Assembly: GCF_030285785.1 (NCBI RefSeq)
Contig: NZ_CP127247.1
Coordinates: 3,929,501 to 3,993,500 of the forward strand
Length of the DNA stretch: 64,000 nucleotides
Source of the DNA: Parasedimentitalea psychrophila
GTDB lineage: Bacteria; Pseudomonadota; Alphaproteobacteria; Rhodobacterales; Rhodobacteraceae
Reading direction: 5' to 3'
Shown: positions 1 through 64,000 of the stretch, in pieces
Position numbering within the stretch: the stretch's first letter is position 1
Layout: each line of letters starts with the position of its first letter
Made by a program: the position numbers and the translations under genes
Notes under the pieces: model-generated
The model's input: only the letters and a program-made list of their open reading frames with translations
What the model was told of the DNA's origin: nothing
Databases searched by the model: none

Positions 1-502
1 CGCCGCCGCCAAAGTTGCCGCCGCCGCCTTGCGATCCGCCGCCTTGCGAGCCGCTGTCATACGAACTGCCACCGCCGCCGCCGCCATAGTTGCCACCGCC
101 GCCACCACCACCGTAGTTGCCGCCGCCTCCACCTTGATCGCCGCCTTCACCGCGACCATCCAACATGGTCAGCGTTGAGCCAAAGCCCTGCAGCACGACC
201 TCGGTTGAATAGCGGTCAGCACCGGATTGGTCCTGCCATTTGCGCGTTTGCAGCGCACCTTCGATGTAGACCTTGGAGCCTTTGCGCAGATATTGCTCGG
301 CGACCCGAACCAGACCTTCGCTGAAGATGGCGACCGAGTGCCATTCGGTTTTTTCGCGCCGCTCTCCGGTGCTGCGGTCTTTCCAGTTTTCCGAGGTGGC
401 AATGCGCAGGTTGCACACCTTGCCGCCGTTCTGAAAGCTGCGCACCTCGGGGTCGCGGCCCAGGTTGCCGATGAGAATGACTTTGTTGACTGAGCCGGCC
501 AT
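1..502 (-). CDS. ssb: Single-stranded DNA-binding protein, C-terminus cut by window edge
   Basis: SSB coats single-stranded DNA during replication, recombination and repair. The N-terminus ([20 protein letters not shown]) is the classic start of the OB fold, followed by an [11 protein letters not shown] strand and a [13 protein letters not shown] strand, all typical of bacterial SSB. After about residue 115 the protein turns into a Gly/Asn/Tyr/Ser-rich linker, encoded by the GCC-rich first 165 bases. The acidic C-terminal tip that recruits partner proteins lies outside the window, so length cannot be judged. The ATG at 500-502 begins the conserved N-terminus directly. It is transcribed away from the lytic transglycosylase, with about 244 bp between the two start codons. 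Confidence 0.95.
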
Positions 503-746
503 GGGGCGTGTCCTTATTGCTGTCTATATTTGTGGTGGTGCGAATCTGACGGCACCTCTTGATATGACACCGTACAGTCCGAGCCCGGCTGATAAAAGCA
601 GGCATCTGTGGATGAAATGGGTGTTTGTTCACTGGCGCCTGTTGGTCATGATCCTGACACCGGCAAGGTTCTGCTGGTATGCTTTCATTTTAAGTCAGAG
701 TCTATATATTGCGCCGAGGTTAGGGGACAGGGCAGGGTAATTTGAT

Positions 747-1331
747 ATGCGCAAGCTGGCTATTGGCATGGTTATTGCAGGTTTATCGGCTGGCCCGGTT
801 GCTGCGGCGGATATTTTTGGCACAAAGAGCCAGCGGAGCCTGTTTGCATCGCATACCCGCGTTCTGGATGGTCGGGCGGCGGGACAGTACAATAACTCGG
901 TCCGTTTAAAGCCACCCAGTATCTATACGCCCAGTAAATGGGGCCACTTACCCTATAGCGGTAACTATCGGGGGGAATACCTTGATATGGCTCGCTCTGC
1001 CGCGCGACAGCACGGGGTACCCGAAGATCTGTTTCTGCGATTGGTGCAGCAGGAAAGCAACTGGAACCCCAATGCAAAGTCTCACAAGGGCGCGTTGGGG
1101 CTTGCGCAGCTGATGCCCGCCACTGCCCGGTCTTTGGGCGTTGACCCTCAAAAACCCCAGCAAAACCTAGAAGGTGGCGCCCGGTATCTGGCCAGGCAAT
1201 ACCGCAAATTCGGCACCTGGAAACTGGCTCTGGCGGCCTATAACGCAGGACCACAAGCGGTTGAAAAGCATGGCGGAATCCCGCCGTACCGAGAGACCCA
1301 AAACTACGTGAAAAAAATCTGGGGCAGCTGA
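747..1331 (+). CDS. Lytic transglycosylase, SLT domain
   Basis: A 194-residue periplasmic enzyme predicted to cleave the MurNAc-GlcNAc bond of peptidoglycan. The first 21 residues form a Sec signal peptide ([20 protein letters not shown]). The catalytic SLT domain runs from about residue 75: [13 protein letters not shown] carries the catalytic Glu, then [18 protein letters not shown] and [16 protein letters not shown], which are the canonical Slt70/MltC-type motifs. It is a single-domain enzyme without a LysM or SPOR cell-wall anchor. It is followed by the TTAA array and a small membrane protein. SLT enzymes of this size serve turnover or local opening of the wall; the specific role is not visible here. 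Confidence 0.9.
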
Positions 1332-1353
1332 TTTACAGCCTGTTTCCCGCGTC

Positions 1354-1445
1354 GGCGTTAACGCGACCTTAAGGCTGGCTTAATGCCGCGTTAACGCCCT
1401 TCTCGGGGCATTAATTTGCCTTAATCTTGGTTAATTTTGACTTAA
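1354..1445. promoter_or_regulatory. Phased TTAA array, candidate multi-site CtrA operator
   Basis: Eight TTAA motifs start at 1358, 1369, 1380, 1391, 1411, 1421, 1431 and 1442, so neighbours are 11, 11, 11, 20, 10, 10 and 11 bp apart. Four adjacent pairs (1358/1369, 1369/1380, 1380/1391, 1431/1442) fit TTAA-N7-TTAA, the alphaproteobacterial CtrA site. The outer motifs of the first block also form a 12-bp inverted repeat, GGCGTTAACGCG (1354-1365) and CGCGTTAACGCC (1387-1398). The array ends 5 bp before the ribosome binding site of the gene at 1463. Binding by CtrA is inferred, not shown. Confidence 0.6.
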
Positions 1446-1462
1446 GTTTTGGAGGACATGTC

Positions 1463-1837
1463 TTGATTGCCAAGAGCTTTAACCAACGTCTTGATCGTAT
1501 GCAGTGGCACCCCACTGCGGTGCCGACCCGTGAAATCGTAGATGGAATTCTGGGGCAACGTCCCGCTGTCGATCTGCGCGGTGTTGGATTGACCCTGCTT
1601 GGCGCGATCTTGGGCATTCTGATTGGTGTTGGTCTCAAGGGCATGGTGATGCCGGGAACATTGTGGGGGCCCAGCAGTGGTCTGCTTGGAGTTCTGGTTG
1701 GAACGATGTGCATTGCCGGCTTTGTATTGTCCCTGCCGATGGCAGCTTTGGGGGCGGTCTGGCATCAGCGCAGACCTTGGCTTCTGCCCGTGTCGGCGAT
1801 GAACCTGCTGATGATCGTGGTGATCTTGTTAAGCTGA
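1463..1837 (+). CDS. Small membrane protein of unknown function
   Basis: I do not recognise this family. The favoured start is a TTG at 1463 because GGAGG at 1451-1455 lies 7 bp upstream; an in-frame TTG at 1427 lies inside the TTAA array. The 124-residue product has a short soluble N-terminus (about 35 residues including RLDRMQWHPTAVPTREIVDG), then three hydrophobic stretches: VGLTLLGAILGILIGVGLKG, LLGVLVGTMCIAGFVLSLP and WLLPVSAMNLLMIVVILLS. It is probably an inner-membrane protein with three spans. The array directly upstream suggests CtrA-linked, cell-cycle or motility-type control. Confidence 0.75.
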   Translation: MIAKSFNQRLDRMQWHPTAVPTREIVDGILGQRPAVDLRGVGLTLLGAILGILIGVGLKGMVMPGTLWGPSSGLLGVLVGTMCIAGFVLSLPMAALGAVWHQRRPWLLPVSAMNLLMIVVILLS

Positions 1838-2040
1838 TTCAAACAGCGCCAAAGGGCCTGTTTCAGGCGCTTGCAGGCCATGGCAACCCTTGTGAGGGAT
1901 GAATGCAAAACGACATATAATCAATGCATTGTCTGCCATATGAGAGGCTGTCGCCGCCGAACCGTCAGTTCATCACGCGATCTTGGCACGCTGTTGTTGA
2001 TGGACCGAACCCGGTCAGGTCGAGCTGGAATTTGGCAGTC

Positions 2041-2068
2041 CGTAAACTCACCGAGGCATGCGTTTACG
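2041..2068. promoter_or_regulatory. Inverted repeat upstream of the TPR-sulfotransferase gene
   Basis: CGTAAAC (2041-2047) and GTTTACG (2062-2068) form a perfect 7-bp inverted repeat with a 14-bp spacer, about 57 bp before the chosen start codon. This is a plausible operator or promoter-proximal site. No cognate regulator is evident nearby. Confidence 0.3.
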
Positions 2069-2125
2069 TCGTATTCATTTTGGTTCGCTAATGTGAGTGA
2101 TCTTTTCGACCTTGTGGGACAACAC

Positions 2126-3580
2126 ATGTCAAATTCAGCTCAACTCGACATTTCGGACCGTGACATGGCCGCACAGTCCAGCCGCCAGATTCTAAAGACC
2201 GCTGATCATCTCATGGAGAGACGTCAGTACAGAATGGCCCTGGCTGGACTACTACCGCTGATGCAAGAGAGCAGCCTTGATGTCGCTGTACTGGACAGAA
2301 CAGCCAGCTGTTACTTTCAGTTAGGTGATTGTCAAGCAGCCATTTCCCTGGTTGAGGTCCTAATCCAACTCAGGCCAGACCTGACGGCTGGGTGGGGGAA
2401 ATTGGCTGCTATGAAGCACTCGCTTGGTGATAAACAGGGTGCAATTGAAGGATACCGTAAGGTATTGAAGGAAGATAAAAATTCTGTTTTTGCATTGGCT
2501 GCTTTGAATCGTTTAGACCCTTTTAGGCGCGATGGTCAAAAAGCATCTAGATTGCGAAAGCTATCAAAGTCACCAAAGTCACCAAAGTTGTCAAACGCAG
2601 AACGCTCCGCAGTTTTTAGTGCACTTGGGCAAATCGAACACGCCTCCAACCGCCCGAACTCTGCGTTTCGGTTCTTTGCCAAGGCTAAGGCCGCCCAAAA
2701 AGCGGACTATTCTCCTGAAGTGATGGAGCAACTGGTAGACGGTCAGATTGAGAAATTCAGGAAAAACACCACGACAGAGTGTCATCGCGATGGCCCGCGT
2801 ATCGTGTTTGTCATGGGGATGCCAAGATCCGGAACGACCTTAGTCGAGACTATTCTCGCTCGACACTCAATAGTCGGGACTGCCGGCGAAAGCACCGCTT
2901 TGTCGAAAACGCTTCAAGTTGTTCGCCAGCACATAAAGGACACCCAGCGAGGGGCAGATGTCTGGGATTGGTTTGGTCAGTTGTCCGAGCAGGAGATCGC
3001 CATATTTCGGCAGAGTTATTATGGGTTTCTTTCGCAGGGCACGACCGTATCCAATGATGTCATTGTCGACAAAATGCCGGGTAATTCCCTGCACCTGGGT
3101 TTAGCGCATATGCTGCTGCCAAATGCCAAGTTTATATTTATGTCGCGGCATCCATTGGATGTCGGCCTGTCGAATTTTTCGACCATCTTTGGCACCGGAA
3201 ATCAGTTTTCCAGCCGACTTGATTGGATTGGCCAGACGACACGTTCGGTGTATCGATCAATTGAAGACTACAAACAAAAATTGCCCGATCAGCTCCGCAT
3301 CCAATCTTATCAAGGGCTGGTGACCAATCCAGAAATCCAGATCAGGGCTCTGTTAGACCATGCCGGGCTGTCCTGGGAACCGGACTGTCTGTCACCACAG
3401 GACGCAGAAGGGGCGATCCGGACGGCATCGGTGGAGCAGGCGCGTGAAAAAATCAACACCCGGGCATTAGGAAAGTGGCAACCTTATGAGCAACAGCTTC
3501 AGCCCTTGGTCGATGCATTGGGTGGGCCGGAATGGATCCAAGCCTGGCAGACCCAGGATAAGATGTCTGCCAGCTGTTGA
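2126..3580 (+). CDS. TPR-repeat sulfotransferase family protein
   Basis: A 484-residue protein with an N-terminal helical repeat region and a C-terminal sulfotransferase domain. Residues about 20-150 look like TPR helices (TASCYFQLGDCQAAISLVEVL, then SLGDKQGAIEGYRKVLKEDK). The sulfotransferase begins with VFVMGMPRSGTTLVETIL, the 5'-phosphosulfate-binding loop for PAPS, and later has FIFMSRHPLDVGLSNFS, the 3'-phosphate-binding region. It probably transfers sulfate from PAPS to an unknown acceptor, perhaps a glycan or protein. The frame stays open upstream to 1871, but that part is cysteine-rich and unlike the family, so ATG 2126 is preferred. Base composition is more AT-rich than its neighbours, hinting at transfer. 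A short SPKSPK repeat links TPR and catalytic parts. Confidence 0.85.
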   Translation: MSNSAQLDISDRDMAAQSSRQILKTADHLMERRQYRMALAGLLPLMQESSLDVAVLDRTASCYFQLGDCQAAISLVEVLIQLRPDLTAGWGKLAAMKHSLGDKQGAIEGYRKVLKEDKNSVFALAALNRLDPFRRDGQKASRLRKLSKSPKSPKLSNAERSAVFSALGQIEHASNRPNSAFRFFAKAKAAQKADYSPEVMEQLVDGQIEKFRKNTTTECHRDGPRIVFVMGMPRSGTTLVETILARHSIVGTAGESTALSKTLQVVRQHIKDTQRGADVWDWFGQLSEQEIAIFRQSYYGFLSQGTTVSNDVIVDKMPGNSLHLGLAHMLLPNAKFIFMSRHPLDVGLSNFSTIFGTGNQFSSRLDWIGQTTRSVYRSIEDYKQKLPDQLRIQSYQGLVTNPEIQIRALLDHAGLSWEPDCLSPQDAEGAIRTASVEQAREKINTRALGKWQPYEQQLQPLVDALGGPEWIQAWQTQDKMSASC

Positions 3581-3594
3581 CCCTATAGGCGCGG

Positions 3595-5682
3595 CTATTC
3601 AGCGGCGATTTTAATTACCGGCTCCATTTTGGCAAGAATATCATCCGCCAGATGGCACTTGATCTGATGTCCCGCTGCCAGTTGCTTTACCGTCGGCACC
3701 TCGCGGTCGCACAATCCATCGGGGACCTCGCCCTTCCATCGGCAGCGGGTTTGGAATGGGCAGCCGGAGGGAGGGTTCATCGCCGATGGAATATCACCTT
3801 CCAGCACAATATGCGTCTTCTCGATTGAGGTATCAGCAATGGGCACCGCCGACAGCAAGGCTTCTGTATAGGGATGGTATGGCGGCGAGAAGACTTGATC
3901 GGTATCGCCGATCTCCACCACATGGCCAAGATACATCACCATAACCCGGTCCGACAGGTAGCGCACAATCGACAAATCATGGCTGATGAACAGCAGCGTG
4001 GTTTTCTCGTTGCGCTGGATTTCCATCAAAAGATCCGTCACGGCCGCCTGAACTGAGACATCCAGCGCCGACACCGGCTCATCCGCCACCACGATACGCG
4101 CGCCGCCGGCAAAGGCGCGGGCGATCCCCACCCGTTGTTTCTGCCCCCCCGACAGTTGCCGGGGCATCCGCTCGGCAAAGGCCCTCGGCAACTTTACCAG
4201 ATCCAGCAATTCCAGCATCCGCTTTTTGCGGTCCCTCTCGGATTTGCCGACCCGAAATATTTCCAGCGCCCGGATAATTTGCCGCCCCACCGTCATCGAG
4301 GGATTGAGCGTGTCAAATGGGTTTTGAAACACCATCTGAATGTCCGCCACGGTGTCGGTGTCGCGCTGCTCGATTGGCACCTGCTCGATATTGATGCCAT
4401 CCAGCAGGATTTCCCCCTCGGTGGCGGTCTCCAGTCCCATCAGCACCTTGGCAAAGGTGGATTTACCACAGCCCGATTCCCCGACAATGGCCAGTGTTTC
4501 AGATTCACGGGCCTCGAAACTCAGCGTCTCATTGGCCTTGACCACCTTTGTCTCACCGCCAGCAAACAGGGCATTGGCCGCGACCTCATAGTATTTCTTC
4601 AGATTGTCGACTTTCAGCACCACATCGCCGATCTTGGCTTTTGCCTTCGGTTCAGCAAGGACAATCGGCGCCGACCAGTCGATCTCGTTGAACTTCAGGC
4701 AGCGGCTTTGATGCCGGTCATTGCCATCAACCGCCGCCATCAAAATATCGCCTGCATCACAGCGGCCTGGCTCGAAATAGTCACAGCGCGGGCCAAAGTT
4801 GCATCCCGGTGGTCTTTCATGCGGCAGCGGAAAGTTTCCCGGTATCGCCACCAGGGGGCGGGCGTTCTTATCTGCGCCGGGCAGCGGGATCGAGCGAAAC
4901 AGGGCCTGCGTATAAGGGTGCTGCATGTCGTCGAACACATCTTCAATCGAGCCGCGTTCGGCCGCTTCCCCCGAATACATCACACAGAGCCGGTCACAGG
5001 TCTCCAGTATCAACCCCAGATTATGGCTGATGAACAGCATCGAGGTGCCGTATTTTTTGCCCAAATCCCGGACCAGTTCAACCACTGCGGCTTCGACTGT
5101 TACGTCCAATGCGGTGGTTGGTTCATCCAGGATGAGCAGGGCAGGCTTTGACATCAGCGCCATGGCGATAACAATGCGCTGTTGCTGGCCACCCGACAGC
5201 TGGTGTGGAAATGAATTGAGGATCCGTTCCGGGTCAGGCAGGCGCACATCCGTCACCACCTCCAGCGCCCGCTCATAGGCGTCGTCCTTGCTGACGCCCT
5301 CATGGATCATCGGCACTTCCATCAGCTGCTTGCCGATCTTCATCGCCGGGTTCAGCGAGGCCATAGGCTCTTGATAGATCATTGCAATTTCATTGCCACG
5401 AATATCGCGTAACTCTTCGGCGCTCATCTGCGCCAGATCGCGGCCTTTGAATTTGATAGTGCCGCCAACGACGCGGCCATTTTTGCCCAGATCCTGCATC
5501 ACCCCCAGCGCCACGGTGGATTTGCCGCAGCCACTCTCTCCCACCAGTCCGACGGCTTCGCCAGGCATCACCGAGACTGAAAAATCCATCACAGCCGGAA
5601 TTTCCCGTAGTCGTGTGAAAAACGAGATCGATAGCTTGTCAATCTCCAGGATTGGCCCGTCATACGCTGCCATCTTGCTCAT
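3595..5682 (-). CDS. Peptide-type ABC importer, fused double ATP-binding protein
   Basis: A 695-residue fusion of two OppD/OppF-type ATPases that energise import of a peptide or related solute. The first half has Walker A GLVGESGCGKSTVAL, signature LSGGQQQRI and Walker B ALLILDEPTTALD. The second half repeats these as AIVGESGCGKSTFAK, LSGGQKQRVGIARA and IVVADEPVSALD. Each half ends with the oligopeptide-transporter C-terminal region (PPGCNFGPRCDYF and PPSGCPFQTRCRW), where Cys clusters are typical. ATG 5682 has GGGAG 8 bp upstream. It is the last gene of the binding protein-permease-permease-ATPase operon and is separated from the permease gene by a REP-like element. The second importer in this window uses two separate ATPases. 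Confidence 0.93.
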   Translation of the reverse strand: MSKMAAYDGPILEIDKLSISFFTRLREIPAVMDFSVSVMPGEAVGLVGESGCGKSTVALGVMQDLGKNGRVVGGTIKFKGRDLAQMSAEELRDIRGNEIAMIYQEPMASLNPAMKIGKQLMEVPMIHEGVSKDDAYERALEVVTDVRLPDPERILNSFPHQLSGGQQQRIVIAMALMSKPALLILDEPTTALDVTVEAAVVELVRDLGKKYGTSMLFISHNLGLILETCDRLCVMYSGEAAERGSIEDVFDDMQHPYTQALFRSIPLPGADKNARPLVAIPGNFPLPHERPPGCNFGPRCDYFEPGRCDAGDILMAAVDGNDRHQSRCLKFNEIDWSAPIVLAEPKAKAKIGDVVLKVDNLKKYYEVAANALFAGGETKVVKANETLSFEARESETLAIVGESGCGKSTFAKVLMGLETATEGEILLDGINIEQVPIEQRDTDTVADIQMVFQNPFDTLNPSMTVGRQIIRALEIFRVGKSERDRKKRMLELLDLVKLPRAFAERMPRQLSGGQKQRVGIARAFAGGARIVVADEPVSALDVSVQAAVTDLLMEIQRNEKTTLLFISHDLSIVRYLSDRVMVMYLGHVVEIGDTDQVFSPPYHPYTEALLSAVPIADTSIEKTHIVLEGDIPSAMNPPSGCPFQTRCRWKGEVPDGLCDREVPTVKQLAAGHQIKCHLADDILAKMEPVIKIAAE

Positions 5683-5720
5683 CTGTCATCTCCCTGCTGA
5701 TGCCGGGGACACAGGGTCCC

Positions 5721-5768
5721 TTCATCTGGCTAAAAATATCCCGGGGGTCTGGGGGCAGCGCCCCCAGC
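5721..5768 (+). repeat. REP-like palindromic repeat, copy 1
   Basis: The segment TTCATCTGGCT, then AAAAATATCCCGGGGG, ends in an 8-bp hairpin CTGGGGGC (5749-5756) with loop AGC and GCCCCCAG (5760-5767). A close copy in the same orientation lies at 55505-55548. It sits inside the minus-strand ABC operon, between the permease stop and the ATPase start, so it will be transcribed as a hairpin. Confidence 0.6.
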
Positions 5769-5776
5769 CTGTTGTT

Positions 5777-6991
5777 TCAGTCCTTAAGACTTTCTTCGCG
5801 CAGACCATCAGCCAGCAGGTTTAACCCCAGCACCAGGCTCAGCAGAGCAAGTGCCGGTGGCAGGGCCGGGTGCAGGTAGATCGACAGCAACTTGCGACCA
5901 TCGTTGATGGTGCTGCCCCAGTCCGGGCTTTCCGGGGCCAGCCCCAGTCCAAAGAAGCCCAGGGTGCCCAGCAGGATGATTGTATAACCGATGCGCAGAC
6001 AGAAGTCGACGATCAGGGGCCCGCGTGCATTGGGCAGGATTTCCCACAGCATGATGTACCAGGGGCCCTCGCCACGGGTCTGGGCCGCGGCAACATAGTC
6101 GCGGGTTTTGATGTCCATGGTCAGCCCGCGCACGATGCGAAACACTGTCGGTGAGTTGACAAAAACAACCGAGACAAACACCACCAGCAGCCCTGGGTCG
6201 ATGTCAAAGAAATCGAGCACCCGTGGCAGACCAATGATTTTAAAGTCCGGGGTATTGATCAGATAGCCGCCGTTTGACACCAGTTGCAGATACATCCAGG
6301 TCGCCACCCCCAATACCCCGATCAGCAATGGTGTCCGCAATGCCGGGCGGGTGTGGTAGCGCGAATTCAGCAGCACTGCCAAAAAAATGATCGGAAAGAC
6401 GAACAATACGATGGCCATATAATTTGGCACCCCGGTGGCGACGATTTCCGGTGTCACCAGTAGATAGAACAGCAGGATCACCGGGAAAGCCAGAATGAGG
6501 TTGGCCAGGAAGGACAGGGCGATATCCAGCTTGCCACCGTAATACCCCGCCGGAAGGCCAAGGGTGATGCCAACCATAAAGGCAAAGATCGCCGCCAGCG
6601 GCGCGATTTTGATGACTTCCCAGGCGCCTTTGATCAACCGGCTGAACACATCTCGGGCTAGGTTGTCGCCGCCAAGCAGATACCAGCCATATTCACCCTC
6701 TTCGATGCCGCGTATTGCGGTTCCCGGGACCTTGTTTTTCATGCCCGAGACCTGGGACAACGCATCATGGGTTACAATCATATCCAGGGCGCCATAGACG
6801 CCGGTGAACACCCAGAACATCACCAGACCAAATCCGATCATGCCAATCGGGCTGTCAAACAGTTTGCCATACAGCCCCAACCGGCGTTTGAAGGCGATCG
6901 ACAAGGCATAAAGCAAAACCAGTGAGATCCATACCGGTGACAGTTGCACCAGAATGCGGGTGATAATCTCAAACGTGCTGAGAGGTTCCAT
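5777..6991 (-). CDS. Peptide-type ABC importer permease (DppC/OppC-like)
   Basis: A 404-residue inner-membrane permease. N-terminal hydrophobic spans (WISLVLLYALSIAF; IGFGLVMFWVFTGVYG) are followed by the BPD_transp_1 core. The EAA loop that contacts the ATPase is visible near GEGPWYIMLWEILPNARGPL, and the C-terminus has GFFGLGLAPESPDWG, a hallmark of DppC-type permeases. It is about 100 residues longer than usual OppC proteins because of a central insertion with extra hydrophobic segments (residues about 190-250). The start has GGGAGGA upstream and lies 13 bp after the stop of the partner permease. Confidence 0.92.
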   Translation of the reverse strand: MEPLSTFEIITRILVQLSPVWISLVLLYALSIAFKRRLGLYGKLFDSPIGMIGFGLVMFWVFTGVYGALDMIVTHDALSQVSGMKNKVPGTAIRGIEEGEYGWYLLGGDNLARDVFSRLIKGAWEVIKIAPLAAIFAFMVGITLGLPAGYYGGKLDIALSFLANLILAFPVILLFYLLVTPEIVATGVPNYMAIVLFVFPIIFLAVLLNSRYHTRPALRTPLLIGVLGVATWMYLQLVSNGGYLINTPDFKIIGLPRVLDFFDIDPGLLVVFVSVVFVNSPTVFRIVRGLTMDIKTRDYVAAAQTRGEGPWYIMLWEILPNARGPLIVDFCLRIGYTIILLGTLGFFGLGLAPESPDWGSTINDGRKLLSIYLHPALPPALALLSLVLGLNLLADGLREESLKD

Positions 6992-7004
6992 TGCTCTTCC
7001 TCCC

Positions 7005-8129
7005 TTAAGAAATTCGAATGCGTGGATTGAGATAGACGTAGCCGATATCGGAAATCAGCTGGGTCACCAAAACCACCACCACCGAGACCACAGAGACGGC
7101 CAGCAACAGTTCGATGTCATTGTTGCTGGCGGCCTGCACCAGTGCCCAGCCAAAGCCTTTGTAATTGAACAGAGTTTCCACAATGACCACGCCGTTCAGT
7201 AGCCATGGAAACTGCAGCATGATCACCGTGAAAGGCGCGATCAAGGCATTGCGAAGGGCATGTTTGACAACCACGTTGTAGAAGCTGACGCCTTTCAGGC
7301 GTGCGGTACGGATATACTGCGCCGTCATTACCTCAGTCATCGACGCGCGGGTCATCCGAGAGATATATCCCATACCGTAAAGCGCGATGGTGAGCACCGG
7401 CAGAAAGAAATTTTCCAAGGTTGGGGCCACCGCCACACGAAACCAGAAAGCTTCGGCCCATTCCGGCACAAAGGCCAAAGAATAATCGCTGGGCATTTTT
7501 GCGGTGGCGCTTGTTGCGGTGCCTTTGAACCATTTCAGCCCCACAGTTGACGAGGTGAAAACCGCGATGAAAATCACACCAGAGACATATTCCGGTGTGG
7601 CCGTCGTCAAGATTGACACCGTCGACAGCGAGCGATCGGTCACCGAGCCTTCGCGCATTCCGGCCAGCACCCCGATCAACAGGGCGGTGGGCACCATCAG
7701 GATCAAAACCCAGAACATCAGGGCGCCGGTTAGCCCTAGGCGTTTGCCGACAATGTTAGAGACGTCATCGCGAAAAACCGTCGAATAGCCCCAGTTGCCT
7801 TGCAGGATACCGCAAAATCTGGGGGCCTGGGCGGCCTCTGCTGCGCTGACCGTGCCGAGCACGCAACGGCCGGTGACGCCATCTTCGGAGGTGCGCGTCC
7901 AGCCCGGCATCACCCCCAGCCATTGGCTGTATTTGACAATTGTCGGCTGCGCATAGCCGTTTTTGTCCAGCCAGCTTGCCACCGCCTCGTCCGACATGCG
8001 GAAGTTGCCCTGGGTCTTGGCCAGTTTTTCAAGGTTCGGATAGAGATTGGTCAGAAAAAACACGATGAAGGTCAGGCATAAAGCGGTGACAATCATCATG
8101 CCTGTTCGGCGAAGGATGAACGATCCCAT
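7005..8129 (-). CDS. Peptide-type ABC importer permease (DppB/OppB-like)
   Basis: A 374-residue permease paired with the downstream DppC-like protein. The N-terminal membrane anchor (MIVTALCLTFIVFFLTNLYP) precedes a periplasmic loop with two cysteines (GRCVLGT and PRFCGIL) and the BPD_transp_1 core. The EAA segment reads YIRTARLKGVSFYNVVVKHA, followed by PWLLNGVVIVETLFNYKGFG, both typical of DppB. AGGGG lies just upstream of ATG 8129. It follows the substrate-binding gene after 126 bp containing a GC-rich hairpin. Confidence 0.92.
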   Translation of the reverse strand: MGSFILRRTGMMIVTALCLTFIVFFLTNLYPNLEKLAKTQGNFRMSDEAVASWLDKNGYAQPTIVKYSQWLGVMPGWTRTSEDGVTGRCVLGTVSAAEAAQAPRFCGILQGNWGYSTVFRDDVSNIVGKRLGLTGALMFWVLILMVPTALLIGVLAGMREGSVTDRSLSTVSILTTATPEYVSGVIFIAVFTSSTVGLKWFKGTATSATAKMPSDYSLAFVPEWAEAFWFRVAVAPTLENFFLPVLTIALYGMGYISRMTRASMTEVMTAQYIRTARLKGVSFYNVVVKHALRNALIAPFTVIMLQFPWLLNGVVIVETLFNYKGFGWALVQAASNNDIELLLAVSVVSVVVVLVTQLISDIGYVYLNPRIRIS

Positions 8130-8205
8130 TAGGTCCCCTGTTGGTTGGGCTGCGCTTTGGCCCGTCTGCTGCGGGCCTTTTAGTCTAGCGGGTGCCGGGA
8201 AAGAA

Positions 8206-8227
8206 CCGCCCCAGATTTGGGGGGCGG
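8206..8227 (-). terminator. GC hairpin between binding-protein and permease genes
   Basis: CCGCCCC (8206-8212) pairs with GGGGCGG (8221-8227) across an 8-nt loop. Read on the minus strand it is followed by TTCTTT. It most likely acts as a partial terminator or 3' stabiliser that keeps binding-protein mRNA in excess over permease mRNA. Confidence 0.5.
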
Positions 8228-8255
8228 CTCAGATATTTGTAAGCTCGGTTACAGC

Positions 8256-9920
8256 TTATGCTGCCCAACCCCACTTGTATTGGTGGTGTTCGAACGACAC
8301 ATGCATGTCGGCGCCGACAACGCCCTCGCGCATGTGGCGGTAGATGGCCCGCCAGTAGGGCTGGACCGTGACGGCTTCATCCTGGATCAGGGCCTGCATT
8401 TTGGCCATGACCTCGCGACGTTTGTCTGCATCTGCCAAAGCCAGAGCTTCGGTCAGCAAGGCGTCAAACTCCGGGTTGGCCCAGCCAAACTCGTTCCAGG
8501 CCTCGCCCGAACGATAGGCCAGCGCGTGGATTTGCACGCCCAGAGGCCGGTGGTTCCAGTTGGTCGAGCTGAAGGCGTATTTGGTCCAGTCGTTCCAGAA
8601 TGTCGAACCGGGCAGCACTGTCCGCTTCACCTTGAAACCGGCATCGCGCAGTTGTGCGGCAACCGCATCGGTGGTGTTCTTGCGCCAGTCATCGTCGATG
8701 GACATGATTTCATGTTCGAAATCCATCATTCCGGCTTCTTCCATCAGGGCCCGCGCCGCAGCTGGATCGGCCTTTTGCTTTGGAAGTTCGGCATATTCTG
8801 GATGGATTGAGCCGACATGGTGGTTTTCGGCGACGACACCGCGGTCTCCGTAGCCCAGTTCCAGGCAGATCGAATTGTCGACCGCCATCTGCAGCGCCTG
8901 GCGCACCCGTTTGTCGGCATAGACCTTCTTGCCGTCAAACTCGGCAAGTTGGTTGGGCCGAATGACCACCGTTGCCATGGTGACAACCTCGGACTTTTGG
9001 TAGCCAAGGCCATCAAGAACGTCGATGAATTCACCGACCGACTCGTGCAGCATGTCGACTTCTTCGGAATCAATCGCTGACATCCACGACGACGGATCGG
9101 TGCCAAAATCAATATATTCAATCCGGTCCAGTGCGGCCGGGCCATAGACTGCGTCGCCCCACCAAATGTGGTCCTCATTCTTCACCAGAACAGCAGAAAC
9201 GCCAACTTCAACGTCACTGATCAGATAGGGTCCGGTGCCAACATTGGCAGTGTAGTCGGTGTTATGAAAGCTGGCGTGGGTGATCGCAGCCGGATAATCC
9301 GACATGCCGGCGATCAGCGAAATATCCGGGCTGGGCAGGTGCAGTTTCACGGTGTGATCGTCGACAACTTCGACTGAACCGGCAATCGCCGTGCCGCTGG
9401 CTTCATCCACTATGGTGGCGAACCGGCCGGCCATGGAATTGCCCTCCAGGGCCTTGTCACACCAGCCCTCGATGTTGCGAGCAACATCAGCAGCGGTGAA
9501 ATCGTCGCCGTTGTTCCATTTTACGCCCTTGCGGACGTTCAGGGTGTAGATGGTGGCGTCCTCATTGACTTCCCAGCCTTCGAGCAACATGCCACGGAAG
9601 GTGCCGTCCGAGTTATATTCGACCAGATACTCCAGCGTGCCGCGCGACTGGTTGCCCATTTCGGACCAGGCGTAGATCCGGGGATCTTTCAACTCGCGGA
9701 CGCTCATTTGAACCCGAAGGGTGCCGCCGGCTTTTGCGTGGCTCATGGCTTGGGCCGGAGCGTCCAGTCCGATCAGCCCATAAGCCGCGGCTGACGATAC
9801 TCCCAGTGCGGTTGCGCGGGTCAGAAATTCGCGGCGATCCAGTTTGCCGTCGGATACTTCCTGTGCATGCATTTCTGCGGCCCAATGAATGGGTTTGCCG
9901 GCGTTGGTCTCGTTAGACAT
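8256..9920 (-). CDS. ABC importer solute-binding protein, SBP_bac_5 family
   Basis: A 554-residue periplasmic binding protein of the peptide/opine/nickel family that delivers substrate to the adjacent permeases. The N-terminus carries a twin-arginine type signal: [19 protein letters not shown] followed by a hydrophobic segment and AQAM cleavage region. Family motifs include GTLRVQMS at the mature N-terminus, [20 protein letters not shown] and [11 protein letters not shown]. Export in folded form through Tat is inferred from the RR motif. GGGAGAG lies 6-8 bp upstream of ATG 9920. The araC gene upstream in the same orientation is the likely regulator. Substrate cannot be deduced; dipeptides, oligopeptides or opines are all possible. 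Confidence 0.92.
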
Positions 9921-9963
9921 GAAAACTCTCCCTGTCGCACCAATGGGAAAAAAGCACTGAAAT

Positions 9964-10005
9964 CCGCATCTTCACGAAATGCAGATCAGGCCAAATAAGA
10001 TGCGG
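9964..10005. promoter_or_regulatory. Inverted repeat in the leader of the ABC operon
   Basis: CCGCATCTT (9964-9972) and AAGATGCGG (9997-10005) form a perfect 9-bp inverted repeat with a 24-bp spacer, beginning 44 bp upstream of the binding-protein start codon. It could be an operator for the AraC-type regulator or an mRNA leader hairpin. The rest of the 285-bp gap is AT-rich and shows no gene. Confidence 0.35.
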
Positions 10006-10204
10006 TTTATAATTTTAGTTTCCCCATATTGAATATACGGCCTTAGTTGCGCCTGTAGGTCAATGCTCTGTTTAGACAGTTTTGTGCAGGATAGCGACAT
10101 TTTTTCGTCGTTTCCTGACTTGACAGAGGGGGCTCTGGTCACATGTGTCCATTACAGTCGCGGCGCAATGGCTGAATTTCACCTTGAAACGGCGTGCCAG
10201 AGAA

Positions 10205-11011
10205 TCAAATGCGGGATCGTTTGCGCAGGGCTCGGGGGGGCTGGTTGGTGTGCTTGGTTATGAAGCGGGTGAAATAGGCGGGGCTGCTGAAATTCAGCCG
10301 CGCAGCGATCTCCTGTATCGGCAGATCACTGTCAATCAGCAGACGGCGGGCGCCGTATAATTGGCGCTCGGTTAATAGGCCGGCCGCCGTTGTGCCGGTT
10401 TCGGCCTTGACCACACGGGTGAGGTGAGTGGCGGTAACACCCAAAGCGGCAGCATGGTCAGCCATGGTGATGTTTTCGCCAAAATACTGGGAAACGCGGG
10501 CGCAATAGGCCTGCGTTAACCGGCGCGAGGCATTGTGTTTGGGCGCAGTGGCCTCGTCGTTGTGGCCCTGTCGGCGCAGCAGAATGCCGATCAGTTCACC
10601 ATTGGCCTGCATGGCGCGATGCCACAGTGTTGCGCGGCTGGTCTGTTCGGTCTTCATGACGTCCATCAGAGCCGTCAGGTTGGTTTGTTCGCCCAGGTTG
10701 TTGATCCGCAAATGCTGTGGCCGATGGGGCAGGGCCATCGCATTGGAGGCCGGAACCAACAAAGCCTGACCCAGACAGCCGCGCCCCAGTTCGAATGACA
10801 TCAGGCCGCCGGCCGGGACAAACAGGGCATTATGGGCGCCAAACCCGCGCCGCGTTCCATCCAGTAATACCCGGCCCTGGCCGCGGGTAATCCAGACCAG
10901 AACATGCATGTCGCGATCATGCGCCAGGCCAATTTGCCACGGCCCATCCGGATGCAGCCCGGACAGCGGCACAACTTGGATCTCTTCGAGGGGACTGGGG
11001 TCGTAGGGCAT
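10205..11011 (-). CDS. AraC-family transcriptional regulator
   Basis: A 268-residue regulator. The N-terminal half resembles a cupin sensor (VLVWITRGQGRVLLDG; FVPAGGLMSFELG). The C-terminal AraC/XylS double helix-turn-helix has ITMADHAAALGVTATHLTRV as first HTH and IQEIAARLNFSSPAYFTRF as second, with the usual family spacing. The gene ends 285 bp before the ABC importer operon and points toward it, so control of that operon is likely. Ligand is unknown. Confidence 0.9.
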   Translation of the reverse strand: MPYDPSPLEEIQVVPLSGLHPDGPWQIGLAHDRDMHVLVWITRGQGRVLLDGTRRGFGAHNALFVPAGGLMSFELGRGCLGQALLVPASNAMALPHRPQHLRINNLGEQTNLTALMDVMKTEQTSRATLWHRAMQANGELIGILLRRQGHNDEATAPKHNASRRLTQAYCARVSQYFGENITMADHAAALGVTATHLTRVVKAETGTTAAGLLTERQLYGARRLLIDSDLPIQEIAARLNFSSPAYFTRFITKHTNQPPRALRKRSRI

Positions 11012-11098
11012 TTCATGAATTCAAAAGTCTTGTTGCGACAGCAGCCTGCGCAGGATCTTTCGATTCTGACAAGATGCAGAAGACCGCGAAACCAAACG

Positions 11099-11962
11099 TC
11101 ACCCTGGCGGTGAATATGCGGTCCAGTGCTTCATTTTTGAGCGAAACCAGGTGCGCTGCCGTTTGGCAAACTGCCTTGTGGCAACCGAGGCCTTCTCGCG
11201 CGCCCGCGCCAATGTCAGATCGCCGTTCAAATGCGCCATCAATTCGGGCACGCCAATCGCCCGGCAGGACGGCAAGGACGGATCATAGCGATGCCGCATG
11301 GCCCGGGCCTCATCGAGGGCGCCTTGGTCTATCATCTGGTCAAACCTGCGGCGGATGCGGGATTCGAGCCAGGTCTTGTCAACGTCGAACACCAGAGCTG
11401 CACAGGTCTCGACCGGCAGTAGTGGTGGCGGCGTATCATCCTGCCAGGCCGAAAGAGGTTTGCCGGTGGCCTGCTGAACCTCCCAGGCGCGTTGCACCCG
11501 GGCCCGGTTTTTCACATCAATCCTGGCCTTGGTTTCGGCATCCAAAGCGGCGAGCATAGCTTCGACTGGAAGATCATCCCCGGCGCAGCGCACCGCAGCA
11601 GGGGTGGCGGGGATATCCGCCATGCCAACGGTCAAAGCGGTGTAATAGAGACCGGTGCCTCCAATGATAATGGGGCGCCGGGGGCCGGATAACAGCGGTT
11701 TGACCTCGCGCAGCCAATGGCCAGCGGAATAGGCCGCGTCAAATGGCAGGTGACCATAGAGCGCATGTTCCGCTGCGGACGTCTCGGCGATTGAGGGGCG
11801 GGCGGTGATCACTTGCCAGCAGTCATAGACCTGGCTGGCATCCGCATTGATGATCACTCCGCCCTGTTGCGCGGCGATCTCCAGCGCCAAAGCGGACTTG
11901 CCCGAGGCGGTGGGGCCAGCAATCAAGACCGGCTGGTCCGGGGAAATATTGGGCAACGTCAT
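11099..11962 (-). CDS. miaA: tRNA dimethylallyltransferase
   Basis: MiaA adds a dimethylallyl group to N6 of A37 in tRNAs reading UNN codons, the first step toward ms2i6A. Visible motifs are the P-loop [17 protein letters not shown], the [11 protein letters not shown] substrate region, the [13 protein letters not shown] motif and a late [10 protein letters not shown] basic segment. The 287-residue length from ATG 11962 fits the family. The frame is open 11 codons further upstream to 11995, but the family usually starts close to the P-loop. It is transcribed away from pyrH, which starts 131 bp beyond. Confidence 0.95.
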
Positions 11963-12092
11963 CTGTCTTGTCCTGGCCTGAGCAAAATACGACACGGTTT
12001 TACCATCAAACTGTGCCGACTTGCATTGAACATGGCACTGATTTGCGCCATTTTGCCCGGCAGATTAACCCCGTCACATTCCGGAGCGCAAT

Positions 12093-12839
12093 ATGCCCCT
12101 TTCTACCGATCCGTCCAGCGGACATTCCGCTTCAACTTATAAACGCGTGATGCTGAAAATTTCCGGCGAAGCGCTGATGGGGGATCAGGGGTTTGGTCTG
12201 CATCCACCAACGGTTCAGCGCATCGCCGAAGAAGTGAAGTCGGTGCATGACATGGGCGTCGAGATCTGCATGGTGATTGGCGGCGGCAATATTTTCCGCG
12301 GGCTGTCCGGCTCTGCTCAGGGGATGGAACGCACCACCGCTGACTATATGGGCATGTTGGCGACGGTGATGAATGCGCTGGCGATGCAAAGCGCGCTGGA
12401 AGAGCTTGGGGTGTTTACCCGGGTGATCTCGGCGATCCCGATGGATCAGGTCTGCGAGCCCTACATCCGCCGCCGTGCGGTGCGCCACCTTGAGAAAAAA
12501 CGGGTCTGCATCTTTGCCGCGGGCACCGGCAACCCGTATTTCACCACCGATACCGCCGCCACCCTGCGCGCCAACGAGATGTCCTGTGAGGCGATTTTCA
12601 AAGGCACCAAGGTTGATGGCGTCTACGATAAAGATCCAGAAAAATTTGCCGATGCGGTTCGCTATGACACTGTTTCCTATGACGATGTTCTGATCAAACG
12701 TCTGGGCGTCATGGATGCCTCTGCGATTGCTCTGGCGCGCGACAACAACCTACCCATCATTGTATTCTCTCTGGATGAGCCCGGCGGATTCCGTGGTATT
12801 CTGGCGGGCGAGGGCACCTACACCCGAGTCTCTGGCTAA
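12093..12839 (+). CDS. pyrH: Uridylate kinase (UMP kinase)
   Basis: PyrH phosphorylates UMP to UDP in pyrimidine nucleotide synthesis. The 248-residue product shows the amino-acid-kinase fold motifs [30 protein letters not shown] and [19 protein letters not shown]. It starts the classic pyrH-frr-uppS-cdsA-dxr order. In many bacteria rpsB and tsf precede it; here the upstream neighbour is divergent miaA, so rpsB-tsf must lie elsewhere. Confidence 0.97.
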
Positions 12840-12846
12840 CCAAAAT

Positions 12847-12971
12847 CCCGGAAAAATGGGTCTGGAATTTTCGAATATTCCAGCCTGTTTTCCGGGGTGA
12901 CGGCAATTGGGTTGCGTTGGAACTGCTGAATTTGAGGGTTGAAATTATCAGCTGAGGCTGAAATTCAGCAG
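12847..12971. other. Two inverted-repeat structures between pyrH and frr
   Basis: The first is nested: CCCGGAAAA (12847-12855) pairs with TTTTCCGGG (12888-12896), enclosing CTGGAAT (12862-12868) and ATTCCAG (12877-12883). The second is a perfect 11-bp repeat, CTGCTGAATTT (12923-12933) and AAATTCAGCAG (12961-12971), with a 27-bp spacer. Neither has a T-run, so they are not standard terminators; mRNA processing or attenuation is possible. Confidence 0.5.
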
Positions 12972-13046
12972 CAAGATTGCTATACATTGCGCGGCCAATG
13001 GCTTATGAGCCTAGAAAACATCACCTGAAGACGGGGAATGGGCAGC

Positions 13047-13610
13047 ATGTCTGACGATTTTATTCTCGATACCGATGATTTGCAGCGTCGTATGGACGGC
13101 GCTATGGCAAATTTGAAAACTGAATTTGCCAGTTTGCGAACCGGCCGTGCCTCGGGCTCGATGCTCGAGCCGATCATGGTTGACGCATACGGGTCGAAAA
13201 CACCGATTAACCAGGTCGGCACAGTCAACGTGCCCGAGCCACGAATGGTTACCATCAACGTTTGGGACAAGGGTCTGGTTGGCAAGGTTGAAAAGGCCAT
13301 CCGCGAGAGCGGCCTGGGTATCAATCCGCAACTGAATGGCACCATCATCATGCTGCCAATTCCAGAACTGAACGAAGAACGCCGCCGCCAGTTGACCAAA
13401 GTTGCGGGCCAATATGCCGAGCACGGCCGTGTGTCGATCCGTAATATTCGGCGCGACGGCATGGATCAGATCAAAAAAGCTAAATCTGACGGCATGTCTG
13501 AGGATGATCAGAAGTTCTGGGAATCCGAGGTGCAGGAAATGACTGATAAAATGACCAAGCTGGTCGATTCCAGTCTCGAGACCAAGCAAGAAGAAATCAT
13601 GCAGGTCTGA
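13047..13610 (+). CDS. frr: Ribosome recycling factor
   Basis: RRF splits post-termination ribosomes together with EF-G. The 187-residue product begins [20 protein letters not shown] and contains [17 protein letters not shown] and [19 protein letters not shown], both signature RRF segments. It ends with a long helix, [23 protein letters not shown] 13047 is preferred to the in-frame ATG 13038 because GGGGA at 13033-13037 is about 9 bp from the former but touches the latter. Confidence 0.97.
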
Positions 13611-13619
13611 CGTCCTAGC

Positions 13620-14378
13620 ATGTCAAAAAACCCTGATATCCCATTGCAGGACAGCGGCAGCCTGTCGCCGGGCGGCGATGGGCCGCGTCATGTTGCCATC
13701 ATCATGGACGGCAACGGACGTTGGGCGCAGGCCCGCGGCCGGCCGCGGTTGTTTGGCCATCATGCGGGTGCCAAACGGGTCCGGGAGGTTGTTGAAGCCT
13801 GCCCGGGACTTGGCATCGAGTACCTGACGATATTTGCCTTTTCGACCGAGAACTGGAAACGGACACAGACCGAAGTGGCCGGGTTGATGAACCTGTTCCG
13901 GCGATACATCAGCCGGGAAATGGCGGCTCTGGCGACCAGGAACGTCCGGGTGCGGTTCATCGGCGACCGCCTTAGGCTTGATGCCAAACTGGTCAAGCTG
14001 ATGGATCGGCTTGAGGTTGAGACCGCGGGCAATGACGGCACTCATTTGACGGTTGCGCTGAATTATGGCGGCCGCGATGAGGTGGCCCGCGCCACCAAGC
14101 GGCTGGCGCATGACGTGGCGAACGGGACGCTGAACCCCGAAGAGGTAGATGAAGAAACTCTGCCAAGGTACTTAGATACTTATGTTTTACCAGATCCTGA
14201 TCTGGTGATACGCACCAGCGGCGAGGCCCGGATATCCAATTTCCTTCTCTGGCAGTCAGCCTATTCTGAATATGAGTTCATCGATACATTGTGGCCCGAT
14301 TTCACGGCGGCAGAGCTTGGCCGGCTTTGCGAAAAATTTGGACGTCGGGAACGTCGATTTGGGACGGTGAAAACATGA
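13620..14378 (+). CDS. uppS: (Di-trans,poly-cis)-undecaprenyl diphosphate synthase
   Basis: UppS makes the C55 lipid carrier precursor for peptidoglycan and O-antigen synthesis by adding IPP units to farnesyl diphosphate. Motifs: HVAIIMDGNGRWAQARG with the catalytic Asp, LTIFAFSTENWKR, and DLVIRTSGEARISNFLLWQ. The 252-residue length is normal. It starts 9 bp after the frr stop and its TGA overlaps the cdsA start as ATGA, indicating translational coupling. Confidence 0.97.
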   Translation: MSKNPDIPLQDSGSLSPGGDGPRHVAIIMDGNGRWAQARGRPRLFGHHAGAKRVREVVEACPGLGIEYLTIFAFSTENWKRTQTEVAGLMNLFRRYISREMAALATRNVRVRFIGDRLRLDAKLVKLMDRLEVETAGNDGTHLTVALNYGGRDEVARATKRLAHDVANGTLNPEEVDEETLPRYLDTYVLPDPDLVIRTSGEARISNFLLWQSAYSEYEFIDTLWPDFTAAELGRLCEKFGRRERRFGTVKT

Positions 14379-15166
14379 ATACTAACGGTCGCTGGGCGGA
14401 TCTTGCCCCACGGTTTATCTCGGCCATTGTCATGTTGGTGCTGGGGAGTTTTACTGTTTTCACAGGTGGGCTGCTGTTTGATGTGCTGATAGCGCTGTGC
14501 TGTGGCGTTCTGATCTGGGAATTGGTGCGGATGCTGGCACCTGAGCAACGTGCGGTCGCCTTGCAACTGGGCTTGCTGTCCGGCGCTGCCACTTTGGCTG
14601 CTGCTTTGCTTGCGCCTATCTGGACATTGCCCTTACTGGTTGCGCCTGCGCTGGTGGGGCTTTCGCAAGTGTCACAGCGCAGGCTCTATTATTTTGGCTT
14701 CGCGCTGTGGGTTCTGATTGCCGGATTCGGGTTTATCTGGTTGCGAAATGTTCTGGGCATCCAGTGGGTTCTGTGGCTGGTGTGCGTTGTAGTTGTCACT
14801 GACGTGGCCGGGTATTTTGCGGGCAAGCTTATTGGCGGCCCCAAATTCTGGCCCCGTGTCAGCCCCAAGAAAACCTGGTCAGGTACTGCAGCCGGCTGGA
14901 TTGCGGCGGTCGCTGTTGGCATGTGGTTTGCCCGGGAGCTGGGATTAGGACCGGGGTTGGTGGTGCTATCTTTCCTGGTGTCGATAGCCAGTCAAGCCGG
15001 AGACGTTGCTGAAAGCGCCCTGAAACGCAAAATGGGCGTCAAGGATTCCAGTGCGCTGATCCCCGGCCATGGAGGTTTTTTTGACCGCTTTGACGGAATG
15101 TTGGGGGCGGCGGCCATGGTGCTTATCTTTCTGACATTTTGGGGCCTGCCCAGCGGGACACTGTAA
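14375..15166 (+). CDS. cdsA: Phosphatidate cytidylyltransferase
   Basis: CdsA forms CDP-diacylglycerol from phosphatidic acid and CTP, the branch point of phospholipid synthesis. The 263-residue product is very hydrophobic, with about seven or eight predicted spans. The C-terminal signature KMGVKDSSALIPGHGGFFDR followed by FDGMLGA is the CDP-DAG synthase motif; an earlier VVTDVAGYFAGKLIGG segment fits the family. The start overlaps the uppS stop (ATGA) and its TAA shares one base with the dxr ATG. Confidence 0.95.
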   Translation: MNTNGRWADLAPRFISAIVMLVLGSFTVFTGGLLFDVLIALCCGVLIWELVRMLAPEQRAVALQLGLLSGAATLAAALLAPIWTLPLLVAPALVGLSQVSQRRLYYFGFALWVLIAGFGFIWLRNVLGIQWVLWLVCVVVVTDVAGYFAGKLIGGPKFWPRVSPKKTWSGTAAGWIAAVAVGMWFARELGLGPGLVVLSFLVSIASQAGDVAESALKRKMGVKDSSALIPGHGGFFDRFDGMLGAAAMVLIFLTFWGLPSGTL

Positions 15167-16338
15167 TGCGTAAAATATCGATATTTGGCGCCACCGGGTC
15201 GATCGGTCAAAACACCATCGACCTGATCCGGCGTGACCTGGCTGGCTATGATGTGGTGGCCTTAACCGGGGGAGCCAACATTGCCAGACTGGCGGCGGAT
15301 GCCATTGCCCTGAATGCTGACATTGCGGTTACCGCCTATGACGACCGGCTGGACGATTTGCGTGCCGCATTGGCCGGCAGCACCGTCAAGGCCGCCGCCG
15401 GTCAAATGGCTCTGGTCGAAGCCGCCGCGCGGCCCGCTGATTGGGTGATGTCTGCCATTGTTGGCATTGCTGGTCTGGCCCCAGGGCTGGAGGCGTTGAA
15501 ACAGGGCGCAACACTGGCCTTGGCCAATAAGGAATCACTGGTCTGTGCTGGCGCGCTGCTGTTGGACACCGCCAAACGCCACGGGGCGCGGATCTTGCCG
15601 GTGGACAGCGAACACTCGGCGGTGTTTCAGGCGCTTGTGGGCGAGGACATGGAGGCGGTTGAGCGGATTATCATAACCGCCTCTGGCGGCGCCTTTCGCG
15701 ATTGGCCACTGGAGCAGTTGCGGCAGGCGACACTGGCACAGGCCTCCTCGCATCCCAATTGGGACATGGGGCAACGGATAACCATCGACAGCGCTTCCAT
15801 GTTTAACAAAGCGATGGAAGTCATTGAGACACATGAGTATTTCGGCGTCAAACCGGATCAAATCGAAGTGTTGGTGCACCCTGAATCCTTGGTGCATGCC
15901 ATGGTCGGGTTTCGCGACGGGGCGCTGATGGCGCATCTGGGCGCACCGGATATGCGGCACGCGATTGGCTATGCGCTGCATTGGCCCGAACGTCGCAAGC
16001 TGCCGGTTGCGCGGCTGGATCTGGCCAAGATCGGCCAGTTGAACTTTGTCACCCCGGACCCGGCACGATTCCCTGCGCTGGCTCTGGCCTATCAAGTGAT
16101 GGCTCGCGGTGGCATGATGGGGACGGTGTTCAACGGTGCCAAAGAACGGGTGCTGGATCACTTCATCGCGAGCCGGATTGGATTTCTCGATATGGCCACC
16201 ATTGTTGAACAGGTGATGGCGTATTTTGAGGGGCAATCCAGCCTCATTGATGACGCAATGACACTTGATAACGTGTCGCAGATTGACCAATTGGCCCGGC
16301 AACGGGTTGATTTGGCCTTGGTAGAACGAACAGGGTAG
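15166..16338 (+). CDS. dxr: 1-deoxy-D-xylulose 5-phosphate reductoisomerase
   Basis: DXR catalyses the committed NADPH-dependent step of the MEP isoprenoid pathway, which supplies the UppS substrate. The 390-residue protein shows the NADPH-binding GATGSIGQNTIDLI at its N-terminus, LANKESLVCAGALL, the metal/substrate segment LPVDSEHSAVFQAL and SASMFNKAMEVIE. ATG 15166 overlaps the cdsA stop by one base; the frame is open 27 bases further upstream but lacks family-like sequence. Confidence 0.97.
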   Translation: MRKISIFGATGSIGQNTIDLIRRDLAGYDVVALTGGANIARLAADAIALNADIAVTAYDDRLDDLRAALAGSTVKAAAGQMALVEAAARPADWVMSAIVGIAGLAPGLEALKQGATLALANKESLVCAGALLLDTAKRHGARILPVDSEHSAVFQALVGEDMEAVERIIITASGGAFRDWPLEQLRQATLAQASSHPNWDMGQRITIDSASMFNKAMEVIETHEYFGVKPDQIEVLVHPESLVHAMVGFRDGALMAHLGAPDMRHAIGYALHWPERRKLPVARLDLAKIGQLNFVTPDPARFPALALAYQVMARGGMMGTVFNGAKERVLDHFIASRIGFLDMATIVEQVMAYFEGQSSLIDDAMTLDNVSQIDQLARQRVDLALVERTG

Positions 16339-16342
16339 TATT

Positions 16343-17695
16343 TTGGACGTAGTTTCTCTCATTCCGCAGTTTGGCGGCTTTCTTTACACAGTGCTCAGTT
16401 TTGTGGTGGCGCTGTCGGTGATCGTGGCGGTGCACGAATATGGTCACTACATCGTTGGACGCTGGTCTGGCATCGACGCCGAGGTGTTTTCGCTGGGCTT
16501 TGGCCCGGTGCTGTGGAGCCGCGTTGATCGGCGCGGCACCCGCTGGCAGGTCGCTCTGTTGCCGTTTGGTGGCTACGTCAAGTTTCTGGGGGATGCCAAT
16601 GCCGCCTCGGGCAAGGACGAAGAGGCAATGGCCGAGGCCGAAGCTGATCCGAGCTTTCTGCGACGCACGATGCACGGCGCGCCGCTATGGGCGCGGACAG
16701 CCACCGTAGCAGCCGGTCCGCTGTTTAACTTTGCCCTGTCCATATTGATTTTCTCGGGTGTGTTTATGATCCGCGGTGAACCAAGGGACCCGCTGACGGT
16801 GGGCGCCCTGGTGCCGATGCCCGGGTTTGTCAACGAATTGCGCGAGGGCGACGAGATCCTGTCGATCGCCGGTATAGACACGCCGAGCATTTCGGACTCT
16901 GAAAAATGGAGCGCCTTCCGGCAGCAAATCCCCTCGCAGCAGCCGTTGGCATATGCTGTTATGCGGGATGGCGTCGAAATGGTTGTTGATGGGCCATACA
17001 TTGCCCCAGCGGTGGTCAACATGGTGGTGCCGCGCAGTGCCGCCTCGAGCATCGGTATCATGTCAGGCGATGTGATCACCGCCATTGATGGCGAAGAGAT
17101 TGTGGCCTTTACCCAGTTGAAGCGCGTTGTTGAAGCGGCGAATGGCAAGGTGCTTTTGCTTGATATCTGGCGGCAAGATCAGAGCCTGGAACTGGCCCTG
17201 GCGCCGCGTCGCGTTGACGAACCGCAGGCCGATGGCAGTTTTGCCACCGAATGGCGGATTGGAATAATCGGCGTCGGTTTGGCTTTTGAGCCGGTGTCTG
17301 TCGGCACTGGACCGATTACGGCGGTTACGGCGGGGGCGTCGCAGGTCTGGCGGGTTATCGATACCTCGCTCTCCGGGCTGAAGCATATGATTACAGGCGC
17401 AATCAGCACTTGTAACCTGTCCGGTCCCTTAGGCATTGCCGAAACTTCGGGGGCGATGGCCAGTCAGGGTGCGCAGAGCTTTATCTGGTTTATCGCAGTT
17501 CTCTCTACTGCGGTTGGATTGCTGAATCTGTTTCCAATCCCGGCGCTCGATGGCGGCCATCTGATGTTCTATGCCTATGAGGCAATCACCAAAAAGCAAC
17601 CCAGCGATATGGCTATGCGGGTGTTGATGACATTTGGCTTCGCCGCGATCCTGTCTTTGATGGTGTTTGCCTTGGGCAATGACATTTTCTGCTGA
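16343..17695 (+). CDS. rseP: Site-2 zinc metalloprotease of the inner membrane
   Basis: RseP-type intramembrane proteases clip transmembrane anti-sigma factors and remnant signal peptides. The 450-residue product has HEYGH (His31, Glu32, His35) in the first transmembrane helix, a central PDZ-like region around SAASSIGIMSGDVITAIDG, and the second active-site motif LNLFPIPALDGGHLMFY near the C-terminus. The start is a TTG at 16343 with AGGG at 16332-16335, 7 bp upstream. It lies 4 bp after dxr and before bamA, the usual envelope-gene order. Confidence 0.95.
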   Translation: MDVVSLIPQFGGFLYTVLSFVVALSVIVAVHEYGHYIVGRWSGIDAEVFSLGFGPVLWSRVDRRGTRWQVALLPFGGYVKFLGDANAASGKDEEAMAEAEADPSFLRRTMHGAPLWARTATVAAGPLFNFALSILIFSGVFMIRGEPRDPLTVGALVPMPGFVNELREGDEILSIAGIDTPSISDSEKWSAFRQQIPSQQPLAYAVMRDGVEMVVDGPYIAPAVVNMVVPRSAASSIGIMSGDVITAIDGEEIVAFTQLKRVVEAANGKVLLLDIWRQDQSLELALAPRRVDEPQADGSFATEWRIGIIGVGLAFEPVSVGTGPITAVTAGASQVWRVIDTSLSGLKHMITGAISTCNLSGPLGIAETSGAMASQGAQSFIWFIAVLSTAVGLLNLFPIPALDGGHLMFYAYEAITKKQPSDMAMRVLMTFGFAAILSLMVFALGNDIFC

Positions 17696-17704
17696 CAACG
17701 ATCT

Positions 17705-17736
17705 TTGGACGGTCGTCGATAGCGGCGACCGTCCAA
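17705..17736 (+). terminator. Strong hairpin after rseP
   Basis: TTGGACGGTCG (17705-17715) and CGACCGTCCAA (17726-17736) form an 11-bp stem with a 10-nt loop directly after the rseP stop. There is no long T-run, so it may be a weak terminator or a transcript-stabilising end. Confidence 0.45.
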
Positions 17737-17835
17737 TTGTAGCCACATTCCCCTGTTAATCTTTTGGCAAGGCGCGCGGCAGAAACTACGTTTTAGTAAA
17801 TCTGCGGAGGCTGATGGCAAAAGGGGCTCTGGATC

Positions 17836-18027
17836 ATGCAGACATTACAATATTCATATCGCGGTTTGGGCCTGCTGATGCGGCTGAATTGGGATCGGGC
17901 GCTGTCCGCGTTTGTTATTTTTCTGGCGTTGATCGCCGGCTGCTGGATCGCTGTCTCTGCTTCTGAACGGCAAATGGATGTATGCAGTACCCAATTTCAG
18001 TCCTGTTCGCCCTTTTCTAGCTTTTGA
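17836..18027 (+). CDS. Small single-span membrane protein
   Basis: A 63-residue protein I cannot name. It has a basic-aromatic N-terminus (YSYRGLGLLMRLNWDRAL), then one hydrophobic segment FVIFLALIAGCWIAVSAS, and a short Cys/Ser/Phe-rich tail. AAGGGG at 17821-17826 is 9 bp upstream of ATG 17836. It sits alone between rseP and bamA. It resembles short conserved single-span proteins of Rhodobacteraceae from memory, but that is not verified. A competing frame from ATG 17814 lacks a transmembrane segment and is less convincing. Confidence 0.55.
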   Translation: MQTLQYSYRGLGLLMRLNWDRALSAFVIFLALIAGCWIAVSASERQMDVCSTQFQSCSPFSSF

Positions 18028-18105
18028 CAACAGGGCACAAACCCGATACGCAGTTTTAAAGCTGCTTAAAAAATTGGGTTATTTGATATGCTCTGGGGGA
18101 CAAGT

Positions 18106-20481
18106 GTGGGTAAATCCTGCGGGGGGTGCCAATCGCGCACCAATATGTTGTATAGACAAGCGTCAGCACTAACACTTGCTGTCGCTATGGGGTTTGCCTT
18201 TGCACCGGCGTTTGCTGAGGCTCAGGATTACCAATTCAACTCGGTGCAGGTCGAAGGCAATCAGCGCATTCAGACCTCGACGATTGTCGCCTATACCGGG
18301 ATTGAGCGTGGCAAAACTGTGAGTGCGGGGCAACTGAACGATGCCTATCAGCGTATTCTTGACAGTGGGGTTTTTGAAACCGTTGAATTGGTGCCGCGTG
18401 GCAATACACTGACCATCAAGGTCACTGAGTTTGCAACGATCAACCAAATCAGTTTTGAGGGCAATCGCCGTCTAAAAGATGACGATCTTATCGGGTTGAT
18501 CGAATCTGCGCCGCGCCGGGTGTTTAACCCATCGCAGGCCGAACGCGACGCCGCCAATATCGCTGAGGCATATGGTGCCCAGGGTCGGGTTGCCTCGCGG
18601 GTTACCCCCAAGATCATTCGGCGCAGCGACAACCGTGTTGACCTAGTTTTTGAAGTTACCGAGGGCGACACCACCGAGGTTGAGCGCGTTTCATTTGTCG
18701 GTAACCGGGTGTATTCAGATCGCCGCTTGCGCCGTGTCATGGAAACCAAGCAGGCAGGTCTTTTGCGGGCGTTTATTCAATCGGACACTTTGATCGAAGA
18801 TCGCATCGAGTTTGATAAGCAGGTTCTGCGTGATTTCTATCTGTCACGGGGCTACGTCGATTTCCGCGTCAACAGTGCCAATGCCGAAGTGACCAATGAA
18901 AGAGACGCTTTTTTCCTGGTGGTGGATGTCACCGAAGGGCAGCAGTTCAAATTTGGTGAGATCTCAGTTTCCAGTGAAATCAGCGAAGCGGATCCGGATT
19001 TGTTCTTTGACGCACTAAGGGTCAAATCCAGCGTCACCTATTCCCCTGTGTTGGTCGAAAACTCGATTGAGCGTCTAGAGACGCTGGCCATTCGACAAGG
19101 GATTGATTTTCTGCGGGTAGAACCGCGGATCTCCAGAAATGACCGGGATCTGACACTGGATGTCGAATTTGTGCTGACCCGCGGCCCCAGGCTGTTTGTT
19201 GAGCGGATCGATATCGAGGGCAACACAACCACGCTTGACCGGGTGATCCGCCAGCGGTTCAAAACCGTCGAAGGGGACCCGTTCAATCCTCGTGAAATCC
19301 GTGAGAGCGCAGAGCGTATTCGGGCGCTAGGCTTTTTTGCGTCTGCCGAAGTTGATGTCCGCGAGGGCAGCACAGCCAGCCAGGTTGTGGTGGATGTTGA
19401 TGTGGAGGAGCAGCCGACTGGGTCGCTGACACTGGGCGGTGCCTATTCTGTTGATGACGGGTTTGGCGTGACCATCGGGCTGACGGAAAACAACTTCCTG
19501 GGTCGGGGTCAGCGTTTGTCGTTCAATATTTCGACTGCCCAGGATTCCGAAGAATATGTTTTTGGATTTACCGAACCGCACCTGTTGGGGCGTGATTTGC
19601 AGTTTTCTCTGGATCTGGGTGTTTCAAAAACCGATTCAAGCTTCTCGGAGTATGACACCAAACGGGCCTTTATCACCCCGGCGCTGTCTTTTAAGACCAG
19701 TGAGAGCTCCCTTCTTCGGGTCCGCTATACCTGGGATCGTGATGAAATGGTCAGCCGGGGAAATGATTCCAATGGCGATCCATTGGCAGGGCCGATTGTC
19801 CTTGACGAAATTGCGCAGGGCGAGCGGACGTCGAGCAGTGTTGGTTTCACCTATACTTACGACAGCCGGATCACCGGGTTGGATCCAAACGCCGGGTTCC
19901 TGGTTCAGCTTGGTGCGGACTATTCCGGTCTGGGCGGCGACAGCGAATATGTTAAATCCAATGCCAAATTCATTGCTCAGCGAATGGTGTTCAACGAAGA
20001 AGTAACCCTGCGCGCCACCTTTGAAGCGGGTGCGTTGAGCTGGCTTGGCAATGACAGCAGCAGATCGATAGACCGGTATATTCTGTCGCCGACTATTATG
20101 CGTGGCTTTGAGCCAGGCGGTATTGGCGCCCGTGACCGGTCAACCATTGGATCTGGCGCCACCTACGACGATTTCCTCGGCGGTAACTATTATGCCGTGG
20201 CCCGGTTTGATGCGGAATTCCCGCTTGGCTTGCCCGAAGAACTTGGCATGCGCGGCGGCTTTTTCTACGACATCGGCAATCTTTGGGACCTGTCCAATGT
20301 TGATACCTCCAGTGCAAACAATATTGTTGGTGAGGGCGGCTCTTTCCGCCATGTGATCGGGATCTCTCTGCTGTGGACAACTGGCTTTGGACCTTTGCGG
20401 TTCAACTTCTCGAAGGCCTTGCAGAAGGAAACCTTTGATAAGGAACAGAGCTTTGATCTGACAATCCAGGCGCGGTTCTAA
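18106..20481 (+). CDS. bamA: Outer membrane protein assembly factor BamA
   Basis: BamA is the Omp85 core of the beta-barrel assembly machine. A signal peptide (MLYRQASALTLAVAMGFAFA, then PAFAEAQ) precedes five POTRA domains, visible as repeats such as FNSVQVEGNQRIQTSTIV, INQISFEGNRRLKDDDL, VERVSFVGNRVYSDRRL and VERIDIEGNTTTLDRVI. The C-terminal half is the 16-strand barrel ending FDLTIQARF with the terminal aromatic. Start choice is open: GTG 18106 has GGGGGA about 7 bp upstream, while ATG 18088 and ATG 18145 are also in frame. It is followed closely by the skp-like gene. Confidence 0.95.
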   Translation: MGKSCGGCQSRTNMLYRQASALTLAVAMGFAFAPAFAEAQDYQFNSVQVEGNQRIQTSTIVAYTGIERGKTVSAGQLNDAYQRILDSGVFETVELVPRGNTLTIKVTEFATINQISFEGNRRLKDDDLIGLIESAPRRVFNPSQAERDAANIAEAYGAQGRVASRVTPKIIRRSDNRVDLVFEVTEGDTTEVERVSFVGNRVYSDRRLRRVMETKQAGLLRAFIQSDTLIEDRIEFDKQVLRDFYLSRGYVDFRVNSANAEVTNERDAFFLVVDVTEGQQFKFGEISVSSEISEADPDLFFDALRVKSSVTYSPVLVENSIERLETLAIRQGIDFLRVEPRISRNDRDLTLDVEFVLTRGPRLFVERIDIEGNTTTLDRVIRQRFKTVEGDPFNPREIRESAERIRALGFFASAEVDVREGSTASQVVVDVDVEEQPTGSLTLGGAYSVDDGFGVTIGLTENNFLGRGQRLSFNISTAQDSEEYVFGFTEPHLLGRDLQFSLDLGVSKTDSSFSEYDTKRAFITPALSFKTSESSLLRVRYTWDRDEMVSRGNDSNGDPLAGPIVLDEIAQGERTSSSVGFTYTYDSRITGLDPNAGFLVQLGADYSGLGGDSEYVKSNAKFIAQRMVFNEEVTLRATFEAGALSWLGNDSSRSIDRYILSPTIMRGFEPGGIGARDRSTIGSGATYDDFLGGNYYAVARFDAEFPLGLPEELGMRGGFFYDIGNLWDLSNVDTSSANNIVGEGGSFRHVIGISLLWTTGFGPLRFNFSKALQKETFDKEQSFDLTIQARF

Positions 20482-20485
20482 GACA

Positions 20486-21106
20486 ATGCCTCGCTGTGGC
20501 AAACAGGGTCACCACAGAGGGCTGGCAAAAATGCTGGCCCTTATGGGTGCCCTGTTTGCGCCGCTGCAGGCGCTTGCTCAGGGACCCTATGAACTGGATC
20601 TGAATAGCGAAATGCAACTGGGCATTCCGCAAAGCGCCATTTTGACAATTCATCCGGATCGGTTGTTTTCCAGCAGTGCTTTTGGGCGCCGGGTTGCCGA
20701 AGGGATCGAAGCTGAGGGCGCCGTTCTGACGGCTGAAAATCGACGTATTGAGGCTGTTTTGCGGGCCGAAGAACAGACCCTCGCCGAGCGCCGCCATTCT
20801 ATGGATCCGGCGGCGTTCAGGGCATTGGCTGATGCTTTTGATGAAAAAGTTCAAGAAACCCGGCGGCTGCAAGAGCAGAAACTGCGGGAGATCAATGCAA
20901 CCGGCGAGACGGCCAGGCGCGAATTTTTCACGGTTTCCTTACCGGTTTTGCAACAACTGATGCGGGAATCCGGGGCCGGTGCCATTCTGGACCAGTCCTC
21001 CGTTTTTCTCAGTGCCTACGCCGCGGACATCACCGATCTTGCGATTTCACGGATAGATGCGGTTCTGGGTGACGGTTCTCAGCTGGAGCAGGACGCTCAA
21101 CAATAA
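20486..21106 (+). CDS. OmpH/Skp-like periplasmic chaperone
   Basis: A 206-residue periplasmic protein expected to hold unfolded outer-membrane proteins on their way to BamA. It has a signal peptide (KMLALMGALFAPLQALAQ). The body is largely helical and charged (GIEAEGAVLTAENRRIEAVL; EEQTLAERRHSMDPAAFRAL; FDEKVQETRRLQEQKL), as expected of the Skp tentacle coiled coils, and ends near GAGAILDQSSVFLSAYAADI, a conserved OmpH segment. The position 4 bp after bamA supports the call. ATG 20531 with AGGG upstream is an alternative start giving a shorter signal peptide. Confidence 0.85.
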   Translation: MPRCGKQGHHRGLAKMLALMGALFAPLQALAQGPYELDLNSEMQLGIPQSAILTIHPDRLFSSSAFGRRVAEGIEAEGAVLTAENRRIEAVLRAEEQTLAERRHSMDPAAFRALADAFDEKVQETRRLQEQKLREINATGETARREFFTVSLPVLQQLMRESGAGAILDQSSVFLSAYAADITDLAISRIDAVLGDGSQLEQDAQQ

Positions 21107-21181
21107 TTGCGGCAGCTTGCCCAAAAGACGCTGTCTTGCTAGTGACGGCGCAGACCCTATGACAACAACAGGATGACCGTT

Positions 21182-21646
21182 ATGACCGCCGAGTTGAAAA
21201 GCGCTGACATTCAAATGATTCAGCGGATCCTGCCGCATCGCTATCCGTTTTTGTTGGTCGACAAAGTGCTCGACATTGATGGCTACAGCTCGGCCCGTGG
21301 CATCAAGAATGTCACCATGAACGAACCCCATTTCCAGGGTCATTTTCCGGGCACGCCAATCATGCCAGGGGTCACCATCGTCGAAGCGATGGCGCAGACT
21401 GCCGGCGTGATGATCGGCACTGCCTTTGATATGATCGACAGCAATATGCTGATCTATTTTATGAACATTGATAAGTGCAAGTTCCGCCGTAAAGTGGGGC
21501 CGGGGGATGTGCTTGAAATGAACATCGTTACCCTGCGTGGCAAGCCGGGCGGTAAAATCTGGAAATTCTCCGGCAAGGCAACTGTCGATGGTGAGGCCGC
21601 CGCCGAGGCCGAATTCACGGCCATGGTTGACTTGCAAAAGGACTGA
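21182..21646 (+). CDS. fabZ: 3-hydroxyacyl-ACP dehydratase
   Basis: FabZ dehydrates (3R)-hydroxyacyl-ACP in fatty-acid synthesis and competes with lipid A synthesis for that substrate. The hotdog-fold product (154 residues from ATG 21182) shows [18 protein letters not shown] and [20 protein letters not shown], which carry the catalytic His and Glu. AGGA at 21170-21173 favours ATG 21182 over the in-frame ATG 21173. It is five bases upstream of lpxA. Confidence 0.95.
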
Positions 21647-21651
21647 ACGCG

Positions 21652-22437
21652 ATGAGCCAAATCCATTCCAGTGCGGTGATCGAAGAGGGTGCCATCATTG
21701 GCCAGGGCTGCGAGATCGGCCCGTTCTGTGTTGTTGGCGCGGAGGTGGTGCTCGGCAATCAGGTGGTGCTGAAAAGCCATGTTGTTGTAACCGGAAACAC
21801 CGAGATCGGTGATGAGACGGTTGTTTTCTCCTTTGCGGTGCTTGGTGAAGTGCCGCAGGACCTGAAGTTTAAGGGCGAACATAGCCGCACTCTGATCGGC
21901 AAACGCAACCGGATCCGTGAACATGTGACGGTGAATGCCGGCACCGATGGTGGTGGTGGCGTGACGCGGATTGGCGATGACGGGTTGTTCATGGCCGGCT
22001 GCCATATCGCCCATGATGCGCAAATCGGAGACCGGGTCATAGTGGTGAATTCGGCCGCAGTTGCCGGACATTGTGTGCTGGATGACGACGTGATCATCGG
22101 TGGGTTGTCCGGTATCCATCAATGGGTGCGGATCGGCAAAGGCGCCATCGTTGGCGCGGTGACAATGGTCACCAATGATGTCATTCCCTATGGCTTGGTG
22201 CAGGCGCCACGGGGCGGTCTGGACGGGTTGAACTTGGTTGGTCTCAAACGGCGTGGTGTTGCCCGCTCTGATATCACCGCGCTGCGGGCGGCCTTTCAGA
22301 TGCTGGCCCAAGGCGAGGGCACCTTTCAGGAGCGGGCCCGGCGTTTGGGCGATGAGAGCGAAAGCGATTATGTGCAGGAAATCGTGGCGTTTATTACCGG
22401 CGACAGTGATCGCTCCTTTTTGACGCCGGGAGGGTAA
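21652..22437 (+). CDS. lpxA: UDP-N-acetylglucosamine acyltransferase
   Basis: LpxA performs the first acylation of lipid A synthesis. The 261-residue chain is built of left-handed hexapeptide repeats (SSAVIEEGAIIGQGCEIGPF; VVLKSHVVVTGNTEIG; MAGCHIAHDAQIGDRVIV). MAGCHIAHD contains the catalytic His. The C-terminal helical region follows VTNDVIPYGLVQAPRGG. It lies between fabZ and lpxI with tight spacing. Confidence 0.96.
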   Translation: MSQIHSSAVIEEGAIIGQGCEIGPFCVVGAEVVLGNQVVLKSHVVVTGNTEIGDETVVFSFAVLGEVPQDLKFKGEHSRTLIGKRNRIREHVTVNAGTDGGGGVTRIGDDGLFMAGCHIAHDAQIGDRVIVVNSAAVAGHCVLDDDVIIGGLSGIHQWVRIGKGAIVGAVTMVTNDVIPYGLVQAPRGGLDGLNLVGLKRRGVARSDITALRAAFQMLAQGEGTFQERARRLGDESESDYVQEIVAFITGDSDRSFLTPGG

Positions 22438-22440
22438 GCC

Positions 22441-23229
22441 ATGCTGGCACTGATCGCAGGAACCGGGGCCTTGCCGGGTGAAATTGTGTCGCAATTGGCA
22501 ACGCGCCCCTTGATTTGCTGCATGGCTGGGAATGAACCAAGCTCAGTTACGGCAGAGCTGCATTTCCGGCTGGAACATTTGGGTAGTTTTCTGGCCGAAC
22601 TGACCGCGCGCGGCATCACCGAAATTTGCATGGCGGGTGCGGTTGGCCGCCCCAGGATTGATCCATCGGCAATTGACGCGGCGACGTATCCCTTGGTGCC
22701 GGTGTTGCAGGCAGCACTGGCTGCAGGCGATGACGGCGCCTTGCGTGCGGTGATCGAAATATTTGAGACATCTGGTTTTGCTGTGAAATCCGCGCAGGAC
22801 GTGGCGCCGGATCTTTTGATGACAGCGGGTGTACCAACTGTGGTTCAGCCGGGCGAGCTGGATAAGGCAGATGTCCTGCGCGGGGCCGAAATTTTGGCGG
22901 CGATGAGTGCTGCCGACATTGGACAATCCTGTGCCGTTCGAGGTCGGCAGGCCATCGCTGTGGAAAATACTTTTGGAACCGATTGGATGTTGCAGGCTTT
23001 GCAGCATCGCCCGGATGGGCAGGGTGGATTGTTGTTCAAGGCACCCAAAACTGCACAGGATCGCCGCGCCGATTTACCAACAATTGGTCCCGCCACCGTT
23101 GAAATGGCCGCCAAGGCGGGCCTGTCCGGCATTGTTCTTGAGGCGGGCGGCGTCATTGTACTGGCGCAGGATGAGGTGATCGCAACTGCCGATCGGCTGG
23201 GGTTGTTTTTATGGCTGCGCCCGGCATGA
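22441..23229 (+). CDS. lpxI: UDP-2,3-diacylglucosamine pyrophosphatase LpxI
   Basis: LpxI hydrolyses UDP-2,3-diacylglucosamine to lipid X, replacing LpxH in alphaproteobacteria. The 262-residue product starts LALIAGTGALPGEIVSQL and has ITEICMAGAVGRPRIDPS, both typical of the DUF1009/LpxI family, followed by the C-terminal catalytic domain with FKAPKTAQDRRADLPTIGP. GGAGGG precedes ATG 22441. The stop overlaps the lpxB start (ATGA). Confidence 0.93.
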   Translation: MLALIAGTGALPGEIVSQLATRPLICCMAGNEPSSVTAELHFRLEHLGSFLAELTARGITEICMAGAVGRPRIDPSAIDAATYPLVPVLQAALAAGDDGALRAVIEIFETSGFAVKSAQDVAPDLLMTAGVPTVVQPGELDKADVLRGAEILAAMSAADIGQSCAVRGRQAIAVENTFGTDWMLQALQHRPDGQGGLLFKAPKTAQDRRADLPTIGPATVEMAAKAGLSGIVLEAGGVIVLAQDEVIATADRLGLFLWLRPA

Positions 23230-24386
23230 GCCTGCGGGTGTTCATTCTGGCCGGTGAGCCCTCGGGCGACCGGTTGGGGGGCGCTTTGATGGCTGGCTTG
23301 CATGAGCTGGCGCCCGGCGTGAGTTTCGCCGGTGTCGGCGGGCCGATGATGACGGCGCAGGGGCTGTCATCGCAGTTTCCCATGGACGAGCTGTCGATCA
23401 TGGGGATCGCCGAAGTGCTGCCTAAGTATCTGCATCTGAAACGGCGGATCCGCGAAGTGGCCGAGGCGGTGATTGCCAGCAAACCGGATGTGCTGATTAC
23501 CATCGACGCGCCGGATTTTTCGTTGCGCGTTGCCAAACTTGTGAAAAAATCCAGCGCCATCCGGACGGTGCATTACGTCGCACCTTCGGTCTGGGCCTGG
23601 CGTCCGGGGCGCGCCAAGAAAATGGCACGGGTCATCGACCACGTGCTGGCATTGCTGCCCTTTGAGCCAAAATTCATGCAGGTTGCGGGGATGGATTGCG
23701 ATTTTGTCGGCCATCCGGTGGTCGCTGAGCCGCAGGCGACACCGGCTGAAATCACTGAGTTTCGCCGCGAGATGGGGTTGGGCGATGCGCCCTTTGTGCT
23801 GGCCTTGCCCGGCTCACGTCGTTCAGAGGTGCTCCGATTGGCGCCGGTGTTTGGCGAGGCCCTGAGCGGGTTCCAGAAAACCAACCCAAAGATGCGCGTG
23901 GTTGTGCCTGCGGCTGCGGCCGTTGCCGGGCTCGTCCGTGAAAATCTGCAAGACTGGCCCAGCGACGTTTTGGTGTTCGATCCCAATGATTTCGAACCCG
24001 AAAAAGCGCAGGCGCATAAACGGGCGGCTTTTGCCGCTGCTGATCTGGCGCTGGCGGCCTCTGGCACGGTTTCGCTGGAATTGGCCGCCGCAAAGACACC
24101 GATGGTCATTGCCTACAGGTTTCAGTGGCTGACCTGGCGGATCATGAGATTTATGGCGATGATTGATACCGTGACGCTGGTGAATTTGGTCACCTGCAGT
24201 CGTTTTGTACCGGAATGCCTAGGCCCCGACTGTACTGCCGAAAAAATCATCGCGGCGCTGACACAGGTGGCGGCCGGTCCTGCGGACCAACAGCGGGCAA
24301 TGGCATTGACGATGAAGCAATTGGGCCAGGGTGGAGAAGTCCCGGGGCTGCGCGCCGCGCGGGCTGTACTGGACCGGCTGACCTAA
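23226..24386 (+). CDS. lpxB: Lipid-A-disaccharide synthase
   Basis: LpxB joins lipid X and UDP-diacylglucosamine into the lipid A disaccharide. Family motifs are FILAGEPSGDRLGGALMAGL, HYVAPSVWAWRPGRAKKM, DCDFVGHPVV and LALPGSRRSEVLRLAP. ATG 23226 overlaps the lpxI TGA and gives a normal 386-residue protein; an in-frame ATG 23211 would add five residues. It is the last gene of the envelope run and is convergent with mnmA. Confidence 0.96.
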   Translation: MSLRVFILAGEPSGDRLGGALMAGLHELAPGVSFAGVGGPMMTAQGLSSQFPMDELSIMGIAEVLPKYLHLKRRIREVAEAVIASKPDVLITIDAPDFSLRVAKLVKKSSAIRTVHYVAPSVWAWRPGRAKKMARVIDHVLALLPFEPKFMQVAGMDCDFVGHPVVAEPQATPAEITEFRREMGLGDAPFVLALPGSRRSEVLRLAPVFGEALSGFQKTNPKMRVVVPAAAAVAGLVRENLQDWPSDVLVFDPNDFEPEKAQAHKRAAFAAADLALAASGTVSLELAAAKTPMVIAYRFQWLTWRIMRFMAMIDTVTLVNLVTCSRFVPECLGPDCTAEKIIAALTQVAAGPADQQRAMALTMKQLGQGGEVPGLRAARAVLDRLT

Positions 24387-24392
24387 GCGTTG

Positions 24393-24460
24393 CCAGACCC
24401 TTTGCTCAGACCCTTTGCACAGGCCTTTTGCCCAGTGTCGCCACCGGGCATAGGGTCTGG
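24393..24460. terminator. Long inverted repeat between convergent lpxB and mnmA
   Basis: CCAGACCCT (24393-24401) pairs with AGGGTCTGG (24452-24460), enclosing a second stem GCCC/GGGC near 24430 and 24445. CAGACCCTTTGC is directly repeated (starts about 24394 and 24408). The structure lies in the only gap between two convergent genes and probably ends both transcripts. Confidence 0.5.
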
Positions 24461-24468
24461 TTGCTGAA

Positions 24469-25614
24469 TCAATAGCCGCGCCAGATCCAGCCACCGCCAA
24501 AAATCCGGCTGTCGTCGCTGGCGTAGAACACACAGGCCTGCCCCGGGGACACGCCTTCTTCGGGGGTCAGCAACTCGACTTCGGCCTCGGTGGCCGAGAT
24601 CGGCCGGATGATGGCCTCACGGGGGGGGCGGGTCGAGCGCACTTTGACCGACAGATGCCATTCCTCGCGCGACATGAAGGGTTCATCCCCCAACCAGTTA
24701 ATCTCGCGGACAGGGATCTTGCGGGTGGCAAGGAGCTCTTTGCCGCCAACCACAACTTGTTTGGCATCGACGTCCAGTTTGACCACATATAGCGGCTCGC
24801 TCAACCCACCGATGCCAAGACCGCGGCGCTGGCCGATTGTATAGTGCAGTACACCGTTGTGGCGGCCCAATATACGTCCGTCAGCATGTACAATCTCGCC
24901 CGGCTCTGCAGCACCAGGGCGCAGTTTCTCAATCAGACTTGCATAATCACCGTCGGGCACAAAGCAGATGTCCTGGCTGTCCGGCTTATCCGCCACTGCC
25001 AGCCCGTATTGTGTCGCCATTTTGCGGGTGGCGTCCTTGCTAGGCAAATGGCCCAGCGGAAAGCGTAGAAAATCCAGCTGCTCCGGCGTGGTGGGAAACA
25101 GAAAGTAGCTTTGATCCCGGCTGGCATCGGTGGCTGAATGCAACTCGGCGCCAAGGGTACCCATCTTGCGTTGGATATAGTGACCGGTGGCCATGCAGTC
25201 GGCCTCCAGGTCCCTGGCGGTCTGCAACAGGTCCTTGAACTTGATTCGTTCATTGCACCGAATGCAGGGCACCGGCGTGGCGCCAGCCAAATAGCTGTCG
25301 GCAAACTCGTCGATCACCGCATCCTTAAAAATGTTCTCATAATCCAGCACGTAATGTGGAAAGCCGTATTCCTCGGCGACGCGGCGGGCATCGTGGATAT
25401 CGATGCCTGCACAGCAGGCACCTTTCTTGGCCAGCGCGGCGCCATGATCATAGAGCTGCAGCGTTACGCCAACCACGTCATAGCCCTGATCGGCCAAGTA
25501 TGCTGCGACAACAGAGCTGTCGACACCGCCGGACATCGCCACGACGACACGGGTTTCAGAGGGTGGTTTGGCAAAACCAAGTGAGTTTAGCGGGGGGAAC
25601 GAATCCAGCGCCAT
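24469..25614 (-). CDS. mnmA: tRNA-specific 2-thiouridylase
   Basis: MnmA inserts sulfur at U34 of tRNA-Lys, -Glu and -Gln. The 381-residue product has the PP-loop [17 protein letters not shown], the catalytic-cysteine segments [14 protein letters not shown] and [12 protein letters not shown], and [11 protein letters not shown]. It is transcribed toward lpxB and is divergent from sciP. Together with miaA, trmFO and gluQ the window holds four tRNA-modification genes. Confidence 0.96.
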
Positions 25615-25746
25615 GGGGCGACTCCTGGGGGATTGGGGCAGACGTCGCAGAATATAGGAAAATCCTACAGACTCTCAAGGGGCATGGTTCACATATCATT
25701 AAGTCGTGTCGGTCAAGGCTGACGGCGTACAATAAGGAATACGGTG

Positions 25747-26019
25747 ATGTTTTTGAAGAAAGTCGACGGGCCACGCGCAGTTACGCTGCCGGACGGGACT
25801 GTTATGACCCACGCTGACCTGCCGCCAGAAACCACCAGCCGTTGGGTTGCCTCTCGCAAGGCCGCAGTGGTTCGCGGGGTTCTTTATGGATTGCTGCCTC
25901 AAACTGAGGCAATGCAACGCTATGGTTTGAGCGAGGAAGAGTTTCGCAGCTGGATTGCAGCGGTGGCAGATCACGGAGTGGATGCCTTAAAGACCACAGC
26001 ATTGAAAAAATACCGATAG
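25747..26019 (+). CDS. sciP: CtrA inhibitor SciP (DUF1153)
   Basis: SciP is a small DNA/CtrA-binding protein that blocks CtrA-activated promoters in G1. The 90-residue product contains the DUF1153 core: VTLPDGTVMTHADLPP, TSRWVASRKAAVVRGVLYGL, YGLSEEEFRSWIAAVADHG and a TTALKKYR end. AAGGA at 25734-25738 is 8 bp from ATG 25747; GTG 25744 is an alternative. It is encoded just upstream of ctrA in the same direction, which strongly supports the call. Confidence 0.9.
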   Translation: MFLKKVDGPRAVTLPDGTVMTHADLPPETTSRWVASRKAAVVRGVLYGLLPQTEAMQRYGLSEEEFRSWIAAVADHGVDALKTTALKKYR

Positions 26020-26038
26020 ACCTAGGATCTGACCCTTA

Positions 26039-26086
26039 TTAACTATTATGGTAACGGAGCGTTAACCTTTTTCCATCAAGGTTAAC
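26039..26086 (+). promoter_or_regulatory. TTAA-rich ctrA upstream region with palindrome
   Basis: GTTAACCTT (26061-26069) and AAGGTTAAC (26078-26086) make a perfect 9-bp inverted repeat 42-67 bp upstream of the ctrA start. A third TTAA is at 26039. TTAACC half-sites are a form of the CtrA recognition element, so autoregulation of ctrA is the simplest reading. Confidence 0.5.
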
Positions 26087-26127
26087 GCAACTTGAGAGAA
26101 AGAGCTTACAGGCGGAGATAAGAGACC

Positions 26128-26847
26128 ATGCGCATACTTCTGGTGGAAGACGACCCAACAACAGCAAAAAGCATTGAACTGATGCTGACCCATGCGAACC
26201 TGAACGTCTATGTGACGGATCTGGGGGAAGAGGGCATCGATCTGGCCAAGCTGTACGACTATGATTTGATCCTGCTGGATCTGAACCTGCCGGATATGAA
26301 CGGCCACGAGGTGCTGCGTCAACTGCGTTTGGCACGGATCGAAACTCCAATCCTGATTCTCACTGGTGAAGATGATACTGAGAACAAAATCAAAGGCTTT
26401 GGCTTTGGTGCTGACGACTATATGACCAAACCGTTCCACCGCGAGGAACTGGTTGCGCGTATTCACGCCATCATTCGCCGCTCCAAGGGCCACTCGCAGT
26501 CGATCATCAAAACCGGCAAGATTGCGGTTAACCTGGATGCGAAGACGGTCGAAGTAGATGGTAAATCCGTGCACCTGACCGGCAAAGAATACCAGATGTT
26601 GGAGCTGCTGAGCCTGCGTAAGGGGACGACGCTGACCAAGGAAATGTTCCTGAACCATCTGTATGGCGGCATGGATGAGCCGGAGTTGAAGATCATCGAC
26701 GTATTCATCTGCAAGCTGCGCAAGAAGCTCAGCACTGCGACAGAGGGTGAAAACTACATCGAAACGGTCTGGGGTCGCGGATATGTTCTGCGGGATCCGC
26801 AGGTGGAACAAATGCCGAGCAGCCCACGCTTGGCTGTTGGCGCCTGA
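26128..26847 (+). CDS. ctrA: Cell-cycle response regulator CtrA
   Basis: CtrA is the OmpR-type master regulator of the alphaproteobacterial cell cycle; in Rhodobacterales it governs motility, chemotaxis and often gene transfer agents. The 239-residue protein starts [20 protein letters not shown]; the phosphoacceptor is Asp51 in [13 protein letters not shown], and Lys of [13 protein letters not shown] is conserved. The winged-helix domain includes [20 protein letters not shown] and [10 protein letters not shown]. It follows sciP by 108 bp. Confidence 0.97.
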
Positions 26848-26858
26848 GCCTATCCGGT

Positions 26859-26880
26859 AGCGGTGCCTCAGGGCGCCGCT
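26859..26880 (+). terminator. Hairpin after ctrA
   Basis: AGCGGTGCC (26859-26867) pairs with GGCGCCGCT (26872-26880), a 9-bp stem with one G-T pair and a 4-nt loop, 11 bp after the ctrA stop. No clear T-run follows, so termination may be partial. Confidence 0.45.
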
Positions 26881-26970
26881 GCTGTATTGCCCGGCAAGGA
26901 ATTCTGTTCGAGTTGGTTTGAACATCTGGACCCGGCGCGCCTCACATCCTATCACCGTGACAGCAGGTGA

Positions 26971-31328
<4,358 letters not shown>

Positions 31329-31471
31329 GAGTTTTTCGGTGAATGTTCCGGGCTGTGTTCGCAAATGTTCTCATAAAGTTCTTTACAGAAGCCTTTAAAA
31401 ATGAGAACAAAGGGTCAACAAACACCGCAGAGTGTGATCAACAGACACAATTTTTCCTGGAGGCTAATTTT

Positions 31472-31594
31472 ATGATTGAACAAATCAAGAACACATTGCA
31501 ACATTCGCCATCGACCCTTTTACAGGACGCGGTGGGCGCGGCCTCTTTGATCGTCATATTACTTGTCGGCCTGCATATGCCTGGCCTGATTTAG
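31472..31594 (+). CDS. Forty-residue membrane protein
   Basis: A short gene with a strong ribosome binding site (GGAGG at 31459-31463, 8 bp from ATG 31472). The product is MIEQIKNTLQHSPSTLLQDA followed by one hydrophobic span (VGAASLIVILLVGLHMPGLI) that reaches the C-terminus. The amphipathic N-terminus plus terminal helix suggests a tail-anchored inner-membrane peptide. Function is unknown. It lies between recG and the structured RNA candidate, and its transcript may include that RNA. Confidence 0.7.
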   Translation: MIEQIKNTLQHSPSTLLQDAVGAASLIVILLVGLHMPGLI

Positions 31595-31600
31595 GATTTC

Positions 31601-31776
31601 TGATTGCGCTCTCGTGCCGGTTGCACCAACATCCTGTCCCAAATGATGCTGGGGTCTACTGTCTGCCCTGACCCCACAGCGGATCTGTCTCATGATCCGT
31701 CGGTGGCAATCCGGATCCCGCATGAGAGAGCGACCCTGCCGCCGCCATCTTCCCGGATGTGCGGCGGTCTTTTTTT
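31601..31776 (+). ncRNA. Candidate structured RNA with intrinsic terminator
   Basis: CGCTCTC (31607-31613) pairs with GAGAGCG (31726-31732), continued by GTGC (31614-31617) with GCAT (31720-31723) and TTGC (31621-31624) with GCAA (31706-31709), closing a rod about 125 nt long. Inside are GGGGTC/GACCCC (31651-31656, 31670-31675) and GGATC/GATCC (31681-31685, 31694-31698). A strong terminator follows at once: CCGCCGC (31739-31745), GCGGCGG (31761-31767), then TC and seven Ts. It matches no RNA family I can name; a 6S-like rod or a 3'-UTR-derived small RNA are possibilities. Confidence 0.5.
31739..31776 (+). terminator. Rho-independent terminator
   Basis: A 7-bp GC stem (31739-31745 with 31761-31767), 15-nt loop, and TCTTTTTTT. 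It ends transcription coming from the recG/small-gene side and defines the 3' end of the RNA candidate. Confidence 0.85.
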
Positions 31777-31868
31777 GCCCGAGCCCCGATGGCGGATCTG
31801 CCGCTGTGTTGACCTGAGGGCGCCATGACCCTGGGCGATACCCTCAAACCAAAATCTCTGAAAAGGTA

Positions 31869-32321
31869 TTAGGCGTAATTTTTCCGTGTGATCTGTTGCA
31901 TTGCTTCAAGAGTGGCTTCTAGCGCCAGCAAAATCGAAGCATGACGGTTTTTGAAGTCACGGGCAGGGATGAGAACTTCGAGCCCGTCAAAAGGTGACGA
32001 CGGTACCGGGCCTTTATCCATCAGCATCGATTTAAGCTGATCGCGGGCGGTTTCGACTTGATCATAGGTGCATCCCAAAATCGCAGACCCCACAATAGAC
32101 GCCGAGGCCTGCCCCAGCGCACAGGCCTTAACATCCTGACCAAAATCGGTGATTTTTCCATTAGACAGCCGCAGATCAACGGTGATCGCCGATCCACACA
32201 GCGGCGCGCGCTTTTTGACCGTTGCATCTGGTGCCTCAAGGCGGTCCAAATGCGGAATATCTGCGGCCAGCGCCAAAATACGCGAGGAGTAGAGTTTGAT
32301 CAGATCACTTTCGCTGGACAT
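31869..32321 (-). CDS. IscU/NifU-N-like iron-sulfur scaffold protein
   Basis: A 150-residue protein of the NifU N-terminal/IscU fold, which assembles iron-sulfur clusters on three cysteines. Cys42 (RAPLCGSAITVDL) and Cys67 (VKACALGQASASIVGSA) match the first two ligands. The third, normally in a His-Cys pair, is replaced: the aligned segment reads NRHASILLALEA, with His127-Ala128. It is divergent from hisI. The altered ligand set suggests a divergent scaffold or a non-cluster role. Confidence 0.8.
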   Translation of the reverse strand: MSSESDLIKLYSSRILALAADIPHLDRLEAPDATVKKRAPLCGSAITVDLRLSNGKITDFGQDVKACALGQASASIVGSAILGCTYDQVETARDQLKSMLMDKGPVPSSPFDGLEVLIPARDFKNRHASILLALEATLEAMQQITRKNYA

Positions 32322-32400
32322 ATGTCTTCCTTGGGCTTTCCCTGACTGGGCGTTCTCAATACATAGGGTGCTCTATCCAGATGCAAAAGGTTTTTTTTAT

Positions 32401-32760
32401 ATGTCCTTTGATACCAGCAGCCTGACCTACAACATGGCCGGCCTGATCCCTTGTATTGCCCAGGATGCCAGCAGTGGCGAGGTGCTGATGATGGCCTGGA
32501 TGAATGCGGAGGCCGTCGCTATGACTTTGAAAACCGGGAATGTCACCTATTGGTCACGCTCAAGGCAGGCATTTTGGGTCAAGGGCGAAAGCTCGGGCCA
32601 TAGTCAGCAACTGGTGGACCTGAGGGTGGATTGTGATCAGGATTGTTTGCTGGCAACGGTTCGCCAAACCGGACCGGCCTGCCACACCAATCGTCGCAGC
32701 TGTTTTTATACGTCAGTGCGGGACGGGGTTGAGGTCGAACTGATGCAGCCAATGACGTGA
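32401..32760 (+). CDS. hisI: Phosphoribosyl-AMP cyclohydrolase
   Basis: HisI opens the purine ring of phosphoribosyl-AMP in histidine synthesis. The 119-residue monofunctional protein has VLMMAWMNAEAVAMTL, VTYWSRSRQAFWVKGESSGH and the zinc-binding VDCDQDCLL and CHTNRRSCFY cysteines. It lacks a fused HisE domain, so PRA-PH is encoded elsewhere. ATG 32401 matches the usual N-terminus; upstream codons in frame are not family-like. Confidence 0.95.
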   Translation: MSFDTSSLTYNMAGLIPCIAQDASSGEVLMMAWMNAEAVAMTLKTGNVTYWSRSRQAFWVKGESSGHSQQLVDLRVDCDQDCLLATVRQTGPACHTNRRSCFYTSVRDGVEVELMQPMT

Positions 32761-32768
32761 TCGGTCTG

Positions 32769-32803
32769 GTCGGCCTTGTCGCTGGCTGGGTGTATTGGCC
32801 GAC
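32769..32803. terminator. Inverted repeat between convergent hisI and gluQ
   Basis: GTCGGCC (32769-32775) and GGCCGAC (32797-32803) flank a 21-nt spacer in the short gap between two convergent stop codons. There is no T-run; a bidirectional weak terminator is plausible. Confidence 0.35.
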
Positions 32804-32818
32804 TGAAAGAGACCCCGA

Positions 32819-33697
32819 TTAGTCAAGCCCAACCATTTTTCTGATGTCCTGCCGGCTGGCCCCCTCAGCGCGGTATTTGGCGATGGCGCGGGCGTCATCG
32901 CGTTTGGCCAGACGTTTACCGGCGCCGTCGCGCATTAGCTTGTGGTGGTGGTAGGTTGGAGTCGGCAGACCCAGCAGTCGTTGTAAAACAACATGGATCT
33001 TTGTGGCCTCAAATAGATCCTCTCCGCGCACCACATGGGTGACCCCCTGTGCCGCGTCGTCCAGCACCACCGAAAGATGGTAAGACGTTCCCATACCCCG
33101 GCGCGACAGGACAATGTCGCCAACCGAGTCAACGATCTGTTGGGCTGTGAATTCGATCCGACCGGTTTCACCATTGGGGCCATATCCTGTTTCGGTGAAA
33201 GCAGCACTGGAAAAGGCGCAAGCACGTTGCATGTCTAACCTGATGGCGGTCTCTTCGGGGATGGGGTTTTGCCCTGTGAGTGCTTGATCCTTAGTCATGT
33301 TTCTCTTGCATGTCTGGGGGTAGATAATGCCGTCGGGACCATATGTCTGGGCTCCTTCTTGTGGGGCCGAGGTAGCGGTTTCGATATCACGGCGGCTGCA
33401 GATGCAGGGATACAGAACTCCGGATGCCCAAAGGTGTTCCAGAGCGGTCCGGTATCTGTCTTTTTGATCGGATTGGCGCAGGACTGGGGTTGGCCAGCAA
33501 AGCCCCAGCCAAGATAGATCGTCGTATATCTGTGCTTCCCAGTGATCGCGGGCACGGGACTGGTCAATATCTTCGATCCGCAGCAGGAAATCACCGCCCT
33601 CGGCCCTGGCCATATCCTGTGCCAGCAATGCTGAATAGGCGTGGCCCAGATGCAGAGGGCCGGTTGGGGACGGGGCAAAACGGGTGATGAATGTCAC
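32819..33697 (-). CDS. gluQ: Glutamyl-Q tRNA(Asp) synthetase
   Basis: GluQRS attaches glutamate to queuosine in the anticodon of tRNA-Asp. It is a truncated class I synthetase: FAPSPTGPLHLGHAYSALL contains the HLGH signature, and the KMSKS-like loop reads GKRLAKRD. Cysteines of the zinc site are seen near YPCICSRRDIE. The 292-residue length lacks the anticodon-binding domain of GltX. The start is GTG 33697. It is convergent with hisI and follows trmFO. Confidence 0.93.
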   Translation of the reverse strand: MTFITRFAPSPTGPLHLGHAYSALLAQDMARAEGGDFLLRIEDIDQSRARDHWEAQIYDDLSWLGLCWPTPVLRQSDQKDRYRTALEHLWASGVLYPCICSRRDIETATSAPQEGAQTYGPDGIIYPQTCKRNMTKDQALTGQNPIPEETAIRLDMQRACAFSSAAFTETGYGPNGETGRIEFTAQQIVDSVGDIVLSRRGMGTSYHLSVVLDDAAQGVTHVVRGEDLFEATKIHVVLQRLLGLPTPTYHHHKLMRDGAGKRLAKRDDARAIAKYRAEGASRQDIRKMVGLD

Positions 33698-33721
33698 GGT
33701 CCTTCTGCCCCACTTTGTTGC

Positions 33722-35065
33722 TTAAGAGAAGTCTTCAACCCACTCAGACCAAACAATTTTCGCCCGATCTGTATAGGCTTTGTAGCGGTCTTTTCGGCCG
33801 CGGCGGCCACCCTTTAAGCCGTCAACGGGCCGAAATAGGCCAAAATTGACGTTCATCGGCTGAAATGTCTTGGCCTCGGCGCCACCGGTGATGTGGTGGA
33901 TCAAAGCACCCATGGCGCTGTCCTGCGGCACATCGGGCACCTCTTGCCCAAGGATTTCGGCCGCGGCCATGCGCCCGGCCAATAGTCCCATGGCGGCACT
34001 TTCCACATAGCCCTCGACGCCGGTGATTTGTCCGGCAAATCGGATGTTTGGCTTTGTTTTCAGCCGCATTTGGTCGTCAAGTAAAGTGGGAGAGTTGAGG
34101 AATGTATTGCGGTGGATGCCGCCAAGGCGGGCAAATTGAGCCTCCTGCAATCCCGGGATCATCCGCAAGACCTGGGTTTGAGCCCCGTATTTCATCTTGG
34201 TCTGAAATCCGACGATATTGAACAAGGTGGCGAGTTTGTTGTCGCGGCGCAGCTGCACCACGGCATAGGCTTTTTCTTCGGGTTTATGTGCATTGGTCAA
34301 CCCAACCGGTTTCATCGGACCAAACCGTAGTGTTTCGCGGCCGCGCTCGGCCATGATCTCAATCGGCAGGCAACCGTCGAAGTACCCGGCGGTTTCGCCC
34401 TCATGGAACTCGGTTTTTTCGGCGGCCAATAGCGCGTCGATAAAGGCCTCGTATTGGTCTTTTGTCATCGGGCAGTTGAGGTAGGCGGTTTGCTCTTCCT
34501 CGGTTTCACCTTTGTCGTAACGCGATTGCATCCAGGCCTGGGACATGTCGATGCTGTCAGCATAGATGATTGGCGCAATGGCGTCGAAAAAGGCCAGCGC
34601 TTCAGCGCCGGTCTCGGCCTGGATTGCCTGGCCCAATGCGGCAGAAGTCAGCGGGCCGGTGGCAAAAATCCAATGCCCATCGTCGGGCAGCCTTGTGATT
34701 TCGTCGTAGCATACTGTGATATTGGGGTGGCTTATCAGGCTGTCATTGACCGACTGAGCAAAAGGCTCGCGGTCCACCGCCAGGGCGCCGCCGGCGGGCA
34801 GCCGATGTTTGTCTGCGGTGGCCATGATCAGCCCATTGGCGGCGCGCATTTCCCAATGCAACAGACCAACGGCGTTTTGCTCGTCATCGTCCGATCGAAA
34901 GGAATTGGAGCAGACCATCTCGCCCATATTGCCAGTTTGATGGGCAAAGGTTTCCACTTTGGGGCGCATTTCGTGGATCACCACTTGAACGCCCATGTTT
35001 GCGGCCTGCCAGGCGGCCTCGGAACCGGCCATGCCGCCGCCGACGATATGCAATGTTTTTGTCAT
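33722..35065 (-). CDS. trmFO: Folate-dependent tRNA (uracil-54-C5)-methyltransferase
   Basis: TrmFO methylates U54 in the T-loop using methylenetetrahydrofolate and FADH2. The FAD-binding N-terminus [20 protein letters not shown] is followed by [20 protein letters not shown] and CSNSFRSDD with a conserved cysteine, and later by [19 protein letters not shown] 35065 gives a 447-residue protein of normal size; the frame is open to 35275, but that part runs into the palindromic element. RecG and MnmA neighbours are unrelated in pathway. Confidence 0.95.
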
Positions 35066-35385
35066 GGATGCGACATAGGCCAGGGCGCCGGTTGGTGCAA
35101 TATGGCGGCTGAAAAATAACACCGCAGAGGGTGTCTTGGTGGTGCCAAAATGCGCTAATGCACACTTAGTATCCCCATAATGTCTGGTAAGGCAGTGAAT
35201 TGGGGTCGCCGCTGCAGGAATGTCGAACCGGGGAGAGAACCGGTTTGGAGGGACCTTCCACAGGCGGCGACCCAAATTGTGACCGGGCTATAAGCCCTGC
35301 CCAATCATTGCCATATTCTTGCCTTCTTTGGAAGGCTCGATATGGAAACAATGCGCAGCAAATCGTAAACAAAGACTAAAATTTT
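35066..35385. other. Highly palindromic intergenic element upstream of trmFO
   Basis: This 320-bp gap separates the enoyl-CoA hydratase stop from the trmFO start. TTGGGGTCGCCGCTG (35200-35214) pairs almost perfectly with CAGGCGGCGACCCAA (35261-35275). Inside lies AACCGG/CCGGTT (35226-35231, 35240-35245). Downstream are GGGCT/AGCCC (35285-35289, 35293-35297) and a two-part stem, CCATAT/ATATGG (35311-35316, 35340-35345) around GCCTTC/GAAGGC (35321-35326, 35331-35336). It could be a trmFO leader RNA, a terminator complex for the hydratase or a small mobile palindrome. No gene is evident. Confidence 0.55.
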
Positions 35386-36183
35386 CTAGAAATTATAGTC
35401 ATTTTTCCAGTTTGGTTGTCTTTTTTCGGCAAATGCCATCATGCCCTCGATGGTGTCTTGCTGCAGCAGGTTCTCGACGATCACCTCGCTGGTGAAGGCA
35501 TAGGCCTGATCCAGCGGCATTTGCAGCTGCTGGTAAAAGGCTGGTTTGCCAATCCTGACCGCCGCGCCCAGTTTGTTGGCAATGGTAGTGGCCAACTGCA
35601 ATGTTTCGGCCTCAAGCTGTGGACTTGGGACTGCGTGGTTGATCAATCCCAGTTCGGCGGCGCGGGGGGCCGTCATGAAATCTCCGGTCGTTAGCATTTC
35701 CAGCGCATGTTTGCGGGGGATGTTGCGCGACAGCGCCACCATCGGGGTCGAGCAGAACAGCCCTATATTGACGCCGTTGACGCCGAATTTGGTGTCGTCT
35801 GCGGCCACGGCCAGATCGCAAGAGGCAACCAGCTGGCAGCCCGCGGCGGTGGCAATTCCATGCACCTGTGCGATCACCACCTGTGGCAGGTTCTGCAATC
35901 CTGTCATCACCGCAGTGCAACGGGCAAACAGATCCTGGAACGCGCTCTTGCCACCATCCGCAGAGGCGCGGGCGGCGTTCATCTGTTTGATATCATGGCC
36001 GGCACAGAATGCCTTGCCTGCGCCCGAGAGGATGACGACCCGGACCGTGGTGTCCGTCATCAACGATTCGATCTGCGCCTGCAGCGCCGCCAGCATTTCG
36101 TCCGACAGCGCGTTTAGCGTCGTAGGCATGTCCATTGTCAGATGGGCGATGGCGCCAGTGTCGTGGCGTTTTAAAATTGTCAT
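35386..36183 (-). CDS. Enoyl-CoA hydratase/isomerase family protein
   Basis: A 265-residue crotonase-fold enzyme. Oxyanion-hole segments are visible as AGKAFCAGHDIKQMNA and VHGIATAAGCQLVASCDLAVAA, followed by GVNIGLFCSTPMVAL. The TAAGCQLV region differs from the usual catalytic GGG-x-E loop, so the exact chemistry (hydration, isomerisation or other) is unclear. ATG 36183 has AGGAG about 7 bp upstream. It is divergent from a thioesterase gene, which suggests a shared acyl-CoA context. Confidence 0.9.
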   Translation of the reverse strand: MTILKRHDTGAIAHLTMDMPTTLNALSDEMLAALQAQIESLMTDTTVRVVILSGAGKAFCAGHDIKQMNAARASADGGKSAFQDLFARCTAVMTGLQNLPQVVIAQVHGIATAAGCQLVASCDLAVAADDTKFGVNGVNIGLFCSTPMVALSRNIPRKHALEMLTTGDFMTAPRAAELGLINHAVPSPQLEAETLQLATTIANKLGAAVRIGKPAFYQQLQMPLDQAYAFTSEVIVENLLQQDTIEGMMAFAEKRQPNWKNDYNF

Positions 36184-36240
36184 CTTGCTCTCCTTGGCGT
36201 GCGTGCCCAATCTTAGGCCGCACCGAGATAGGAGAAAAGT

Positions 36241-36663
36241 ATGTCATTGCAGATGGACGCGGCGGAATTGATGGAGTTCTTGAATGAAGTGTTTCCACAG
36301 GTTCAGGAGGACTTTGCCGTGGAGGGCCTGTCTGAGACTGAAATCTCGATGAGGTTATGTGTTCAGGAAAAGCACCTGCGTCCAGGGGGGACAGTTTCAG
36401 GGCCGTCGATGTTTGCACTGGCTGATTGTGCGGCCTATGCGATGGTTCTGGCCCGCATCGGGCGCAAGGCCCTGGCGGTGACGACCAGCTGTTCGATGGA
36501 TTTCATGCGCAAGCCGGTTGCGGGGGGGGATCTGATTGCCACCTGCAAACTTCTGAAACTGGGACGGTCGCTGGCGGTTTGTGATATTTTAATTCATTCC
36601 GTTGGCCAGGAGGCAGCTGTGGCCCGCGCCAGCATGACATATTCAATCCCCCCGACGCGTTGA
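36241..36663 (+). CDS. PaaI-type hotdog thioesterase
   Basis: A 140-residue hotdog-fold protein. The core helix and strand region, RPGGTVSGPSMFALADCAAY, carries the usual Gly-Gly and acidic catalytic positions of PaaI/YbgC relatives, and VTTSCSMDFMRKPVAGGDL follows as the substrate-binding strand. It likely hydrolyses an acyl-CoA. AGGAGAAAAGT precedes ATG 36241. It is divergent from the enoyl-CoA hydratase. Confidence 0.88.
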   Translation: MSLQMDAAELMEFLNEVFPQVQEDFAVEGLSETEISMRLCVQEKHLRPGGTVSGPSMFALADCAAYAMVLARIGRKALAVTTSCSMDFMRKPVAGGDLIATCKLLKLGRSLAVCDILIHSVGQEAAVARASMTYSIPPTR

Positions 36664-36751
36664 TTTAAGGGTTCCCATAGCAACATTTATGGCTACCGGG
36701 GAATTTGCAATCTGATGAAAGATCGACCTTTTGGGTGTGATACCCGTCACA

Positions 36752-36781
36752 AAAAAAAGGGCCGGGGTTTCCCCCGGCCTT
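36752..36781 (-). terminator. Rho-independent terminator for the DUF1127 gene
   Basis: GGCCGGGG (36760-36767) pairs with CCCCGGCC (36772-36779) with a TTTC loop. On the minus strand the stem is followed by at least eight Ts, so it ends the DUF1127 transcript; on the plus strand it may also stop the thioesterase transcript weakly. Confidence 0.85.
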
Positions 36782-36806
36782 AAAGTGGTTCCAGCGTCCC
36801 TGGGGA

Positions 36807-37040
36807 TCAAGGGCGCCAGAACGGAAGGGTGGCTTGGTGATGGGCCTCGGCACGGTTGCGGCCGATGTCGTCCAACTGTTGTTGGGACATATGGCGCAGG
36901 TGCTTGCGGGTTCGGCGGCGCAGGGTCCATTTGGTGATAAGTACAGCAAACGCGACGGCCCATTGTGCCACGACCGGCAGCGCCGGGCGGCTGACCAAAA
37001 AGGACATGTTAGATTGAGGCATGTGAGCGTTGTGTATCAT
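36807..37040 (-). CDS. DUF1127 small basic protein
   Basis: A 77-residue protein with a short hydrophobic N-terminal helix (LPVVAQWAVAFAVLITKW) and a basic DUF1127 tail, RRRTRKHLRHMSQQQLDDIG followed by RNRAEAHHQ. Small DUF1127 proteins in alphaproteobacteria have been linked to RNA turnover and phosphate or stress adaptation. ATG 37040 has GGAG 6 bp upstream. It is divergent from a MocR regulator and shares its promoter region with that gene. Confidence 0.85.
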   Translation of the reverse strand: MIHNAHMPQSNMSFLVSRPALPVVAQWAVAFAVLITKWTLRRRTRKHLRHMSQQQLDDIGRNRAEAHHQATLPFWRP

Positions 37041-37059
37041 CGGGTGCTCCAATATTGTG

Positions 37060-37100
37060 TTGATACAATCCTGCGTTTATGTTACTCTCGATTGATACAA
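37060..37100. promoter_or_regulatory. Direct repeats in the MocR/DUF1127 divergent promoter
   Basis: TTGATACAA occurs at 37060-37068 and 37092-37100, 32 bp apart, about three helical turns. ATTGT/ACAAT inverted elements surround the first copy and recur at the MocR start codon (about 37129-37145). Direct repeats with this kind of spacing are known operators of MocR-type regulators such as GabR, TauR and PdxR. Confidence 0.6.
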
Positions 37101-37133
37101 AGCAAAATGATTGCTGTCCACGGAAGGATTGTA

Positions 37134-38537
37134 ATGAGTACAATTTGGCCTCAGGATCTTGCTGGCACCAAGGGTCCGAAGTATAAAAAGCTAGCCGATA
37201 CAATTCGTTCGGCGGTTGATGATGGCAACCTATTGGTCGGCGACAAGCTACCACCCGTTCGCGAATTGTCCTTTCAGCTGGGGATTACGCCTGGAACAGT
37301 GGCGCGTGCCTATTCGATTCTAACGGACGAGGGCTTGCTTAAGGCCGAGGTTGGTCGCGGCACCTTTGTTGCGACCAAGCAAAAACCGGTGCTGGATGAT
37401 GTTTGGGCCAGGCAATTGCACGTTCATGAACTGAATAACCCTGATCACATCAGCCTGTTTAGCCCCAGAATCCCCGATGTCGGGCAGGTGGCGGCAATCC
37501 GCAAAGCGCTGGTGCAGGTTGCGAGCGGCCCAGAGCTTTCCTTTCTCAGTTACCCGACTAGAAGTGCCTATCAACCGGTGCGCGAAGCCGTGGTCAAATG
37601 GTTGTCGGAATTGCCGGTTGGAAGTCTGGATGAGAAAGATGTGGTTCTGACACATGGCGGTCAAAGTGGCTTGATGGTGGTGATGCAGGCCATATTGAAA
37701 GGGCCGCAACCCACCGTTTTGATCGAAGATCTGTCTTATGCCGGATTTCGCCGCGCCGCTGAATTGTTGCGCGCCCGGGTGGTCGGGATCGAGATGGACG
37801 AACATGGGGTTGTGCCGGAAGCGCTGGAGAAAGCCGCGCGCCAGTCCGGGGCCTCGATTTTTTGCACAAGTCCCGAAGTTCACAACCCGACTGGCCTGTA
37901 TACGCCACTGGAGCGACGTCAGCAGATTGTTCAGGTGGCCAGGCGCCAGGGTCTTCAGATCGTTGAGGATGATTGCTATCGGATGGGGGACCCCCGGGCG
38001 CCAAGCTATCGTTCGTTGGCTCCGGAATTGGGCTGGCATGTAAGTTCTATATCAAAGACGTTGACGCCCGCGCTGCGGGTTGGATTTGCCCTGTCGGCAC
38101 AGGGTCGCGGCGCCGATTTGCGACGTGCCGCCGAACACGGATATTTTGGGCTGGCGCAGCCATTGGCCGCGTTAACCTGCATCTTGCTGGGCGATCCAAA
38201 GACAAAACTTCTGGCACGCGCCGTCCAGGCCGAAATGGGCCGCTATGTGCGCGTTGCGGTAAATACCCTCGGCGGGTTTGATCTGACCTGGGATGATCAG
38301 GTGCCATTCTTATGGCTGCGGTTGCCAGCTGGCTGGCGGTCCGCTGCCTTTACGCGCGCGGCCGAGGCACAGGGCATCCAGATAAGATCCGCGGATGAAT
38401 TTGCCCTGCGGGACGGGCGGGCCCCCAATGCGGTGCGTATTGCGATAAACTGCCATGTCTCGCTGGAGGTGTTTGAGGCGGCAATGCAGCAGTTAAGGGC
38501 CTTACTGGACAATCCACCTGAACAGATCAGTGTTTAA
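37134..38537 (+). CDS. MocR-type GntR/aminotransferase regulator
   Basis: A 467-residue fusion regulator. Residues about 10-80 are a GntR winged helix (YKKLADTIRSAVDDGNLLVG, then GITPGTVARAYSILTDEGLL). The rest is a fold-type I aminotransferase domain with the PLP lysine at about Lys308 in SSISKTLTPALRVGF and IVEDDCYRMGD as the cofactor-contacting Asp segment. Such proteins sense an amine or amino acid, or PLP itself. GGAAGGA at 37122-37128 fixes ATG 37134. Likely targets are itself and the divergent DUF1127 gene; no metabolic target gene is adjacent. Confidence 0.92.
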   Translation: MSTIWPQDLAGTKGPKYKKLADTIRSAVDDGNLLVGDKLPPVRELSFQLGITPGTVARAYSILTDEGLLKAEVGRGTFVATKQKPVLDDVWARQLHVHELNNPDHISLFSPRIPDVGQVAAIRKALVQVASGPELSFLSYPTRSAYQPVREAVVKWLSELPVGSLDEKDVVLTHGGQSGLMVVMQAILKGPQPTVLIEDLSYAGFRRAAELLRARVVGIEMDEHGVVPEALEKAARQSGASIFCTSPEVHNPTGLYTPLERRQQIVQVARRQGLQIVEDDCYRMGDPRAPSYRSLAPELGWHVSSISKTLTPALRVGFALSAQGRGADLRRAAEHGYFGLAQPLAALTCILLGDPKTKLLARAVQAEMGRYVRVAVNTLGGFDLTWDDQVPFLWLRLPAGWRSAAFTRAAEAQGIQIRSADEFALRDGRAPNAVRIAINCHVSLEVFEAAMQQLRALLDNPPEQISV

Positions 38538-38699
38538 AGTGGGGTATTATAGTACCTAATTTGCAACCTGCTGAAATCACTTAATTAATTCTCGGTAGTT
38601 GCGGTTGACTGGTGCTGAGGATCACCGTAAACCCCGTCCATAGAATTCGAACATCGGACCTGTGCCGGTGTTCTTCACGTTAAACAGGATTTACCTGCC

Positions 38700-39158
38700 A
38701 TGAAAACCTTCTCTGCTACCCCAGCAGATATCGAGAAGAAATGGATCATCATCGACGCCGAAGGCGTGGTGTTGGGCCGTCTTGCCTCGATTGTAGCCAT
38801 GCGTCTGCGTGGCAAACATAAGCCAATGTTCACTCCTCACATGGATTGTGGTGACAACGTCATCATCATCAATGCTGAAAAAGTGCAGATGACTGGCAAA
38901 AAGCGCGAAGAAAACTTCTACTGGCACACCGGTCACCCGGGTGGCATCAAGTCGCGCACCAAGCAGCAGATCCTCGAGGGCAAGTTCCCCGAGCGCGTTA
39001 TGATCCAGGCGGTCAAGCGCATGTTGCCGGGCAACAAACTCAGCCGTCAGATTATGACAAACCTGCGTGTCTACGCGGGTGCCGAGCATCCCCATGAGGC
39101 GCAAAGCCCCGAAGTTCTGGACGTTAAGTCCATGAACAAGAAAAACACGCGGAGCTAA
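38700..39158 (+). CDS. rplM: 50S ribosomal protein L13
   Basis: The 152-residue product starts [20 protein letters not shown] and contains [20 protein letters not shown] and KMTGKK-like and [20 protein letters not shown] segments typical of L13. It is followed after 5 bp by rpsI, the universal pairing. The 162-bp upstream region is a likely promoter and leader but holds no motif I can assign. Confidence 0.98.
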
Positions 39159-39163
39159 TGTAG

Positions 39164-39649
39164 ATGTCTGATCAGATCAACACTCTCGAAGAGCTGAGCG
39201 CCGTTGCAGGCGTTGAAGCTGTCGCCGAAGACATCATTGTACTCGATCCTGTGCGTGATGAACTTGGCCGGTCTTATGCAACTGGCAAGCGTAAAGACGC
39301 TGTTGCCCGCGTTTGGATCAAGCCGGGTTCCGGCAAGGTCACCGTCAACGGTCGCGAAATCAAAGTGTATTTCGCCCGCCCGGTCCTGCAGATGATCCTG
39401 CGCCAGCCGTTCCAGATTACTGGTACAGAAGACCAGTTTGACGTGTGGGCCACTGTCAAAGGTGGTGGCCTGTCGGGTCAGGCCGGCGCGGTCAAGCATG
39501 GTATTTCCAAAGCCCTGCAGCTGTATTACCCCAACCTGCGCGGCGCTCTGAAAGCTGCTGGATTCCTGACACGCGACAGCCGTGTTGTGGAACGTAAGAA
39601 ATACGGTAAGGCCAAGGCCCGGAAGAGCTTCCAGTTCTCCAAGCGTTAA
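39164..39649 (+). CDS. rpsI: 30S ribosomal protein S9
   Basis: The 161-residue protein has an acidic N-terminal extension of about 35 residues common in alphaproteobacteria ([17 protein letters not shown]), then [40 protein letters not shown] and the basic C-terminus [15 protein letters not shown] whose last Lys-Arg reaches the ribosomal P site. Confidence 0.98.
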
Positions 39650-39670
39650 GTTTGGACCGTATCCCATTGA

Positions 39671-39699
39671 AAAGGCCGTGCAATTTGCGCGGCCTTTTT
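39671..39699 (+). terminator. Rho-independent terminator of rplM-rpsI
   Basis: GGCCGTGC (39674-39681) pairs with GCGCGGCC (39687-39694) with an AATTT loop, flanked by AAA upstream and TTTTT downstream. It starts about 20 bp after the rpsI stop. Confidence 0.88.
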
Positions 39700-39738
39700 G
39701 CTTTTCCAGGGGGCGGTTTGTTGACGATTGGTGCCGGG

Positions 39739-41100
39739 TCACTCGGCAGTCAGGGCAGACTTCAATCGATCCGGATAATCGGCGGGGAACTGCCAGAGGG
39801 CGCTGCCCGGCACCCGGGCCAATCCACGCGTCGCCGGCGACAGACCTTTGAGCAGGGAAACAAAGATATCGCTGCTGGTCCAAGGCGACGAGCGAAAATA
39901 CCAATGGCCGTTGCCCAGATCGACCCCTGGCGCATTGCTGGAATCAATCAATGACAGTCGCGGCTCGGCGATCAAGAGGTCCTCAATGCCCGGTGAAACC
40001 TCACCTTCGGCGGCAACCTGACCCAAACGGTTGCGGCCAAACACCATTCGACTGATGTTCAGCGCTGCGTCACTGCCCGACATATAGATCGACAAGTGAT
40101 CCATTCCTTCCAGCAACCCATCCGCAAGCGCTTGGATGAAATAGGTTCGGTCCAGATCACTGCCGATCAGGATGACTTGCCCCAGCCGCGCCCGGCGGGT
40201 GCCGGACACCTGATTTTGTAGGGCAATCTGATAGGCCACCTCAAACACCAGTCGGGATCCGGCACTATAGCCGATCAGGTGAATCCTGCGCGCATCGGTG
40301 CTGTCCGATACGAATTCTATCAGTTTGCGCAGGTTACGCCGGGTGGCGCTGGCAGTTTCCAGGTCACGGAAGTAAGCGAGGCGACTTGGCGTTGCGGGCC
40401 AATTGTAACTGATGAAGGCGCCTTGATACCCCAGGAAATGCTGTAGCTCTTTGGAGACCAGGGTCGGGTATTCGAAATCGACATTATAGCCGTGGACATA
40501 GATAAAGACGTCCCGGTTGCCTGACAGGACCAATTGCCGGTCGATGCTTTTTGAGAAAATACTGGCCGCTTTTCGGGTGACTTGCTCGGGCAGGGGCATC
40601 CCATTTTCATCACTCGAGGAAAACGGCATTGGTCCGATCTCATGCACCGTTGATACCTTGAGGGTCCGCGCAATATCGCGCTCTCCAGCCAATGTAATAC
40701 GATGCAGGCTTGCCCAGTCCTGGGCTGGCGGGGTCATTTTGACGTTGGCGACCCCGGTGCGCAGGGCGATGCCTCTTTCATTGGTGTAAAAGGCCTGTTT
40801 GTCATCCGCCCCAGCCACCCGCCTATCCGTCGCGTAGAACAGTTGGGTATGGGCCTGGATTTGCTGAGCACTGCGATTGTTAAAGGGATCCAGATCGCCA
40901 TCGACATAGACCGTAGGGGACGGCATCAGTTTTAGCTCGTTATAGATATTTTCGCCGCATCCCGGCAGCATCAGTGCAACGACAAGCGGCCAAACCGCGC
41001 GCGACAGCCCTCTTTTTTCGTCTGAACCACAATAGGCTATTCTGTGTACCAAGGACTGCTCGTGTTTTTGCGCTGCGACTGGCAGTGTTACATATCGCAT
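39739..41100 (-). CDS. DUF900 alpha/beta hydrolase, probable lipoprotein
   Basis: A 453-residue protein with a hydrophobic segment and lipobox-like VALMLPGCGEN at residues about 39-49, so it may be lipid-anchored. The hydrolase core shows VFIYVHGYNVDFEYP and the nucleophile elbow HLIGYSAGSRL (GxSxG), followed by IGSDLDRTYF and a late GHWYF with candidate His. This matches the DUF900 family of predicted esterases; substrate is unknown. Start choice is uncertain because the lipobox is about 45 residues in; a start nearer to it is possible. Confidence 0.75.
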   Translation of the reverse strand: MRYVTLPVAAQKHEQSLVHRIAYCGSDEKRGLSRAVWPLVVALMLPGCGENIYNELKLMPSPTVYVDGDLDPFNNRSAQQIQAHTQLFYATDRRVAGADDKQAFYTNERGIALRTGVANVKMTPPAQDWASLHRITLAGERDIARTLKVSTVHEIGPMPFSSSDENGMPLPEQVTRKAASIFSKSIDRQLVLSGNRDVFIYVHGYNVDFEYPTLVSKELQHFLGYQGAFISYNWPATPSRLAYFRDLETASATRRNLRKLIEFVSDSTDARRIHLIGYSAGSRLVFEVAYQIALQNQVSGTRRARLGQVILIGSDLDRTYFIQALADGLLEGMDHLSIYMSGSDAALNISRMVFGRNRLGQVAAEGEVSPGIEDLLIAEPRLSLIDSSNAPGVDLGNGHWYFRSSPWTSSDIFVSLLKGLSPATRGLARVPGSALWQFPADYPDRLKSALTAE

Positions 41101-41115
41101 CTGGGATTGCAGGGG

Positions 41116-41733
41116 TTAAGTGTCAGGTTCGATCAACCCCAGCCCACGCAGGTAGATGCCAATACCGCTTTCCAGCAGATCTTCGGGGGAATAGGGCGAG
41201 GCGGTGCCGGGGCTGTTGCGCGCGTAAAGTTCCACAACCCCGTGGCTAAGCGCCAGAATATGGGCCGAGAACATCGAGGCCGGCGGCCGCTTATGCGGTG
41301 GAATATGCTCGCATAACTCGGCGGCTGCCCGCTCAAAAATACCGCGGGCACGGGTGGCGGCGTCGGCCAGTTCAGGGGTGCGATTGACGGAAATACCGCT
41401 CTCAAACATGGCGATGTAATGGCCCGGATGTTTGCGGGCAAAGGCCAGATAGGCGCGGCCGGTGGATTCAAAGGCCGCCAGGGCCGAGGGTTGGCCCTTG
41501 TCGTAGGCATATTGCATCAAGTCGGCAAACATTGAAAACCCCTGACGTGCCGCTTCGGCAATCAGGTCCTCGCGGCCCTCAAAATGTCGATAGACTGCGG
41601 CCGGCGTTACCCCGGCCTGCTTGGCTGCTTCCGACAAGGTGAAGCCGGTTGGGCCCTTGACTTCAATCAGCCGCAATGCGGCCTCAATCAGCGCTTGGCG
41701 TAAATTACCGTGATGATAACCGCGTTTAGGCAT
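41116..41733 (-). CDS. TetR-family transcriptional regulator
   Basis: A 205-residue regulator. The N-terminal HTH reads [20 protein letters not shown] followed by [12 protein letters not shown], preceded by [17 protein letters not shown], all canonical for TetR. The C-terminal half resembles the WHG-type ligand domain. ATG 41733 overlaps the last 8 bases of ppk2, so the two are translated from one transcript. The frame continues upstream but inside ppk2. Confidence 0.9.
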
Positions 41734-42595
41734 CCCAGATTTCTGGACCTCCACAGATTTTTTTGTCAACGGCACCAAGGACACTTTCATCTTTGTTGTC
41801 ATAGTCCAGCGCGCTTAAGACATGACGAATAGCTGACAGTCGCGCCCGGCGCTTGTCTTCCGATCGGATCACCGTCCAAGGCGCCACATCGCTGTGGCTG
41901 CGCGCCAATGTGTCGCCAATTGCGGCGCTGTAATCATCCCAGCGCTCAAGTCCCTTGATGTCGATCGGGCTTAGTTTCCATTGCTTTAGCGGGTCTTTCT
42001 CGCGTCTAAGAAACCGACGCAGTTGCTCGGCACGGCCGACATTCAGCCAAATCTTGAACAGTTTGATGCCGTCATCTACCAACGCGCGCTCAAAGCCGTC
42101 AAGCTGCCTGAAAAACCGTTCGCGCTGATCGTCACTGCAAAAGCCAAACACTTTTTCCACAACGCCGCGATTGTACCAGCTCCGATCAAAAAAGCTGATC
42201 TCGCCGCCAGATGGCAAATGGTCAATATAGCGCTGGAAATACCATTGGGTTTGCTCCAGTTCTGAGGGTTTACCAAGGGCGACGACACGGGCGCCGCGCG
42301 GATTAAGGTTTTCCCGGAACCGCTTGATTGTTCCACCTTTTCCAGAGGCGTCACGGCCTTCGAACAGAATTACGATGCGGTCTCCGGATTGCTTTATTCC
42401 GGCCTGCATTTTCACCAGTTCAACCTGCAGTTTGGCCATTTCTATCTCATAGGTCTTGCGGCGCATCCTGTCCTGATGTGGGTAGCTTTGGCTCAGGATA
42501 TCGTCTTTGTCTCCGCCACGGATAGCATCCCGAACTTCGTCGGGGGCAGCGTCTTCATAATAGGCGCTGATTGCTCCGTTGAATGGCAGTTGCAT
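41726..42595 (-). CDS. ppk2: Polyphosphate kinase 2
   Basis: PPK2 transfers phosphate between polyphosphate and nucleotides. The 289-residue single-domain protein has Walker [18 protein letters not shown], then [16 protein letters not shown], lid-type [20 protein letters not shown] with Walker B, and a C-terminal [17 protein letters not shown]. It belongs with short PPK2s active on nucleoside diphosphates. It is co-transcribed with the downstream tetR. Confidence 0.93.
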
Positions 42596-42743
42596 GATGA
42601 AATCCTTCCTGTCCTCAAACCCTTATATGGTAATTTGATATGGAATGTGAATCGGGGAAACAAAAATGTTAGATGCAACCGATGCCATATTCCCGCAGGG
42701 GGGCTGTCACTGCCCAGCGTGAGGCCGGGCAGTTCAGCGGGCT

Positions 42744-43499
42744 TTAGGTGACCCGATTGGCCGAGGCGTGCAGCAATTGCGCGGTATAGTCATGTTGTGT
42801 CTTGCCTGCGCGCATGTCGGCGACCTCGATGATTTCGACAATCTCACCGTTTTGCATCACGGCGGCGCGTTCGCACATATGGGCCACCACCGCCAGATCA
42901 TGCGAGACCATCAGGTAGGTCAGCCCATGTTCTGCCCGCAAATCACATAGCAGGTTGAGGATCTCGGCCTGCACCGAGACATCCAGCGCCGAAGTTGGCT
43001 CGTCCAGCAACAGGATCTTGGGTTCTGCCGCCAATGCGCGGGCAATGGCGATACGTTGCCGTTGGCCACCGGACAGTTGGTGCGGATAGCGGAACCGGAA
43101 CGCCGGGCCAAGGCCGACGTCCAGCAGCAATCTGTTGACCCGGTCATCAATATCGCGAAAGCCGTGCAATGTCAGGGTTTCCGACAGCACCTGATCCACC
43201 GACTGGCGCGGGTGCAGCGAGGCATAAGGGTCCTGAAACACCATCTGCACGGTTTTGTAGAACTGCTTGTCGCGCTTTTCAGTCAGGTCATTGCCGTTGA
43301 TCGACATCCTACCTTCCCACTGGGGAGCCAGTCCGGTCAGCGCCCGCAGAATGGTGGATTTGCCCGAGCCGCTTTCGCCAACCAGGCCAAAGCTGGCCCC
43401 GGTGGCGACCGATAGGCTGGCATCTTTGACCGCCTGAAACAGGTCGTGATGTTTGCCAAACCAGACGTTCAGGTTTTGGATTGAAATGGCGTCGCTCAT
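42744..43499 (-). CDS. Peptide ABC importer ATP-binding protein (OppF/DppF-like)
   Basis: A 251-residue ATPase, last gene of the second importer operon. Walker A GLVGESGSGKSTILRAL, Q-loop VQMVFQDPYASLHP, signature LSGGQRQRIAIARAL and Walker B ILLLDEPTSALDVS are all present. The oligopeptide C-terminal Cys region is short or missing. ATG 43499 overlaps the TGA of the partner ATPase (ATGA); an in-frame ATG 43532 lies inside that partner. Confidence 0.93.
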   Translation of the reverse strand: MSDAISIQNLNVWFGKHHDLFQAVKDASLSVATGASFGLVGESGSGKSTILRALTGLAPQWEGRMSINGNDLTEKRDKQFYKTVQMVFQDPYASLHPRQSVDQVLSETLTLHGFRDIDDRVNRLLLDVGLGPAFRFRYPHQLSGGQRQRIAIARALAAEPKILLLDEPTSALDVSVQAEILNLLCDLRAEHGLTYLMVSHDLAVVAHMCERAAVMQNGEIVEIIEVADMRAGKTQHDYTAQLLHASANRVT

Positions 43500-44353
43500 A
43501 GTCGACCCTCCACGCTGGGGGCTTCTCGCCAAGCCGGATCTCGGGTCAAGACTTGTAACCTGTCGCGGGGTTCGTCGAACCGGGGCAGGCTGCCCAGCAA
43601 GCCTTGGGTATAGGGGTGTTTCGCCTCGTGCAGCTTGGCGGCGTCACAGACCTCCACGATCCGGCCGGCATACATGATCAGCACCCGGTCGCAGAACTGC
43701 GACACCAGGTTCAGATCGTGGCTGATAAAGATCAGCCCCATGCCGCGCTCTTTGACCAGCTTGTCCATAATCGACAGCACTTGCCCCTGCACCGATACAT
43801 CCAGTGCCGAGGTGGGTTCATCCGCAATCAGGATTTCCGGGTTGGGGATCAGCATCATGGCGATCATGATGCGCTGGCCCATTCCGCCGGACATCTCGTG
43901 CGGATAGGCCTTCATCACCCGTTCAGCATCACGGATCGAAACGGCTTCCAGCATCTCCACCGATTTCCGATAGGCCTCGGCCTTGCTGGCCTTGGCATGC
44001 AGCCGGTAAGCCTCGATGATCTGATCGCCCACCGTCATCACCGGGTTCAGCGAGAACTTGGGGTCCTGCATCACCATCGAGATCTTCTCGCCGCGCACCT
44101 TTCGCATCTCGGCCTCGGATTTATCCAGCAGGTTATCGCCGTGCAGATTGATATGGCCTGCCTCAACAATACCGGGAGAGCGGATCAACCGCAGGATGGC
44201 GCGGCCGGTCAGCGACTTGCCCGAGCCACTTTCGCCCACAATGCCCAATCTTTCGCGGCCCAGTGAAAACGACACCCCACGCACCGCGTCAAAGACGCCG
44301 CTGCGGTTGGGGAAGCGCACCCACAGGTTATCTACGTCCAATAGTGTCGTCAT
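43496..44353 (-). CDS. Peptide ABC importer ATP-binding protein (OppD/DppD-like)
   Basis: A 285-residue ATPase with Walker A GIVGESGSGKSLTGRAI, Q-loop ISMVMQDPKFSLNP, signature MSGGMGQRIMIAMML and Walker B EILIADEPTSALDVS. The Gly-Met-Gly signature variant is typical of DppD. It overlaps the upstream permease by 4 bp and the downstream ATPase by 4 bp, indicating a tightly coupled operon. Confidence 0.93.
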   Translation of the reverse strand: MTTLLDVDNLWVRFPNRSGVFDAVRGVSFSLGRERLGIVGESGSGKSLTGRAILRLIRSPGIVEAGHINLHGDNLLDKSEAEMRKVRGEKISMVMQDPKFSLNPVMTVGDQIIEAYRLHAKASKAEAYRKSVEMLEAVSIRDAERVMKAYPHEMSGGMGQRIMIAMMLIPNPEILIADEPTSALDVSVQGQVLSIMDKLVKERGMGLIFISHDLNLVSQFCDRVLIMYAGRIVEVCDAAKLHEAKHPYTQGLLGSLPRFDEPRDRLQVLTRDPAWREAPSVEGRL

Positions 44354-45267
44354 GATGTGCTGTCCTTTGGATCAAGCACGTCGCGCAGACCATCACCCAG
44401 CAGGTTAAAGGCAAGCGAAACCGTAAAGATGGCAAGACCGGGCATGGTGGCGATCCACCAATGGTCCAGAATGAAGCGGCGACCCTCAGAAATCATCGCG
44501 CCCCATTCCGGCGAAGGGGGCTGTGCGCCCAGACCTAGAAAGCCCAGACCGGCGGCGGCCAGAATGATGCCTGCCATATCCAGCGTCACCCGCACGATCA
44601 GCGAGCTGATGCACAGCGGCCAGATGTGTTTGGTGATGATCCGCATAGGACCGGCGCCTTGCAGGCGAATAGCGCTGATATAGTCCGATGACCGGATGGT
44701 CAGGGTTTCGGCGCGGGCCATCCGGGCATAGGGGGGCCATGCGGTAAGAGCAATCGCCAGCACCGCGTTTTCAATCCCGGCACCCAGCGCCGCGACAAAG
44801 GCCAATGCCAGCACAAGACGCGGAAATGCCAGGAAAATATCGGTGATCCGCATCAGGACAATATCGGTCCAGCCACCGGCATAACCCGACACGGTGCCGA
44901 CCAGCAGCCCGGCAATTGGCGCGATCATCGCCACCAGTGCCACGATGTATAAGGTAATCCTAGAGCCGTAGATCATCCGGCTGAGGATGTCTCGGCCCAG
45001 GGTGTCGGTGCCCAGAATATGATCCTCGGCGCCCAGCGGTTGCAGCCGGTTGGCCAGATTCTGCACAAAGGGATCATGCGGCGCCAGCAATGGCGCAAAG
45101 ACTGCTATGCCAATCAGGGCTGCAATAATGCCAAGGCCAATCATCGCCATATGGTTGGAGCGCAGCGTCAGCCAGCCTTTGTAAAAGGCCGCCAGACGGG
45201 CGTGTCGGCGCGAAGTTGGTGTCTCGGACAGCAACCAGTCGCGCAGTGTTTGGGTTTCAGTGGTCAT
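44350..45267 (-). CDS. Peptide ABC importer permease (OppC/DppC-like)
   Basis: A 305-residue permease. A cytoplasmic N-terminal segment leads into the first span (MIGLGIIAALIGIAVFAPLL), then DPFVQNLANRLQP and LGTDTLGRDILSRMIYGSR, the hallmark OppC N-terminal motif. The C-terminus has AAGLGFLGLGAQPPSPEWGA and NLLGDGLRDVLDP. This is the standard length, unlike the enlarged permease of the first operon. Confidence 0.93.
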   Translation of the reverse strand: MTTETQTLRDWLLSETPTSRRHARLAAFYKGWLTLRSNHMAMIGLGIIAALIGIAVFAPLLAPHDPFVQNLANRLQPLGAEDHILGTDTLGRDILSRMIYGSRITLYIVALVAMIAPIAGLLVGTVSGYAGGWTDIVLMRITDIFLAFPRLVLALAFVAALGAGIENAVLAIALTAWPPYARMARAETLTIRSSDYISAIRLQGAGPMRIITKHIWPLCISSLIVRVTLDMAGIILAAAGLGFLGLGAQPPSPEWGAMISEGRRFILDHWWIATMPGLAIFTVSLAFNLLGDGLRDVLDPKDSTS

Positions 45268-46322
45268 TTGGACCTCGGATCGAAGACTTTATAGAGAAGG
45301 TCGGAGAAGATGTTCAGACAGACGAAGATCATTCCAACCACAACGGTGCCGCCCAGCACTGCGTTCATATCCGCAGACAGCAGCGCGGTGGTGATGTAGT
45401 TGCCGATTCCGGGCCATGAGAAGATAATCTCGGTCAGCACCGAGCCCTCCAGCAGGCCAGCATAGCTCAGCGCGATCACGGTGATCAGCTGCACCCGGAT
45501 ATTTCGGAAGGCATGGCGCCAGACCACGGCCCATTCGCTCATGCCTTTGACACGGGCGGTGGTGACATATTCCGCCGACAACTGTTCCAGCATGAACGAG
45601 CGGGTCATCCGGCTGATATAGGCCAGGCTGTAATAGCCCAGCAGCGAGGCGGGCAGAACGATATGGGAAAAGGCATCCTTGAAGGCCCCCCAGTCGCGTG
45701 CAAGTGCGGCGTCCACCAAGATCATGCCAGTAACGGAAGGAAAGGTATCCTCGTAGAAAATGCCCTGACGGCCCGGGCCGCCCACCCAGCCAAGAATGCC
45801 GTAGAACAGCAACAGGCCCATCAGGCCGAGCCAGAAGATCGGCATTGAATAGCCGACCAGCGCCACCACGCGGGCGATCTGGTCGATCCAGCTGCCACGG
45901 CGGACGGCGGCAATCACCCCCAGCGGCACGCCAAGCACGATGCCAAATATAATGCCTATGGTGGCCAGTTCCATGGTCGCCGGAAACACGCGTTTGATGT
46001 CTTCGGACACCGGCCGCGCATTCAGCAGTGACATGCCGAAATCTCCGTGCAGCACGTCCCAGACGTAATAAGAGAATTGGACGACCAGCGATCTATCGAG
46101 CCCAAGCTCCAGATAGGCCGCATGGTATTGGTCCTGCGTGGCGCGTTCGCCCACCACCGCCAAAACCGGGTCGATTGGCATTACCCGGCCAATAAAAAAG
46201 GTGACAAACAACAGTCCCAACATGGTGACCGAGATTGACGCAAGGGTGACAAGCGTGCCCTTGAGCCAAGAAGGAAGAGGCAGCCGGGGCTGCCTCTTCG
46301 GAGTATAGTGCGTCGATGCCAT
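45264..46322 (-). CDS. Peptide ABC importer permease (OppB/DppB-like)
   Basis: A 352-residue permease. The N-terminal span and loop (LLFVTFFIGRVMPIDPVLAV) precede the BPD_transp_1 core; the EAA loop is in YVTTARVKGMSEWAVVWRHA and is followed by LLEGSVLTEIIFSWPGIGNY. It starts immediately after the binding-protein stop and overlaps the next permease by 4 bp. Confidence 0.93.
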   Translation of the reverse strand: MASTHYTPKRQPRLPLPSWLKGTLVTLASISVTMLGLLFVTFFIGRVMPIDPVLAVVGERATQDQYHAAYLELGLDRSLVVQFSYYVWDVLHGDFGMSLLNARPVSEDIKRVFPATMELATIGIIFGIVLGVPLGVIAAVRRGSWIDQIARVVALVGYSMPIFWLGLMGLLLFYGILGWVGGPGRQGIFYEDTFPSVTGMILVDAALARDWGAFKDAFSHIVLPASLLGYYSLAYISRMTRSFMLEQLSAEYVTTARVKGMSEWAVVWRHAFRNIRVQLITVIALSYAGLLEGSVLTEIIFSWPGIGNYITTALLSADMNAVLGGTVVVGMIFVCLNIFSDLLYKVFDPRSK

Positions 46323-47918
46323 TTACTTGGTCACGGCCCAATATGACACAGCTGTAATAGCGCCGCCGAGGTTCAGACCTTCGACGTTTTCAGCAATGCC
46401 CGCAGGTTCGATTTTCTGGAACATCACCGCAAAGGGCGAGGTATCGCGGAAGGTGGCCTGAATGTCGTGATACATCGCTTCACGCTTGCTACGGTCGCCT
46501 TCGACCACGGCAGCAGCAGATTTTTCGGTCAACCCACCGGTATCCCAAGCATTCCGCCACGCCAGTAGACCAGTAGCCTGCGCCGCGTCCGAGTTGTCGG
46601 GGTTATAGGCAAAGGTGCCGGCGTTGGTGTGTGGATCCGGATAATCCGGCCCCCATGCGCCCAGATAGATGTCCAGTTCGCGGGCGCGATACTTGGACAG
46701 AACCTGCTTGCCGGTGCCCACTTCGAGGTTCAGCTTGATGCCGGCCATCGCAAAGGTGTTCTGCAGCGACTGGCCGATTTCCAGACGTTCCTGCGCTTCA
46801 CGCACACCAACAGTCAGCTCCATACCGTCAACGCCAGCTTCGGCCAGCAGCGCCTTGGCTTTTTCGACGTTCAGCGAGAACGGGTTCTCGTCCACCGCAC
46901 CCAGATAGGTGCGCGGCAGGAAGTTCTGATGGGTGACGTACGCGCCCTTGAGGAAGCTGTTCTGCATGCCTTCATAGTCGATCAGGTACTTCAGCGCCTG
47001 CAGGACTTTGGGCTTGGACAGCTCGGGGTGCTTTTGGTTCATCGAGATATACATCAGACGACCGCGCATCTCTTCCATGACCTCGACGCCATCGGCCTTG
47101 CGGATACCTTCGACATCCGACGGGTTCAGGTTCCGCGCAACATCAATGTCGCCGCGTTCCAGCATCAGACGCTGGGTGGCGCTTTCCTGGACGTGGCGTA
47201 CGATAACCCGCTTCATCGCCGGCTCGCCAAGATAGAAATCAGGGTTGGCGGTCAGGGTAACGCTTTCCTTGGGCTTCCAGCTGGAAAGGCTATAGGCGCC
47301 GGAACCGGCCGAGTTGGTCTTTAGCCATTCGTTGCCAAAATCGCCGTCAACTTCGTTGGCCATGACGGTCGCTTCGTCAACGATACCAGCGATGGTTGCA
47401 GTCAGGCAGTTCAGTACAAAGGAGGTGGCGTAACGCTTGTCAGTGGTGATCGACACGGTGTTACCGTCCACAGTGATGGTCTCATCCATGTTTTCAGGAG
47501 TAAAACCAAACTGGGTCAGGATGAACGACGGTGTTTTGTTCAATGCGACAACGCGCTTGAACGAAAATGCCACGTCTTCGGCGCGCACTGGGTTGCCCGA
47601 GTGGAACTTGACGCCGTCACGCATGGTAAAGGTGATGGTGCGCCCATCCTCGGAAACAGTCCAGCTTTCGGCCAGATCGGCCTGATAACCGGCATCCAGA
47701 TCCAGCGGGTCAAAGTTGACCAGCCTGCCGTAGATATTGCGCAGCACGTCTGAGCCAGCAAATTCAAAGCTTTGCGCCGGGTCCAGTGTGGTGATGTCGT
47801 CAATGCGGTTGGCAATGACCAGCATATTAGCCGGTGTTTCTGCCATCACGGGCAGGGCAACAGCGCCCAGGGCAAAGCCAAGCGCGGCGGTCCCCATCAG
47901 TTTTGTAAATGCATTCAT
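46323..47918 (-). CDS. Peptide ABC importer solute-binding protein, SBP_bac_5
   Basis: A 531-residue periplasmic binding protein. A Sec signal peptide (LMGTAALGFALGAVALPVMA) is followed by NRIDDITTLDPAQSFEFAGS, the family's N-terminal domain start, then ITFTMRDGVKFHSGNPVRAE and LARNLNPSDVEG-like segments. It lies between the M19 dipeptidase and the permeases, which suggests uptake of dipeptides or similar amides that the dipeptidase then cleaves. Confidence 0.93.
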   Translation of the reverse strand: MNAFTKLMGTAALGFALGAVALPVMAETPANMLVIANRIDDITTLDPAQSFEFAGSDVLRNIYGRLVNFDPLDLDAGYQADLAESWTVSEDGRTITFTMRDGVKFHSGNPVRAEDVAFSFKRVVALNKTPSFILTQFGFTPENMDETITVDGNTVSITTDKRYATSFVLNCLTATIAGIVDEATVMANEVDGDFGNEWLKTNSAGSGAYSLSSWKPKESVTLTANPDFYLGEPAMKRVIVRHVQESATQRLMLERGDIDVARNLNPSDVEGIRKADGVEVMEEMRGRLMYISMNQKHPELSKPKVLQALKYLIDYEGMQNSFLKGAYVTHQNFLPRTYLGAVDENPFSLNVEKAKALLAEAGVDGMELTVGVREAQERLEIGQSLQNTFAMAGIKLNLEVGTGKQVLSKYRARELDIYLGAWGPDYPDPHTNAGTFAYNPDNSDAAQATGLLAWRNAWDTGGLTEKSAAAVVEGDRSKREAMYHDIQATFRDTSPFAVMFQKIEPAGIAENVEGLNLGGAITAVSYWAVTK

Positions 47919-47963
47919 GTTATTACTCCCTTTTTGGTTTTTGGAATTGGACCTGGGTCAGTG

Positions 47964-49013
47964 TTACGTCCAGGTCAGGTCAAGGACACGCAGCCAGTTT
48001 TGATGGCAGAGTTTCCTGATCAGTGCGTCGTCATAGCCATGTTCACGCATTGCCAAGCGCAGGTTTGGCAGCCCGGCAATGGTTTTGATCTCACCGGGCA
48101 CCACGGCACCGTCAAAGTCTGAGCCCATGCCAACCCGGTCTTCGCCCAGCTGCTCGATCAGGTAATCAAGGTGATCCAGCATCGTTGAAATGGGCGTGTC
48201 TTCGACCATCCTGCCGTCCGGGCGCAGGAAGGCGACGGCGAAATTCAGACCGACCATCCCATCGCTGTCGCGGATTGCATGCAGCTGGCGATCGGTCAGA
48301 TTGCGGCTGTGCGGGCACAGTGCATAGGCATTGGAATGGGTGGCGACCAGCGGTTTGGTGCTGATCTTTGCAACATCCCAGAACCCGGCCTCGTTCAGGT
48401 GAGACAGATCAAGCATGACGCCCAAGTCATTGCATTTATGGACTAACCTTATCCCGTCTTCGGTCAGGCCCGGGCCAATGTCCGGCGTGCTGGGAAAGCG
48501 GAATGGCACCCCATTGGCGAAAATCGTCGGGCGGCTCCACACCGGCCCAAGCGAGCGCAATCCGGCCTCATATAACACATCAAGCGTGTGGAAATCGGGG
48601 TCAATTGCCTCGGCACCTTCCATGTGCATCACGGCGGCCATCATGCCGCTGGTCATGCAGTCCTGGATGTCTTTGGTGCTTCGACAGATCTTTAGCGCGC
48701 CGTCTCTCTCCAGGTTGATGAGATATGAGGCCTGCGACAGCGCCACTTTGGATGCGGTCTCCCAGCTCACTTGTGGCGGCAGCGGCAGGTCGTAGCTGCT
48801 CGCCATCATCTCATCCATATCACGGCTCAGGCCCTGTTCCCCAGGCACATAAATGGCAAAAAGACCGCCGCCAAATCCGCCAGTGCGGGCCTTCTCCAGA
48901 TCGATATGCCGTCCGCCGGAGCCCTGAAAACCATCCTTACCTGCAGAAATATCGCGCTGATGCAGCCGCAGTAATAGGTCGTTGTGGCCGTCGAAAATCA
49001 GCGGTTCTTGCAT
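47964..49013 (-). CDS. Membrane-dipeptidase family hydrolase (peptidase M19)
   Basis: A 349-residue metallohydrolase of the renal dipeptidase family. Metal ligands are visible in FDGHNDLLLRLHQRD (His-x-Asp), MHMEGAEAIDP (Glu), and the His residues of VMLDLSHLNEAGF and VATHSNAYALCPHSRNLTD; the last Asp is in MGSDFDGAVVPG. No signal peptide is seen, so it should act in the cytoplasm on imported dipeptides, possibly those containing D-amino acids. It is the first gene of the second importer operon. GGATGACCA precedes ATG 49013. Confidence 0.92.
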   Translation of the reverse strand: MQEPLIFDGHNDLLLRLHQRDISAGKDGFQGSGGRHIDLEKARTGGFGGGLFAIYVPGEQGLSRDMDEMMASSYDLPLPPQVSWETASKVALSQASYLINLERDGALKICRSTKDIQDCMTSGMMAAVMHMEGAEAIDPDFHTLDVLYEAGLRSLGPVWSRPTIFANGVPFRFPSTPDIGPGLTEDGIRLVHKCNDLGVMLDLSHLNEAGFWDVAKISTKPLVATHSNAYALCPHSRNLTDRQLHAIRDSDGMVGLNFAVAFLRPDGRMVEDTPISTMLDHLDYLIEQLGEDRVGMGSDFDGAVVPGEIKTIAGLPNLRLAMREHGYDDALIRKLCHQNWLRVLDLTWT

Positions 49014-49445
49014 TGGTCATCCTTTGTGATGAGACATCAGTGGGGTTTGTTTCACAAAAGGGTGAGACAGTTTCTGTTGGTATACAAGCGAAGGTGAAAC
49101 GGATTCAAAACAATTACAAGCGGTAAGGGGGGAAATATGAGCCCGGAACGCGCGTAATGCGACCAATGCGGTCTGTATTCCCAAATTCATACCGTAATGC
49201 ATTGAAATAACGAAATTAATTTAATCCGCCTCACAGGTCACTATTGCACGTTCCGCGCGGGTTACTTCTCAGTCTGGCGCTATAGCGGCCCCATAAAGCG
49301 CCTTACAGTTTGGCGTCGCCACGACTGGACGTGGGGTAACAGCGAAGCACGACGGTCGCCACTTGTTCGATGCGGACCTGAGGCTACAATTGGGCGAACT
49401 CCCTGACATTACAAACACAAGGGCGGTAAACTGGAAGGCGAAGAT
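49014..49445. other. Divergent intergenic region without a recognisable gene
   Basis: These 432 bp separate the dipeptidase operon from an acyl-CoA synthetase gene and should hold promoters for both. A GGCGCT/AGCGCC inverted repeat surrounds a GC-rich patch near 49276-49305. I see no convincing open frame, tRNA or terminator. Confidence 0.5.
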
Positions 49446-50966
49446 ATGAACCCGGCAGAATGGCTATTAAGCACAGCAAAGACCTCTCCTGAAGCTCCGG
49501 CGCTGTATTGCGGAACCGAGCTTGCAGCCGATTACGGCACCTTCGCCCGCCGGGCCGCATCGATTGCCGGGGCGCTTGTTGAGCGGGGGATTTCTGTCGG
49601 TGACCCTGTGGCCATCCTGATGCAGAACCGAACCGAGTATCTGGAGGCTCTGTACGGTATTTGGTGGGCCGGAGCGGTTGCCGTGCCGATCAACGCCAAG
49701 CTTCACGCCAAAGAGGCCGCTTGGATCATCGAAGATGCAGGCGCCCGGCTGGTGTTCGCCTCGGCCTCAAACGCTGCTGAATTGGAACCCGTCAGGCCCA
49801 GTTGCCTCGACGCGGTGATTATTGCCGGCGAGGAGAGTTTCTCAGGACTTTACGATGCACCTGAACAGGCCAGGCCGGCGGCACTCTCCGCCAACGATAT
49901 GATCTGGCTGTTCTACACATCGGGCACCACTGGCCGCCCCAAGGGCGTCATGATCAGCGCCGGGAATATGATGGCGATGATCGCCGGATATCTTGCCGGG
50001 GTCGGGTCGCATAGTTCTGCCGATGCAACGCTGTATGCAGCCCCGATGAGCCACGGTGCCGGGATTTACAACTTTATGCATGTGATCGGGGGCAGCCGGC
50101 ATATTTGTCCCGTCTCCGGTGGCTTTAATGCCCCGGAGATCTTTGATCTTGCGGCGCAGTTTGACCGGGTGTCGATGTTTGCGGCGCCAACTATGGTGCG
50201 GCGCATGGTTGATTATGCCAAAGCCAGCGGCAGATCCGGTGACGGATTGGCGCATGTGATTTACGCCGGCGGGCCGATGTATTTTGCTGATATCACCGAG
50301 GCGGTCGAGGTCATTGGGCCTCGATTTGTTCAGATCTATGGTCAGGGCGAATGCCCGATGGCAATCACCGTGCTGCCGCGTGAGACCGTCGCCGATCGAA
50401 GCCACCCCCGGTGGCACCAGAGATTGGCCAGTGTTGGCCGACAGCAGATGGTCAGCCGTGTATCAGTTGTGGATCAACGCGGCAGAACCCTGCCCGTGGG
50501 GGAGATCGGTGAGATTGTGGTGCAGGGCCCGGCGGTGATGATCGGCTACTGGAACAATCCTGAAGCAACGTCGCAAACCATTCGGGATGGGTGGTTGTGG
50601 ACCGGAGACATGGGCGCACTGGATGAAGACGGTTTTCTGACGCTGCATGATCGCTCCAAGGATATGATCATTTCCGGAGGCTCGAACATCTACCCGCGGG
50701 AGGTAGAGGAGGTCTTGTTGGGTCATCCTGGCGTCGCCGAAGTCGCGGTTGTGGGGCGGCCACATGCGGAATGGGGCGAAGAGGTTGTTGCTTGCATTGT
50801 ACCTGTTGGCGGTCAGTCTGTGGATCTGGCCATGCTGGATGCCCTTTGCATCGCCAATATCGCCCGCTTCAAGCGTCCAAAGGAATATGTGGTGCTGACG
50901 GCTTTGCCCAAAAACAACTATGGTAAGGTCATCAAGACCGAACTGCGCCAATTGGTTGTGAAATGA
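49446..50966 (+). CDS. AMP-dependent acyl-CoA synthetase/ligase
   Basis: A 506-residue enzyme of the ANL superfamily that activates a carboxylic acid as acyl-AMP and then acyl-CoA. The P-loop IWLFYTSGTTGRPKGVMIS, the A5 motif YGQGECPMAIT, WLWTGDMGALDEDGFLTL and the A8 hinge RSKDMIISGGSNIYPREVEE are clear; the C-terminal catalytic lysine is in LPKNNYGKVIKTELR. Substrate (fatty, aromatic or other acid) is not deducible. It stands alone, without beta-oxidation genes next to it. Confidence 0.93.
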   Translation: MNPAEWLLSTAKTSPEAPALYCGTELAADYGTFARRAASIAGALVERGISVGDPVAILMQNRTEYLEALYGIWWAGAVAVPINAKLHAKEAAWIIEDAGARLVFASASNAAELEPVRPSCLDAVIIAGEESFSGLYDAPEQARPAALSANDMIWLFYTSGTTGRPKGVMISAGNMMAMIAGYLAGVGSHSSADATLYAAPMSHGAGIYNFMHVIGGSRHICPVSGGFNAPEIFDLAAQFDRVSMFAAPTMVRRMVDYAKASGRSGDGLAHVIYAGGPMYFADITEAVEVIGPRFVQIYGQGECPMAITVLPRETVADRSHPRWHQRLASVGRQQMVSRVSVVDQRGRTLPVGEIGEIVVQGPAVMIGYWNNPEATSQTIRDGWLWTGDMGALDEDGFLTLHDRSKDMIISGGSNIYPREVEEVLLGHPGVAEVAVVGRPHAEWGEEVVACIVPVGGQSVDLAMLDALCIANIARFKRPKEYVVLTALPKNNYGKVIKTELRQLVVK

Positions 50967-51144
50967 GAGTTTTTCCGCCAATTTCATTGGGGTGACCGTT
51001 GGATTTCTTCTCCTGCGTGGATCTGGTTTCTTGCGGTTGTCTGCTGGCTCGGTAATTATGGGATAAATTGATTCCGTGTATCGAAAACATTCCTTTTGAA
51101 TGAATGGGCTGCCGCCTGTTGGATACCAAATGAGAGGCGCAGTA

Positions 51145-52305
51145 ATGAGAAAAATCGTTAGCCCATTGAGCTCAAACCGCAGAGGTTTTGCAAAAATTGT
51201 GCTGCTGAGCACGGCTTTGACCCTGAGTGCCGCGCCGATCGTCCTGGCGCAGGCAGCGGCGCCACCAAAAGTTTCGGTGATGGCGGCGCTGACCAAACCA
51301 ATGCGGACTTCTGAAACCTTCATTGGCCGCGGCGAAGCGATCGACAAGGTCGATGTCATTGCACGCGTCAGTGGCTTTCTCGAAGAGGTTTTGGTCGCGG
51401 ACGGATCGGACGTGCAGGAAGGCGACCTGATGTTCCGGATCGAGCGGAGCGCCTATGAGGCAACGCTTGAGGCGCGCAGGGCTGATCTGGCCAAGGCAGA
51501 GGCCAATCTGCAACTGACATCGCTGGACCTTGCCCGTAAGGAAGAACTGATGAGCCGTGGCGCCGTTTCGGTGGCCGAGCGCGATACCTCGCGGGCCAAT
51601 GAAAAAGTGGCTGAGGCGCAGGTGCGATCCGCCAAGGCGGCCATTCAACAAGCCGATCTGGATCTGAGCTATACCGAAATTCACGCCCCTTTTTCCGGCC
51701 GCATCGGTCGCATCGAAGTGAGTGTCGGTGATGTGGTCGGACCGACTAGCAATTCCCTGGTGAACCTGGTGCGAGAGGCTCCGATCTACGTTGCTTTTGC
51801 GCTGAACGAAAAACAGTTTGTTAACGTTTTGCAAAAGATCCAACAGGAGGCAGACACCGAACAAGAGCAGAAAGGGCTGATCGAAGTTTTTGTGGTGTTG
51901 CCCAATGGCAATGATTTGGAAGAGCGTGGCAGAATTGCCTTTGCTGACAACCGTATAGATCCGACCACCGGCGCTATCACTGTGCGCGCAAAATTTGAAA
52001 ACGCCAACCGCTGGATTATTGATGGGTCGTATTTGACGGTTGGGCTGGAATCCAAAAAAACAGTTGACCGAATTGTTATCAGCCAAGCCGCGATTCAACG
52101 GGATCAACAAGGAACCTTTGTGCTGGTGGTTGACGATCAGCAGCTGGTGCAACAGCGCTACATTAAGACCGGCGATGTTGTTGGCATCGGCATTATCGTG
52201 CTGGAGGGTCTGAGCGACGGTGAGACAGTGGTCGTCGAAGGCCTGCAACGGATCCGCCCCGGTGCAAAAGTCGATCCGATCCTCGCCAACCAAGCCGGAG
52301 AATAG
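51145..52305 (+). CDS. RND efflux periplasmic adaptor (membrane fusion protein)
   Basis: A 386-residue AcrA/MexA-type adaptor linking the inner-membrane pump to an outer-membrane channel. The signal peptide ends near LSAAPIVLAQA. Mature features: barrel-sandwich/lipoyl halves (VDVIARVSGFLEEVLVADGS; DLSYTEIHAPFSGRIGRIEV), a helical hairpin (EARRADLAKAEANLQLTSLD; SRANEKVAEAQVRSAKAAI) and a beta-barrel. There is no lipobox Cys. ATG 51145 with GAGAGG upstream is preferred to ATG 51130. The pump gene follows after 3 bp; no tolC-like gene is adjacent. Confidence 0.93.
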   Translation: MRKIVSPLSSNRRGFAKIVLLSTALTLSAAPIVLAQAAAPPKVSVMAALTKPMRTSETFIGRGEAIDKVDVIARVSGFLEEVLVADGSDVQEGDLMFRIERSAYEATLEARRADLAKAEANLQLTSLDLARKEELMSRGAVSVAERDTSRANEKVAEAQVRSAKAAIQQADLDLSYTEIHAPFSGRIGRIEVSVGDVVGPTSNSLVNLVREAPIYVAFALNEKQFVNVLQKIQQEADTEQEQKGLIEVFVVLPNGNDLEERGRIAFADNRIDPTTGAITVRAKFENANRWIIDGSYLTVGLESKKTVDRIVISQAAIQRDQQGTFVLVVDDQQLVQQRYIKTGDVVGIGIIVLEGLSDGETVVVEGLQRIRPGAKVDPILANQAGE

Positions 52306-52308
52306 ATC

Positions 52309-55300
52309 ATGTTCTCATCCTTGTTCATTTCGCGACCCAAGTTTGCGATCGTGATTTCCATGGTCCTGACCATCATGGGGCTGATTGGCTATACGGCTCT
52401 GCCGGTCTCTCAGTTCCCTGATATCACCCCACCGGTGGTCAGCGTCACCGCCAGTTACACCGGGGCCAATGCCGAAACCGTCGAGAAAAGCGTCGCGGCC
52501 CCCATTGAGGCGCAGGTGAACGGCGTTGATGACATGATCTATATGTCGTCAAGCTCGTCAGACACTGGCAGCTATTCGCTTTCTGTCACTTTTGAAGTCG
52601 GTACCGACCCCGATATTGCCTCGGTTAACGTGCAAAACCGGGTCGCACAGGCAATGTCCGGCCTGCCAACAGAGGTGACCTCCTCGGGCGTTGTGACCCA
52701 GAAAAGTTCGACCAACATGTTATTGGTCGCTACTCTCACCTCGCCAGACGGCACTTATGACGACCTGTTTCTGTCCAATTATGCCGAGATCAATATCAAG
52801 GACGCGCTAAGCCGCGTTGCTGGTGTTGGTAAGGCTGATATTCTTAACAGGCTCAGCTATTCGATGCGCATTTGGATGAACCCTGAGAAAATGGCCGCTT
52901 TGGGCATTACCCCGGGGGATCTTATCAATTCTGTAAAAGAGCAGAACCTGGAAGTCTCGGCTGGCCAGATTGGCGCCCCACCGATCCCAGGCGATCAAAC
53001 CTTTCAATATACCATCAAGTCCAAGGGGCGGCTGACATCGGTTGAAGAATTCGGTGATATCGTCATCAGAACGGGAGAGGCCGGCAGCACGGTACGCGTT
53101 AAGGACGTGGCGACGGTGGAATTAGGGGCGTCGAACTACAACAACTCAGGGTATTATGACGGCAGAAAAGCCACCATTCTTGCGGTCTATCAAGCCCCCG
53201 GCGCCAACGCGCTGGCTGTTTCCGCAGCCGTTTTGGCAGAATTGGACCGGTTGGCAACGGCTTTTCCGGACGATGTGATCTATTCCGTACCGTTCAACAC
53301 GACTGATTTTGTGGAACAATCTCTTTCGGATGTTATTTCGACACTGATTCTTGCCTTTGCTTTGGTTGTCTCCGTGGTCTTTGTTTTCCTGGGCTCATGG
53401 CGGGCCACTATCATTCCTATGGTGGCGATCCCGGTATCCTTGATTGGCACTTTCGCATTTTTGCTTTTGCTGGACATGTCGCTCAATACAATCTCATTGT
53501 TTGCCCTGGTCCTGGCCATTGGCATCGTGGTGGATGACGCCATTATTGTGGTGGAAAACGTCGAGCGTTTGATCGCCGAAGAAGGCCTGGAACCGCGAGA
53601 GGCGACCCGCAAGGCGATGGGCCAGATCACCGGTCCGGTGATTGCAACAACGCTGGTCCTGCTGGCCGTTTTTGTGCCGGTCACCTTTATGCCGGGGATC
53701 ACCGGCGAGTTGTTTTCGCAATTTGCGGTGACCATTTCGGTGGCGGTTGTGATCTCGTCGATTAATGCTTTGACCCTGTCGCCAGCCCTGTGTGGCCTGG
53801 TGCTCAAGGCCCGCTCCGGGCCGCCAACCGGGCTGCTCGCCAAATTCGAGCGCGCAATTGATGTCCTGCGGACCGGATACCTTGGTATTGTGAGCCGGTT
53901 GCTCAGGTGGCCGTTTTTGGCAGTGGCGATCGTGCTGGCTATGTACGCGGGCACAGGCACCATTTTTGGGGTAACCTCCAAAGGGTTTCTGCCTGCCGAG
54001 GACAACGGCTATCTGTTTGTCGATATCCAGCTCCCGGATGCCGCAGCACTGGGGCGCACCGAAGTGGTGACCAAACGGGTCAATGGACAGATCGAACAGA
54101 TCCCGGGGGTACGCAGCACTATTCTGGTCAACGGGTTCAGCATGCTGAATGGGGCCAGTGCCAATGGTGCCATGATCATCATCAATCTGGACCCCTGGGA
54201 TGAGCGGCCAACGCCGGACCTTGGCCCAACCGCCATTCTGAGCCAAGTGTATGGCATCGCCAACGGCGAGGCCGCCGCCAGCATCGTGGCGTTCAACCCG
54301 CCACCGATTTCGGGTCTTGGCATGTCAGCCGGCGTCGAAATGGAGGTGCAGCAAACGGCTGGCGGAACGCCCCAGGATCTGGCCGCCGCCGTTGGGTCTT
54401 TGGTCTATGCAGCCAATCAGCGCGACGAAATCGGTCAGTCCTACACCACGTTCAGGGCCAATGTGCCACAGGTCTATGTTGATCTGGACCGGGAGAAGGC
54501 CAAAACTCTGGATGTCTCAATTGCCGAAGTTTTCTTGACCATGCAGGCCCATTTGGGATCGTATTACATCAATGATTTCAACCTCTTTGGTCGTGTCTAC
54601 CGGGTGATGGTTCAGGCCGATGGCTCCTACCGCGATAAGATAGAGGATATCGGCAACCTCTATGTTCGCTCGCAGGGCGGTAAAATGGTTCCGCTCTCGA
54701 CTTTGATCGATGTGGATAACATCCTGGGGCCGGTCATCCTGAAGCGCCATAATATGTTCCGCTCGGCGACGGTGACGGCGGTGCCCGTCGCTGGATTGTC
54801 CACCGGCGATGCGATCCGGGTGATGCAGCAAGAGGCCGCCACCGCATTGCCGCCGGGCTATAGCTTTGAGTGGACCGGCACAGCGCAGCAACAGCTGTCC
54901 TCCTCAGGCATGGTTGTCGTCATTCTGGGCATGGCGGTACTGTTCACCTATCTGTTCCTTGTAGCTCAATACGAGAGTTGGACCATGCCGGTGGCCATTC
55001 TGCTCTCGGTGATCGTGGCGATGTTTGGCGCGGTTGTTGCGGTTGCCATCACCGGAAGTGATATCAACCTCTACACCCAGATTGGCATGATCATGTTGAT
55101 TGGCATGGCGGCAAAGAACGGTATTCTTATTGTCGAATTTGCAATGGAGCGCCGCGCCGCAGGGCTGTCGATCAAAGAGGCCGCACATGAGGCCGGCCGC
55201 CAGCGTTTCAGAGCGGTGATGATGACGGCCTTTTCCTTCCTGTTGGGGGTGGTGCCACTGCTGATTGCCTCGGGAGCCGGTGCTGCCAGCCAAAAGGCCA

Positions 55301-55437
55301 TCGGGGTCGCGGTGTTCGGGGGAATGCTGATGGCCACCGTTGTTGGGGTCATTCTTATCCCGGTTCTCTACGCCTTTATGCAAGGCCTCAGGGAATGGGC
55401 CAAAGGCACCACAAAAACGGAGACAGCCGCGGAATAA
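52309..55437 (+). CDS. RND efflux transporter, HAE1 family (AcrB-like)
   Basis: A 1042-residue proton-driven multidrug exporter. It has 12 predicted spans and two large periplasmic loops. Typical segments: FISRPKFAIVISMVLTIMGL, LPVSQFPDITPPVVSVTASY, the TM4 proton-relay region IGIVVDDAIIVVENVERLIA with two Asp residues, and AAKNGILIVEFAMERRAAGL in the second half. It is the last gene before a bidirectional terminator. No local regulator of AcrR type is present. Confidence 0.95.
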   Translation: MFSSLFISRPKFAIVISMVLTIMGLIGYTALPVSQFPDITPPVVSVTASYTGANAETVEKSVAAPIEAQVNGVDDMIYMSSSSSDTGSYSLSVTFEVGTDPDIASVNVQNRVAQAMSGLPTEVTSSGVVTQKSSTNMLLVATLTSPDGTYDDLFLSNYAEINIKDALSRVAGVGKADILNRLSYSMRIWMNPEKMAALGITPGDLINSVKEQNLEVSAGQIGAPPIPGDQTFQYTIKSKGRLTSVEEFGDIVIRTGEAGSTVRVKDVATVELGASNYNNSGYYDGRKATILAVYQAPGANALAVSAAVLAELDRLATAFPDDVIYSVPFNTTDFVEQSLSDVISTLILAFALVVSVVFVFLGSWRATIIPMVAIPVSLIGTFAFLLLLDMSLNTISLFALVLAIGIVVDDAIIVVENVERLIAEEGLEPREATRKAMGQITGPVIATTLVLLAVFVPVTFMPGITGELFSQFAVTISVAVVISSINALTLSPALCGLVLKARSGPPTGLLAKFERAIDVLRTGYLGIVSRLLRWPFLAVAIVLAMYAGTGTIFGVTSKGFLPAEDNGYLFVDIQLPDAAALGRTEVVTKRVNGQIEQIPGVRSTILVNGFSMLNGASANGAMIIINLDPWDERPTPDLGPTAILSQVYGIANGEAAASIVAFNPPPISGLGMSAGVEMEVQQTAGGTPQDLAAAVGSLVYAANQRDEIGQSYTTFRANVPQVYVDLDREKAKTLDVSIAEVFLTMQAHLGSYYINDFNLFGRVYRVMVQADGSYRDKIEDIGNLYVRSQGGKMVPLSTLIDVDNILGPVILKRHNMFRSATVTAVPVAGLSTGDAIRVMQQEAATALPPGYSFEWTGTAQQQLSSSGMVVVILGMAVLFTYLFLVAQYESWTMPVAILLSVIVAMFGAVVAVAITGSDINLYTQIGMIMLIGMAAKNGILIVEFAMERRAAGLSIKEAAHEAGRQRFRAVMMTAFSFLLGVVPLLIASGAGAASQKAIGVAVFGGMLMATVVGVILIPVLYAFMQGLREWAKGTTKTETAAE

Positions 55438-55457
55438 CCGCATCACTGATCACCAAT

Positions 55458-55495
55458 AAAAAAGCCCGCCGATCACCTCGGCGGGCTTTTTCTTT
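55458..55495. terminator. Bidirectional terminator after the RND operon
   Basis: AGCCCGCC (55463-55470) pairs with GGCGGGCT (55480-55487), preceded by AAAAA and followed by TTTTCTTT, so it can stop transcripts from both the RND operon and the oppositely oriented moaD-like gene. Confidence 0.9.
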
Positions 55496-55504
55496 GATCC
55501 GGCT

Positions 55505-55548
55505 TTCATCTGGCTGAAAATATCCCGGGGTTTGGGGCAGCGCCCCAA
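55505..55548 (+). repeat. REP-like palindromic repeat, copy 2
   Basis: TTCATCTGGCTGAAAATATC followed by CCGGGG and the hairpin TTGGGGC (55532-55538), loop AGC, GCCCCAA (55542-55548). It matches the copy at 5721-5768 apart from compensating arm changes. It lies between two convergent genes, just before the MoaD-like stop codon. Confidence 0.6.
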
Positions 55549-55551
55549 GGA

Positions 55552-55800
55552 TTAGCCACCTTTCAAGCGCTGCATCAAATAGATCTCATTGTCCGGCCCA
55601 AGCGGTTCGGTCAGACTGGATGCAATGATGCGCCCGTCTACCGCGACCGAGACCCCGGCTTCGATCACCGGCGCCAGTTGCGGGTAATCCCTGGCCAGGG
55701 CCGCCAGTAATTCTCCGGTGCTGGCGGCCTCGACCGATACTTTTTCCAGCCCACCGGTCAGGCTGCGTAACCCCGACCAAAGATGGACCTCAACCCTCAC
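55552..55800 (-). CDS. MoaD/ThiS-like ubiquitin-fold protein
   Basis: An 82-residue beta-grasp protein. It begins MRVEVHLWSGLRSLTGG and ends with a QRLKGG di-glycine tail, as in MoaD, the sulfur carrier of molybdopterin synthase. The start is GTG 55800, 11 bases inside the end of the preceding molybdenum hydroxylase gene. Position as last gene of that operon suggests a role in supplying or sulfurating the cofactor of this enzyme. Confidence 0.82.
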   Translation of the reverse strand: MRVEVHLWSGLRSLTGGLEKVSVEAASTGELLAALARDYPQLAPVIEAGVSVAVDGRIIASSLTEPLGPDNEIYLMQRLKGG

Positions 55801-58042
55801 TTGCCTGCGCCTTCAGCGCCCGCAGGATCCGCGGTGGCGACATTGGCAGATGCCGCAAACGCACCCCGGCTGCCGCTGAAACCGCGTTGGCAATTGCCGC
55901 CAGCGGCGGCACAATCCCGGTCTCGCCAACACCGCGCACACCGTAGGGGTGGCCTGGGTTTGGAACTTCAACAATCACCGTGTCGATCATTGGCAGATCC
56001 GAGGCCACCGGCACCCGGTAATCCAGAAAGATCGAATTCTGCAGGCGGCCATCTTCGCCGTAGATATATTCCTCGTTCAGCGCCCAGCCGATACCCTGAG
56101 CGGCGCCACCCTGAAACTGCCCCTCCACGTAGGTCGGATGGATCGCCTTGCCGGCGTCCTGGATCACGGTGTAGCGAACCACGGCGGTTTTGCCGGTTTC
56201 AGGGTCCACTTCAGCGTCAACGATATGGGTGCCAAAGGACACTCCGGCGCCTTCTGGCGTGGCCTCGAAATGGCCGGAAATCGGACCACCGGTCGAGCCC
56301 ATGTCTTTGGTGATCTCTGCCAATGGAATGGGATCGAAGTTTCCGGCATTGGCGCCCGAAGGTTTGGCAAAGCCATCCTCCCAATACACCGCGTCCTCGG
56401 GAATGCCCCATTTGGCAGCCGCCCGTTTGCACAGTTTGGCAACAGCGTCCTGCGCCGCTTTGATGGTGGCAAGGCCTGATGCATAGGTCACCCGGCTACC
56501 GTGGGAGACATCGTTATACCCCAGTGTTGCGGTGTCCGCGACGGTGACCCGGAAGTTCTCGTAAGCGATGCCCAGAACTTCGGCAGCCATCAGCGCCATT
56601 GAGGCACGCGAGCCGCCGATATCCGGCGTTCCGACTGAAATTTGGCAGGTGCCATCCTCGGAAAGCGCAAGACTAACAGAGGTTTCGCCGCCGTGGTTAA
56701 ACCAAAACCCGCAGGACACGCCGCGACCCTGGCCGGGTTTCAACGGTGCTGTATAATGCGGGTGCGTCTTGGCGGCCTCAAGCGTTTCAACCAGTCCGAT
56801 GCGCTGGAAACGAGGGCCATACGACGCCTTGGTTCCCTCACGCGAGGCATTTTTTAGGCGGACCTCAATTGGGTCCAGCCCCAGTTGCTTGCACAAATCA
56901 TCAATCACCGATTCAACTGCAAATGATGCCATAGGGGCGCCGGGCGCGCGGTAGGCTGCCTGTTTGGGGCGGTTGGAAATGACGTCGTAACCGATCTGTT
57001 TGACGTTTTCCAGATTATAGGGGGCAAAGGCACACATGGCAGAGAATTCCATGGGAGCGCCGGGGAAGGCGCCACCCTGCAACCTGAAAACGCCCTGAGC
57101 CGCAGTGATGGTGCCGTCCTTCATCATGCCGATTTTGACATCCATGGATGTCGATGAGGTCGGCCCGGTGGCGCGAAACACCTCAGACCGGTTCATCACA
57201 ATTTTGACCGGCCGGTTGGCTTTGCGGGACAAGGCCAGGGCGACGGGCTCGATAAACACCGTGGTTTTACCGCCAAAACCGCCGCCGATTTCAGAGGCGG
57301 TGACCCGCAGCTGCGAGGTGTCGATGCCAACCAGGGCAGCACAGGTCTTCTGTGCAATCCAGTGGCCCTGGGTTGTGCACCACAACTCGCCTTTGCCATC
57401 ATTACCCAGGGTCGCAAGACAGGCATGCGGCTCGATGTAGCCTTGGTGGGTGGCTTCGGTTTTAAAGCTGTCTTCGACAATCAGATCAGCAGCGGCAAAC
57501 CCGGCCTCAACATCGCCGTGACCACTGTCGTGATAGCGCACCACATTCGGGTGAAGACCAGCAGGAACCGTGGCATCTGCATAAGTGTCGTTCAGCACCG
57601 GTGCATCTGCAGCCATGGCGGCATCCACATCGGTCACATGGGGCAGGATTTCATAGACAACCTGCACCAGCTTGGCGGCATCCCGGGCGATCAGCGCCGA
57701 ACTTGCGGCAACGGCGGCAACCGCATGGCCATCATAGAGTGCCTTTTCCCCGGCCATGACGTTTTCCAGTACAAAGCCAAATTCGCCTGACAGATCCGCC
57801 GCAAAATCCGCCCGGGTGACCACGGCTTTGACACCCTCCAGGGCCTCGGCCGCTGTGGTATCAATGCGCACAATTCGGGCATGGGCATGGGGGCTGCGCA
57901 CAATGGCTCCGTGCAACATGCCGGGGGCATAGGCATCGGCGCCAAAACGCGCCCGGCCGGTGACCTTGTCCAGCCCGTCTGGGCGGTCAGGGCGGGTGCC
58001 AATGAATTTAAAATCAGTATTTTTGTGATCGTCCAAAGCCAT
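55790..58042 (-). CDS. Xanthine dehydrogenase family, molybdopterin-binding large subunit
   Basis: A 750-residue catalytic subunit of a molybdenum hydroxylase. The Ald_Xan_dh_C a/b hammerhead domain starts at ARFGADAYAPGMLHGAIVRS. Cofactor-binding segments include GGGFGGKTTVFIEPVALALS, NRPKQAAYRAPGAPMASFAV and the active-site glutamate in RGVGETGIVPPLAAIANAV. The AYRAPGAP motif is not the AYRCSFR of form I carbon monoxide dehydrogenase, so it is a form II or general hydroxylase; the substrate (purine, aromatic or N-heterocycle) is unknown. TAATG overlap with the small-subunit gene. Confidence 0.93.
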   Translation of the reverse strand: MALDDHKNTDFKFIGTRPDRPDGLDKVTGRARFGADAYAPGMLHGAIVRSPHAHARIVRIDTTAAEALEGVKAVVTRADFAADLSGEFGFVLENVMAGEKALYDGHAVAAVAASSALIARDAAKLVQVVYEILPHVTDVDAAMAADAPVLNDTYADATVPAGLHPNVVRYHDSGHGDVEAGFAAADLIVEDSFKTEATHQGYIEPHACLATLGNDGKGELWCTTQGHWIAQKTCAALVGIDTSQLRVTASEIGGGFGGKTTVFIEPVALALSRKANRPVKIVMNRSEVFRATGPTSSTSMDVKIGMMKDGTITAAQGVFRLQGGAFPGAPMEFSAMCAFAPYNLENVKQIGYDVISNRPKQAAYRAPGAPMASFAVESVIDDLCKQLGLDPIEVRLKNASREGTKASYGPRFQRIGLVETLEAAKTHPHYTAPLKPGQGRGVSCGFWFNHGGETSVSLALSEDGTCQISVGTPDIGGSRASMALMAAEVLGIAYENFRVTVADTATLGYNDVSHGSRVTYASGLATIKAAQDAVAKLCKRAAAKWGIPEDAVYWEDGFAKPSGANAGNFDPIPLAEITKDMGSTGGPISGHFEATPEGAGVSFGTHIVDAEVDPETGKTAVVRYTVIQDAGKAIHPTYVEGQFQGGAAQGIGWALNEEYIYGEDGRLQNSIFLDYRVPVASDLPMIDTVIVEVPNPGHPYGVRGVGETGIVPPLAAIANAVSAAAGVRLRHLPMSPPRILRALKAQASEG

Positions 58043-58521
58043 TAGGAAGCCTCCCGCATGTCTGCAGCTGTATCCATTACTGCGCGAATGATTTTGTCAT
58101 AGCCGGTGCAGCGGCACAGGTTTCCCGCCAACCAATAGCGAACCTCGGTCTCTGTTGGGTCCGGGTTCTTTTCAAGCAGCGATTTTGCTGCCACCAGAAT
58201 TCCGGGTGTGCAAATACCACATTGTAAGGCAGCGTATTCGATGAACTTTTTCTGCAAGGGATGCAGGTTTTCGCCATCTGCCATACCTTCGACAGTGGTG
58301 ATAGTCTTCCCCTCGGCCTCGACCCCCAGCATCAGGCAGGAGCAGACCAACCGATCATCCACAGTGACCGAGCAGGCACCGCAATCGCCGGTGCCGCAGC
58401 CTTCCTTGGCGCCGGTCAGGTTGAGGCGGTCGCGCAGTACATCCAGCAGCGTTTCACGCGGGTCACATAGGTATTCGACGGTGTCGCCGTTGACTGTGGC
58501 GGTAACATGTGTGGTCTTCAT
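58042..58521 (-). CDS. Xanthine dehydrogenase family, 2Fe-2S small subunit
   Basis: A 159-residue electron-transfer subunit with two 2Fe-2S clusters. The plant-type cluster is GAKEGCGTGDCGACSVTVD plus a later Cys (LVCSC), and the second is in ALQCGICTPGILVA and AGNLCRCTGYDKIIRAV. It overlaps the FAD-subunit gene by 4 bp (ATGA). Confidence 0.96.
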   Translation of the reverse strand: MKTTHVTATVNGDTVEYLCDPRETLLDVLRDRLNLTGAKEGCGTGDCGACSVTVDDRLVCSCLMLGVEAEGKTITTVEGMADGENLHPLQKKFIEYAALQCGICTPGILVAAKSLLEKNPDPTETEVRYWLAGNLCRCTGYDKIIRAVMDTAADMREAS

Positions 58522-59387
58522 TTGGTAACTCCCTGCGCGCGCGCATAGGCAATTTTGGCGGTGCGTTTGGCCAGAACTCCGGCCACATGAGTTCGGAACT
58601 CAACGGTGCCGCGTTTGTCAGAAATTGGATTACAGGCGGCCGAGGCCGCCGTGGCTAGCTTGTCCAATGTGGCCTCGTCCAGGGTGCATCCGATCAAGGC
58701 ATCAGCAGCCTCATCCAATCGTAGGATGGTCGGCGCTACGGCCCCCAGCGAGACGCTGGCCTGGGTGATGACACCGGCCTCGTCCAGCGCAAGGTTGACG
58801 GCGCAGCCGACCACAGCAATATCCATTTCGGTGCGTGGAATAAAGCGCAGATAGGCATCTCCGCCCCGCGCGCCGCGTGCGGGAATATGGACCGCTGAAA
58901 TGACGTCGCCCTGAGCCAGATGAGTGCGGCCGGGACCGGCCGGAATATCCATCACCGCGACCCGACGGGTGCCCTCTGAACTGGTGACTGAAAATTCAAC
59001 GCCGGCCGTGACCATGGCAGGCACTGAATCGGCGGCCGGTGATCCGTTGCAGAGGTTGCCCACCAAAGTGGCACGGCCTTGCACCTGGGTTGAACCGATC
59101 AGGTCCATTGCCTCGACCAGGCCGGGCCAATCCTGCCCCAATTCGAAGTGTTCGCGCATCTCGGCACCGGAGGTGGCAACACCCAAAGTCCAGCTGCCAT
59201 CATCATTGCGTGTTATGTCGCGGACCCCGGGGATGTTCTTGATGTCGATAACAGTGTCAGGGGTGATGATATCAGCCCGCAATTGTACCAATACATCAGT
59301 GCCGCCAGCCAGAAACCGGGTCACACCCGCTGCGGAAACGGCCAATGCGGCTGCATCCTCGAATGTATTTGGGCTATGGTACTGCAT
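58518..59387 (-). CDS. Xanthine dehydrogenase family, FAD-binding medium subunit
   Basis: A 289-residue FAD protein, first gene of the operon. Flavin-binding motifs are RFLAGGTDVLVQLRADII and TLVGNLCNGSPAADSVPAM, followed by the CO_deh_flav_C domain (YLRFIPRTEMDIAVVGCAVN). ATG 59387 has AGGAG 6 bp upstream; the frame runs on to 59534, but without family-like sequence. Confidence 0.94.
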   Translation of the reverse strand: MQYHSPNTFEDAAALAVSAAGVTRFLAGGTDVLVQLRADIITPDTVIDIKNIPGVRDITRNDDGSWTLGVATSGAEMREHFELGQDWPGLVEAMDLIGSTQVQGRATLVGNLCNGSPAADSVPAMVTAGVEFSVTSSEGTRRVAVMDIPAGPGRTHLAQGDVISAVHIPARGARGGDAYLRFIPRTEMDIAVVGCAVNLALDEAGVITQASVSLGAVAPTILRLDEAADALIGCTLDEATLDKLATAASAACNPISDKRGTVEFRTHVAGVLAKRTAKIAYARAQGVTK

Positions 59388-59508
59388 AAATGCTCCTTGG
59401 CTCGTTTCGGGAAGTGGTTTTTCCAGAGCAGGAGGATATGCGGGCGTCGCGCCGAGGTCCATCGGTATAAGGTGATCTAAACAAATTACGAGACGGCATT
59501 GTTTGAAA

Positions 59509-59661
59509 TTAGCGCGCCCGCATACCCCGTTCATGGGCCGCTGTCAGGATCAGGTCCCATTTGCGAGGAGTGGTGCGGAATTCCGGCTCGACGTCGAACA
59601 GCAGAGGCGATCCCGTGCCTTGCGGCTCAGACCGCGCGGCCAGCGATACACATCGCTCAAG
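59509..59661 (-). pseudogene. C-terminal remnant of an unidentified gene
   Basis: On the minus strand about 50 codons ending at TAA 59509 read SEPQGTGSPLLFDVEPEFRT, then TPRKWDLILTAAHERGMRAR, with good GC-rich third positions. Upstream (above about 59661) the sequence turns abruptly AT-rich and the frame loses coding character, so the 5' part of the gene seems to have been lost. I do not recognise the family. It could also be a real short ORF of 77 codons from ATG 59742. Confidence 0.35.
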
Positions 59662-60250
59662 GCTCCAAAAATTATCGATTGTTGGGTTGTCAGAAATAAC
59701 TTGGCTCAAATAAGTCACTGTTACCACTCCACAAGAAAACATATAATTATAATCGGTCTGGTAATAATCTTGGAGGTTGCTAACGGATTTTTAGCAACTT
59801 GTCATGTTGGAAACTTATCATAGGCAATTTTACTTGTTTTGACAGTCCCATTGCCACCTTAGATTGATCCGTTATAATTGAAAGTCTTATTAATATGCAT
59901 TTTTGTTATAAGTATTGCGAGCGGTAGCCTTCAGTGGCTGTCTTTGATGCGTGATATATTCCTTCATCAGACGGCATGAAACGGCCGCCCCACAAAGGGC
60001 ATGCCCCCTGTTGGCGGGGAAAATTGCATCGAGTTTGTCAAATAAGCAGAATTCACCACCATCCAGCCTGTGGCAATAATGCATAGTCTTGACTTGAGCA
60101 TTGGAGGATGGAACCGTTAGAGAGATCGGGGACAAGGCAAAAAAACCGGCATATCATGCCGAGTAAAAATCGACTGGGATCCTAATCCAGTGGAATATAA
60201 AATGGCCGCGGTCCCGATCTATGCACAATACAAGTGGGAGAGACTTGATC
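59662..60250. other. AT-rich intergenic region before the TRAP operon
   Basis: Nearly 600 bp of visibly lower GC than the surroundings. A minus-strand frame (59890-60135) ends in LKATARNTYNKNAY but has no recognisable domain or convincing ribosome binding site. A minus-strand terminator lies at 60139-60161. The TRAP promoter is probably near 60190-60240 (TATAAA-like at about 60194). Confidence 0.45.
60139..60161 (-). terminator. Minus-strand terminator upstream of the TRAP operon
   Basis: CGGCAT (60147-60152) pairs with ATGCCG (60156-60161) with loop ATC; on the minus strand it is followed by seven Ts. No minus-strand gene precedes it, so it may block antisense transcripts. Confidence 0.6.
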
Positions 60251-61216
60251 ATGACAAGTACTAAACTGACCGTAGGCGCGTTGCTGGCCGCCGCGACCTT
60301 CGCACCTGCAGCTATGGCTGAAGAGTTCATCACCATCGGAACCGGTGGCGTCACGGGTGTTTATTATCCAACCGGCGGCGCAATTTGCCGTCTGGTCAAC
60401 AAAGGCCGCAAAGAGCACGGTATTCGCTGCTCGGTCGAATCTACCGGCGGTTCGGTCTACAACATCAACACCATCCGTGAAGGCGAGCTGGAATTTGGTG
60501 TGGCGCAGTCCGATTGGCAGCACCACGCGTTCCACGGTACATCCAAGTTCTCAGACGCGGGACCATTCGAAGGTCTGCGGGCTGTGTTCTCGGTTCACCC
60601 GGAGCCCTTTACCGTGGTGGCACGTGCGGATGCAGGCATCACTACCTTTGATGACCTCAAGGGCAAGCGAGTCAATATCGGCAACCCCGGTTCCGGTCAG
60701 CGCGGCACTATGGAAGTTCTGATGGACGCCAAGGGCTGGGGCATGGACGCTTTTGCACTGGCAACCGAGTTGAAGGCATCTGAGCAGTCCGCTGCCCTGT
60801 GTGACAACCAGATCGATGCGATGGTCTACACCGTTGGCCACCCGTCGGGTTCGATCCAGGAAGCCACCACCGCCTGTGATTCCGTCCTGGTGACCGTGGA
60901 TGGTGATGCGGTTGCCGGCCTGATCTCCGACAATGCGTTCTACCGGACCGCCTCCATTCCGGGCGGCATGTACCGTGGATCGGATGCGGACACCATGACC
61001 TTTGGTGTTGGTGCAACTTTTGTAACTTCGGATCAGGTTTCGGACGAGGCGGTTTATACCGTGGTGAAATCGGTGTTTGACAACCTCGACGCCTTCCGCA
61101 AGCTGCACCCGGCATTCGCCAACCTGCAGCCAGAGGAAATGGCGACAGCTGGTCTGTCTGCTCCGCTGCACCCCGGTGCTGCAAAGTACTACAAAGAGCA
61201 AGGCTGGATCGAATAA
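60251..61216 (+). CDS. TAXI-family TRAP transporter solute-binding protein
   Basis: A 321-residue periplasmic receptor of a TRAP importer. A signal peptide (VGALLAAATFAPAAMA) is followed by the diagnostic mature start ITIGTGGVTGVYYPTGGAIC and RLVNKG. Further motifs are GELEFGVAQSDWQ and LKGKRVNIGNPGSGQRGTME. TAXI receptors bind carboxylic or amino-acid ligands; the substrate is unknown. GGGAGAG upstream supports ATG 60251. Confidence 0.94.
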   Translation: MTSTKLTVGALLAAATFAPAAMAEEFITIGTGGVTGVYYPTGGAICRLVNKGRKEHGIRCSVESTGGSVYNINTIREGELEFGVAQSDWQHHAFHGTSKFSDAGPFEGLRAVFSVHPEPFTVVARADAGITTFDDLKGKRVNIGNPGSGQRGTMEVLMDAKGWGMDAFALATELKASEQSAALCDNQIDAMVYTVGHPSGSIQEATTACDSVLVTVDGDAVAGLISDNAFYRTASIPGGMYRGSDADTMTFGVGATFVTSDQVSDEAVYTVVKSVFDNLDAFRKLHPAFANLQPEEMATAGLSAPLHPGAAKYYKEQGWIE

Positions 61217-61235
61217 TCCAACTGTTGTAATACGG

Positions 61236-61260
61236 CGGGGCGCTTTTAGCGCCCCGTTTC
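61236..61260 (+). terminator. Attenuating hairpin between TRAP receptor and permease genes
   Basis: CGGGGCGCT (61236-61244) pairs with AGCGCCCCG (61248-61256), a perfect 9-bp stem with a TTT loop, followed by TTTC. It probably limits permease expression relative to the receptor. Confidence 0.7.
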
Positions 61261-61327
61261 ACGCTTAGGGAAACCCGCGCGTCAAAATCAAGGCCGCGTA
61301 TGAACGACGGCCATAGGGAGATTATCC

Positions 61328-63940
61328 ATGACATCTGATGTTCATGAAAATCGGCCGCTTACCGAAGATGAATTGCAAGACCTGGTGTCCTCATCGGACG
61401 CCGGCGCGCGAAACCCTCCGGGGTCAATCGGGCTGTTTCTGGCAATTGTCGCGGTGATCTGGTCGGTGTTTCAGGTCATTTTGGCCTCACCACTATCCAA
61501 CGTCTTGTTACCCGGAAGCGTGGTCAACAATTCGCGGCAAATTCATCTGGCCTTTGCCATGTTCCTGGCCTTTACGGCCTATCCAATGCTCAAGACCAGC
61601 CCACGCAATTTTGTCCCGGTTCAGGACTGGATTATGGCGGTGGGCGGCGCCATAATTGCGCTATATGGCTATATTTTTTACGAAAAAGTTGTGGCCTCAG
61701 GTGGTCTGGCGGACAATGTCGATAAGTGGTTTGCGCTTGTTGGCCTAGTACTGCTGTTCGAAGCAGCCCGTCGCGCCCTGGGCCCGGCGATGGCGATCAT
61801 CGCGGTCATTTTCCTTGGCTATGTCTTCTTCGGCTCGTCTGAATGGCTGCCGGATGTGATCCGCTGGAAAGGCGCCAGCCTGAAAAAGGCAATGAGCCAT
61901 ATGTGGATCACCTCAGAAGGGGTGTTTGGCATCGCTTTGGGTGTCTCAACCAAGTTTGTCTTCTTGTTTGTATTGTTTGGCGCTTTGCTGAGCAAAGCAG
62001 GCGCGGGCAATTATTTCATCAAGATGGCCTTTGGCGCCCTTGGCCACCTGCGCGGTGGTCCGGCCAAAGCGGCGGTGGTTGGCTCGGCTGCGACCGGGCT
62101 GATCTCCGGTTCGTCGATTGCCAACGTGGTGACCACCGGTACATTCACCATCCCGCTGATGAAGCGGGTGGGCTTTTCCAGAGAGCAGGCTGGTGCGGTT
62201 GAGGTCGCGTCGTCTGTGAATGGTCAGATCATGCCGCCGGTGATGGGGGCTGCGGCCTTTCTGATGGTGGAATATGTCGGCATTTCTTATGTCGAGGTGA
62301 TCACCCACGCGTTCCTGCCGGCGACGATTTCCTATATCGCGCTGGTCTATATCGTGCATCTGGAGGCGGTGAAGCGCAACATGCCAACCCTGGGCAACCG
62401 GGTGGTGTCGATGGGCAGAACGATTGGCGGCATGGCACTGTTCTTTGCTGGCTTTGCGGCGCTGTGCTACGGCGTGCAATATCCGGTTCAGCTGGTGACT
62501 TACCTGTTGCCCGGCGCATCTAATCTGGTGTTGTCTGCCCTGGTGGCTGCGGCCTATGTGGGGCTGTTGTGGGTTGCCTCTGGGGTTGAAGACCTGGTGC
62601 CAGATGATCCAAACGCCAAGGTGGTTGAACTGCCGGTGGTGGGCGAGATCTACAAGGCTGGTCTGCATTACCTGCTGCCAATCATTGTGTTGGTCTACTT
62701 CCTGATGATCGAACAGAAATCACCGGGGCTGTCCGCCTTTTGGGCGACGGCACTGTTGTTCGTGATCCTGTTGACGCAAAAACCGATCAAATCCATGTTC
62801 CGCGGCGAAAGCGAAACAGCCAATGCCTTTAAAGAAGGTGTTGTCGATTTGTGGGACGGCTTGATCGAAGGCGCTCGCAATATGATTGGTATTGCACTGG
62901 CCACCGCCACGGCGGGTGTCATTGTCGGCACCGTGACCCTGACCGGTATTGGTCAGGTGATGGCGGATCTGGTCGAATTCCTGTCGGGCGGCAATCTGAT
63001 CCTGATGCTGGTGCTGGTTGGGCTGCTTTCCCTTGTTCTGGGTATGGGATTGCCGACAACTGCGAACTACATCGTTGTCAGCTCGCTGATGGCCGGTGTG
63101 GTGGTCGAACTGGGCGCACAGTCAGGGCTGGTGGTGCCACTAATCGCAGTACACCTGTTTGTGTTCTATTTTGGTATCATGGCAGATGTGACACCGCCGG
63201 TCGGGCTAGCCAGTTTTGCCGCAGCAGCGGTATCAGGCGGCGACGCAATCAAAACCGGTTTCATCGCGTTCTTCTATAGCCTGCGCACGGTGGCACTGCC
63301 GTTTGTGTTCATCTTCAACACCGACCTGCTGTTGATTGATGTCACATTGGTTCAAGGGATTGTGGTGGCGATATCAGCGACCATTGCCATCCTTGTGTTC
63401 ACAGCAGGGACTATGGGCCACTTCCTCACCAAATCCCGTATCTATGAGAGTGTTGCGTTGGTGCTGGTTGCCTTTGTCCTGTTCAGGCCTGACTTCGTTA
63501 TGGACCGGCTAATGCCCGCCCATACCGACGTCGCGCCGACCGAACTTGTACAGGCGCTGACAGCAGCTGAACCGGGTAGTGAGCTGCGGATTACGATCCA
63601 AGGCCCCGATTATGACACCTCCAAGGTCAAATCGACCACTGTGGTGATGGTGATCGACGACCAGGGTGACGGGCAAACCCGTGCTGACGCCTATGGCTTC
63701 ATGATGCTAGAGGAAGACGGTCTGATGAAACTGGAAGAGCCGATGTTTGGCACCCCGTTTTTAACCAAAATTGACAGCGTTTTTGATTTCTATGGGGATG
63801 AGCCGGTTCAGATCACTTCTGTTCAGGCGCCAGCCGATCAACTGCCCAAGGAACTGGTGTTCCTGCCTGCGTTATTGTTGCTGGCCCTGGTTGCCATGCT
63901 GCAGCGCGGACGGGCTAGCAAAGAAGGAGTACCAGCATGA
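61328..63940 (+). CDS. TRAP transporter fused 4TM/12TM permease with DUF3394 tail
   Basis: An 870-residue fusion of the small (DctQ-like) and large (DctM-like) TRAP membrane subunits, the usual partner of TAXI receptors. N-terminal spans (LFLAIVAVIWSVFQVILASP) precede the DctM core, with GSAATGLISGSSIANVVTTG and EVASSVNGQIMPPVMGAAAF and later LVLGMGLPTTANYIVVSSLM and ADVTPPVGLASFAAAAVSGG. The last about 180 residues include a soluble domain (ELRITIQGPDYDTSKVKSTT) and a final hydrophobic span, matching the DUF3394 extension. The stop overlaps the next start (ATGA). Confidence 0.94.
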   Translation: MTSDVHENRPLTEDELQDLVSSSDAGARNPPGSIGLFLAIVAVIWSVFQVILASPLSNVLLPGSVVNNSRQIHLAFAMFLAFTAYPMLKTSPRNFVPVQDWIMAVGGAIIALYGYIFYEKVVASGGLADNVDKWFALVGLVLLFEAARRALGPAMAIIAVIFLGYVFFGSSEWLPDVIRWKGASLKKAMSHMWITSEGVFGIALGVSTKFVFLFVLFGALLSKAGAGNYFIKMAFGALGHLRGGPAKAAVVGSAATGLISGSSIANVVTTGTFTIPLMKRVGFSREQAGAVEVASSVNGQIMPPVMGAAAFLMVEYVGISYVEVITHAFLPATISYIALVYIVHLEAVKRNMPTLGNRVVSMGRTIGGMALFFAGFAALCYGVQYPVQLVTYLLPGASNLVLSALVAAAYVGLLWVASGVEDLVPDDPNAKVVELPVVGEIYKAGLHYLLPIIVLVYFLMIEQKSPGLSAFWATALLFVILLTQKPIKSMFRGESETANAFKEGVVDLWDGLIEGARNMIGIALATATAGVIVGTVTLTGIGQVMADLVEFLSGGNLILMLVLVGLLSLVLGMGLPTTANYIVVSSLMAGVVVELGAQSGLVVPLIAVHLFVFYFGIMADVTPPVGLASFAAAAVSGGDAIKTGFIAFFYSLRTVALPFVFIFNTDLLLIDVTLVQGIVVAISATIAILVFTAGTMGHFLTKSRIYESVALVLVAFVLFRPDFVMDRLMPAHTDVAPTELVQALTAAEPGSELRITIQGPDYDTSKVKSTTVVMVIDDQGDGQTRADAYGFMMLEEDGLMKLEEPMFGTPFLTKIDSVFDFYGDEPVQITSVQAPADQLPKELVFLPALLLLALVAMLQRGRASKEGVPA

Positions 63941-64000
63941 GCAAGTCTATCCTTTGTGCGGTTGATCTTGGCAATGCCGAGACTGACACTAAAGTCCTTG
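63937..64000 (+). CDS. Universal stress protein family, N-terminal fragment
   Basis: Only 21 codons are in the window: MSKSILCAVDLGNAETDTKV, typical of the UspA N-terminus (VDLG-type nucleotide loop start). Overlap with the TRAP permease stop (ATGA) indicates one operon. UspA-like proteins of TRAP operons, such as TeaD, tune transport activity in an ATP-dependent manner. The rest is beyond the window edge. Confidence 0.75.
   Translation, partial: MSKSILCAVDLGNAETDTKVL

Follow-up and report, generated by a model that had tools for sequence, protein, structure and literature searches.

Eight helically phased TTAA words before an uncharacterised Rhodobacteraceae gene: a likely CtrA operator with a conserved core

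Upstream of a small gene of Parasedimentitalea psychrophila, eight TTAA words lie about one helical turn apart, and the question is what this array does and which gene it serves. An initial annotation of the locus had proposed that the response regulator CtrA, or another TTAA-binding protein, loads cooperatively along one face of the DNA and controls the gene that starts at 1463. The window, i.e., the whole stretch of DNA that was analysed, is 64,000 nucleotides long, and all coordinates refer to it unless another locus is named. The features of the region are as follows.

747-1331, plus strand: upstream gene, SLT-domain lytic transglycosylase (PF01464, 94.6 bits)
1358-1394, no strand assigned: upstream block of four TTAA words (1358, 1369, 1380 and 1391; steps of 11, 11 and 11)
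1380-1395, plus strand: core full site, TTAA-N7-TTAAC, supported by the ungapped stretch and the word conservation in the promoters compared
1411-1445, no strand assigned: downstream block of four TTAA words (1411, 1421, 1431 and 1442; steps of 10, 10 and 11)
1451-1455, plus strand: GGAGG, a probable ribosome-binding site, read from the sequence
1463-1837, plus strand: target gene, coding for a 124-aa protein of an unnamed family (start common to 15 aligned orthologues)

The starts of the eight words, which fall within 88 bp, and the four neighbouring TTAA-N7-TTAA pairs (starts at 1358, 1369, 1380 and 1431) were confirmed at the positions originally reported. The steps are 11, 11, 11, 20, 10, 10 and 11 bp, that from 1391 to 1411 being about two helical turns, and the array also has two TTAA-N6-TTAA pairs (1411/1421 and 1421/1431). 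Because TTAA is palindromic, the orientation of a site is unreadable from the word. The window contains no other TTAA-N7-TTAA pair; whole-window shuffles gave a mean of 0.20, and 0 of 100 reached the observed four. TTAA occurs 83 times in the 64 kb (∼1 per 770 bp), fewer than the 117 expected from shuffling, and the densest 100-bp stretch elsewhere, array-internal windows excluded, has four. When 1332-1462 was shuffled with its dinucleotides kept (n = 20,000), the mean was 1.56 TTAA, the maximum was 6, and no shuffle reached eight. The phase coherence of the array is R = 0.94 at 10.5 bp, and only 2 of 100,000 random placements of eight non-overlapping words were as well phased (best of three periods, 10.3-10.7). 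The assertion that the cluster is far from random, with one-turn phasing, was thus borne out, and in both steps and coherence the array has the tandem repeats about one helical turn apart that are expected of a target of the OmpR/PhoB family. A search for a sigma-70-like promoter in 1200-1600 found none. The array DNA, compared with its own genome (E up to 10), matched only its own reverse copy and three stretches of 14-19 bases, and a dispersed repeat element was rejected.

The array lies between two genes, either of which could own it. The transglycosylase gene was present in 51 of the 61 family genomes searched, and 30 of its loci were fetched, the own one and 29 others. In the 260 bases after the stop codon, none of the 29 loci, all from other genera, has such an array: 21 lack TTAA altogether, and eight carry between one and three words, scattered. 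The 29 genomes also do not overlap with the set in which a homologue of the 1463 gene was found. Since the array accompanies the 1463 gene and is missing after all 29 other transglycosylase genes, it belongs to the 1463 gene, as had been proposed, and the transglycosylase gene was rejected as its owner. By eye, the sequence before the array in the Phaeobacter loci L027 and L030 is unlike the usual transglycosylase end, and four and two words, respectively, are kept there. L052, a diverged homologue of the 1463 gene, likewise stands after an apparent transglycosylase end.

The 1463 protein had no match in Pfam, NCBIfam, PHROGs or PADLOC. The segment GILIGVGLKG is invariant, except at one position, in 15 aligned 1463 proteins. 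The structural model has three long helices (38-62, 74-102 and 107-123) at modest confidence (pLDDT 74, pTM 0.52), and a fold comparison against the PDB and viral models, with an E limit of 0.001, gave no match. From its sequence, the product is probably a small inner-membrane protein. The following ORF of the window (1871-3580) has a sulfotransferase domain (PF13469) and TPR-like repeats.

Conservation before orthologues of the 1463 gene was one half of the refutation test that the initial annotation had set for the array. A homologue was found in 6 of 248 family genomes and in 7 of the 8 genomes of the genus, the own genome being counted in both cases; the eighth genome of the genus is 85% complete. 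When the 1463 protein was searched against named genomes, 14 loci were obtained, with titles naming Rhodobacteraceae, Rhodobacterales, Parasedimentitalea, Zongyanglinia, Phaeobacter or Leisingera. In all, 24 upstream regions were gathered (the window, the 14 named-genome loci, six of the genus, and L049, L050 and L051 from the family genomes), 17 of them distinct, and column statistics were taken on 14 of these rows after L055, L032 and L033 had been dropped as near copies. The diverged homologues L052 and L053 were excluded because no array was visible before them: L052 has no TTAA in 260 bases upstream, and L053, whose start is uncertain, has two words 166 bases apart.

The stretch 1379-1426, which carries the pair 1380/1391 and the site 1421, aligned without gaps in all 17 distinct promoters, although the spacers vary and the 1421 site lies anywhere from 42 to 55 bases before the gene. 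The geometry of 1380/1391/1421 is fixed to itself, as expected for a promoter with its operator. At 1358, 1369, 1380, 1391, 1411, 1421, 1431 and 1442, exact TTAA was found in 12, 5, 13, 12, 5, 11, 5 and 4 of the 14 representatives, respectively, and a word with at most one mismatch in 12, 13, 13, 14, 6, 13, 7 and 5. For the eight representatives outside the genus, the exact counts were 7, 1, 7, 6, 1, 7, 0 and 0. All eight words are intact in only two of the 17 promoters, those of the window and L059. Single promoters depart from this pattern: L051, from another genus, has six TTAA of its own; L054 and L055 have a downstream block with no exact word; L057 lacks the first two words; and in L030 little is left of that upstream. 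Five words make up the core: 1358, 1369 (which degenerates outside the genus), 1380, 1391 and 1421. The words 1411, 1431 and 1442 are mostly a genus-level addition, absent from part of the genus. The expectation of conservation held for the core of the array. In L028 (∼2393-2401), and likewise in L026, L032 and L033, the second array site reads TGTGGATAA, between two TTAA words. It resembles a DnaA box, and is absent from the window genome.

Over the 14 representatives, the mean information was 1.36 bits in word columns and 0.89 elsewhere; for the eight outside the genus, the two values were 1.47 and 1.19. A word mask shifted by +1 scored the same (1.36; outside the genus 1.48 against 1.47), because the base after TTAA is conserved too. 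An alternative is a functionless cluster, born by chance or by slippage in an AT-richer promoter. Four exact words at N7 steps are indeed no commoner in the family than the reversed control (7 of 394 genomes, including the array and a congener's locus, against 5 of 394), but local shuffles never gave eight words, and the core words persist in genera in which the 1463 proteins are 44-53% identical while the spacers change. We regard a chance origin as very improbable. These comparisons indicate that the core is under selection, and that the array is a real cis-regulatory element with a conserved core.

An element of this kind could also act as RNA, i.e., as a terminator or structured RNA after the transglycosylase gene, with the TTAA phasing a by-product of an inverted repeat. 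Such a repeat, which the initial annotation did not mention, exists.

1354-1398, no strand assigned: imperfect inverted repeat (arms 1354-1373 and 1379-1398; 20-nt, 90% complementary)

The predicted RNA fold has a z-score of -2.26 (6 of 200 shuffles were as good), and terminator-like hairpins occur on the plus strand at 1396-1409 and 1405-1422, three being found in 1200-1600 on both strands against 0.7 expected. The inverted repeat is strong, however, only in the window genome among the 17 promoters: outside the TTAA words, 10 of 12 stem positions pair there, against 3 to 7 of 12 in the other 16, in which the core words are kept. The stem is thus not maintained in relatives, as a terminator or RNA element would demand. 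The single Rfam match in 1200-1600 was weak (E 0.57; 18 bits against a gathering score of 55), and the other 29 transglycosylase loci, as noted, lack the array. Since the stem is unconserved and no convincing Rfam match was obtained, the terminator or RNA hairpin was rejected; we give it very little credence.

The remaining question is which protein reads the words. TTAA-N7-TTAA is the CtrA full site (PMC6180460), and such sites stand upstream of the 1463 gene. CtrA is encoded ∼25 kb from the array, in the same window.

26039-26085, no strand assigned: TTAA words before ctrA (26039, 26062 and 26082, with GTAA at 26051)
26128-26847, plus strand: ctrA, the proposed binder (NF045991 RespRegCtrARhodob, 432.6 bits, cut-off 350)

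The best PDB match of the ctrA product is the CtrA receiver domain, 4qpj. The words before ctrA, which include a 20-bp step as the array does, would fit CtrA autoregulation, as proposed for Dinoroseobacter shibae (PMC4046655).

Clusters of TTAA-N7-TTAA were then counted genome-wide, a check that the initial annotation had suggested; three exact words at N7 steps occur nowhere in the 5.0-Mb genome but in the array. If one mismatch was tolerated, seven such triplets were found, against 16 for the reversed control pattern. One of them, at L062 1501-1526 (G000:C1:959543-959568), is flanked by a luxR-type gene and luxI and stands 36 bases ahead of the latter. Pairs of TTAA spaced by N6, N7 and N8 number 12, 34 and 20 (10, 30 and 20 without the array's own), which puts N7 ahead of the other two spacings counted. 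Against the CtrA reading, the 34 N7 pairs do not exceed the 56 of the reversed pattern, which is also commoner at N6 (77) and N8 (83). TTAA pairs as such are therefore rare, and the case for their use lies solely in which spacing is preferred and where the sites fall. Outside the array there are 30 N7 sites, of which 27 are intergenic (22 of these within 300 bp before a predicted gene), against 3 of 15 AATT-N7-AATT control sites (the first 15 of 56; Fisher p = 5e-6); the intergenic calls depend on a simple script that took the longest ORFs, and coding DNA may avoid TTAA on other grounds. TTAA-N7-TTAAC is present on at least one strand at 20 of the 30. A four-word array in another genus (L068, genome G268) and a single N7 site in the own genome (L002, G000) both appear, by eye, to lie beside a carA-like gene.

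Ten proteins next to N7 sites, chosen by eye, were scanned: one has a MotB domain (71.7 bits, cut-off 24; below the NCBIfam MotB cut-off), one PAS domains, three Hint domains and one RTX repeats, two gave sub-cut-off matches only, and two gave none. Sites beside Hint-domain or RTX-repeat proteins (L001, L008, L013 and L083) may form a part of the regulon concerned with secreted proteins. At the L010 site, the downstream PAS protein may be DivL-like; Pfam finds its PAS domains, but the NCBIfam scan of the whole ORF was empty, and the name DivL was rejected for it. In D. shibae, CtrA sites have been reported before quorum-sensing, flagellar and divL genes, a pattern that the MotB-domain neighbour and the luxI triplet would fit, and the CtrA regulons of Phaeobacter inhibens and D. 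shibae share ∼40 downregulated genes, most of them flagellar (PMC4046655; PMC12363192).

Another binder of TTAA or AT-rich DNA, such as an OmpR-family regulator, a MucR-type silencer or IHF/HU, could occupy the array, with CtrA incidental. Any member of the OmpR/PhoB family would be suited by the helical phase, Trans_reg_C matches number 13 in the genome (10 of them above the cut-off), and ArcA and Streptomyces PhoP, described below, use repeats mostly 11 bp apart (PMC3798270) and 11-nt units (PMC7866108), respectively. In contrast, the array is built on the CtrA full site, at the spacing that is commonest of those counted; the essential Rhodobacter regulator CenR, of the OmpR family, recognises TGA-N8-TGA (PMC9275681); and an AT-rich silencer would be expected not to require exact words at fixed spacing. 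We consider a binder other than CtrA unlikely. The CtrA reading is the likely one as judged from sequence, and the interpretation first put forward for the locus was, as a whole, partly supported.

We think it probable that the 1463 gene has its operator and promoter in this region and that CtrA binds there; on the best reading, the array is a CtrA operator whose core is conserved and which has been extended over the promoter at genus level. CtrA~P dimers would bind head to tail at the upstream block, with 1380/1391 as the core site. The 1421 site, 30 bp downstream of 1391, would lie at or near the -10 region, a placement that is a guess. Contact between neighbouring dimers is plausible by analogy with ArcA and PhoP; dimers in one phase would touch and load cooperatively, so that the gene would respond steeply to CtrA~P. 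The words 1411, 1431 and 1442 would cover the promoter and the early transcribed region and cause repression or delay at high CtrA~P. The net effect, again a guess, would be activation at moderate CtrA~P and repression or delay at high CtrA~P. In Caulobacter, activating CtrA sites lie near -35 and repressing half-sites overlap the -10 region (PMC6180460). At pilA, the -35 site drives transcription and the upstream sites repress and delay it; of the synthetic pilA promoters, those with two full sites differ little from those with one, and that with three full sites 6 bp apart has the lowest activity, less than half of the wild type (PMC11264516). By analogy with that synthetic promoter, we infer that the core operator would set CtrA dependence and the extension would limit or delay output, and the array is perhaps a threshold or delay switch. 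A bolder version, which we hold only tentatively, is that the array is a natural single-phase strip for a CtrA multimer, in which eight half-sites on one DNA face form one cooperative loading unit, the CtrA~P level sets a sharp window, first on and then off, for the expression of a Rhodobacteraceae membrane protein, and evolution has tuned the strip length (a core of about five, eight in one genus).

The promoters compared here form a natural series, with the same gene and core geometry and from two to eight exact words, which could be used to test how the number of CtrA sites affects threshold, timing and sign of control. In addition, an uncharacterised protein family of the Rhodobacteraceae emerges as a likely target of CtrA.

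The titles and abstract openings of the CtrA literature searched contained no report of the 1463 locus or of an eight-word in-phase CtrA array. Among OmpR/PhoB-family regulators, Escherichia coli ArcA binds direct repeats mostly 11 bp apart, also with 22-bp steps, and its footprints suggest cooperative occupancy; it differs from the array in having two to five repeats and in regulator and words (PMC3798270). In the PHO boxes of Streptomyces PhoP, weaker units flank a core of 11-nt direct repeats (four plus two at pitH2); regulator and words differ from those proposed here, and the organisms are Actinobacteria (PMC7866108). The CtrA systems are closer. The ctp pilin promoter of Agrobacterium tumefaciens has six CtrA half-sites at spacings of 6 and 7 bp, like those of the array, but fewer and before a different gene, and pilA of Caulobacter crescentus has, like the array, eight half-sites (four full sites) before one gene, with 6- and 7-bp spacers (PMC11264516). 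Most CtrA-activated Caulobacter promoters have one site, and at pilA the sites are separated by 31, 3 and 78 bp, whereas all eight words of the array lie within 88 bp in one helical phase; the nearest match found to this natural array is the synthetic three-site pilA promoter (PMC11264516). The view that so long a tandem array is unusual therefore needs narrowing: on the published account of pilA, eight CtrA half-sites before one gene were already known, and the unusual part is their tandem packing in a single phase.
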